Source of the DNA: Actinocrinis puniceicyclus
GTDB taxonomy: Bacteria > Actinomycetota > Actinomycetes > Streptomycetales > Catenulisporaceae
Length of the DNA: 35,804 bases
Assembly: GCF_018283645.1 (NCBI RefSeq)
Contig: NZ_JAGSXH010000062.1
Coordinates: 1 to 35,804, forward strand
Direction: 5' to 3'
Below the pieces are notes generated by a model that searched no databases, was not told the DNA's origin, and saw nothing but the letters and a program-made list of their open reading frames with translations. Positions 1 to 35,804 of this stretch are shown here, piece after piece (positions within the stretch are counted from its first letter, which is position 1; each line of letters opens with the position of its first letter). The translations under genes were made by a program, and so were the position numbers.

Positions 1-314
1 GGGTCGGTGGGGTCGGTGGATGAGGCTTCTGCGGCTGAGGCGAGCGCCACCCGGCGGATCGACGTGGCGGCGGCCGTCGACGTGCCCGTCGACGCGGCAG
101 GGACGGCGGCCGGCTGCACGACGGTGACCTCGGACGCCTTGAGGCCCCGAACCCCGTCCTCGGTCCTGAACTCGACTATGCAGCCTGGCGACAACAGGTT
201 CTTGTCCCCACAGAGGTCGTTGACGTGGATGAAGACGTCTTCACCCCCGGACTCCGGGGCGACGAAGCCGTAGCCCTTGATCCGGTCGAACGAAATGACC
301 TCGCCCTTGATCAT
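1..314 (-). CDS. Cold-shock-domain protein with Ala/Thr-rich tail (3' end outside window)
   Basis: The reverse strand reads an open frame from ATG (314-312) to the window edge with no stop, about 104 codons. Residues 1-67 form a cold-shock domain, a small nucleic-acid-binding beta barrel. RNP1 is K13-GYGF-V18 and RNP2 is V27-FIH-V31. Compared with a classical 67-residue CspA, the N-terminal WFN signature is replaced by SFDR, and an Ala/Ser/Thr-rich tail continues from about residue 68 to the edge. The likely role is RNA chaperone or single-strand nucleic-acid binding in the cytoplasm; the target is unknown. The start is chosen because the fold begins immediately after it; an AAGGG lies about 11 bases upstream, so the ribosome site is only fair. 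The domain call is secure; the full length and tail function cannot be seen. Confidence 0.85.
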   Translation of the reverse strand, partial: MIKGEVISFDRIKGYGFVAPESGGEDVFIHVNDLCGDKNLLSPGCIVEFRTEDGVRGLKASEVTVVQPAAVPAASTGTSTAAATSIRRVALASAAEASSTDPTD

Positions 315-654
315 GCCAACCCCAACCCTTAGGGAGAGAACCCGGGACGGATCCGGCGCAAACCCCGATGGCGTCGGCCGCCCATTCCGGTCTCATGTTG
401 CCAGGGGGTGCTTCGCGGTGGCAATCGCCGTCGCGGACGCGCACGGCCCACGCGGGTCCGCTGTCCAGGCGTTCAGAAGTCTGACGGACCCCGTCCAACC
501 GCGGCACGGAACACGGGTGGCTTGATCCTTTCGGTGTGAGCGGGAGGAGACCCCTTCGACGGCAGTGACGTATCAGAAGTCTCCTTGAGATCCAAGCATG
601 GACGGCTCAGCGCCCGAATAGGGCCGAGACCGGCCGTCCGGAGGGCACCGACCC
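315..654. other. Intergenic region between divergent genes
   Basis: No convincing gene is visible here; open frames on both strands have no family resemblance. It must hold the promoters of the leftward cold-shock gene and the rightward glycosyltransferase gene. The decamer TCAGAAGTCT occurs twice in direct orientation, at 473-482 and 573-582, exactly 100 bp apart. A GGAGGG at 640-645 is the ribosome-binding site of the next gene. Confidence 0.6.
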
Positions 655-2065
655 ATGACGACAACCGGTGGCATGAAGAACATCACCCAACTGGGCGACG
701 AGGCGGCCCTCGGCGCCGGTGAACCGCAATGCGCCGAGGCCCCGGCGCTGCACACTCGCGTACGGCGCCGCTACCTGGACGGGCCGCTGGGCACTGCGCG
801 CGCCGCGGGTGCGATGTCCTGTGCCGGGCTGCTGCTGCTGATGCTGGTGGGTGCCTCCGCCCCCAACGTCAACACCCTGCTGGTCCGGTTGCCGTTTGCC
901 GTCCCAGCCGGCGTGGCTCACCTACCCGGTGATGATCCTCGGGGTGCTCCTCGCCTGCGGCGGACTGACCGGCATGCTCGCGGCACACGCCCGCGGGTGG
1001 TCGCCCGATCCGCGCGTGCTGTTCGCAGTCAGCGCACTGTTCGTCCTGGGGTTCGTGAACCTGACGCCGGTCGGCTCGGGCGACACGGCCAGCTACGCGG
1101 CCTACGGTCGGCTGGCCGCGCTCGGCTACGACCCCTACACCACTACGCCGGACGACGCGCTCCAACACACCGCCTACTTCTCTCTGATCAGTAAGAGCTG
1201 GCAGAACACACCCTCGGTCTACGGGCCGATCGCCACCTGGATCCAGGAGGCGGCGGCCCGCATCGGCGGCGACCGGCCGTGGCTGACCATATGGATGGTG
1301 CTGATCTTCAACGGGCTCGTGTTCCTCGGCGTCGGCCTCTGGCTGTTGCTGCGCTCCGGCGACCCGGTGCGCGCCACGCTGCTGTGGACCGCGAATCCGC
1401 TGCTCATCGAAGTACTGGTGACCGGCGGGCACGTGGACACGCTGGTCGCCGCCGGCACGATCGCGGCGCTGCGGCTCAGCCGCCCGGGCAGCCGGCTGCC
1501 CGGTGAGCTTGCCGCGGGCGGCGTGCTCGGCGTCGCCGTCGCCACCAAGATCGACGCCGGCCTGGTCGCCGCCACCATCGCCGGTTGTCTGCTGGCGCAG
1601 CGGCGCCATCGGGCGTTGACGGTCCTGACCGGTTCCGCCCTGTTCACCGCCGTCGCCCTGTATGTGCCGTTCGGCCTGAGTGCGCTGGCGCCGCTGGCCT
1701 CGGTCTCGAAGCTGGTCGCGCTGCCCTCCGTCTGGGACCTTCCGTGGCTGGCCGGGCGGGCCGTGTTCGGCCCGGCGGCCACCCTGACGGCGATCGGGGT
1801 GCTCTGGCCGCTGCTCATGATCGCCGTCATCGTGCTGCTGTTCCGCCGCGTCGTCGCCGCAGCCGAACCGTCCACCGCCGTCAACCTGACCACGATCGCG
1901 TGGATCGTCGCCGCTCCCTGGGCCATGCCGTGGTACTGCACGACCGGCTGGTCCGCTCTCGCCGACCAGGAGCCGCCGACCCGACTCGTCCCGGCCGGCC
2001 TCTGGCTGGGCGCGGTCACCATGGTCCTCGCGCTGGTGCACAGCAGCGGCGGCCACCCCTGGTGA
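655..2065 (+). pseudogene. GT-C-type polyprenyl-phosphate-sugar glycosyltransferase (MptB/GT87-like), frameshifted
   Basis: Two overlapping frames together encode one polytopic membrane protein. The first starts at ATG 655 behind GGAGGG (640-645) and encodes a cytoplasmic N-terminus and the first hydrophobic helix. Past about 915 it turns into Arg/Pro-rich nonsense. The second frame carries the rest from about 900 to TGA 2065: roughly ten more membrane helices, an extracytoplasmic loop GSGDTASYAAYGRL followed by GYDPYTT, and a later VYGPIATW. These loops resemble the MptA/MptB and GT87 families, which transfer mannose or arabinose from a polyprenyl phosphate during envelope glycan synthesis; an Asp in the first loop is usually catalytic. 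The downstream frame has no ribosome site or sensible start of its own. One extra base, or two missing bases, between about 890 and 920 explains the break. It could be a real null allele, a sequencing error, or less likely programmed frameshifting. Substrate is not assignable. Confidence 0.75.
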
Positions 2066-2095
2066 CCGGGTCCGGCGCGCGAATCTCCACTCGGT

Positions 2096-2182
2096 GATGT
2101 CTTCCTGACCCCGCCGTTCCCGTGCCGTATCCGTCTGGAGCGCATCGATCAGATCACCGCCGCGATCGTCGCGCTGACCGAG
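2096..2182 (+). pseudogene. Possible IS110-type transposase remnant
   Basis: Between the glycosyltransferase stop and the next gene, one frame reads as a short helical stretch (RLERIDQITAAIVALTE) that resembles the helix preceding the C-terminal domain of IS110-family transposases. It has no start, no flanking transposase sequence and no visible inverted repeats, so if genuine it is a degraded fragment. Resemblance is from memory only and could be chance. Confidence 0.25.
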
Positions 2183-2272
2183 GTTGATCCGCCGCTGTCG
2201 GCCGCCGTCCCTGCCACGATGCCGTGGTCTTGCGCGCCCTGGCGTTTGTGCATCGTGCGGCGCGGGCGGAAG

Positions 2273-2278
2273 TACAAT
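2273..2278 (+). promoter_or_regulatory. -10 element TACAAT immediately upstream of the SEC-C gene; candidate leaderless promoter
   Basis: TACAAT matches five of six bases of the sigma-70 -10 consensus. Its last base is only eight bases before the ATG at 2287, so transcription would begin at or next to the start codon, and no Shine-Dalgarno sequence precedes that ATG. Leaderless mRNAs are common in actinomycetes. No good -35 hexamer is present at 16-18 bp spacing. Confidence 0.4.
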
Positions 2279-2286
2279 CTTGCTCC

Positions 2287-4341
2287 ATGTCACAGCCGGA
2301 TTCCGACCGCGTCGCACACCTTGTCCGTCTCCTGCGTGACGGATCCGACGATGCTCTCGCATCCGATCTGCTCGCCCGTCTCGGCCTTCCCGCTCAGTTG
2401 CTGCTGAGCCGGGGCTTCGGTCCGCGCGGCCACGTGGACGAGCGGGACCGGCGCGACGCGCTGGCTTTCCTCGCGGCGTTGGCAGCGGGCGACGCGCGAC
2501 CCGCGGTCGCGCAGCGCCATCGCCTGGCCGATGCGGCGGTGCTGGATCTGGTCGCGCACCACGTGGAGGCGGCGGCCGCGCGGGTCGCGCCGGGCGCGTT
2601 CGCCTGGTCTGCGGGCCTCGACGCGCTGGCGGCCGCGCCCGATCAGCCCGCTGGACTACGTGCCGCGGCGCTGCTGCTGCGTGCACGGGTCGCCGAAGGC
2701 GGCGGCCGGGCAGAGTCGGCGCGTGCGCTCGTGACCGAGGCGTTGGACCTGGAGCCCAAGCTGCTGCCCGCGGTGCGCGACGCGGCCGAGTACGCGCTGT
2801 GCGCGGGGGATTGGGCACGCGCCTGGCGGTTGGCCTCGTCGATCAGCGAGGACTCGATCGCCGCGAACGTGCTGCCGTGCCTTGAAGATCTGCGTCGCGC
2901 TCCGATGGTGAGCGGCCGACCGGGTCGTAACCAACCGTGCCCGTGCGGCTCGGGGCGCAAGTACAAGGGGTGCTGTGAGGCGAAGGACGCCGCCGCAGCC
3001 GAGCACCCGCTCTCCGACCGCGCGGTGGCCCTCTACGCGATGATCGCCACTTACGCCCAGCGTGGCGCCCGCAGCGAGGTGCACGACCGGCTTCTCGCGC
3101 ACGCCCTGGGAGAGGTCGGCGCCGCTTCCATGTGCTTGGACCTGGCGATCCTCGACGGGGGCGCGGCCGAGCGGTTCCTGGCCGAGCGAGGTTTCCTGCT
3201 GCGCGACGATGAACGCGAGCTACTCGGCCGGTGGCTCTCGACGCCGATGGACCTCTACGAGGTCACTTGGACCCGGCCCGGCTTCCGGGTGCGGCTGCGT
3301 AGCCTGGTCGGCGGCCCGCAGGAGGTCGAACTCGACGACCGCTTGCTGTCCTCGTCGGTGGGGCGGCTGGATCTGCTTGCGGCACGCTTTCTGTGGGACG
3401 GCACCCGTGCGCGCGCTCTGGGGGCGGCCGCCTGGGTCAACCGGGAGGATCGGCGCGAAGCGCAGAAGCTGTTCAGCGACGGTCCGGTGCGGCCCGACGC
3501 GGCCGCCCTCGTCGCCGGCGGCTTCGCGCCCAGAATCCTCGAACTGATCGTCGGCGATCGCACCGGGCCGATCGAGCTGGTCAACCTGGATCAGGAGGAG
3601 TACCGGCTGTGCAACACCGTGCTCGCTCTTCCCGACGTGTACGAATCCTGGATCGCCCTGATCGAGGACTGCGAGCCGGTTCCCGACCCGCCGCTGCGTG
3701 ACCTGAACGGGTACCTGGCCTTCCATGAGCGCATGCCCGACAGGTTCCTGTGGTTCGACGGCGAGCACATCGAATTGGTCGGCAAGCTCGAGAACGGCTC
3801 GTTTCACAACCTGGGCACCCTTGAGTTCGACGGCCTCGCCGGGGTGGTCAAGGTGACCACGAATTCGGAGAGCCGGATGGCTGTGCTCATCGAGTTGGTA
3901 CGCGAGCGCGTGGCGGAGGCGAAGGAACTGCGCCGCACCGTGCAGAGTGTGGAGGAACTCACCGGCCCTCGCGTCACCGAACGCACTCTGAGCGAGAGCG
4001 CCCGCACGATCCGGCGGCGCCATGGCGTGGAGGCCGCTGCGCCCGAGCCGCGCCGCCTGGTGTTCGAGAACTACTTCCTTCCGCTGGGCCCGGACCAGCC
4101 GGCCCTCTCCGCGCACATCTCCCGGGGCACCCTGACCAGGAACCTGATCGACTCGGCCTCGGTCGACGGCCTGACCCCGCGGCAGGCGCTGGCCGCGGGC
4201 GGCGCATCCCGCGACGAGGTTCTCGCCATGATCGACGATGTCGCATGGCGCCGGCGCCGCGCCGAGTATGAAGGCGGGTCCGCGGCCGCGATGGTCGATC
4301 CCGACGAGCTGCGCCAAGCCCTCGGCCTTACCGCGCAGTGA
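2287..4341 (+). CDS. SEC-C motif-containing protein of unknown function
   Basis: This 684-residue soluble protein carries one SEC-C motif near residues 213-230: NQPCPCGSGRKYKGCC, with Cys218, Cys220, Cys229 and Cys230 as the zinc ligands. SEC-C is known from the C-terminus of SecA and from many unrelated proteins, so it indicates zinc binding and perhaps protein contact but no specific activity. Residues before it are an Ala/Leu/Arg-rich helical region resembling a TPR-like array. The long part after it is acidic and mixed alpha/beta, with no fold I recognise. ATG 2287 is preferred over upstream in-frame codons (for example GTG-like sites near 2224) because the preceding residues have no protein character and a -10 element sits just upstream. 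The next gene is convergent. The motif is certain; function is unknown. Confidence 0.85.
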   Translation: MSQPDSDRVAHLVRLLRDGSDDALASDLLARLGLPAQLLLSRGFGPRGHVDERDRRDALAFLAALAAGDARPAVAQRHRLADAAVLDLVAHHVEAAAARVAPGAFAWSAGLDALAAAPDQPAGLRAAALLLRARVAEGGGRAESARALVTEALDLEPKLLPAVRDAAEYALCAGDWARAWRLASSISEDSIAANVLPCLEDLRRAPMVSGRPGRNQPCPCGSGRKYKGCCEAKDAAAAEHPLSDRAVALYAMIATYAQRGARSEVHDRLLAHALGEVGAASMCLDLAILDGGAAERFLAERGFLLRDDERELLGRWLSTPMDLYEVTWTRPGFRVRLRSLVGGPQEVELDDRLLSSSVGRLDLLAARFLWDGTRARALGAAAWVNREDRREAQKLFSDGPVRPDAAALVAGGFAPRILELIVGDRTGPIELVNLDQEEYRLCNTVLALPDVYESWIALIEDCEPVPDPPLRDLNGYLAFHERMPDRFLWFDGEHIELVGKLENGSFHNLGTLEFDGLAGVVKVTTNSESRMAVLIELVRERVAEAKELRRTVQSVEELTGPRVTERTLSESARTIRRRHGVEAAAPEPRRLVFENYFLPLGPDQPALSAHISRGTLTRNLIDSASVDGLTPRQALAAGGASRDEVLAMIDDVAWRRRRAEYEGGSAAAMVDPDELRQALGLTAQ

Positions 4342-4431
4342 AACCAGGAGTCAGCGTTTCGGCGCGTTGCGCGGCACTGACAGTGGGGCCCGCCGCATCG
4401 CTGTGAGCCTGCTTCCCGGCAGGCCGCCCGA

Positions 4432-4468
4432 CCGGCCGGAAACGCGTCCGGCCGGAAACGCGTCCGGC
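4432..4468. repeat. Tandem 16-bp repeat (2.3 copies) between convergent genes
   Basis: The unit CCGGCCGGAAACGCGT is repeated twice without a gap and followed by a partial CCGGC. A small hairpin (GCCTGC/GCAGGC, 4407-4424) lies just before it. It separates the 3' ends of the convergent SEC-C and membrane-protein genes, where a transcription-termination role is possible; no T-run is present on either strand. Confidence 0.7.
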
Positions 4469-4482
4469 TTGCGCTGTGAGCG

Positions 4483-5550
4483 CTATTCATCGGGCAACGT
4501 GAGGCTACCGGCGGCATCGATCGCCCGACCGGCCGCCTCGTCCGCGTGCGCGATCACGGCTTGGAGATCCCGCGCCAGCACTTCGGCCTCATACGCGTCG
4601 GTCGCATCGGTGCTCTCGACTCGGGCGAGCAGGTCCGCGTGCGCGTCATTGAGCGCGTCCAGTTCCCGCATCGCCCGGAGCTTGCGAATCGCGCCATCCG
4701 CCTCGGCCGCCCAGCCGGCCAGCTCCTGGAGTCGTCGGACCCTGCGTTCAACGTCCGCGACCACGATGTCCGCCGCGCGGCGTTGCCGGTCGAGGATCTC
4801 GGCGACCTGCGGGGCGGCGGAATCCAGACCGGAGAGGATTTCGTTCTGCCTGGCGCGCAGCTCGCAGACACCGGCGAGCCGTTGCGCGATCTCCCACAGC
4901 CATTCCGGCAGCGCGCTCGAGAGCAGGGCCCAGTCGGCGCGCTTTTCCTTGACCACGTCAGATCCGGTGATCGTGTCCGCTGCCTGCGATGCTCGCGACC
5001 ACACCAGCCCGGCTTCCGGGTCCAGGTCGGCACTCGGTACGACGTAGCGGCGGTGATACTTGCGCAGCAACGCCGGCCTCGGGCGGGCCCAAGCCTGCCG
5101 CCACCGACGCGTCGCCATAGCGGACGTCCACAGGGCGAACGGGATGAGGAACGCCGCCCATCCGAGACTCGGATCAGGAGGTGCCAGGCTCGCGACCACG
5201 CCGTACCAGAGGGCCAGGGCACTGAAGGCCGTGAACAGCGCGAAAGACCGCGCGCTGTCTACCGGCCGGCGTGACAGCTGCGGCTTCGCCCGCGCCGAAC
5301 TGAATGGAATCGCGCTGCTGCGATCGGCTCCCGCGAGCCGCTGAGCGTCCTTGCGCGGGATCCGCGGATCGCAGACCAGCCTTTCCGGGCTGCCTGCATC
5401 ATGCCTCGACCTACCGGACAACCTCGCCCCCAGCGCCGTCGCTGCTCTGATCGCCGGTTTGATGATGGCGACACGCTCACGTCTGTCCCGGATTGCGGCC
5501 ACGAGAAACAGTAGCCTGCTTCGCTCCGGGAGTGCATTCCAACGTCGCAT
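4483..5550 (-). CDS. Hypothetical membrane-anchored protein with C-terminal coiled coil
   Basis: This 355-residue protein has an Arg-rich N-terminal part and two hydrophobic segments around residues 101-117 and 127-143 (ALFTAFSALALWYGVVASL and WAAFLIPFALWTSAMA). After that comes a long charged, Ala/Glu/Arg-rich helical region, from about residue 200 to the end, with the heptad character of a coiled coil. This suggests a two-helix membrane anchor with cytoplasmic helices. I recognise no family. The ATG at 5550 lacks a good ribosome site, so the true start may be internal; the membrane segments and everything after them are unaffected. It is divergent from the DUF574 methyltransferase and convergent with the SEC-C gene. 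Confidence 0.65.
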   Translation of the reverse strand: MRRWNALPERSRLLFLVAAIRDRRERVAIIKPAIRAATALGARLSGRSRHDAGSPERLVCDPRIPRKDAQRLAGADRSSAIPFSSARAKPQLSRRPVDSARSFALFTAFSALALWYGVVASLAPPDPSLGWAAFLIPFALWTSAMATRRWRQAWARPRPALLRKYHRRYVVPSADLDPEAGLVWSRASQAADTITGSDVVKEKRADWALLSSALPEWLWEIAQRLAGVCELRARQNEILSGLDSAAPQVAEILDRQRRAADIVVADVERRVRRLQELAGWAAEADGAIRKLRAMRELDALNDAHADLLARVESTDATDAYEAEVLARDLQAVIAHADEAAGRAIDAAGSLTLPDE

Positions 5551-5702
5551 CGCAGCGCCGGCTTGTCACTGCGGCTTGGCACCGCGGCTTGTCCTGGTTC
5601 CCGGCGCGTCGGGCAGATCGACGGGCGGGTACTGTCACGATGCGGCGCGCCATCGCGCGGCCGCCGACCGTACCTGTCGATGCCGGGGAAAAGGGGTCTG
5701 CG

Positions 5703-6512
5703 ATGTCGTACCGCCCGCAGTGGGCACCCGACGAGGTGGAGATCGAGCGCCCGTCCGCGGCGCGAATGTACGACTACTACTTGGGTGGTTCGCACAACTT
5801 CGAGGCCGATCGCGATTTGGCGCGCGTGGCGGTGAGCCATTGGCCTGATCTGCCGTTGGTGATGCGGGCGAACCGGGCGTTCCTGCGGCGCGCGGTGCGT
5901 TTTCTGGTGGCGCAGGGGGTTACGCAGTTCCTTGATCTAGGGTCGGGGATACCGACGGTAGGCAACGTGCACGAGGTTGCCGCCTCGGCGGATCCGGCGT
6001 GCCGGGTGGTGTACGTGGACATAGATCCGGTGGCGGTGGCACACAGCCGACGGCTGCTGGAGGGCGTGGAGAGCGCGGCGATCGTGCACGCGGACGCACG
6101 CGATGCCGAGACCGTGTTGTCCGCGCCGGCGACGCGGAGCCTGCTCGACTTCTCCAAACCGGTGGCCGTGATGATGGTCGCGCTGCTGCACTTCGTCTCC
6201 GACGCGGACGGTCCGGCCGCCGTGGTGGCCCGCTACCGGGATGCCGTCGCCCCGGGCAGTCTTCTGGCTCTGAGTCACGCGACTGTGGACGGGGTGGGCG
6301 AGGTGATGCGCGACCACGAACGGATTTACCAGCGCTCCGCGACGCCGATCCACGCGCGCACCCGCGCTCAGGTGCACGCGCTGTTCGACGGGTTCGAACT
6401 CGTCGAGCCCGGGGTCTCCTATCTACCGCTGTGGCGCCCGGACCCGGGAGAGCCCCCGGTCGATCACCCGGAGCGCTACAGCGGGTATGCGGCGGTGGGC
6501 CGCAAGGTCTGA
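5703..6512 (+). CDS. SAM-dependent methyltransferase, DUF574 / Methyltransf_19 family
   Basis: This 269-residue protein matches an actinomycete-specific methyltransferase family, present in many copies in streptomycetes. The N-terminus has the family signature IERPSAARMYDYYLGGSHNF. The class I Rossmann core follows: FLDLGSGIPTVGNVHEVA is motif I, which binds S-adenosylmethionine, and VVYVDIDPVAV holds the acidic residue that contacts the ribose. The C-terminus ends with YSGYAAVGRK, also typical. The substrate of the family is not known to me. ATG 5703 is chosen because an AAAAGGGG at about 5690 precedes it at good distance and the family signature begins soon after. An upstream in-frame extension exists, but its residues look non-coding. 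It appears to be a single-gene transcript. Confidence 0.92.
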   Translation: MSYRPQWAPDEVEIERPSAARMYDYYLGGSHNFEADRDLARVAVSHWPDLPLVMRANRAFLRRAVRFLVAQGVTQFLDLGSGIPTVGNVHEVAASADPACRVVYVDIDPVAVAHSRRLLEGVESAAIVHADARDAETVLSAPATRSLLDFSKPVAVMMVALLHFVSDADGPAAVVARYRDAVAPGSLLALSHATVDGVGEVMRDHERIYQRSATPIHARTRAQVHALFDGFELVEPGVSYLPLWRPDPGEPPVDHPERYSGYAAVGRKV

Positions 6513-6542
6513 CAGTGGCCGCACACGCGGTGGGCTGAACTC

Positions 6543-6582
6543 CCGGTGGCCGGTGGCCGGTGGCCGGTGGCCGGTGGCCGGT
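6543..6582. repeat. Heptanucleotide tandem repeat CCGGTGG (5.7 copies)
   Basis: Five perfect consecutive CCGGTGG units followed by CCGGT lie between the 3' ends of the methyltransferase gene and the leftward DUF6398-like gene. A heptamer array is likely to vary in copy number by replication slippage. It is non-coding in both flanking genes. Confidence 0.9.
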
Positions 6583-6603
6583 AAGATCCGCCTCGTCGCG
6601 TGC

Positions 6604-7149
6604 TCACTGCCCGTCCCGCCGGGAGACGTGGGGGATGATCCCGCAGCGCACCAGTTCCTGCTGAACCTGCTCGGGCAGCAAGCGCGCATCCATCGGCAGG
6701 CCGTCCACCTCGACCAGCCACGTGAACGGGTTTTTCTCGATCATCTCCTTGCGGGCGAACCGCGTGTCGAACCGGTCGATGTGCAGCAGTCCCCGAATGA
6801 GCGCGCCCTTGTTGCTCATGGTGGTCTGCTTCACCCCGAGCAACTCGGCCAGTTGCTCGGTGCGCAGGTGGGGCTTCTGCGCCGGGTCCGCCAGGAAGTT
6901 GACCCAGCCGACGGTGTGCACGATTCCCGCGGCCCAGATCCGCCGGTCTCCGCGGGACAGTGGCGAGGGCCGCTTTCGGCCGAGCGTGCCGGCCAGCGCC
7001 CGGCACAGATCCGCGTACTCGGCGTCCAGGTGCGCATCACAGAACGCGTCGGTGGTCTCAATGATCTGCGAGACGGCGGGCCACACGTCCTTCGGTACAC
7101 GCTGGGCCTTCAGCCAGGAATCGAGTTGTTCTGCCAACGCAACACTCAT
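6604..7149 (-). CDS. DUF6398-like protein of unknown function
   Basis: This 181-residue soluble protein has a mostly helical N-terminal half, then WAAGIVHTVGWVNFLADPAQ, then a helix-turn-helix-like stretch LRTEQLAELLGVKQTTMSNK. The order of an invariant W/N-rich core, the phrase 'FL.DP...PHL', and a putative HTH with following helix matches what I recall of DUF6398 proteins. The HTH-like part suggests nucleic-acid binding, but this is inference. The ATG at 7149 has no clear ribosome site upstream. It is convergent with the methyltransferase gene and divergent from the universal stress gene. Confidence 0.75.
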   Translation of the reverse strand: MSVALAEQLDSWLKAQRVPKDVWPAVSQIIETTDAFCDAHLDAEYADLCRALAGTLGRKRPSPLSRGDRRIWAAGIVHTVGWVNFLADPAQKPHLRTEQLAELLGVKQTTMSNKGALIRGLLHIDRFDTRFARKEMIEKNPFTWLVEVDGLPMDARLLPEQVQQELVRCGIIPHVSRRDGQ

Positions 7150-7510
7150 ATCTACGCGGTTCGGCGGATCAGCCGGGGCCCGACTGCCGGCAGACGTCAG
7201 CTAACTGCGCTCGCGTCGCGGTCGTGCGGGGCGTGGCCCCGGCCACGCACTCCGGATCCGGACGTGGATGGCGCCCGTGTTTCGCCAAACCGCTAACTGC
7301 ACCGGGTAGGTGTAAGATCGCGGCTGAGTCGGCTCTGGACCCTGGCCGTGTTGGAAAGACGCAAGCTAAGAGGTCAAATGGCAGGCGGGCGATACGGTGT
7401 GCGCTGCGCTGGCGGACCGCGCGGCTACGAGCGGCCGGCCCTGACCACGATGCCGGGACCCGGTCTGCGGGTGCTCGGCGCGCTGCTGGCGAATGTCCTC
7501 GCAGGTAGCA
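7150..7510. other. Divergent intergenic region with palindromes
   Basis: This region separates the leftward DUF6398-like gene from the rightward universal stress gene. It has a GC hairpin of GCGTGGCC and GGCCACGC with a two-base loop (7231-7248) directly followed by the perfect 12-bp palindrome TCCGGATCCGGA (7251-7262). GGGTAG (7304-7309) and TAAGAT (7313-7318) resemble -10 elements, but no matching -35 is found at normal spacing. No gene is visible. Confidence 0.5.
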
Positions 7511-8413
7511 ATGGCTGAGGCGGGCAGCCCCATCGTCGTCGGATTCGACGGCTCGCCCGACAGCGTGGGCGCGCTCGACTGGGCGCTGGCGGAGGCCCGC
7601 CTTCGCGGCGCCCCGGTCACCGTCTGCCACGTCGACCAGCCGTCGGCAGGTCGCGAGCCGGGCACGCAGGACGGCGCGGCGGGCACGCGGGACGATGCGC
7701 AAGCGCTGGCGGCGAGAGCCGACGCGGTCCTCGCCGAGAGCCGCCGCCGTGCGGCCCGGCTGGCCGCGGATGTCGAGGTGCGGTCTGAACCGGCCGTCGG
7801 CGACGCGGCGGAGATCCTGGTGCAGGCGGCTCACGGGGCTGAGTTGCTCGTGGTCGGGGCGCGCGGAGCGGGCGCAGGACAAGGCAGGCTGCTCGGTCGG
7901 GTCAGCGCCCACGTGGCACAACACGCGCGTTGTCCTGTCGTCGTGGTACGCGACGGCGCCGTTCGACTTCGCGACAGCGCGGCGAACCGCGGGCGGATCG
8001 TCGCCGGTGTGGACGGACCGGCGGACCGGGGAAAGGTCCTGTCCTTCGCTATCCAGGAGGCGGCACGCCGCGGGGGCACCGTGCACGTGGTGCACGCGCT
8101 CGATGAAGCCGTCCTCCAGGCGGCGCCCTACGCGGGTGAGTCGGAACTGCACCGACTCCATCAGGCCGCGCAGGAGGCATTCAGCGCGCAACTGGCACCG
8201 CACGCCGGCCAGCATCCGGACGTCGCCGTCTCGGTCAAGCTGATCCGCGGCGGTCCCGGCCCCGCGCTGGTCGAGGCCTCGGCGGACGCGGATCTGCTCG
8301 TCCTGGGCGCCCGCGGTCAGGACCCCATCGGCACCGCGCTGCTCGGCTCGACCGACCAAACCGTCCTGTATCACGCGGCCTGCCCGCTCGTCATCGTGCA
8401 CGACGAGCGGTGA
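7511..8413 (+). CDS. Universal stress protein, tandem UspA domains
   Basis: About 300 residues hold two UspA domains. The first begins PIVVGFDGSPDSVGALDWAL and ends with VVGARGAGAGQGRLLGRVS; the second begins RIVAGVDGPADRGKVLSFAI and ends with VLGARGQDPIGTALLGST. The ATP-binding pattern G-x2-G-x9-G-S/T is complete in the second domain (GARG...GST). In the first domain the final S/T is Arg, so ATP binding may be confined to domain two. Tandem Usp proteins are abundant in actinobacteria and are usually induced by hypoxia, redox stress or stationary phase. ATG 7511 is chosen because an AGG lies five bases upstream; an in-frame ATG at 7493 adds six residues. It is convergent with the STAS gene. 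Confidence 0.92.
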   Translation: MAEAGSPIVVGFDGSPDSVGALDWALAEARLRGAPVTVCHVDQPSAGREPGTQDGAAGTRDDAQALAARADAVLAESRRRAARLAADVEVRSEPAVGDAAEILVQAAHGAELLVVGARGAGAGQGRLLGRVSAHVAQHARCPVVVVRDGAVRLRDSAANRGRIVAGVDGPADRGKVLSFAIQEAARRGGTVHVVHALDEAVLQAAPYAGESELHRLHQAAQEAFSAQLAPHAGQHPDVAVSVKLIRGGPGPALVEASADADLLVLGARGQDPIGTALLGSTDQTVLYHAACPLVIVHDER

Positions 8414-8466
8414 GCGACCGGCCCGCGACCGCCCGGCGGACGGTGTCCCGAGGGATCATGTGCTTT

Positions 8467-8492
8467 GTCCTGCAGGACCAGCGGGATCCCGC
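8467..8492. other. Two adjacent 12-bp palindromes between convergent genes
   Basis: GTCCTGCAGGAC (8467-8478) and GCGGGATCCCGC (8481-8492), both perfect palindromes, lie two bases apart in the short gap between the universal stress gene and the convergent STAS gene. They could form a cruciform or paired hairpins that end transcription from both sides, or a binding site; there is no T-run. Confidence 0.5.
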
Positions 8493-8516
8493 CATGCACG
8501 GTCACAGCCTGCCGGA

Positions 8517-8879
8517 TTACGTCGTGTCCTGAAGACTCGACGCGGGCACGGTGCGCGGTCCCGGCCCTGGAACCGGAACGTCGACCGAGCCCCGGTGCGG
8601 CGCGGTGAGTTCGAGGACCCGCGCCACCGGCGGCGAGATCACCGCGAGGCGTACACTGCCGCCGGTCGCGTTCACGAGGCGGTCGAAGGCTATCAGGGCT
8701 CGAAGGCCAGCGCTGTTCATGAACGTGACCTGCGAAAGGTCCAGCGTGATCGGCCCGATGGCGGGTGCGGTCAGCACTTGCAGCCGCATCAGGAATTCGC
8801 CGGCGGTGGCCAGGTCGACATCGCCGCGTACGGTGATCAGACCCGTGTGCTCGTCGCGTCGGTTCGGGAAGATGTCCAT
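8517..8879 (-). CDS. Anti-sigma factor antagonist (STAS domain, SpoIIAA/RsbV-like)
   Basis: This 120-residue protein is essentially one STAS domain. The conserved phosphosite region is DLSQVTFMNSAGLRALI, with Ser56 in the N-S-A-G motif as the residue normally phosphorylated by an anti-sigma kinase. In this family the unphosphorylated antagonist binds the anti-sigma factor and releases an alternative sigma factor. The ATG at 8879 is preferred over upstream starts because GAGG lies six bases before it and the STAS fold begins at once; the upstream extension is Cys/Ser/Arg-rich and not STAS-like. No kinase or sigma-factor gene is adjacent. It is convergent with the universal stress gene. Confidence 0.88.
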   Translation of the reverse strand: MDIFPNRRDEHTGLITVRGDVDLATAGEFLMRLQVLTAPAIGPITLDLSQVTFMNSAGLRALIAFDRLVNATGGSVRLAVISPPVARVLELTAPHRGSVDVPVPGPGPRTVPASSLQDTT

Positions 8880-9006
8880 GTACGGCCTCACGCTCGATCG
8901 TGCGGGAGCACTGAGTGCGTGGCAGGCGTAGCACGACCGTGAGCCGGCCGGAACGCGCATAGGACGCATCATGCGCTGGCTACACGGCGCCGAGGTCTGG
9001 AGCGTC

Positions 9007-9129
9007 ATGACTTACTACTGGAAGGCTACCGCCGCGGGCGTCAGTGCGGAACGATCGGGCGATCAGACTCTGGAAGAGATCGCGGCGCGCTGCCTGAAAC
9101 GGTCCGCCGGCGGCGGCCGCACTGCCTGA
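9007..9129 (+). CDS. Possible 40-residue small protein
   Basis: A short frame begins with ATG 9007, preceded by GGAG at 8999-9002, and ends at TGA 9127-9129. It starts MTYYWKATAAG, has a plausible amphipathic helix (QTLEEIAARCLKRS) and a Gly-rich end. It lies between the divergent STAS and GAF-ANTAR genes. No family is recognised, and third-base GC bias is weaker than in neighbouring genes, so it may be chance. Confidence 0.25.
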   Translation: MTYYWKATAAGVSAERSGDQTLEEIAARCLKRSAGGGRTA

Positions 9130-9368
9130 TTGCCCTGGTGGCGGGGAAATACGACCTGTAGGGCGCACACGGCCGCGGCGTGAGAGACCCGGTCCGACGC
9201 CGCCGAGACGCTCAGCGGCCCGGGCACGGCCCAGTCGCTGCATAGCAGCACCCCGTGCCCCCGGCAACGGATAGGGTGCCAAGGTGTGGCCAAGCCGGTC
9301 TGAACCTCGAGAGAGTGCTCGCATTGTGGCCGCGGGAAGGCGGTGTCACCTTCGTGGTCAGTGAGCGG

Positions 9369-10076
9369 ATGGCCGTGGTCATCACGCTGCTTGGCGACGA
9401 CCGGCAGCGTGGCGCGAACCCGCCCCCGACGGTCGCCGCGCAGGCCGCGGCGGCCCTGGGAGTCGACGGCGTCTGCGCGGGGCTGGGTACCGGATCCTCG
9501 GGCCAGGTGCTGGTCTGGGGTCAGGACGCGACCAGCATCGCGCTGGAGGACCTGCAGTTCACCCTCGGCCAGGGCCCCGGCATGGATGTCGACGCAGGGG
9601 CCCCGGTCCTGGTCTCCGACCTGGAGGCCGCGGCGGCGCGATGGCCGGTGTTCGTACCCGCCGCTGCCGCGTTGGGTGTGCGTGCCCTGTTCGCGCTGCC
9701 GCTGCGGATCGGAGCGATCCACGTCGGCGCGTTGCAGGCGTACCGGGCCAACCCCGGGTCGCTGGACGGCGCCGCGTTGTCGGACGCCTTCGCCTTGGCC
9801 GAGGCGGTCACCCTGCTGCTCCTGCACCGACAGGCCGCCGCGGCCGACCCCGGCGGCGCCGCGAGCGGCGGTCCGCAGCCGGACTGGTCGCAGCCCGTGA
9901 CTTTCCGCGCGCAGGTTCACCAGGCCACCGGCATGATCAGCGCCCAGCTCGGGGTGACGTTGGCCGAGGCGCTGGTGCGGCTGCGCGCCCACGCGTACGT
10001 CGAGGACCGGCTGATCGCCGAGGTCGCCGCCGACGTGGTGGCCCGCCGCCTGCGCTTCGAGAACGACAAGCGGTGA
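9369..10076 (+). CDS. GAF-ANTAR domain protein (first of a tandem pair)
   Basis: About 235 residues combine an N-terminal GAF sensor domain with a C-terminal ANTAR domain. The GAF part includes LQFTLGQGPGMDVD and RALFALPLRIGAIHVGALQ; the ANTAR part includes HQATGMISAQLGVTLAEALVRL. ANTAR domains are three-helix RNA-binding modules that act as transcription antiterminators on paired hairpins; GAF domains bind small ligands or sense redox or light. The protein is therefore likely a one-component regulator of mRNA elongation, with unknown ligand and target. The start is uncertain: ATG 9369 has only a weak GAG upstream, and in-frame GTG 9315 or ATG 9255 would lengthen the N-terminus. It is followed 55 bp later by a second GAF-ANTAR gene with a different GAF type. 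Confidence 0.87.
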   Translation: MAVVITLLGDDRQRGANPPPTVAAQAAAALGVDGVCAGLGTGSSGQVLVWGQDATSIALEDLQFTLGQGPGMDVDAGAPVLVSDLEAAAARWPVFVPAAAALGVRALFALPLRIGAIHVGALQAYRANPGSLDGAALSDAFALAEAVTLLLLHRQAAAADPGGAASGGPQPDWSQPVTFRAQVHQATGMISAQLGVTLAEALVRLRAHAYVEDRLIAEVAADVVARRLRFENDKR

Positions 10077-10131
10077 TGACTGTGAGCGGTGTGCGCTGCC
10101 CGCGGCGCCCCGACGGGCCTATCGTGAGGAC

Positions 10132-10902
10132 ATGAGCGTGACCCGCGAAGAACAACTGATCGATGCGTTCGTCGAGGCCGCCGACACCCTGGTGGCCGAC
10201 TTCGACGTCATCGAATTCCTGCACACCGTGGCCGGGCGCTGCGTGCAGCTTCTCGACGTGGACGCCGCCGGGATCATGCTGGCCGACCAGTACGGGCAGC
10301 TGCACGCCACCGCCGCGTCAACCGAGAGCGCGCGCCTGCTGGAGTTGTTCGAGCTGCAGGCTGACGCCGGCCCCTGCATGGAGGCATTCCGCACCGGCGT
10401 ACAGGTCGTCAACGCCGACCTCGGGGCGAGCGAAGAACGCTGGCCCCGCTTCGCCGAGGCGGCCCAGGCCACCGGGTTCGTCTCCGTGCACGCCCTGCCG
10501 CTGCGACTGCGTACCACGGTCATCGGAGCGCTGAACCTGTTTTGTGCCCGCCCCGGCGACCTCGGCGAGGGCGACGTGCGCACCGGGCAGGCCCTCGCGG
10601 ACGTGGCCACGATCGGCATCCTGGCCCAACGCGGCCTGTATCAGGCGGAGCTGCTCGCCAGCCAGTTGCAGAACGCGCTGAGCAGCCGAGTCACGATCGA
10701 ACAGGCCAAGGGGGTGTTGGCCGAGCGCCGCGGCATCAGCGTCGACGAGGCGTTCAACCTGCTGCGCCGCTATGCCCGCAACCACAATCTGCACCTGTCC
10801 GAGCTCGCCCGGCAAACCGCCGACGGCACCAGCAACGCCGTCGAACTGCTCGCCCGCCCGCAGAACACAACCGTCAGCCCCGAGGGTCCGGACTCCGCCT
10901 GA
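10132..10902 (+). CDS. GAF-ANTAR domain protein (second of a tandem pair)
   Basis: This 256-residue protein opens with the signature of the widespread actinomycete GAF-ANTAR group (LVADFDVIEFLHTVAGRC, then LDVDAAGIMLAD). It has a GAF domain over about residues 20-165 (ADAGPCMEAFRTGVQVVN; VHALPLRLRTTVIGALNLF) and an ANTAR domain over about 175-235 (RVTIEQAKGVLAERRGISVDEAFNLLRRYA). Its ANTAR sequence is closer to the family consensus than that of the upstream gene. The expected role is ligand-controlled RNA binding and antitermination. GAGG lies just upstream of ATG 10132. A GC-rich hairpin (GCCCG/CGGGC, about 10098-10119) lies between the two genes. The downstream gene is convergent. Confidence 0.92.
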   Translation: MSVTREEQLIDAFVEAADTLVADFDVIEFLHTVAGRCVQLLDVDAAGIMLADQYGQLHATAASTESARLLELFELQADAGPCMEAFRTGVQVVNADLGASEERWPRFAEAAQATGFVSVHALPLRLRTTVIGALNLFCARPGDLGEGDVRTGQALADVATIGILAQRGLYQAELLASQLQNALSSRVTIEQAKGVLAERRGISVDEAFNLLRRYARNHNLHLSELARQTADGTSNAVELLARPQNTTVSPEGPDSA

Positions 10903-11001
10903 TCGCGGCGTGGGGGATCCGGGCTGCCGTCCGGCCCCAAGGACGCTCTCTCAGCCGACGGTCACGGCCCTGTCACAGCCCTCGTCGCTGACGGCCGCGG
11001 C

Positions 11002-11547
11002 TCATAGAGCGCTGACGGCCGCGGCCACCGCCGGCTCGCGACCGTCATCCGGCTGCCGGTCCGGTGCGCGCCCGGCGTCGGCGGACTCCGGCTCGCACGT
11101 CGATGCGGCGGAGAGCAGCGCGGTCGCGGTCTGCATATTGCCGGCTTCGGCCGCTGTGGCCATCAGACGCGCGGCGGTGTCGGCGTCGAGTTCGGGCGGC
11201 ACGACCAGCAGATCCCAGCGCCCGCCGCGGCGGTAGGACAGAAGACAGATGTCGTGCGGGTCCTGCTCCGCGTCGAACCAGCCGACACGCACCACGTGCG
11301 TTCCCGTGCGCACCCGCCGAGGGATATCAGGCCACATATTCACATTGACGGTGGCCCGGTCGACCTTGCCCCAAGCCTTGTCCAGAGCCGCGATCAGGGA
11401 CGGCAGTTCACGTGTGAGGTCGCGCGAGCGCGGCCACCACGCGCCGTTGACCATGCCCGGGTGAGGGCTCGGCGCCTTGAGGCTGACGCGCGCGTCGGGC
11501 GGCGCGGGGATCCCTGAATCGGGAGGAGGGGTGACGGTCGCGGCCAT
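11002..11547 (-). CDS. DUF5994 family protein
   Basis: This 181-residue protein contains the DUF5994 signature: RVSLKAPSPHPGMVNGAWWP, SRDLTRELPSLIAALD, and a basic segment PRRVRTGTHVVRVGWFD. The domain fills residues 20-135; the rest is an Ala-rich tail. Function is unknown. In streptomycetes such genes are often present in several copies near stress genes, as seen here. Start ATG 11547 is preceded by AGG nine bases upstream. It is convergent with the second GAF-ANTAR gene; the 16-mer CGCTGACGGCCGCGGC is repeated across the gap and its own 3' end. Confidence 0.85.
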   Translation of the reverse strand: MAATVTPPPDSGIPAPPDARVSLKAPSPHPGMVNGAWWPRSRDLTRELPSLIAALDKAWGKVDRATVNVNMWPDIPRRVRTGTHVVRVGWFDAEQDPHDICLLSYRRGGRWDLLVVPPELDADTAARLMATAAEAGNMQTATALLSAASTCEPESADAGRAPDRQPDDGREPAVAAAVSAL

Positions 11548-11998
11548 GGTGCCGACCTGTCCCCGGGCTGATGATCGCCCGGAATCGCCGTTCGCCGGAG
11601 ACGATCCCGCCGCTGAGGCGGTCTGCGAAATACCTTCGGTACTGTCAGCTTACTCCTGTTCTGACACCCTGCCGCTGTCCGCGCGGCGCCGCCGGCCACA
11701 GCGCGATCAAGGCTTCATGGCGGGGTGGCGGTGCGGCTTCGGCAGGACCCGTCCGCTTGGAGCACCATCGGGATCATCATCGGGAGCACCAGTGCGTTCA
11801 GCGCCGCGGGCACGGTGATCAAGGCCGGGCGGGAGAAGCGGGAGAAGTCGCCGACGCGAAATGTGCCATAACACGCCGCCGAAGCGCATACTGGGGCGAT
11901 CAGGCCGTCAGCCCGCCCGATATCTCGTCCTGGTCCAGTCCCCGCCCGCCCGGTGATCAGTCCGGCTGACCGTGTGTTGTTACGGCGAGAGGATCACC
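11548..11998. other. Divergent intergenic region
   Basis: This gap of about 450 bp separates the leftward DUF5994 gene from the rightward desaturase gene. One short rightward frame around 11725-11870 reads a hydrophobic stretch WSTIGIIIGSTSAFSAAG followed by a basic end, possibly a remnant or a tiny membrane peptide, but it lacks a ribosome site. GAGAGGA at 11987-11993 serves the desaturase. No other structure is seen. Confidence 0.45.
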
Positions 11999-13030
11999 AT
12001 GACCGAGCAGGTCTACGCGCGCGTGTCCGCGGGGAAGGGGAGGGGAAGCGATTTCGCCGAGCTGCTGCGCAGGGTCCGGGAAGCGGGGCTGCTTGAGCGG
12101 CGGATCGGGTACTACGCGGTCAAGACCGCCGTCACCGCGGCCCTGCTCGCCGGCGCGGGAGTGCTGTTCGTCGTCCTGGGGGACACGTGGTGGCAGTTGT
12201 TCACCGCCGGGTACCTCGCGGTCGTCTTCACCCAGATCGGATTCGTCGGCCACGATGCCGGGCACCGGCAGATCCTGCGCCGCCGCCGGGCCGGCGACCT
12301 GGTGGGGATCCTGCATGCCAATGCCCTGATCGGGTTGAGCTACGGCTGGTGGGTGGACAAGCACAACCGCCATCACGCGCACCCCAACGAGGTCGGGCGC
12401 GATCCCGATGTCGGCGCGGGCGCACTGGTCTTCACCGCCGGGCAGACCGCCCGCCGCGGGCGGCTCGGGCGCCTGGCCGCCCGGTATCAGGCATGGTACT
12501 TCTTTCCCCTGCTCACGCTCGAAGGTCTCAACCTGCACTACGGAAGCATCAAATCCCTGCTGCACCGGCGCGACCGGGGCGCGCTGCTGGAGAGCGGGCT
12601 GCTCGTGCTGCACGTCGCCGCGTACGTGACCGTGCTCGTGCTGCTGCTCTCGTGGGGACGCGCGCTGGCGTTCGCCGCCGTGAACCAGGCGGTGTTCGGC
12701 GTCTACCTGGGTTGTGCGTTCGCGCCCAATCACAAGGGCATGCCGGGACCGAGCGAGCAGGACGCCGCGGACTTCCTGCGCCGCCAGGTGCTCAGTTCGC
12801 GCAACGTGCGCGGGGGACCGGTCACCGACTGGGTCCTCGGCGGCTTGAACTACCAGATCGAGCATCACCTGTTCCCGAGCATGCCGCGCGTCAACCTCAA
12901 ACGCGCCCGGCCGCTCGTGCGCGCGTTCTGCGCAGAGCGCGGCATCTCATACCGCGAATGCAGTGCGTTCGACTCCTACCGCCAGGCATTGCGACACCTA
13001 CGCAGCGTCGGCGCTGTCGTGGAGGTTTGA
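11999..13030 (+). CDS. Acyl-lipid/acyl-CoA fatty acid desaturase
   Basis: This 343-residue membrane protein has the three histidine boxes of the di-iron membrane desaturases: H85-DAGH-89 after FVGH, H122-NRHH-126, and QIEHH near residues 287-291 in NYQIEHHLFP. Hydrophobic segments before box 1 and between boxes 2 and 3 give about four membrane helices. The QxxHH third box is typical of front-end or DesA3-like acyl desaturases, which insert a double bond into membrane lipid acyl chains and adjust fluidity in the cold. ATG 11999 is chosen over an upstream TTG/GTG because GAGAGGA precedes it and the preceding codons look non-coding. Its position among cold-shock and stress genes fits that role, though co-regulation is inference. 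Confidence 0.93.
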   Translation: MTEQVYARVSAGKGRGSDFAELLRRVREAGLLERRIGYYAVKTAVTAALLAGAGVLFVVLGDTWWQLFTAGYLAVVFTQIGFVGHDAGHRQILRRRRAGDLVGILHANALIGLSYGWWVDKHNRHHAHPNEVGRDPDVGAGALVFTAGQTARRGRLGRLAARYQAWYFFPLLTLEGLNLHYGSIKSLLHRRDRGALLESGLLVLHVAAYVTVLVLLLSWGRALAFAAVNQAVFGVYLGCAFAPNHKGMPGPSEQDAADFLRRQVLSSRNVRGGPVTDWVLGGLNYQIEHHLFPSMPRVNLKRARPLVRAFCAERGISYRECSAFDSYRQALRHLRSVGAVVEV

Positions 13031-13264
13031 CCGGGAGCGTCGAGCACGATCCGCGGGCGGCCCCGGTGATCTGATGGACGAACGCGGGCGATGGCGCCGC
13101 GCATACGGTAAGGCGCTACAATGAAAACCAGCGGGAGCCATCAGGCCCGCGCCGCGATCTTGACACGCTCCCCGTGACTGCCGGGACCCTCAGCCAGCAG
13201 TCGGCACTGCGCCCACCGCCGGTGTTCCTGTTGAGCTGCGGCCATTCCCACGTTCGGAGTCTTC

Positions 13265-14836
13265 ATGGCGGCACGCCGCCCCATTCGTTCCACCACTTCT
13301 GCGGCCACGTCTGCGGCCACATCCAAGCCTGCGATGTCTGCGGCCACGTCCGTGGCCACGTCCGCTGTCGTGTCCACGGCCACCTTCGCCGAGCTCGGCG
13401 TGCCCGAGGTCCTCACCGGGCTGCTGCGCGCGAGCGGCATCACCGTCCCGTTCCCGATCCAGGCCGCGACGCTGCCGGACTCGATGGCCGGGCGCGACGT
13501 GCTCGGGCGCGGCCGCACCGGTTCCGGCAAGACGCTCGGCTTCCTGCTGCCGGTGCTCACGCGGCTCGCGGCGACGCCGCGCAAGCGACGCCCGAACCGG
13601 CCGCGGGCCCTGATCCTCGCGCCGACCCGGGAACTGGCCACGCAGATCCACGACGCGGCCAAGCCCCTCGCGGACGCGCTGGGCCTGCGCACGGCCGTCG
13701 TCTTCGGCGGGGTGTCCGCCCGCCCGCAGATCTCCGCGCTGCGCTCCGGCATCGACCTGGTGATCGCCTGCCCCGGCCGGCTCCTCGACCACGTCGGCGC
13801 GGGGCACGCGATCCTCGACGCCATCGAGATCACCGTGCTCGACGAGGCCGACCACATGGCGGATCTCGGCTTCCTGCCGATGGTCAAGCGCATCCTGGAC
13901 GCCACCCCCGCCGGCGGCCAGCGGCTGCTGTTCTCCGCCACCCTGGACAACGGCATCGACCAACTGGTGCGGCGCTACCTGAGCAACCCGGTCACGCACG
14001 CGGTCGACTCGCAGCACTCCGAGATCCCGGACATGACCCACCACGTGCTGCACATCGACGCCGAGCACCGGCTGCCGATCCTCATCGAGCTGGCCACCGC
14101 ACCCGGCCGCACCATCGTGTTCACCCGCACCAAGCACGGGGCGCGCAAGCTCGCCAGGCAACTGGCCGCCGCCCGGGTGCCCGCGGTCGAACTGCACGGC
14201 AACCTCGCGCAGAACGCCCGCACCCGCAATCTCGCGGCCTTCTCGCAGGGACAGGCCACGACCCTGGTCGCCACCGACATCGCCGCGCGCGGCATCCACG
14301 TCGACGACGTCTCGCTGGTCGTCCACGCCGATCCGCCGGTGGAACACAAGGCGTACCTGCACCGCTCCGGGCGTACCGCGCGGGCCGGCAACTCCGGTAC
14401 CGTCATCACCCTGATGACCGACGCGCAGGTGGGCGAGGTGCGCGACCTGACCCGAAAGGCCAGGATCACGGCGACCACGACCCGCCTGGCTCCCGGTGAC
14501 CCGCTGATCGGGACTCTGGCCCCGGGCGAGCGCAGCCTCGCCGACCCCGCGCGGATCGCCACCCTGACCGGTTCCGCGGCAGACCTGACAAGGCCCGGAC
14601 CGGCGGGCATCGTGCCGTCCGCCGGCAAGCCCGCTCAGCGGCGCCGGCGCGGTTCCGTCCGGAGCGGATCCGGTGACGGACACGCCGCCGGCGCCGCGCG
14701 TAAGAGCGCGGATTCCGTCGCCGCCGCCGGTTCGGCGCGCTCCGGCGGAAAGCCGGTCCGCGCTTCGGGCGCGCCGTCCGCGGGTTCCGGGGGAGCGGCC
14801 AAGGCGTCCCAGCGTTTCCGCGGCCGCGCGCGCTGA
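13265..14836 (+). CDS. DEAD-box ATP-dependent RNA helicase
   Basis: This 523-residue protein has the full DEAD-box set: Q-motif region FPIQAATLP, motif I G83-RTGSGKT-90, Ia PTRELATQ, Ib CPGRLLDH (usual Thr replaced by Cys), motif II D193-EAD-196, motif III SAT, motif V ATDIAARGIHV, and motif VI HRSGRTARAG. It would unwind RNA duplexes in cold adaptation, ribosome assembly or decay. Both ends are low-complexity. Residues about 8-40 are Ala/Thr/Ser repeats (SAATSAATS) encoded by short direct DNA repeats. The last 80 or so residues are Arg/Gly/Ser-rich, as in RNA-binding tails of CsdA/RhlE types. GGAG lies five bases before ATG 13265. A TACAAT at 13117-13122 may be its -10 element, but no -35 was found. 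Confidence 0.94.
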   Translation: MAARRPIRSTTSAATSAATSKPAMSAATSVATSAVVSTATFAELGVPEVLTGLLRASGITVPFPIQAATLPDSMAGRDVLGRGRTGSGKTLGFLLPVLTRLAATPRKRRPNRPRALILAPTRELATQIHDAAKPLADALGLRTAVVFGGVSARPQISALRSGIDLVIACPGRLLDHVGAGHAILDAIEITVLDEADHMADLGFLPMVKRILDATPAGGQRLLFSATLDNGIDQLVRRYLSNPVTHAVDSQHSEIPDMTHHVLHIDAEHRLPILIELATAPGRTIVFTRTKHGARKLARQLAAARVPAVELHGNLAQNARTRNLAAFSQGQATTLVATDIAARGIHVDDVSLVVHADPPVEHKAYLHRSGRTARAGNSGTVITLMTDAQVGEVRDLTRKARITATTTRLAPGDPLIGTLAPGERSLADPARIATLTGSAADLTRPGPAGIVPSAGKPAQRRRRGSVRSGSGDGHAAGAARKSADSVAAAGSARSGGKPVRASGAPSAGSGGAAKASQRFRGRAR

Positions 14837-14931
14837 TCCCGCCCGTCTCAGCCCGCCCGTGCCCGGAAACGACTACCGGGCGCGGGCGCGGCACGCGACA
14901 GCGTTGATCACGATCGGTGACATTTGCCGTG

Positions 14932-14962
14932 TAGAATGAACCTCACGCCACATCGTGTGGCG
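14932..14962 (+). promoter_or_regulatory. Putative -10 element and adjacent inverted repeat
   Basis: TAGAAT (14932-14937) resembles a -10 hexamer. Eight bases later lies CGCCACA-tcg-TGTGGCG (14946-14962), a perfect 7-bp inverted repeat at the expected transcript start. It could be a repressor operator or a 5' hairpin for the small-gene/rbpA-like cluster downstream. A -35 is poor (TTGATC, 22 bp away). Confidence 0.35.
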
Positions 14963-15002
14963 AAAACCGTCTCGCTCGCGCGAGAAGATCGGCGGTCCCG
15001 TC

Positions 15003-15392
15003 ATGGACGCCCTCCTACCAGCAGACCACGCTCATCCCACCGGCCGGGCTCAGCCAAGCCGGCGCGGCAGCGGTCCGCGGCACGGTGAATCAGGACTCTC
15101 TTTCCCGCCGGCACCGGCCGCCCGGACGTTTGAGAGCCGTGACCAACTCGTCGCGCGGCGCCGGGCGGCCCAGCGCGCCTGGCGCGCGGCGTGCGAGCGT
15201 GCCGAGCGGGCGGCCCAATTCCTCGGCGAGACGCTGAACGCGCCGCTGTCCGCGGCCGCCGCCACGGCCCGGGAGCACCTTGAGAACGCGCAGCGCGGAG
15301 AGCAGCTGGCCCGCACCTCCTACTACCGCGTGGCTGAGGAGACCGGGACGCAGCTGAGCCGGATCGAGCGCACGAACCCCGGGATCGTCTGA
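15003..15392 (+). CDS. Hypothetical helical protein
   Basis: This 129-residue protein has a Pro/Gly/Arg-rich first 45 residues, then a predicted long helix rich in Ala, Arg and Glu (QLVARRRAAQRAWRAACERA, then AQFLGETLNAPL) and a second helical part (TAREHLENAQRGEQ). It resembles small actinobacterial hypothetical proteins but I recognise no named family. ATG 15003 is chosen over GTG 14955 because the latter lies inside the upstream inverted repeat; the ribosome site is weak. The next gene begins three bases after its stop, suggesting translational coupling. Confidence 0.55.
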   Translation: MDALLPADHAHPTGRAQPSRRGSGPRHGESGLSFPPAPAARTFESRDQLVARRRAAQRAWRAACERAERAAQFLGETLNAPLSAAAATAREHLENAQRGEQLARTSYYRVAEETGTQLSRIERTNPGIV

Positions 15393-15395
15393 CCG

Positions 15396-15689
15396 GTGCG
15401 AGAGTCCTTCCGCATACCCGCAGACAGACTACTTCGATGGAAACGCGTGGACTTCTTCGTCCGGTATGGGACCGGTTGGCAGACCACCACGACGGTGCAC
15501 ACACCGACGGGGCGGGCGCTGCGCAAGGGGCATGCGGTCCGGGTGGCGAGCGCGCCGGGTGCCCCGTCCCTGTGCGGGCGGTCCCGTCTGCCGGCCGACA
15601 TCGACGAGCGCGAACACGATTTCGCATACCTGGACGCCCCCGGCAGGTGCGCGGTCTGCGCCGGGCTCGCGGCGGCATCCAGGCGTTGA
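15396..15689 (+). CDS. Hypothetical 97-residue protein with CxxC pair
   Basis: GTG 15396 follows the previous stop by three bases. The protein starts MRESFRIPADRLLRWKRVDF and ends with a small cysteine motif: Cys in SLCGRS and Cys-x2-Cys in RCAVCAG, three cysteines that might bind metal with a histidine. No family is recognised. Its tight spacing to the preceding gene supports a real coding region and co-translation. An ATG at 15437 belongs to another frame and is not used. Confidence 0.5.
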   Translation: MRESFRIPADRLLRWKRVDFFVRYGTGWQTTTTVHTPTGRALRKGHAVRVASAPGAPSLCGRSRLPADIDEREHDFAYLDAPGRCAVCAGLAAASRR

Positions 15690-15836
15690 GCGCGTCCGTG
15701 TATCCGACGAACCCCGAGGACCAGAGGCCTGATAGCCACGCGGCCCGGTCGCGGGGCCGGCCGCGATCGGTCCGCATACGGCAGAGGCTCGGGCAGAGGC
15801 TCGGCACCGGGGACATTCACCAAGGAGATGGTCGGG

Positions 15837-16178
15837 TTGAATCGTAGAGGCGGCCGGATTCGCGGCCAACGTATCGGCGGCGGTCCCTCGGGCGACAGCA
15901 CCCGCGGCCTTTCGGCCGAACGCACCCAGGTCGAGTACTTCTGCAGCCGGGGCCACCGGTGCGGGCCGAGCTTCGCCGTCCAGGCGCCGATACCGGAACT
16001 CTGGGTCTGTCCGCACTGCGGCCTGCCCGCGGGACGCGACCAGGACAACCCGCCGACCGAAGAGGCCGTCGCCCCATACAAGACACACCTGGCCTACGTC
16101 CGCGAACGCCGCAGCGACTCGGACGCCGAGATCCTGCTCAACGAGGCCCTGGCCCGGTTGCGGGCACCCAGGGGCTGA
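15837..16178 (+). CDS. rbpA: RNA polymerase-binding protein RbpA paralogue
   Basis: This 113-residue protein has the RbpA layout. A basic N-terminal tail (NRRGGRIRGQRIGG) is followed by a zinc-binding core with C36-x3-H40 and C58-x2-C61, the ligand spacing recalled for S. coelicolor RbpA. A C-terminal sigma-interaction segment follows (THLAYVRERRSDSDAEILL), with the Arg-Arg pair that contacts group 1/2 sigma factors. RbpA stabilises the RNA polymerase open complex with the principal sigma factor. Sequence differs enough from the housekeeping form to suggest a paralogue. TTG 15837 is chosen as start because AAGGAG (15822-15827) lies nine bases upstream. The in-frame ATG at 15828 directly abuts that AAGGAG and so is too close to be used. 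A hairpin follows the stop. Confidence 0.85.
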   Translation: MNRRGGRIRGQRIGGGPSGDSTRGLSAERTQVEYFCSRGHRCGPSFAVQAPIPELWVCPHCGLPAGRDQDNPPTEEAVAPYKTHLAYVRERRSDSDAEILLNEALARLRAPRG

Positions 16179-16182
16179 CTTC

Positions 16183-16207
16183 GCCCGCGCCGCTGGGGCG
16201 GGCCTTT
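16183..16207 (+). terminator. Hairpin downstream of the RbpA paralogue
   Basis: GCCCGC (16183-16188) pairs with GCGGGC (16198-16203) over a nine-base loop, followed by a short CTTT. It begins five bases after the stop codon. The T-run is short, so termination strength is uncertain. Confidence 0.5.
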
Positions 16208-16560
16208 AGACTTACGGCTGGATGGTACTAGGCTGGCCACAGCAGCGTGTTCGGCTACTCCTGCCGGCGGCTGCGGCTCCCCGCAACATCGGTGTTCCGT
16301 GCGCGGGTTGAGCGGCTTGGAATGGACCGGTCCGTGCCGTGTGGCGCGTCCCGCCCGCGAGCGCGGGCCGGTCCACAACCGGACCACAACGCGACGGCGC
16401 GCCGCAGCAGCGAGACGGCCTGCGGCAGGCCGCGGCGGATTGTCAAGGCGTCATGAGCGAGACGGTCGCGGCGCCACGCCCCGTGGCCGCCACCGATCCC
16501 TTGCCGTGCATGTACGGGCGCAGTTCGCGCACCCCCGCTGCGGGTGGGCGGTACTGCGGC
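16204..16560. other. Gene-free interval between RbpA paralogue and convergent cold-shock gene
   Basis: Short frames occur on both strands but none has a ribosome site or family resemblance. Nothing beyond the two flanking hairpins was seen. Confidence 0.4.
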
Positions 16561-16598
16561 GTGCGGCGCCCCGGGTTCGCGTCACCGGGACGCCGCAC
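16561..16598 (-). terminator. Strong hairpin downstream of cspA-like gene
   Basis: A 14-bp stem (GTGCGGCGCCCCGG with CCGGGACGCCGCAC, one mismatch) encloses a ten-base loop and lies 17 bp past the stop of the leftward cold-shock gene. No T-run follows; hairpin-only terminators are common in high-GC actinomycetes. Confidence 0.6.
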
Positions 16599-16615
16599 AG
16601 CGGATTCCTCCGCGA

Positions 16616-16819
16616 TCAGAGCGGCAGGATGTTCGCGGCCTGGGGACCCTTGGGGCCCTGGGTGACCTCGAAAGTGACGTTCTGACCCTCGCGCAGTTCG
16701 CGGTAGCCCTGGGTGGCGATCGCGGAGTAGTGGGCGAAGACATCGGGGCCGCCGCCGTCCTGCTCGATGAACCCGAAGCCCTTTTCCGCGTTGAACCACT
16801 TCACAGTGCCGGTTGCCAT
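16616..16819 (-). CDS. Cold-shock protein, CspA family
   Basis: This 67-residue protein is a complete, canonical cold-shock domain: [15 protein letters not shown] at residues 4-18 with RNP1 K13-GFGF-I18, and RNP2 V27-FAHY-31. It is an RNA chaperone that binds single-stranded RNA or DNA through aromatic side chains and melts inhibitory secondary structure. ATG 16819 is preceded by AGGGAG about ten bases upstream. A perfect 8-bp inverted repeat lies in its 5' region and a strong hairpin after its stop. A second, divergent cold-shock gene lies 165 bp upstream on the same strand. Confidence 0.96.
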
Positions 16820-16852
16820 ACGTTTCTTCTCCCTCGGAGGGCGAGCGCCCCT

Positions 16853-16871
16853 GATCTGAATCCTTCAGATC
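16853..16871 (-). other. 5' leader hairpin of the cspA-like gene
   Basis: GATCTGAA-tcc-TTCAGATC is a perfect 8-bp inverted repeat with a three-base loop, 33 bp upstream of the cold-shock start. In the transcript it would form a modest, mostly A-U/G-C stem that could respond to temperature or to Csp binding, in line with known cspA leader control; this is inference. Confidence 0.45.
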
Positions 16872-16984
16872 CGCGTCGCGTTCGCGCCCCATATCCGGTC
16901 AAGCCTACACGTTCGCGTCGGGTCCCGGCACCATGCGACCGAGGGGTGGCCGCGTGTCGCGCGCACGCCACGCCTAGCTGTGCC

Positions 16985-17263
16985 TCAGACGTTCGCGTGG
17001 GCCCCGGTCTCCGCTTGTGCCTCGGTCTCCGCGGGAGCCTTGGTGTCCGCTTGTGCCTCAAGCAGCACGAGGTTGGCCGCGAACGCGTGTTCCGCGTCCT
17101 GGGTGAGATCGAAGGAGACCCGCGCGCCGTCCTGGAGTTCGGCGAGGCCGGAGTGCCGCAGCGCCGATCTGTGCACGAACACGTCTCGCCCGCCCCCGTC
17201 GGGGGCGATGAATCCGTAGTGCTTGGAGCCGTTGAACCACTTGACTGTGCCTGTAGTCGACAT
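16985..17263 (-). CDS. Divergent cold-shock protein with repetitive acidic tail
   Basis: This 92-residue protein has a cold-shock domain over residues 1-70. The N-terminal GTVKWFN is intact and RNP2 is V28-FVHR-32. RNP1 reads K14-HYGFI-19, so the usual Gly after Lys is His. The last 23 residues are an Ala/Glu/Thr tail (QADTKAPAETEAQAETGA) encoded by imperfect direct repeats of GTCTCCGCTTGTGCCTC type. It probably binds nucleic acid, perhaps with altered preference. ATG 17263 is preferred to ATG 17269 because GAGAAG lies seven bases before it. Confidence 0.88.
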   Translation of the reverse strand: MSTTGTVKWFNGSKHYGFIAPDGGGRDVFVHRSALRHSGLAELQDGARVSFDLTQDAEHAFAANLVLLEAQADTKAPAETEAQAETGAHANV

Positions 17264-17381
17264 GACCATTCTTCTCAGCCTGCTTACTTTTCGGTAGAAC
17301 TCTCATTGACATGCGCGGCCGGTGGTCTCGCGGCCTTTCTGGCTGCTGCCGCGGTCATCGCGGGCGTGGTCCGAACGGCGA

Positions 17382-18035
17382 TCAGCTCGCTGACGCCACG
17401 CCGCCGTGATCGCAGAGGTCTTCATCGTCAGGTTCCCGCGCGGCCGCGGCGACGGCATCGGGCGCCGGGTGGCGCAGCGTGGTCGCGCGCGCATGGCATT
17501 TCATCGAGCCCGCCAGCGCGTCGTGCACCGTCTCGTACTCGGGCAGCGTGCCCGACAGGCCGGTGATGAGCATCAGCCTGAGCATCCGCGGCCGCGCGGC
17601 CGACATGCGCAGCCAGCCGCCGCGGGCCGCGGCGAGACGGCTGACCTTCACGAAGGCACCGAGCCCCGCCGCGTCGCAGAACTTCAGGCCCGCGAGGTCC
17701 ACGACGATCCGCGGGTGCTCCCGGGACAACAGGCCCGACAGGCGTCGGGCCAGCAGGTTGCTGGACGCTATGTCGAGTTCTCCGTCGAGTCGCACGAGCA
17801 GGTGCGCTCCGGCGGCGCTGACGCCGACCCGCAGATTCGGCAACTGCGTCACCGGCGCCGGGTAGCGCCGCGCGAGCCCCGCGATCGCATGCGGCTCGGA
17901 TCTGTCCCGCGCGGGCCGGCGGCGCAGTGACCGGCGTGTCGCCGCGCCGAATCCCCGAGCGCTGACGAAACCGAGTGCGCCGACGGACTGAGGCATGGCA
18001 GGAGCGCGGGCTGCGGGATTTCCGAGGGCTGTCAT
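17382..18035 (-). CDS. STAS-domain protein lacking the phosphorylatable serine
   Basis: The core of this 217-residue protein is a STAS domain (VRLDGELDIASSNLLARRL; VVDLAGLKFCDAAGLGAFV). At the position of the SpoIIAA/RsbV phospho-serine it has Ala122, in Asp121-Ala-Ala-Gly, and the next Ser/Thr often seen in variants is also Ala. An antagonist that cannot be phosphorylated would stay active, or the domain may only bind protein partners. Flanks are unusual: a basic N-terminal segment of about 65 residues and a C-terminal tail of about 40 with acidic and Ala-rich parts. The start is uncertain; ATG 18035 is used, but ATG about 17996 or an earlier ATG at 18143 are possible. It lies upstream of the two cold-shock genes on the same strand. 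Confidence 0.8.
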   Translation of the reverse strand: MTALGNPAARAPAMPQSVGALGFVSARGFGAATRRSLRRRPARDRSEPHAIAGLARRYPAPVTQLPNLRVGVSAAGAHLLVRLDGELDIASSNLLARRLSGLLSREHPRIVVDLAGLKFCDAAGLGAFVKVSRLAAARGGWLRMSAARPRMLRLMLITGLSGTLPEYETVHDALAGSMKCHARATTLRHPAPDAVAAAAREPDDEDLCDHGGVASAS

Positions 18036-18236
18036 GCGGTCCGCCGATCCGGGCCCGCGTCGGGCCCGTCGTGAGCGCCGGGAGCGAGGCCGGCTTGGAA
18101 GCCGACGTGCGACGTACCCTCGGTAACCTTCAGCATACTCCACGCGATGCCGGATTCACTGATCGTTGCGCGGCCACACCGGCCGATCGCGTTCCGGCGC
18201 GCCGCCGCCCGTCGTGCGCGCGCCGCCGTTCCCCGG

Positions 18237-19010
18237 TCAGCGCTTGCGCAGACGCAGGCTGTTCCAGCTCGCGTCCGCCGTCCAGCCGCCGTCGACCGGC
18301 AGCGCCACGCCGTTGACGAACCCGCTCGCGGCCGGATCGGCCAGGAACGCCACCGCCGCGGCGATGTCGTCGGGGACTGCGAAGCGGCCCATCGGCACCC
18401 GCGCGGTGATGTCCGCGTCGCGGTAGCCCCCGGACGCCTGATCCGCCTCGTCCATCCCGGTCTTGACCCAGCCGGGGCACACCGCGTTGACGCGTACCCC
18501 TCGTCCGCCCCACTCGGCGGCGAGGGTGCGGGTCAGGCCGATGAGCCCGTGTTTGGCGGCGTTGTAGGCCGCGCGGTCCGAAACGCCCTGCAGGCCCGCG
18601 ATCGAGGCGATGTTCACGATCGAACCGCAGCCGGCCGCGAGCATCACCGCGCCCAGAGCGCGCGAGAGCAGGAACGGACCGGTCAGGTTCACCTCCAGCA
18701 CGCGCCGCCACTGCTCGGCCGTGGTGTGCTCGGCGGGGGCGAGCAACGAGATGCCCGCGTTGTTCACCAGCGTGTCGACCCGGCCGTATTCGGTGAGCAC
18801 ACGGTCGGTCAGCGCGGCGGCGTACTGTTCGCTGGAGACATCCCCCGTCAGCGAGAACGCTCTCGCGCCCCGCTCACGCACCGCGCCGAGCGTTTCGGCC
18901 GGCTCGCGCAGATCCGCCAGCGCGAGCGCATATCCGCGCCCGGCCAGCACCTCGGCGACCCGGCGGCCGATACCCTGCGCCGCCCCGGTCACCACAGCAA
19001 CCGCACTCAC
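18237..19010 (-). CDS. SDR-family oxidoreductase
   Basis: This 257-residue classical short-chain dehydrogenase has TGAAQGIG for NAD(P) binding, DLRE at the end of beta-2, NNAG, the active-site Ser in NIASIAGL, and Tyr149-x3-Lys153 (YNAAK). The C-terminus has the PGWVKT loop and VNGVALPVDGGW. The acidic residue after beta-2 favours NAD over NADP. Substrate is unknown; such enzymes oxidise sugars, alcohols or reduce ketones. GTG 19010 is chosen because AGGGG lies upstream and the Rossmann fold begins directly; an ATG at 19088 would add a basic extension. The gene is 170 bp downstream of the protease stop, beyond its hairpin, so probably separately transcribed. Confidence 0.93.
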   Translation of the reverse strand: MSAVAVVTGAAQGIGRRVAEVLAGRGYALALADLREPAETLGAVRERGARAFSLTGDVSSEQYAAALTDRVLTEYGRVDTLVNNAGISLLAPAEHTTAEQWRRVLEVNLTGPFLLSRALGAVMLAAGCGSIVNIASIAGLQGVSDRAAYNAAKHGLIGLTRTLAAEWGGRGVRVNAVCPGWVKTGMDEADQASGGYRDADITARVPMGRFAVPDDIAAAVAFLADPAASGFVNGVALPVDGGWTADASWNSLRLRKR

Positions 19011-19134
19011 CGCGTCACCCCTGCTCGCCGCCGCGCCCACTGGCTTCTTCGCACTCTTCGTCCGGTTTCCGGCCGTGCTTCGCAGCATCCTCCCACCGAC
19101 GCGGACCGCGGCGCGCTGCGGCACGCCGCGCGCC

Positions 19135-19171
19135 GATCCATCCGGTCGCAGGAGATCCGACCGGATGGATC
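19135..19171 (-). terminator. Hairpin downstream of the S8 protease gene
   Basis: A perfect 14-bp stem, GATCCATCCGGTCG with CGACCGGATGGATC, encloses a nine-base loop and lies 17 bp beyond the protease stop. There is no T-run; it is probably a hairpin-only terminator. Confidence 0.65.
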
Positions 19172-19188
19172 GAGCAGAGCGGATCTGA

Positions 19189-22100
19189 TCAGGCGCCCGG
19201 TGCGATCTGGTAGGCGCGGGTGATGGTCTCCGTGGCCGTGTTGCCGGCGAAGTCGGTGATGTGCGCGCGCAGGGATACGAACCCGGTGATGTTCGGGTGC
19301 ATCACAGTCGCCGTGTAGCTACCGGTCTGCGCGTTCACCGTGGACACCGCCGCCGGCTGCCACGTCGTGCCGTCGTCGGTCGAGTAGTCCACCGTCAGAG
19401 CCTGCAAACCGGCCGCCGCCGATCCCGGTTGCGGCAGCGCCGTCACCGGAATCTGGAAGCTGACGCCCGCCGGCGCGGTGTTGGCGGAGTTCAGGCTCGG
19501 GGCGAAGGAGGCGGCCCAGATCTGCAGCGGCAGCGTCGAGTTCGGATCCACGCTCGCCGAGCTGAACGTCCACACAGCGCTGATATTCGTGGACAGCTGG
19601 ACCCCGGACGCGCGCTGGACGCTGGCGTCGAGCTCGTAGCCGTTGCTCCACGTGGCCGGGACCGGGTAGCAGTAGTTGAAGTTGTTCGGGTAGGACTGGG
19701 AGCCCACGACCGCGCCGTTGAGCTTGAGCGTGAGCGAACCGGACGTGCTCGTGGTCAGGCCCGGGTGTCCGGCGTCACCGGAGCTGTCGCCGGTGAGGGG
19801 CACGTCGGGGCAGATCAGGTCGCCCGTGCGGATGACCCAGTTCAGCGGCCCCACCGTGGTGGTGAACGCCGGTCCGAAGACCGGCTTGTTCCACACGTGC
19901 GCGGTGGTGCTGCCGCCGGTGTAGGCGGTCAGGCTGGATGTGAGGTCATTGACGTCGTTACCGTTCGGGTCCTGCTCCTGGAACGTGGAGAACCAGCGCA
20001 CGCCGTTGTCCGTGTTGAAGGATTGGACCTGCTGGGCCGGCAGCGTCAACGGGACCGCGACCGTGAACGACGAGGTGAAATTCGGCTGCTGATTCGGCTG
20101 GGCGATGCCCACCGCGTACCCGCTGTCGCCCGCCTGCTGCGCGCCGAAGACCGCGTTCACCGTCGCCAGGGTCGCGGCGGTCTCGTTCTGGGCGAGCCCG
20201 GTCGGCATCTGTTGGTTGATGAAGTTGGCCACCTGGTACAGGTGCGGGGAGTCGGTCACGCCGCCGCCCGGTCCCGGGTCGTAGAGCGTCGAGACCACCT
20301 TGGACAGGAAGCCGAACACGAAGGAGTTCGCCGGGCCCAGCTGCCCGGTGTACACGCTCGTGCCGGCCGGTATGTTCGTGCTCACCGACGGCCCGAGGGC
20401 GCCGTTGGGCGTGAACTGGGCGCCGACCTCGGTGCGCAACAGCGTGGCCGCGGAGTCCGGTACCGATGCGGAGACCGCGCTCGCCGTGCGGGCGTCCACG
20501 GTGAGATTCTGCGCCGCGTTGACGGTCAGCTGCGGATAGGACAGCAGCGACAGGCTCTGGTTGCCCTGCGTGTCGACGTCGTAGACGTTCGAGTAAACCA
20601 TGTAAGTGCCCGGAGGCAGGGACAGGGTGGCCGAGGTCTGGCCGCCGCCACCGCCGGTGCCGTACACGAAGATCGTGTTGCCGACCGTCGTGGCGAAGTA
20701 GACCGCGAACGAGGACGGCGCGCCGCCCGCGCGTCCGGTGACGTCGGCCGTGACCGCGTAGGTGAGCTCCTGGTCGTCGCCGATCGGGGTCTCGACCCGC
20801 AGCGTGCCGCTGGTCGCCGTGATGAACCCGGTGTAGCGGCCGTTGGGGCCGTTGACGGACAGGTTCGCGGTGAGCGTCACCGTGGCCTGGCCGTTCGCCG
20901 GCACCGTCACGGACGATGCGCTCAGGCTGAACATGCCGCTCGGGGCGGGCGCGCCGGTCGGGTCGTCGACGGCGTAGTTCAGGCTGAGCGTCACCGGGCT
21001 CGCGGTGGTGTTGGAGTAGGTGACGGTGCGGGTCAGCGTCGGGTAACCGGAGCGCGGCCCGTTTTGCAGGCCGAGACTGACGCTCGGCGGGTCGGCGAGC
21101 ACCGGCTGGGCGTATCCGCGCCCGACGTCCAGGCGGCCGGCGCCCTGCGTGAAGGTGTCGAGCGACGAGTTCGGGTTCGCCGAACCCATCAGCGCGGCCT
21201 TGAGCTGCGCCGGGCTCCACGTCGGGTGGGCTTCGGCGAGGACCGCCGCGCCGCCGGCGACGTGCGGCGTGGCCATCGAGGTGCCGGACAGCTGCACATA
21301 GGTCTGGCCCGGGCTGCAGAACGTCCCGGTCGAGCTGCACGCCCCGGTGATCGCCACGCCGGGCGCGGTGATGTCGGGTTTGAGCGCCGAGTCGACGATC
21401 CGCGGGCCGCGGCTGGAGAACGAGGCGATGGCGTCGGACTTGTCGACCGCGCCGACGGTCAGCGCGGCGTCCGCCTCGCCGGGTGACCCCACGGTCCCGT
21501 ATCCGGGACCGCTGTTACCGGCGGCCACGACGAAAAGCACACCGCTGCTCGCGGTCAGGTTGTCGACGGCCTGGTCCAGCGGGTCGCTCCCGCCGGAGGG
21601 CGCGCCGCCGAGGCTCATGTTGACCACCTTGACGCCGGGCTGCGCCGAGGCCCACTGCATGGCGTCGATGATCGCCGACTGCTCGCAGCCCGCCGCGGTG
21701 CACGCCTTGGCGCTCACGAGGGTCGCTCCCGGCGCGACGCCCTTCTGCGCGCCGCCGGAAGCGGCGCCGGTGCCGGCGATGATCGAGGCGACGTGCGTAC
21801 CGTGCCCGACGTCGTCGTTCGTGTTGCCGTCCGAGGTGAAGTCCTGGGCGGCCGCCACCTTGCCGACCAGGTCGGGATGGGTCGCGTCGATGCCGGTGTC
21901 GACGATCCCGACTTTCGCGCCGGTGCCGTCGAACCCGGCGGCCCACGCGGTCGGCGCGCCGACCTGCGGGGTGCTCTGCTGGTCGGTGGGCTTGAGCAAC
22001 TCGTCCAGCCACACCTTGTGCACCGTCGGGCGCAGCTTGGCGGTGTGGCCGGAGGTGGTGGTCACCGAGTTCCAGAATGTCGACGTGGTGGCGTGCGGCG

Positions 22101-22608
22101 CCCGCACGGCCAGCGCGTTGACGGAGCTGAGGCGGTGTGTGATCTTCGCGCCGCCGCCGTTCGGACCGGCGAGTGCCGAGCGCAGCGAAGTGCCCGCGCC
22201 CGGGGCGTACTGGACGATCACGTCAGTGGCGGTGCTCTGCGTCTTGGCGCCGTAGGCCAGCAGCCGGGTCAGGTCGAACAGCGACGGGTCCGCCTGGCCG
22301 GTGAGCACCAGCTGCTGGACGTCCGACGGAATGGCGTAGACGTCCCCGGACTGCTTGTAGGTGGTGAACGAGATGTTGCGCCGGCTCGCGTTGTACTGCA
22401 CCGTGACCTGGCCGTCGTCCGCGAGGGCCAGCCTGTCGCCGGTGACGAGCGTCACCGTGCGCGAAGGTACCTGGACATTCGGTGTGGCGCCCGCGGTCGC
22501 CGGCGAGATCGTGCCTGCCGCTGCGGCATTCGAGGTGGTTGCGAACGTGACTGAGGCGGCGAGCGAAACGGCCAAAAGGCCGTGGGCCGCCCTCAATTTT
22601 CTGGGCAT
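19189..22608 (-). CDS. Secreted subtilisin-like serine peptidase (S8 family), large
   Basis: This 1139-residue secreted protease has a signal peptide (MPRKLRAAHGLLAVSLAAS, cleavage after about NAAAA) and an inhibitor-like propeptide to about residue 205. The S8 domain has the triad Asp237 (VDTGID), His269 (GHGTHVAS) and Ser444 (SGTSMATPHVAGG), with the oxyanion Asn in VVAAGNSG. The remaining 600 or so residues are beta-rich, with Ig-like and Fn3-like stretches and no second catalytic domain; they may bind substrate or the cell surface. Comparable proteins in actinomycetes degrade extracellular protein. GGGGAGGA immediately precedes ATG 22608; ATG 22647 would give a longer, more basic signal n-region and is a fair alternative. 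A hairpin follows the stop. The upstream region is relatively AT-rich. Confidence 0.92.
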   Translation of the reverse strand: MPRKLRAAHGLLAVSLAASVTFATTSNAAAAGTISPATAGATPNVQVPSRTVTLVTGDRLALADDGQVTVQYNASRRNISFTTYKQSGDVYAIPSDVQQLVLTGQADPSLFDLTRLLAYGAKTQSTATDVIVQYAPGAGTSLRSALAGPNGGGAKITHRLSSVNALAVRAPHATTSTFWNSVTTTSGHTAKLRPTVHKVWLDELLKPTDQQSTPQVGAPTAWAAGFDGTGAKVGIVDTGIDATHPDLVGKVAAAQDFTSDGNTNDDVGHGTHVASIIAGTGAASGGAQKGVAPGATLVSAKACTAAGCEQSAIIDAMQWASAQPGVKVVNMSLGGAPSGGSDPLDQAVDNLTASSGVLFVVAAGNSGPGYGTVGSPGEADAALTVGAVDKSDAIASFSSRGPRIVDSALKPDITAPGVAITGACSSTGTFCSPGQTYVQLSGTSMATPHVAGGAAVLAEAHPTWSPAQLKAALMGSANPNSSLDTFTQGAGRLDVGRGYAQPVLADPPSVSLGLQNGPRSGYPTLTRTVTYSNTTASPVTLSLNYAVDDPTGAPAPSGMFSLSASSVTVPANGQATVTLTANLSVNGPNGRYTGFITATSGTLRVETPIGDDQELTYAVTADVTGRAGGAPSSFAVYFATTVGNTIFVYGTGGGGGQTSATLSLPPGTYMVYSNVYDVDTQGNQSLSLLSYPQLTVNAAQNLTVDARTASAVSASVPDSAATLLRTEVGAQFTPNGALGPSVSTNIPAGTSVYTGQLGPANSFVFGFLSKVVSTLYDPGPGGGVTDSPHLYQVANFINQQMPTGLAQNETAATLATVNAVFGAQQAGDSGYAVGIAQPNQQPNFTSSFTVAVPLTLPAQQVQSFNTDNGVRWFSTFQEQDPNGNDVNDLTSSLTAYTGGSTTAHVWNKPVFGPAFTTTVGPLNWVIRTGDLICPDVPLTGDSSGDAGHPGLTTSTSGSLTLKLNGAVVGSQSYPNNFNYCYPVPATWSNGYELDASVQRASGVQLSTNISAVWTFSSASVDPNSTLPLQIWAASFAPSLNSANTAPAGVSFQIPVTALPQPGSAAAGLQALTVDYSTDDGTTWQPAAVSTVNAQTGSYTATVMHPNITGFVSLRAHITDFAGNTATETITRAYQIAPGA

Positions 22609-22966
22609 GTTCCTCCCCGTGCTCTTTTTGCGCAGACGGGTAGCCATTCGGGATTCCCGTAATATCCGTGGAGCATCCCGTCCAAGAAACATGGTGACTC
22701 AGGGCGCTGAAGTTTGTCCAATGGATCGAACTTATTTCTTGTTTGCCGAGCGTGCGCCCGAGTTAAGCCGTTAATATCGGCAAAATGCCTGCTCAGAAGC
22801 CCTGCTTAGGCCCGGTGACGCCTTTTACCGCAATGCGGAGCGGTGTCTTCAATGTACCGGTTTATTAGCCTCGTGCCGGTATGGTGCACGCTAGGGGTAA
22901 TGTTCGGCCAGGACTAAGGAGTATTACATACCGCGATGAAATGCAGTCCGGCGCGAATAATCCGGA
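22609..22966. other. AT-richer region upstream of the protease
   Basis: This interval lies between the protease start and the CBM2-gene terminator and is visibly richer in A and T than its surroundings (for example runs around 22730-22790 and 22915-22980). It should hold the protease promoter; no -10/-35 pair stands out. No gene is seen. Confidence 0.5.
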
Positions 22967-23018
22967 CAAACAAAAAGACACCGGGCCGTCCGGGATATTT
23001 TCCGGACGGCCCGGTGTC
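22967..23018 (-). terminator. Intrinsic terminator of the CBM2 gene
   Basis: On the reverse strand a perfect 17-bp stem (arms 22977-22993 and 23002-23018) with an eight-base loop is followed by TTTTTGTTTG (from 22976 down). It is the clearest intrinsic terminator in the window and lies 50 bp beyond the CBM2 gene stop. Confidence 0.95.
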
Positions 23019-23067
23019 TATGGCGGCCTGAGAGTGTACGCGCGGCGGGCCGAGCGCCGCGCGGCGG

Positions 23068-23496
23068 TCAGACGTTCCAGGAGTACGACGAGCAGGCCAC
23101 CCCGTCGAAGGTCACGTCGACCGGAGCCGGGTTGCCGGCGGTGAAGGTGCCCATGAAGTTCACGGTGAGTGAGCCGCTCTGCTGCATGGTCGCCGGGCTG
23201 TACGGACTGTTGGTGATGGTGACGTGCTCGCCGTACTGGACGATGTTCGCGTTCCAACTCGTCGTCACGTGCTGGCCGCTGGAGACGAAGTCGAAGCCCG
23301 CCGTCCAGCCCGAGGACGCGGTGGTCATCGCGAAGTCGACCGTCAGCTGGGCGCTGAACCCGCCCGACCACTGGCTGCTTACACTGTAGCTGTAGGTGCA
23401 CGTGGGAATGGCTGCCGCCGCGGCCGTGCTCGGCGCCGCGACACTCACCCCGCCGAAGGCCAGCAAGGCGAGCGGCAACGTGCGACTGCGCTTCAA
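23068..23496 (-). CDS. Secreted stand-alone family-2 carbohydrate-binding module
   Basis: This 142-residue protein is a signal peptide (KRSRTLPLALLAFGG to about AAAAA) plus one CBM2 domain and nothing else. CBM2 features are the N- and C-terminal cysteines (CTYSYSV and GVAC), QWSGGF, GWTAGF, SWNANI and the NxxY...SGSLTVNFMGTF stretch. Surface Trp in QW and SWN fit cellulose or xylan binding; the third position is Tyr. With no catalytic domain it may disrupt or tether polysaccharide, or bind sugars for signalling. TTG 23496 is supported by AAGGAGGA (23501-23508) four bases upstream. An operator-like GGAAACTTTCA lies 143 bp upstream and a strong terminator follows, suggesting a monocistronic member of the xylan regulon. 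Confidence 0.9.
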   Translation of the reverse strand: MKRSRTLPLALLAFGGVSVAAPSTAAAAAIPTCTYSYSVSSQWSGGFSAQLTVDFAMTTASSGWTAGFDFVSSGQHVTTSWNANIVQYGEHVTITNSPYSPATMQQSGSLTVNFMGTFTAGNPAPVDVTFDGVACSSYSWNV

Positions 23497-23944
23497 CAGA
23501 TCCTCCTTGCAACTGCCTGCCCTGAAAATCCACTCTCAGGGTTCGACCGTCCCGGGGCTCAGTCAAGCCGGGGCGCCGCCGGCGCCGGGACGCGCGGCGG
23601 ATTCCTGCGGCAATCCGGTTATCGGCACTTACCGGGTGGGAAACTTTCACGCCGGTCCGGCTTATGTCGCAATGATCGAATTCGAATCGGAAGTTCCGCA
23701 CAGCGCAGCAGCAGATAGCGCCGCGGTCCGCGCGCGCCCGAGCGGCCGGACGCGCGCTGGCCGGAACCCGTTGCGTGAAAGCCTTCAAGCCGCCGCCGGG
23801 CGCCGCGAGCGCGATGCGCGGCGTGGCGGCGTGGCGGCGTTCCGACGTTCCGGAGCCGGAGCCGGAGCCGGAGGCGGGCGGGCGGGTCGGGTCGGTCAGG
23901 CCGCCGGTACCGGTCGCGCGGCCGGCCGGACGCGTGTTATCCCA
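23497..23944. other. Intergenic region between CBM2 gene and CE7 gene
   Basis: It holds the upstream region of the CBM2 gene (with the operator-like site 23639-23649) and the 3' flank of the CE7 gene. A hexamer array CCGGAG x4 lies at 23850-23873, preceded by GGCGTGGC repeats. No gene is convincing; frames here are extensions of antisense frames of neighbours. Confidence 0.55.
23639..23649 (-). promoter_or_regulatory. LacI-type operator-like site upstream of the CBM2 gene
   Basis: GGAAACTTTCA matches nine of eleven bases of CGAAACTTTCG, the palindrome I recall from actinomycete xylanase promoters. It lies 143 bp before the CBM2 start. Confidence 0.55.
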
Positions 23945-24970
23945 TCAGGATCGGGCGGCGCCGGCCTGCCGCCGCGCGGCATGCGTCCGCGCGTTGAGCC
24001 ACTCCAGCTGTCTGCGGACCTGGACCGCGTCCCCGCCCTCGTGGTGATTGAACGGATACACCTCGATCGTGCGCTCCACGCCCGCCTGGTTCCCGCCGGC
24101 CGCGCCGTACTGGTTGTAGGCCGCGAACACGGTGCTCGGCGGGCAGACGTTGTCGCGCAGACCCACCCCGAAATGCGCCGGAGCGTGCGCACGCCGCGCG
24201 AACGCGACCGCGTCCACGTAGGACAGGGTGCGGCGCACCGCGTCCTCGGCGTCTCGGCGCACCGCGAGGTAGTTCACGATCTCGCCGTACGGCGCCGCAT
24301 CAGTGATCTGAATCGCGCGCTGGATGTGGCACAGCAGCGGCGCGGTGCACAGCAGGGCCGAAAGATCGGGGACCAGTCCCGCCACCGCGAGGGCCAGCCC
24401 GCCGCCCTGGCTGTTGCCCGCCGCGACCACCCGGGCGGGATCGACCCCGGGAAGGGAGCGGACCGCCTCGACCGCGCGCACGGCGTCGGTGATGAGCCTG
24501 CGGTAGTAGTAGTCCTCGGGTTCGAGGATGCCGCGGGTGATGGGCCAGTGCCCGCCGTGCGGGCTCGGATGCGGATCAGGGGTCTGGCCGCCGGCGCCGT
24601 ACTGGTCGCCCTGCCCCCGGCAGTCCATCAGCAGGTGGGCATAGCCGGCGGCGGGCCAGGTCAGCCGCTCGTGCGGCAGGCCGCGGCCGCGGCCGTACCC
24701 CACGTACTCGACCACCGCGGGCAACGGCGCCTCGATCCCGGCCGGGCGGCTGTACCAGGCGCGGATCGGATCCGCGCCGAAACCGGCGAAGGTGACGTCC
24801 CAGCAGTCGACCAGCCGCAGGCCGTTGTGCGCCTCACGCAGCTCCAAGATCACCGGGCTGTTTCGCGCGTCCTTGACAGTGCGCTGCCAGAACGCGTCGA
24901 AGTCCGCCGGCTCCGGCACCGCGGGCGAGTACCGTTCCAGCTGTTCGAGCGGCAGATCGAACTGGGCCAT
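23945..24970 (-). CDS. Acetylxylan esterase / cephalosporin-C deacetylase (CE7)
   Basis: This 341-residue cytoplasmic alpha/beta hydrolase begins FDLPLEQLERY, typical of the family. Catalytic residues are Ser187 (GNSQGGG), Asp273 (LRDNVCPPSTVF) and His310 (NHHEGG). RGQGDQ, the oxyanion-loop signature of CE7, lies after LLMDC. Family members remove acetyl groups from short xylo-oligosaccharides after import, and also from cephalosporin C. AAGGAG lies five bases before ATG 24970; no signal peptide is present. It lies 84 bp downstream of the LacI gene on the same strand, with an operator-like site between, so it may be expressed from that site or co-transcribed with the regulator. Confidence 0.95.
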   Translation of the reverse strand: MAQFDLPLEQLERYSPAVPEPADFDAFWQRTVKDARNSPVILELREAHNGLRLVDCWDVTFAGFGADPIRAWYSRPAGIEAPLPAVVEYVGYGRGRGLPHERLTWPAAGYAHLLMDCRGQGDQYGAGGQTPDPHPSPHGGHWPITRGILEPEDYYYRRLITDAVRAVEAVRSLPGVDPARVVAAGNSQGGGLALAVAGLVPDLSALLCTAPLLCHIQRAIQITDAAPYGEIVNYLAVRRDAEDAVRRTLSYVDAVAFARRAHAPAHFGVGLRDNVCPPSTVFAAYNQYGAAGGNQAGVERTIEVYPFNHHEGGDAVQVRRQLEWLNARTHAARRQAGAARS

Positions 24971-25031
24971 GGGCGCTCCTTGCGGCGGGCGGGTCGGGCG
25001 GCCGGCACGCCGCGGGGTCGTCGGTGGGGCT

Positions 25032-25042
25032 CGAAACGTTCA
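25032..25042 (-). promoter_or_regulatory. LacI-type operator-like site upstream of the CE7 gene
   Basis: CGAAACGTTCA lies between the LacI stop and the CE7 start, 62 bp before the latter. It keeps the GAAAC core and a CG centre found in many LacI operators; nine of eleven bases match CGAAACTTTCG. Confidence 0.55.
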
Positions 25043-25054
25043 AGCGGCCCGCGT

Positions 25055-26095
25055 TCACGTGGCGCGGGCGGGCGGCGCGGTGCTCTCGCGCACGACCAGT
25101 TCGGTCACCAGGTCCACCCGGCTGGTCGGCAGCGTCGCGCCGCGGGCGAGGTCGAGCAGCATGCGGGTCGCCGTCTCGGCCATGTCGCGCAGCGGCTGGT
25201 TGACCGTGGTCAGCGCCGGATCGCTCCAGGCCGCCACCGGCAGGTTGTCGTAGCCGATCACGGACAGCTGCCGGGGCACGTCGATGCCGAGCCGCCGGGC
25301 CGCCCGCAGCACGCCCATCGCCTGCATGTCCGAGCCGGCGAACACCGCGGTCGGCCGGTCCGGGCGCTGCAGCAGCCTGATTCCGTGTTCGTAGCCCGCG
25401 TCGACGTAGAAGGTGCCGTAGCGCACCAGATCCGGATCGACCGGCACACCGGCCTCGTCGTGCGCGAACCGGTAGCCGGCCACCCGGGCCCGGCTGCACA
25501 GCACGTCCCGGGGCCCGGCGACGATCGCGACCCGCCGGTGTCCGAGTTCGAGCAGGTGCCGGGTCGCCAGCAGGCCGCCGTTCCAGTTGTTCGACCCGAC
25601 CGTCGGTACCGAGGCGGTGGTCGCGCTGTCGGTGTCCACGACCACGAACGGGATGCACTGGCGCCGCAGCTGCTGGCGCTGCGGCTGCGTCGGGCTGCAC
25701 AGGACGAACAGCACGCCCAGCGGGCGCGCCGCGAGCACCGCGTCCAGCCACTGCTGCGGCGGATGGTGGCGCCCGCCCAGTTGCGAGAGCACGAAGTCGA
25801 CGTTCGACGCGGCCGTCAGTGCCTCCACGCCGTGGATGATCGCCATCGCCCAGGCCGAGTCGAACTCGTGGAAGACCAGTCGGATCTGGCCTTCACCTGC
25901 GTCCGCGCAGCGCCGCCGGCGCCGCCGGTAGCGGTGCGACTCAAGGCTCGCCTCGACCCGCGCCCGGGTGGCGGGCGCGACGTCGGCGCGGCCGTTGAGC
26001 ACCTTGGAGACGGTCGCGACGGACACGCCGACCTCGGCGGCGATGGTCGCGATCGTCGGGGAGCCGGAGCCGTCGTCCGCCTGGGAAGAGGTCAT
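25055..26095 (-). CDS. LacI-family transcriptional regulator of the xylan locus (BxlR/XlnR-like)
   Basis: This 346-residue repressor has an N-terminal HTH (TIATIAAEVGVSVATVSKVL, then NGRADVAPATRARVEA), an Arg-rich hinge (HRYRRRRRRC) and a periplasmic-binding-protein fold for an inducer (LVFHEFDSAWAMAII; VGSNNWNGGLLATRHL; VIGYDNLPVAAWSDPALTTV). LVF-E-DS-WA at the start of the ligand domain resembles actinomycete xylan regulators I recall. It is placed divergently from the importer and upstream of CE7, and operator-like sites lie on both sides, one over its own probable promoter. The expected inducer is a xylo-oligosaccharide. ATG 26095 is chosen because AGGTGA lies upstream; the ATG at 26140 sits inside the operator region and would add non-family residues. 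Confidence 0.93.
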   Translation of the reverse strand: MTSSQADDGSGSPTIATIAAEVGVSVATVSKVLNGRADVAPATRARVEASLESHRYRRRRRRCADAGEGQIRLVFHEFDSAWAMAIIHGVEALTAASNVDFVLSQLGGRHHPPQQWLDAVLAARPLGVLFVLCSPTQPQRQQLRRQCIPFVVVDTDSATTASVPTVGSNNWNGGLLATRHLLELGHRRVAIVAGPRDVLCSRARVAGYRFAHDEAGVPVDPDLVRYGTFYVDAGYEHGIRLLQRPDRPTAVFAGSDMQAMGVLRAARRLGIDVPRQLSVIGYDNLPVAAWSDPALTTVNQPLRDMAETATRMLLDLARGATLPTSRVDLVTELVVRESTAPPARAT

Positions 26096-26116
26096 CGAAA
26101 AGTCACCTAGTGCCGC

Positions 26117-26127
26117 AAAAACTTTCG
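26117..26127 (-). promoter_or_regulatory. Operator-like site at the start of the lacI transcript
   Basis: AAAAACTTTCG matches nine of eleven bases of CGAAACTTTCG. It lies just after the probable -10 of the leftward regulator gene and 22 bp before its ATG, consistent with autorepression. Confidence 0.6.
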
Positions 26128-26249
26128 GTGAGCATAGCACTGATTCGAGCGCTGTACAGCGGGCCCCGTGAGACTTTCAAGGCGCCATGCGTGCGGCGGC
26201 TCAACTCCGGAAGTGCGGCGGGCCAAGGGGAAACTGCTGTTGGAAACCC

Positions 26250-26278
26250 TTGACACGGCTCGTAAGAGAGCCTAATTT
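26250..26278 (+). promoter_or_regulatory. Sigma-70-type promoter of the importer operon
   Basis: TTGACA (26250-26255) and TAATTT (26273-26278) are separated by exactly 17 bp. The -35 is a full consensus match. The spacer holds an inverted repeat GGCTC-gtaaga-GAGCC (26257-26272). Transcription would start near 26285, about 240 bp before the permease ATG, giving a long leader. Confidence 0.8.
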
Positions 26279-26303
26279 ACCGCAACACGCTGCTTTCAGT
26301 TCT

Positions 26304-26314
26304 CGCAAGTTTCA
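26304..26314 (-). promoter_or_regulatory. Operator-like site just downstream of the importer promoter
   Basis: CGCAAGTTTCA (reverse: TGAAACTTGCG) matches nine of eleven bases of CGAAACTTTCG and lies about 20-30 bases after the predicted transcript start, a position that allows repression. Confidence 0.55.
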
Positions 26315-26524
26315 GATGATCACGAGCTCGGCCGCTCGGTCGCGACGCGCCGGGTCAGCGCCGCGGCGAAGGGAAGGCATGGGAAGTCAGGGGTCTGCCG
26401 ACACGGGCCGGCGCCGCGCCGCCGCGCGCCGGCGGCCGTGCGGGCGCCCGTGCGACGCGGCCGCCGCCGGGTCCGCGCGTGCCGAGACACACGACCACGC
26501 CGACCCCGGAGGCCGGAGGATGAG

Positions 26525-27517
26525 ATGAGCACACCGAGGACCTTGGACGCGCCGCCGGGTACCCGGGACACCCAGGTGCGCCGGCCCGGCCGCGGGCACC
26601 GGCCCCGGCGGCAACGACTGACCTGGCGCCGCGCAGTGCGCCGGGACTGGCGTCTCTACACGCTGGTGATCGCGCCGCTGGTGTTCTTCGCGGTCTTCCG
26701 CTATCTGCCGATGATCGGCAACGTCATCGCCTTCCGGCGCTACGAACCGGGCGGGAACCTGTTCGGCGAGGAATGGGTCGGCCTGCACTACTTCCAGCTG
26801 TTCATCCACGATCCGACGTTCTGGCAGGTGTTCACCAATACCCTGATCCTCGGCGGGCTGACGCTGTTGTTCACCTTTCCGGCGCCGATCATCCTCGCCC
26901 TGCTGCTCAACGAGGTGCGCGCGAGCGGTCTCAAGCGGTTCGTGCAGTCGATCTCCTACCTGCCGCACTTCCTTTCCATCGTGGTGGTCGCCGCGATCAT
27001 CATGCAGCTGCTGTCCGACAACGGCGTGGTGAACCAGGGGCTGCACGCGGTCGGCCACGCGCCGATCACCTTCCTCCAGCAGCCGGGCTGGTTCCGGCAG
27101 ATCTACGTCTCCTCGGAGGTCTGGCAGACCGTCGGCTGGGGCACCATCCTCTACCTGGCCGCGCTGACCACCATCGACGGCCAGCTCTACGAACAGGCCC
27201 GGATCGACGGGGCCAACCGGTGGCAGCAGACCTGGCACGTGACCCTTCCCGGCATCCGGCCGACCATGATGACCCTGCTGATCCTGAACATCGGCACGTT
27301 CATGGCGGTCGGCTTCGAGAAGATCCTGCTGCTCTACAACCCGCTGACCTACCCGACCGCCGACGTCATCTCGACCTACCTCTACCGGGTCGGCGTGGTC
27401 TCGGGCAGCTTCAGCTACGCCGCGGCCATCGGGCTTTTCGACTCCGTGATCGGGCTGGTGCTGGTCGTCTCGGCGAACTACCTCTCCCGGCGCCTGGTGG
27501 GAGCGAGCCTGTGGTAA
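26525..27517 (+). CDS. Carbohydrate ABC transporter permease (LplB type)
   Basis: This 330-residue inner-membrane protein has six predicted helices after a basic cytoplasmic N-terminus (YTLVIAPLVFFAVFRYLPM is the first). The ABC permease loop is EQARIDGANRWQQTWHVTLPGI, matching EAA-x3-G-x9-I-x-LP in the CUT1 family. Together with the next gene it forms the channel that imports an oligosaccharide. LplB/YtcP-type systems commonly serve plant-polysaccharide oligosaccharides. GGAGG precedes ATG 26525; upstream in-frame codons are Arg-rich and not protein-like. No ATPase gene is present; such importers usually borrow a shared MsiK-type ATPase. Confidence 0.95.
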   Translation: MSTPRTLDAPPGTRDTQVRRPGRGHRPRRQRLTWRRAVRRDWRLYTLVIAPLVFFAVFRYLPMIGNVIAFRRYEPGGNLFGEEWVGLHYFQLFIHDPTFWQVFTNTLILGGLTLLFTFPAPIILALLLNEVRASGLKRFVQSISYLPHFLSIVVVAAIIMQLLSDNGVVNQGLHAVGHAPITFLQQPGWFRQIYVSSEVWQTVGWGTILYLAALTTIDGQLYEQARIDGANRWQQTWHVTLPGIRPTMMTLLILNIGTFMAVGFEKILLLYNPLTYPTADVISTYLYRVGVVSGSFSYAAAIGLFDSVIGLVLVVSANYLSRRLVGASLW

Positions 27518-28449
27518 ACATCAGTATGCTGCGACCAGAGCGCAAGGCCGCCCCGGGCGCGCCGCCGGCGCGGGTGCGCATCCGGCCCGGCCGCGGCTAC
27601 CGGGTCTTCCAGGTCGTCAACGCCCTGGTTCTCACGGGCGTCGTCGTGGTCACGCTGTACCCGTTCATCAATATCCTGGCTCAGTCGTTCAGCTCCGAGC
27701 ACGCCATCGAGACCGGGCGGGTCAACCTCATCCCGCACGGGTTGAACCTCACCACCTACAAGACGGTGATGTCGGACTCGATGTTCTGGAGGAACTACCG
27801 CAACACCGTGGAGTACACCGCGGCGGCCACCTTCGTCTCGATGGTGCTGACCACCTGCTACGCCTACGTGCTGTCCAAGAAGCAGGTCAAGGGCCGCGGC
27901 GTGCTGATCGGGATCGCGGTGTTCACCATGTTCTTCAACGGCGGCCTGATCCCCAACTACGTGCTGGTCAGCCAGCTCGGGCTGCGCAACTCGATCTGGG
28001 CGATCGTGCTGCCGAACGCGATCAACGTGTTCAACCTGCTGGTGATGAAGGCGTTCTTCGAGAGCCTGCCGGGCGAACTGGAGGAGGCGGCCGCGGTCGA
28101 CGGCCTGAGCACGTACGGCATTTTGTGGCGGATCGTGCTGCCGCTGTCCAAGGCCGTGCTGGCCACGATGATCCTGTTCTACGCGGTCACTTACTGGAAC
28201 TCCTGGTTCTCCGCGTTCCTGTACATGGACCGCTCGGAACTGTTCCCGGTGACCGTGTACCTGCGCAACATCATCGCCGGCGCCACCGTCGGCGCGGACA
28301 ACGGCACCGCCGGCGACACCGCGCTGCAGATCGCGGCCAACATCCAGGCGGTGACCATCGTGCTCACCGTCATCCCGATCCTGACCGTCTACCCGTTCAT
28401 CCAAAGGTATTTCGTCTCAGGCGTGATGCTCGGCGCGGTCAAGGGCTAG
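27511..28449 (+). CDS. Carbohydrate ABC transporter permease (LplC/YtcP type)
   Basis: This 312-residue second permease subunit has first helix FQVVNALVLTGVVVVTLYPF, EAA loop ELEEAAAVDGLSTYGILWRI, and the C-terminus GVMLGAVKG typical of the family. GTG 27511 overlaps the end of the first permease (TAA 27515-27517) and has GGAG seven bases upstream, so translation is coupled. The alternative ATG 27526 lacks a ribosome site. The stop TAG (28447-28449) is formed at the edge of the inverted-repeat element that follows: its T belongs to the flanking GGCT and its AG to the element. Confidence 0.95.
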   Translation: MVNISMLRPERKAAPGAPPARVRIRPGRGYRVFQVVNALVLTGVVVVTLYPFINILAQSFSSEHAIETGRVNLIPHGLNLTTYKTVMSDSMFWRNYRNTVEYTAAATFVSMVLTTCYAYVLSKKQVKGRGVLIGIAVFTMFFNGGLIPNYVLVSQLGLRNSIWAIVLPNAINVFNLLVMKAFFESLPGELEEAAAVDGLSTYGILWRIVLPLSKAVLATMILFYAVTYWNSWFSAFLYMDRSELFPVTVYLRNIIAGATVGADNGTAGDTALQIAANIQAVTIVLTVIPILTVYPFIQRYFVSGVMLGAVKG

Positions 28450-28628
28450 GCCGTGTTCGAGAAGTATCGCCGGGGCCGCGACGCCTGCCACGCACGCTCG
28501 CTGCGTTGGCGAAGCACCCACATACGACCCACTGCGTTGATTGAACACCGCGGGGGTGCTCCGCCGCCTTGCGATCGCACGCGCCAGACGACGCGGCCTG
28601 ATCCGACGCTACTTCTCAAACACGGCCT
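28448..28628. mobile_element. MITE-like 181-bp inverted-repeat element inside the importer operon
   Basis: The ends are AGGCCGTGTT...AACACGGCCT. The first 26 bases of the two arms are identical at 23 positions after reverse complementing (AGGCCGTGTTCGAGAAGTA against AGGCCGTGTTTGAGAAGTA). Imperfect complementarity continues for about 70 bases per arm, around a central segment of roughly 40. GGCT directly flanks both ends (28444-28447 and 28629-28632), as expected for a target-site duplication. No transposase is encoded. It separates the permease genes from the binding-protein gene. In RNA it would fold into a long hairpin that could lower upstream or protect downstream mRNA. Confidence 0.7.
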
Positions 28629-28684
28629 GGCTCGCACCAATCCACCACACCGCACAACCGTCTCCCACGGACAAAGGAGTCTCA

Positions 28685-28732
28685 GTGAACGCAGCGTCCT
28701 CGATGAACGCACCGTCCTCGATGAACGCACTG
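28685..28732 (+). repeat. 18-bp tandem repeat at the binding-protein start
   Basis: The unit (G/A)TGAACGCA(G/C)CGTCCTCG occurs twice, followed by a partial third ATGAACGCA. Each unit adds Met-Asn-Ala-x-Ser-Ser and a potential start codon; only the first has a ribosome site. Confidence 0.85.
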
Positions 28733-30370
28733 ACCCGGCGGAAGATACTCACCGCGGCGGCGGGCATCGCCACTGTGGCCGTCGCCGGCTGCGGCGGCGG
28801 CGGCAGTTCGAAGACGAACAGCGACCTGTCGGGCAACCGCGTCGGCGCCATGGACAAGTTCGGCGTCGGGGATCAGTTCAAGGCCACCGCGCCGATCACC
28901 TTCCCGATCATGGTGCTGAGCAATCCCGGTTACCCGTACGACGCGAAGTGGCTGTTCTGGTCGGAGTTGACCAAGCGGACGAATATCTCGTTCCAGCCGA
29001 CCGTGGTCCCGCTCAGTGACTACAACCAGAAGCGCAGCGTCATGGTCGGCGCGGGCAACGCCCCGACGATCATCCCCAAGACCTACCACCCGGCGGAGGA
29101 GGCGTTCATCGCCGGCGGCGCGATCCTGCCGGTGAGCGACTACCTCGACCTGATGCCGAACTTCAAGGACAAGGTCGCCAAGTGGAACCTGCAGGGCGAC
29201 CTGGACCAGCTGCGCCAGGCGGACGGCAAGTTCTACCTGCTGCCCGGCCTGCACCAGGACGTCTGGGCGGACTACTCGATCGCCGTGCGCACCGACGTGC
29301 TGCAGAAACTGGGCCTGTCCACGCCGCAGACCTGGGACGACGTGCACAGCATGCTGACCGCGATGAAGGCCGCCCACCCGAATCAGTACCCGCTCTCGGA
29401 CCGGTGGAGCAGCACTCCGCCGGGGCCCGGAGCCAACAGCCTGCTCTCCGTTCTCGGCACCGCGTACAACACCCAGGCCGGCTGGACCTACCAGCACAGC
29501 ACCTGGGACGCGAACGCGGGCAAGTTCGTCTACACCGGCGCGATGGACCAGTACAAGCAGATGGTCCAGTATCTGCACACGCTGGTCAGCGAGAAGCTGA
29601 TGGATCCGGAGAGCTTCACCCAGAGCGACGACCAGGCCAAGCAGAAGTTCGCCACCGGCCAGTCGTTCGTGATCAGCGCCAACGCGCAGGAGGTGATCAA
29701 CAGCTACCGCAAGGGCATCGCCTCGATCCCGGGCGCGAGCGTCGCGAAGATCCCGGTGCCGATCGGCCCGGCCGGCGCGGTCAAGGTGGGCGTGCGCACC
29801 GAGAACGGCGTGATGATCTCCTCGAAGGCCCGCAACAGCAAGAACTTCGTCGCGATGATGCAGTTCATCGACTGGCTGTGGTACTCCGACGCCGGCGAGC
29901 TGTTCGCCAAGTGGGGCATCGAGGGCACCACGTACACCGGCAGCGTCGAGGACGGGACCTTCAAGCTGGCGCCCGACGTCACCTGGGCCGGCCTCAACCC
30001 CAAGGGCACCAAGAACCTCCAGGTCGCGTACGGGTTCTTCAACGGGGTGTTCGCCTACGGCGGCAGCACCAAGCTGCTGGACTCGCAGTTCCCGACGGAG
30101 GAGCTGGCGTTCCAGAACGTGATGAACAGCCGCCGCACGCTGCCGCTGCCGCCGCCGCATCCGCTCAGCGCCACCGACCGCGAGCAGGCGACGCTGTGGG
30201 AGACCACGCTGCTGGACTACGTCAACCAGCAGACCCTCCAGTTCATCCTCGGCCGCCGGCCGCTGAGCCAGTGGGACCAGTACGTCTCCGAACTCAAGGC
30301 CCGCAACGCGCAGCAGTACATCGATATGATCAACAAGGCGTATCAGGACTACAAGCAGAAGCACGGCTGA
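28685..30370 (+). CDS. Extracellular oligosaccharide-binding lipoprotein of ABC importer
   Basis: This 561-residue solute-binding protein belongs to the large LplA/YtcQ group. Its signal peptide carries a twin-arginine motif (T17-RRKIL) and lipobox VAGC with Cys36 as lipidation site, so export by Tat and anchoring outside the membrane are likely. Size, Trp/Tyr-rich binding region (QDVWADYSIAVRTD, WDDVHSMLTAMK) and position fit long oligosaccharide ligands. GTG 28685 is chosen because AAAGGAG lies five bases upstream. The first 15 residues come from an 18-bp in-frame tandem repeat that provides three possible starts (GTG 28685, ATG 28703, ATG 28721). It lies just after the inverted-repeat element and 53 bp before the GH39 gene. 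Confidence 0.94.
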   Translation: MNAASSMNAPSSMNALTRRKILTAAAGIATVAVAGCGGGGSSKTNSDLSGNRVGAMDKFGVGDQFKATAPITFPIMVLSNPGYPYDAKWLFWSELTKRTNISFQPTVVPLSDYNQKRSVMVGAGNAPTIIPKTYHPAEEAFIAGGAILPVSDYLDLMPNFKDKVAKWNLQGDLDQLRQADGKFYLLPGLHQDVWADYSIAVRTDVLQKLGLSTPQTWDDVHSMLTAMKAAHPNQYPLSDRWSSTPPGPGANSLLSVLGTAYNTQAGWTYQHSTWDANAGKFVYTGAMDQYKQMVQYLHTLVSEKLMDPESFTQSDDQAKQKFATGQSFVISANAQEVINSYRKGIASIPGASVAKIPVPIGPAGAVKVGVRTENGVMISSKARNSKNFVAMMQFIDWLWYSDAGELFAKWGIEGTTYTGSVEDGTFKLAPDVTWAGLNPKGTKNLQVAYGFFNGVFAYGGSTKLLDSQFPTEELAFQNVMNSRRTLPLPPPHPLSATDREQATLWETTLLDYVNQQTLQFILGRRPLSQWDQYVSELKARNAQQYIDMINKAYQDYKQKHG

Positions 30371-30423
30371 GCCCGGCGGAAAGTCCGCTCAACCGCCCGC
30401 ACCGCACCGCACTGAGGAGCACC

Positions 30424-31965
30424 GTGCCCGACCCGATCGTCGTCCCGGACCAAGCCTCCGGCCGGCTGGCCGATTCCTGGCGGTACTGCGTCGGGACCGG
30501 CCGGTTCGACCTCGGCCTGCGCCGCGACTACCAGGACTCGCTCGCGCTGATCCAGCGCGAGATCGGGTTCCGGCGCATCCGCGGGCACGGTCTGCTCAGC
30601 GACGGCGCCGGCGTGTATCAGCCCTACGAGTATCAGGGTTCGAAATCGGCGCGGTACTCGTTCACGTACGTCGACCAGGTGATCGACGCCTACCTCGGCC
30701 TGGGCATCGCGCCGTTCGTGGAACTGGGCTTCATGCCGGCCGCCCTGGCCTCCGGTGAGCACAGCGTGTTCTGGTGGCGCGGCAACGTGACGCCGCCGAG
30801 CGACCACCGCGAGTGGGCCGCGCTGGTGCGCGCGACGGTGGCGCACCTGGTCGACCGGTACGGGCTCGACCAGGTGCGCGGCTGGCCGATCGAGGTGTGG
30901 AACGAGCCGAATCTCAAGGACTTCTGGCTGGGCGCCGACCAGGACGCCTACCACCGGCTCTACGAGGTCACCGCGCACGCCGTCAAGGACGTGGACGCAT
31001 CGCTCAAGGTCGGCGGCCCGGCCCTGTCTCCCGGCGCGGACGAGTGGTTCGAGCCCTTCGCGCGGTTCGTCACGGACCGCGCCGTGCCGGTGGACTTCGT
31101 CAGCAGGCACGCATACACCTCGGGTCCCGCGCAGCACGTGCCGTTCGGCGTGTACCAGACGCTGGAGCCGCCGTCCGCGCTGCTGGAGCAGTTCGCCGCG
31201 CCGCGCGAGCACCTGCGCGGCACCGCCCTGGCGCAGCTGCCGGTGCACATCACCGAGTTCAACTCCTCCTATCGGCCGGACAACCCGGTGCACGACACGG
31301 CGTTCCACGCCGCGTACCTGGCGCCGGTGCTGGCCGCGGGCGGCGAGCTGGTGGATTCCTTCTCGTACTGGACCTTCTGCGACGTGTTCGAGGAGACCGG
31401 CGTGCCGACCGCGTTGTTCCACGGCGGGTTCGGCCTGCTGGCGCACCGGCAGATCAAGAAGCCCGCCTTCCACGTCTACGCCTTCATGGCCCGCATGGGC
31501 GAGCAGATCCTCGCGCGCGGCCAGGACCACCTGGTCACCCGCGCCGCGGACGGCCGCGTCACGGTGCTCGCCTGGGCGCCCGTGGACGTCACCGGGGCGC
31601 ACCCCGTGGCGGACCGGCACCGCCTGGCCCTGTCGATCCCGCTGGCGCGATCGGACGCGCGCACGGCCTTCGTACTGCGTTCCTCGGTCGATGAGCAGGA
31701 CGGGAACGCCTGGCGCGCGTGGTGCGAGATGGGCCGCCCGGCGAGCCCGCGTCCCCGGCAACTGGAGATCCTGCGCGAGGCGGCCGAGCCGTCGCGCAGG
31801 CACTGGGCCGCGCCGCTCGCGGCCGGGCGCGTGCATCTCGACCTGACCCTCGCGCGCCACGAGGTGACCTTGGTCGAGATCGCCGCCGTACACGACGAGA
31901 CCCCGCCGTGGTGGGACGAGCGGCGCCTGACGGGACTGGCAGTCGGCGACCAGGAGGAACGGTGA
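30424..31965 (+). CDS. GH39 beta-xylosidase
   Basis: This 513-residue cytoplasmic enzyme has the GH39 (beta/alpha)8 barrel with RIRGHGLLSD near the start. The acid/base is Glu161 (EVWNEPNL) and the nucleophile Glu278 (HITEFNSSY), almost the same numbering as the Glu160/Glu277 pair known in Thermoanaerobacterium XynB. It retains configuration and releases xylose from xylo-oligosaccharides. A beta-sandwich follows the barrel. It has no signal peptide, so it acts after import. AGGAG lies four bases before GTG 30424. It shares a four-base overlap (GTGA) with the next gene. A much longer in-frame extension upstream is antisense-like and not used. Confidence 0.95.
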   Translation: MPDPIVVPDQASGRLADSWRYCVGTGRFDLGLRRDYQDSLALIQREIGFRRIRGHGLLSDGAGVYQPYEYQGSKSARYSFTYVDQVIDAYLGLGIAPFVELGFMPAALASGEHSVFWWRGNVTPPSDHREWAALVRATVAHLVDRYGLDQVRGWPIEVWNEPNLKDFWLGADQDAYHRLYEVTAHAVKDVDASLKVGGPALSPGADEWFEPFARFVTDRAVPVDFVSRHAYTSGPAQHVPFGVYQTLEPPSALLEQFAAPREHLRGTALAQLPVHITEFNSSYRPDNPVHDTAFHAAYLAPVLAAGGELVDSFSYWTFCDVFEETGVPTALFHGGFGLLAHRQIKKPAFHVYAFMARMGEQILARGQDHLVTRAADGRVTVLAWAPVDVTGAHPVADRHRLALSIPLARSDARTAFVLRSSVDEQDGNAWRAWCEMGRPASPRPRQLEILREAAEPSRRHWAAPLAAGRVHLDLTLARHEVTLVEIAAVHDETPPWWDERRLTGLAVGDQEER

Positions 31966-32771
31966 GATCGAGTTCGGCGGCGGGCGAGCGCGCCGCCGGG
32001 ATCGCGACCGGGACCGGGACCCGGGCCCGGGCCGGTGTCGGCGGTGTCGGTGTCGGGGGCGGTGTCAGCGGCGGTGCCGGTGCCGGTGTCAGTGCTCGCA
32101 CCCGGCGGGAGTTCGGCGAGGGGCCGCTCGCGCGCGCTTCCGCGCTGATCTACAGCCTGTTGGTGATCGAACTGCTGCTGCTGGTCACGACGCTGCCGGG
32201 CCTGATCCCGCTGGTGCTGCTCGACCGGGACGCGAGCAACGCGCCGCTCGCGGTCGCCTGCGCCCTCCCGCTCGGACCGGCGCTGTCCGCCGCGCTGTTC
32301 GCGTTGCGGCAGCACAAGGGCGACCTGACCGACCTGAAGCCCGCGGCGGCGTTCCGGCGCGGATACCGGCTCAACGCCGGGGGAGCGCTGCGCGTGTGGA
32401 TCCCGTGGCTGGCGCTGATGGCGGTCCTCGCGGTGAACCTCTCGCACCCGAAGGCGGCGGCGGTCCCCGGATGGTGGTCCGCGCTGCTGGTCGCCTTCGC
32501 CGCCGTGGCGACCCTGTGGGTGGCCAACGCCCTGGTGATCACCTCGCTGTTCGCCTTCCGCCCGATCGACGTCGCCCGCCTGGCCGCCTACTTCCTCGGC
32601 CGCACCAAGAGCGTGACGGTCGGCAACGTCTGCCTGCTGATCTGCGCGGGTACCCTGGTCCGCTACGCCTCGGAGGCGGTGCTCGCCCTGTTCGGCGTGC
32701 TGTTCGCCGCGTTCCTGCTGCGCAATGCCCGGGCGATGATCGCCCTGGTCACCGAGGAGTTCACCGCGTGA
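31962..32771 (+). CDS. YesL-like membrane protein (DUF624)
   Basis: This 269-residue protein has five predicted membrane helices (LIYSLLVIELLLLVTTLPGL; IPWLALMAVLAVNL; WSALLVAFAAVATLWVANAL; others). Its arrangement resembles YesL/DUF624, small membrane proteins that accompany LplB/YtcP importers in many bacteria; their function is not established. GTG 31962 overlaps the GH39 stop by four bases and has AGGAGG (31952-31957) at ideal spacing. The first 45 residues are odd: Gly/Val/Ala/Thr low-complexity from hexanucleotide repeats, with no counterpart in typical YesL proteins. It is the last gene of the rightward operon and convergent with GH67. Confidence 0.8.
   Translation: MRSSSAAGERAAGIATGTGTRARAGVGGVGVGGGVSGGAGAGVSARTRREFGEGPLARASALIYSLLVIELLLLVTTLPGLIPLVLLDRDASNAPLAVACALPLGPALSAALFALRQHKGDLTDLKPAAAFRRGYRLNAGGALRVWIPWLALMAVLAVNLSHPKAAAVPGWWSALLVAFAAVATLWVANALVITSLFAFRPIDVARLAAYFLGRTKSVTVGNVCLLICAGTLVRYASEAVLALFGVLFAAFLLRNARAMIALVTEEFTA
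32006..32096 (+). repeat. Hexanucleotide-type repeats in the YesL-like gene
   Basis: Degenerate in-frame units (GGGACC, then GGTGTC/GGTGCC) encode GTGTRARAGVGGVGVGGG and similar. The tract begins 15 codons after the start and is likely slippage-prone. Confidence 0.75.
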
Positions 32772-32865
32772 GCCCGGCGCCCGCCGGCGGGCTGCCCTTC
32801 GGCGGGGAAGTCGACAGCGGCCAGCGCATCGTCCTCGATCCGCGCGGTGTCATGGTTCTGCGTCT

Positions 32866-35064
32866 TCAGAAGAAGATGCGGCGGCAGCGGCAGCGGCAGT
32901 GGCTTGCGCCGTTCTCATCCGGGCGGCGTTCCTCGGCACAGCACGCACCGGTGTCGGCGCAGCGCTGATATGAGATCCCGGACTTGCGGTGGAAGTAGGT
33001 GTTGATCTGGTCGCGCCACTCCCGCGCGCAGCGCAGTTGCTCGTCGAGCCGGTCGCGCACCCGCGCGAAGAGGTCCCGGTCCACCAGGCCGTCGGCCTCG
33101 ATCTGCTCCCACGCGAGCCGCATGCGCGCCACGCGCTCGACCCCTGAGAAGTGTGTGTCGTAGATGTGCTGGATGACGGTCGATCCGTTGTGCAGCAGGT
33201 GCGTGTACGGCACATGGTGGAAGAACAGCAGCAATTCATCAGGGCACTGATCGAGCGATTCGTATGTGTCCGACCAGGGCTTCGGGTACTGGCCGGTGAA
33301 GCCGGTCCCGGTGGCCCGCGTGCGGTCCACGCCCAGGCCGTCGCGGTCCGCGAAGTGGTACGTGCCCCACGAGGTGTATTCGTACCCGTCCACGTCGGGG
33401 CCGTAGTGGTGCCCGGGGCGGACCATGAAGCCGACTCCCAGCGGCGCGGTGTACTGCTCGTAGGTCCGCCAGGACTCGTCCATCATCGCGTGCAGCGTGC
33501 CGCGCAGGCGTTCGCCGGCCTCGGACTGAGCCGACGAGCAGCCCGGGAACGTCAGCGTGATCCATTCGTCGAGCACCGCGATCGGGTCGAGCCGCGGATC
33601 CCAGGCGAGCCGGCCGAAGGCGTACAGGTTCGCCTGCGCAAGGGGATGGCCGGTCCAGAACCGGTCGGCCCCGGCGTTGGACACCGCGACCAGGGCGCCG
33701 CCCGACGCCGCGGCGACCTCGGCGACCGTGCGCCCGTCCGGTCCCCACGGCCGGAACCCGAGCACCTCGCTCCACAGCGGACCCAGGTAGCACACGTGCC
33801 ACTGCTGCCCGGTGTACTCCTGCGTCGCCTGGAACTCCACCGCGAGACGGGTGGCGGGCATCGCCGCCAGCACCGGCGAGACCGGTTCCCGGGCCTGGAA
33901 GTCCATCGGGCCGTACTTGGCCTGGAGTACCGCGTTCTGCCGGAACAGCCCGTCCAGCGGGGTGAAATGGTCGTAGGCCGCGCGGGCGCGGTCGGTCGAC
34001 CGGTCGCGCCAGTCCTGCCGGTGGTCGTAGACGAAGGCGCGCCAGTGCACGGTGCCACCGAACGGCGCCAGCGCCTCGGCCAGCAGGTTCGCTCCCTCGG
34101 CGTGGCTGCGCCCGTACCCGAACGGTCCAGGTTGCCCCTCGGAGTCGGCCTTGACCACGTAGCCGCCGAAATCAGGGATCGAGGCGTATACCCGCCGCGT
34201 CGTCTCGGCCCACCAGGAGCGCACCGCCTCGTCCAGCGGATCCGCGGTCGGCAGGCCGCCGAGCGCCACCGGCGAGGCGAAGTTCACCGAAAGGTGCACG
34301 CGGATCCCGTACGGGCGCAACAGGTCCGCTATCGCGGCGACATCGCCGAGCCGATCGGTGAGCAGCCGGGTCTCGGTCGCGTGCACGTTGACGTTGTTCA
34401 CCGCGACGGCGTTGATCCCGCACGCGGCCAGCAGCCGGGCGTACGCGCGCACGCGGTCGTGGTCGCCGCGCGCGACGCCGTCCCGCCAGAAGATCGACCC
34501 GCCCGAGTAGCCGCGTTCCACCTGGCGCGTCACCGGATGCACATCGACGTTGTCCCAGTGATCGAGCATCCGCTCGCGCAGTGCCGGCTCGTGGCGCTGC
34601 GCGGCGAAAGCGTCCGCGAAGGCCGCCTCGCCGAGCCGCACCACATGGAAGAACCCGTACAGCAGCCCGGCCGGCTCGTCGGCGAGCACCACGGTGACAC
34701 CGCCGCGGCGAGCCAGCGCGTAACCCTCGGCGCCGAGCGTGCCGTCCCGCTCGATCCCTGCCGCCGCCCAGGACGGCGCGGCGGCGCGGCCGAGCGCGAG
34801 GATCAGGTCGAAGGCTCCGTCGCCCGGGGTGCCGTCTCCGGATCCGCCGTCGCCCGGGACGCTGTCCGCGGGAGCGCGGTCTCCGTGTGCCTGATGCCGC
34901 ACGCTGCCGCCATGCCTCTCGCAGGCCGCTTCCGCCTCGCGGACAACCGTCTCGACGAGCGTGCCGCCGCCGCGTACCAGTACCCGGCGCGCGCCGAGCG
35001 CCCGAAAACTTTCGGAAGGCAGCCAGGCGTCGTGCACCTCGTCGGCTGGATCGGAAGTGGTCAC
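32866..35064 (-). CDS. GH67 alpha-glucuronidase
   Basis: This 732-residue cytoplasmic enzyme removes (4-O-methyl)glucuronic acid from the non-reducing end xylose of imported glucuronoxylo-oligosaccharides. GH67 landmarks are [19 protein letters not shown], the acid Glu309 ([13 protein letters not shown]), Asp388 (GPMDFQ) and Glu416 ([11 protein letters not shown]). Asp388 and Glu416 are 28 residues apart, as in the Asp365/Glu393 pair of Cellvibrio GlcA67A. GTG 35064 is chosen because GGGGAA lies just upstream; TTG 35109 would add 15 residues. A Gly/Asp/Pro-rich insert ([14 protein letters not shown]) lies near residues 75-85. The C-terminus has an unusual Cys-rich insert between RKSGIS and the final RRIFF. 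It is transcribed away from the SGNH gene and towards the importer operon. Confidence 0.95.
35002..35015 (-). promoter_or_regulatory. Operator-like palindrome inside the GH67 coding start
   Basis: CCGAAA-AC-TTTCGG is a perfect 6-bp inverted repeat with a two-base spacer, overlapping codons 17-21 of GH67. It resembles the other sites but with one extra central base; it may be a roadblock operator or coincidence of codons for Ser-Glu-Ser-Phe-Arg. Confidence 0.4.
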
Positions 35065-35159
35065 CGGTTTCCCCAGGAGTGCGCCCGGGCCGTCATGTCG
35101 GCCGTTCAAACGGTGAATCTACCCGATCATGACGGCAGGTCCACCCCCCGTCGATCTTT

Positions 35160-35170
35160 GGAAACTTTCG
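35160..35170 (-). promoter_or_regulatory. LacI-type operator-like site upstream of GH67
   Basis: GGAAACTTTCG matches ten of eleven bases of CGAAACTTTCG, the best copy in the window. It lies about 95 bp before the GH67 GTG, next to a possible -35 element. Confidence 0.7.
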
Positions 35171-35402
35171 CCAGGTTGCCGAGAGAAGACGCAGCGGGGC
35201 CGGCGTAGATCGGCGGGCGGCCGGGCGCGGCCGGCGGGCAGGTCACCCGCATCCCGACCGTGACATCAACAGCGCATGCTCCTCCGGGCGCAGCCGGGCG
35301 GACGGGCCGCCGGCGCCGGCGCCGGCCCGGATTCCGTTGCGGGCGCCCATGCCTGTGTGCACACTGCGCCTATCGCCAATCAGGGCAGCGGACGTGACGC
35401 TG

Positions 35403-35416
35403 TGTTAGCGCTAACA
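35403..35416 (+). promoter_or_regulatory. LacI-family operator TGTTAGCGCTAACA
   Basis: A perfect 14-bp palindrome with central CG, the form typical of LacI-family operators, lies 69 bp upstream of the SGNH hydrolase ATG. It differs from the GAAACTTTC sites, so a different regulator is likely. Confidence 0.75.
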
Positions 35417-35485
35417 AACGCGCGCCGCGGTCGCACCCGCCCGGCCCGCAACACCAACGACCGAACTCAACGAAGAGGATCGCGT

Positions 35486-35804
35486 ATGCGCACACGTAGA
35501 CAGTGGCTGGCCGCGGCCGCTCTGGTTCCGGCGCTGGCCGTCGCCACGTTGACCGCGGGCGCCGCGATGCGCGCGAACGTCGCCCTGGCCGAGTCCAACG
35601 GCGGCGTGCGGGTCATGCCGCTGGGTGACTCGATCACCGACGGCAACCAGACCCCGGGCGGCTACCGCATCGGCCTCTGGCAGCGGTTCGTCTCGGCCGG
35701 GTACAAGGTCGACTTCGTCGGGTCGCTGTTCAACGGCCCGTCCACGCTCGGCGATCACGACCACGAGGGCCACTCCGGCTGGCGTATCGACCAGATCGAC
35801 GCGA
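35486..35804 (+). CDS. Secreted SGNH/GDSL hydrolase, CE3-like acetylxylan esterase (3' end outside window)
   Basis: The frame is open from ATG 35486 to the window end, 106 codons. A signal peptide (MRTRRQWLAAAALVPALAV to about NVALA) is followed by VRVMPLGDSITDGNQ, block I of SGNH hydrolases with the nucleophile Ser in GDSIT. The continuation GGYRIGLWQRF, VDFVGS and DHEGHSGWRI matches the CE3 pattern known from acetylxylan esterases. It would deacetylate xylan outside the cell, preparing it for xylanases and import. GAGG lies upstream of the ATG at good distance. It is preceded by its own LacI-type operator. The Asp-His dyad and any binding module lie beyond the window. Confidence 0.87.
   Translation, partial: MRTRRQWLAAAALVPALAVATLTAGAAMRANVALAESNGGVRVMPLGDSITDGNQTPGGYRIGLWQRFVSAGYKVDFVGSLFNGPSTLGDHDHEGHSGWRIDQIDA

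Follow-up and report, generated by a model that had tools for sequence, protein, structure and literature searches.

Results

An inverted-repeat element between a permease and a lipoprotein gene

The window analysed here, a stretch of 35,804 nucleotides from Actinocrinis puniceicyclus, carries a transporter operon in which a short non-coding element separates the permease gene from the downstream gene for a solute-binding lipoprotein, laid out as follows:

27529–28449, plus strand: ABC transporter permease (sugar-permease; BPD_transp_1, Pfam PF00528, E 2.2e-6), with the start as in the Pfam scan
28446–28449, no strand: left target duplication CTAG, the family consensus flank, its TAG being the permease stop codon
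28450–28626, no strand: element body, 177 bp, non-autonomous, an imperfect inverted repeat over its full length, delimited from folds and copies
28450–28468, plus strand: left terminal inverted repeat GCCGTGTTCGAGAAGTATC, corresponding to CTAGGCCGTGTTTGAGAAGTCG on IS5-family IS
28478–28594, minus strand (the folding strand): conserved asymmetric hairpin core, from the covariance model and covariation
28608–28626, minus strand: right terminal inverted repeat, a 23/26 match with the left end
28627–28630, no strand: right target duplication CTGG, a probable decayed CTAG, CTAG/CTGG pairs being common in the family
28686–30370, plus strand: solute-binding lipoprotein, its start placed from an AAAGGAG site; no Pfam match at E 0.001

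An earlier sequence-only reading of this locus had proposed a MITE-like element with inverted ends agreeing at 23 of the outer 26 bases, lacking a transposase, and with its left end inside the permease stop codon. Recounting gives the same figure (28448–28473 against the reverse complement of 28603–28628), no transposase was found inside the element, and the stop is the TAG at 28447–28449. The imperfect pairing that it described over some 70 bases per arm is also real, but it continues beyond the outer 26 bases to span the entire element, and minus-strand pairing of the arms is much stronger than was implied. No intrinsic terminator, terminator-like T run or promoter was found within the element. 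The flanking GGCT that had been pointed out is present on both sides (28444–28447 and 28629–28632), but we rejected it as the target duplication and regard it as coincidental, as the second copy in this genome and the commonest flank in relatives both give CTAG.

The ORF finder extends the lipoprotein gene upstream over 28541–28685 of the window, to a TTG that lies within the element; since the orthologues begin further downstream, after an AAAGGAG-like motif, this extension is an artefact of the insertion.

Insertion into a CTAG that holds the permease stop codon

Lipoprotein orthologues in relatives, 52–74% identical, lie directly after the permease wherever the junction is readable. Ten orthologous operons could be read across the junction; in each, the same peptide, GAVKG, closes the permease, a stop and a gap of 33 to 110 bases follow, and the element is missing from all 10. 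Four of these orthologues, from another genus of the same family (G002, G010, G012 and G013), have a single TAG stop at the element's site without the element, reading GGC-TAG in three and GGT-TAG in G010, while the remaining readable orthologues use TGA. This is the empty site that the sequence-only reading had suggested looking for, and it indicates that the element is an insertion rather than a conserved part of the operon and that the TAG stop exists without it. The opposite pattern, in which the sequence is conserved in every orthologous operon with no copies elsewhere, had been named as grounds for an operon-specific control element; conservation at this place was found in 0 of 10 operons, and copies do occur elsewhere.

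The second full copy in this genome (C379, 81% identity) has CTAG on both sides, as do most of the dozens of full copies in same-family and Streptomyces-like genomes. Given these family flanks, the target duplication here is CTAG at 28446–28449 and CTGG at 28627–28630, with one substitution. Many family members are flanked by a CTAG/CTGG pair, and several of these have kept CTAG on the side used as a stop codon, which fits decay of the unconstrained side of the duplication. As the duplicated CTAG retained the TAG stop, the insertion was harmless to the permease protein.

Similar placements recur across the family, whose members lie mostly at gene 3' ends. At 63 loci with definable ends, the stop codon of a nearby gene coincides exactly with the TAG of a flanking CTAG for 25 of 70 gene 3' ends, and TAG accounts for 43 of the 70 stops. 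With genes called by a simple codon-composition script, copies lie between convergent genes in 24 cases vs divergent genes in 6. The overlap with stop codons can be attributed to a transposase that targets CTAG, which often holds a TAG stop in these genomes. Where the neighbouring genes are in tandem, the core points with them 13 times and against them 16 times, so that no orientation bias relative to the host genes was seen in these contexts, which argues against a cis role in the mRNA.

A dispersed family with a conserved core and exchangeable ends

A covariance model (R1) was built from 23 diverged cores. Its hit in the window element is on the minus strand and scores 87.9 bits (E 9.5e-16), the window core being one of the 23 model rows, and the model finds 27 places in the A. 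puniceicyclus genome, where many core or end matches accompany the second full copy. At E 1e-5 or better, the core is present in 60 of 297 Actinomycetes genomes and in 15 of 115 genera. The copy search proposed from the sequence alone thus turned up further copies in both the host and related genomes, dispersed as expected of a MITE; within one genome the copies are often near identical, with many equal scores. The core also occurs on 62 plasmid records from Streptomyces and close genera, and a search of phages with one Streptomyces-type copy gave no match. A known RNA family was ruled out, as Rfam searches with the window and with ten further copy-bearing loci yielded nothing at or near the gathering score, only chance matches below it. 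Several copies, in more than one genome (L127, L138, L142–L144 in G037, L128 in G032, and L088), carry a second GC-rich hairpin (CTCCCCCAGCCTTCGGCCGGGGGTGCCCCCA and variants) at the same place within an element arm, without obvious duplication.

The core is joined to about a dozen unrelated terminal repeats; clustering of the ends gave 16 groups, at least one family being split by a boundary offset, so that about a dozen is a fair count. Within the A. puniceicyclus genome (G000) alone, the core is found with the unrelated ends AGGCCGTGTTYGAGAAGT, CTAGTGTCCCGCGCCGGAAAT and AGAGGGCGTTTGGTCTGG, and within genome G037 with CTAGGGCGTGTCTGACAATTC, CTAGTGCCGCGGCGGGCAACG and CTAAGGGCTGTCCCGTAATCC. Among six representatives of different end groups, the left and right ends of one element are 94% identical and the core arms of different elements 83% identical, while the ends of different elements are 36% identical.

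Two kinds of element depart from this layout. A 67-bp miniature in G037 (L137 337–403, genome positions 7055236–7055302) consists of little beyond its two ends and runs from CTAG to CTAG, implying that some insertions do without the core or that it has since been deleted. In Catenulispora pinisilvae, a 193-bp MITE (L278 7017–7209, also L277, L285, L288 and L289) has ends nearly the same as those of the window element, an interior that is largely different, and a weak match to the core model.

Candidate IS5-family partners

IS5-family IS in relatives share the CTAG and the ends of these elements and encode a protein with DUF4096 and DDE_Tnp_1 domains. At each end, a 1033-bp IS (L148) agrees with the MITEs L111 and L115 in 18 of 18 terminal bases, and beyond these they have nothing in common. 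The window's own end is carried by IS5-family IS of 1027–1029 bp in Geodermatophilus and Blastococcus (L270, L274, L284 and L292), with CTAGGCCGTGTTTGAGAAGTCG at one end and CTAGGCCCTGTTTGATAAGTC at the other, and core elements with this Geodermatophilus/Blastococcus type of end are found in Streptomyces gossypii and Streptomyces sp. NBC_01481. From the identity of about 18 bp at the ends alone, we infer that the elements would be mobilised in trans by an IS5-family transposase. An intact IS with the exact window end was not found in the A. puniceicyclus genome, the best candidate being an IS5 copy at a contig end with a related end (L166); the assembly comprises 430 contigs and breaks at repeats, where such a partner was possibly lost.

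Together with further genomic copies, CTAG-flanked inverted ends and an empty site, these autonomous IS with the same ends bear out the proposal of a MITE. The likeness stops at the ends: the core model had no match in the IS loci, including the five named above, and we rejected the idea that the core is an IS remnant after a search of 30 loci with DUF4096 transposase genes gave no core match. Derivation of the interior by deletion from an autonomous IS is the usual origin of a MITE, not a strict requirement, and no interior similarity of that kind was found here. This absence and the conserved, strand-specific core indicate that the element is not simply an internally deleted IS.

Folding and strand asymmetry

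Folded as RNA, the 181 bases reach -94.4 kcal/mol on the plus strand (z -6.1) and -126.9 kcal/mol on the minus strand (z -12.3), and no shuffle folds as well as the element on either strand, in agreement with the long RNA hairpin anticipated from the sequence. DNA parameters give a difference of the same kind (-48.5 plus vs -67.4 minus). The minus strand folds better because the arm mismatches are mostly G-U there. In 56 of 56 full family copies, the stronger fold accompanies one orientation of the core, that of the minus-strand-type transcript. The coreless miniature L137 and the weakly scoring L278, used as controls, favour opposite strands and show no consistent direction.

Non-Watson-Crick cells in the core alignment comprise 146 G-U vs 6 A-C, though many of these pairs are inherited and the cells are not independent events. 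Because each A-C on the folding strand corresponds to a G-U on its complement, similar numbers of both are to be expected under neutral decay. The structure was predicted on the folding strand, but the outer helix is held in one fixed register of 24 columns, and strand choice alone thus cannot produce the G-U excess. One G-U pair is present in all 23 diverged cores. In addition, both partners have changed in 17 core pairs, pairing holds in 95.9% of cells, and the covariation score was reached by 0 of 500 shuffles. Some of this covariation could be due to template switching between the arms and not to selection; however, template switching would erase the asymmetry, and its persistence points to constraint. 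In one copy (L101 201–370; G003 7136304–7136471) the outer arms are near-perfectly complementary, resembling the outcome of arm-to-arm palindrome template switching.

Relative to replication, the copies in six complete genomes show a weak strand bias: in 73 of 112 (p 0.0017), the core lies on the plus strand if the copy is left of dnaA and on the minus strand if it is to the right, a bias due mostly to G027 and G028.

Discussion

We consider it likely that the element is a CTAG-targeting MITE, mobilised in trans by an IS5-family transposase, from an Actinomycetes-wide superfamily with a strand-specific core and unrelated ends. An IS5-family DDE transposase would recognise the terminal inverted repeats of about 18 bp and insert the element at CTAG; here the target would have been the CTAG at the end of the permease gene, whose duplication kept the TAG stop. 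A new end may be gained on one side first and then reach the opposite side through template switching across the palindrome. Any effect on the operon is probably modest: the permease and lipoprotein genes are set about 180 bases further apart, with a long hairpin in between. The core may be kept because the hairpin formed by one of its strands, whether in RNA or in single-stranded DNA, serves the element's own spread or survival, and a role of this kind in the element's own propagation is the explanation we favour. The bolder proposal that the core is an independent selfish module, which spreads by repeatedly taking unrelated IS ends and so exploits different transposases, has in our estimation slightly less than an even chance of being right.

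A more conventional account would make the element an internally deleted IS with a filler interior, the likeness of its cores reflecting descent and recent bursts. The near-identical copies within genomes, as after a burst, and the match of the ends to IS5-family IS both agree with such an origin, but the IS and the elements have their ends alone in common, not their interiors. Moreover, the core is kept across Actinomycetes families while the ends are near random between groups, the same core stands with three unrelated ends in each of two genomes, and filler would hardly preserve an identical G-U pair in every diverged core with A-C cells almost absent; we therefore think this account unlikely. 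Alternatively, the asymmetry may be conserved because the core holds sites that proteins bind in double-stranded DNA: both arms contain direct GCAC/GTGC repeats, which a host or transposition protein might bind, the G-U pairing being a by-product of direct repeats that lie within an inverted one. GTGC has the same orientation in the two arms, and this repeat is retained even though the two core types differ by a one-base shift in register (columns 16–19 with 103–106). What binding sites leave unexplained, however, is that the apical stems stay paired although their sequence varies (in helix 3, 8 of 8 pairs have changed on both sides) and that the internal loop is conserved, and we judge this explanation, too, to be improbable.

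The sequence-only reading had also raised control in cis, by which an mRNA hairpin would tune permease and lipoprotein levels through attenuation or mRNA protection. The location between two co-directional genes, the stability of the plus-strand RNA (-94 kcal/mol) and the preference of the family for gene 3' ends fit such a role, but the element is absent from every orthologous operon read, has no terminator-like site, presents its weaker-folding strand in this mRNA and, as a family, shows no orientation preference among tandem genes; we consider such a role unlikely. It is very improbable that the element is REP/REPIN-like and depends on a Y1 (RAYT) transposase that works on single-stranded hairpins. 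The strand-specific imperfect hairpin and the weak replication strand bias recall such elements, but CTAG duplications together with ends of the IS5 type point to a DDE transposase and, at about 170 nt, the elements are not REP dimers.

The elements resemble the bacterial MITEs of IS5-family IS in being small, non-coding, intergenic and multicopy, with a short target duplication and IS-shared terminal repeats. Unlike those MITEs, the present element has an interior that, as far as tested, is not IS-derived and is conserved across a bacterial class, folds strand-specifically and combines with many unrelated ends. QMITEs of Coxiella burnetii likewise have a core sequence, and their transcripts are predicted to form long stable stem-loops (review, PMC10969869); where that review describes these elements, end exchange around a conserved core is not mentioned. 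With REP/REPIN palindromes the family shares abundance, intergenic location and a strand-specific hairpin, but REPs measure 20–40 bp and bear either a GTAG or a CGTC tag, those tagged GTAG being linked to tyrosine transposases, and the survey describing them leaves actinobacteria, Streptomyces included, unmentioned (PMC3733652). CGTC in the core raised the question of a CGTC-tagged REP, an identity made improbable by the much shorter length of REPs and the lack of actinobacteria in that survey (PMC3733652); the elements are about 170 bp long with CTAG duplications, unlike the tagged palindromes of 20–40 bp that define RAYT-linked REPs.

No such actinomycete family was found in the open-access literature, covered with core sequence strings and including a 2024 review of prokaryotic MITEs (subscription journals and ISfinder lay outside this scope), and we provisionally regard a family with a conserved strand-specific core and exchangeable ends as new. 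The conserved core, the strand asymmetry and the exchangeable ends all go beyond what the sequence-only reading had anticipated.

MITEs are usually seen as decayed IS with meaningless interiors. Here the roles are reversed, the interior being conserved and the ends exchangeable, in a family that is present in many Streptomyces and other actinomycetes and whose copies often overlap stop codons and separate convergent genes. If this explanation is true, the family would be a testable case of a non-autonomous element that switches transposases, and its structured hairpin would be widespread in industrially important bacteria.
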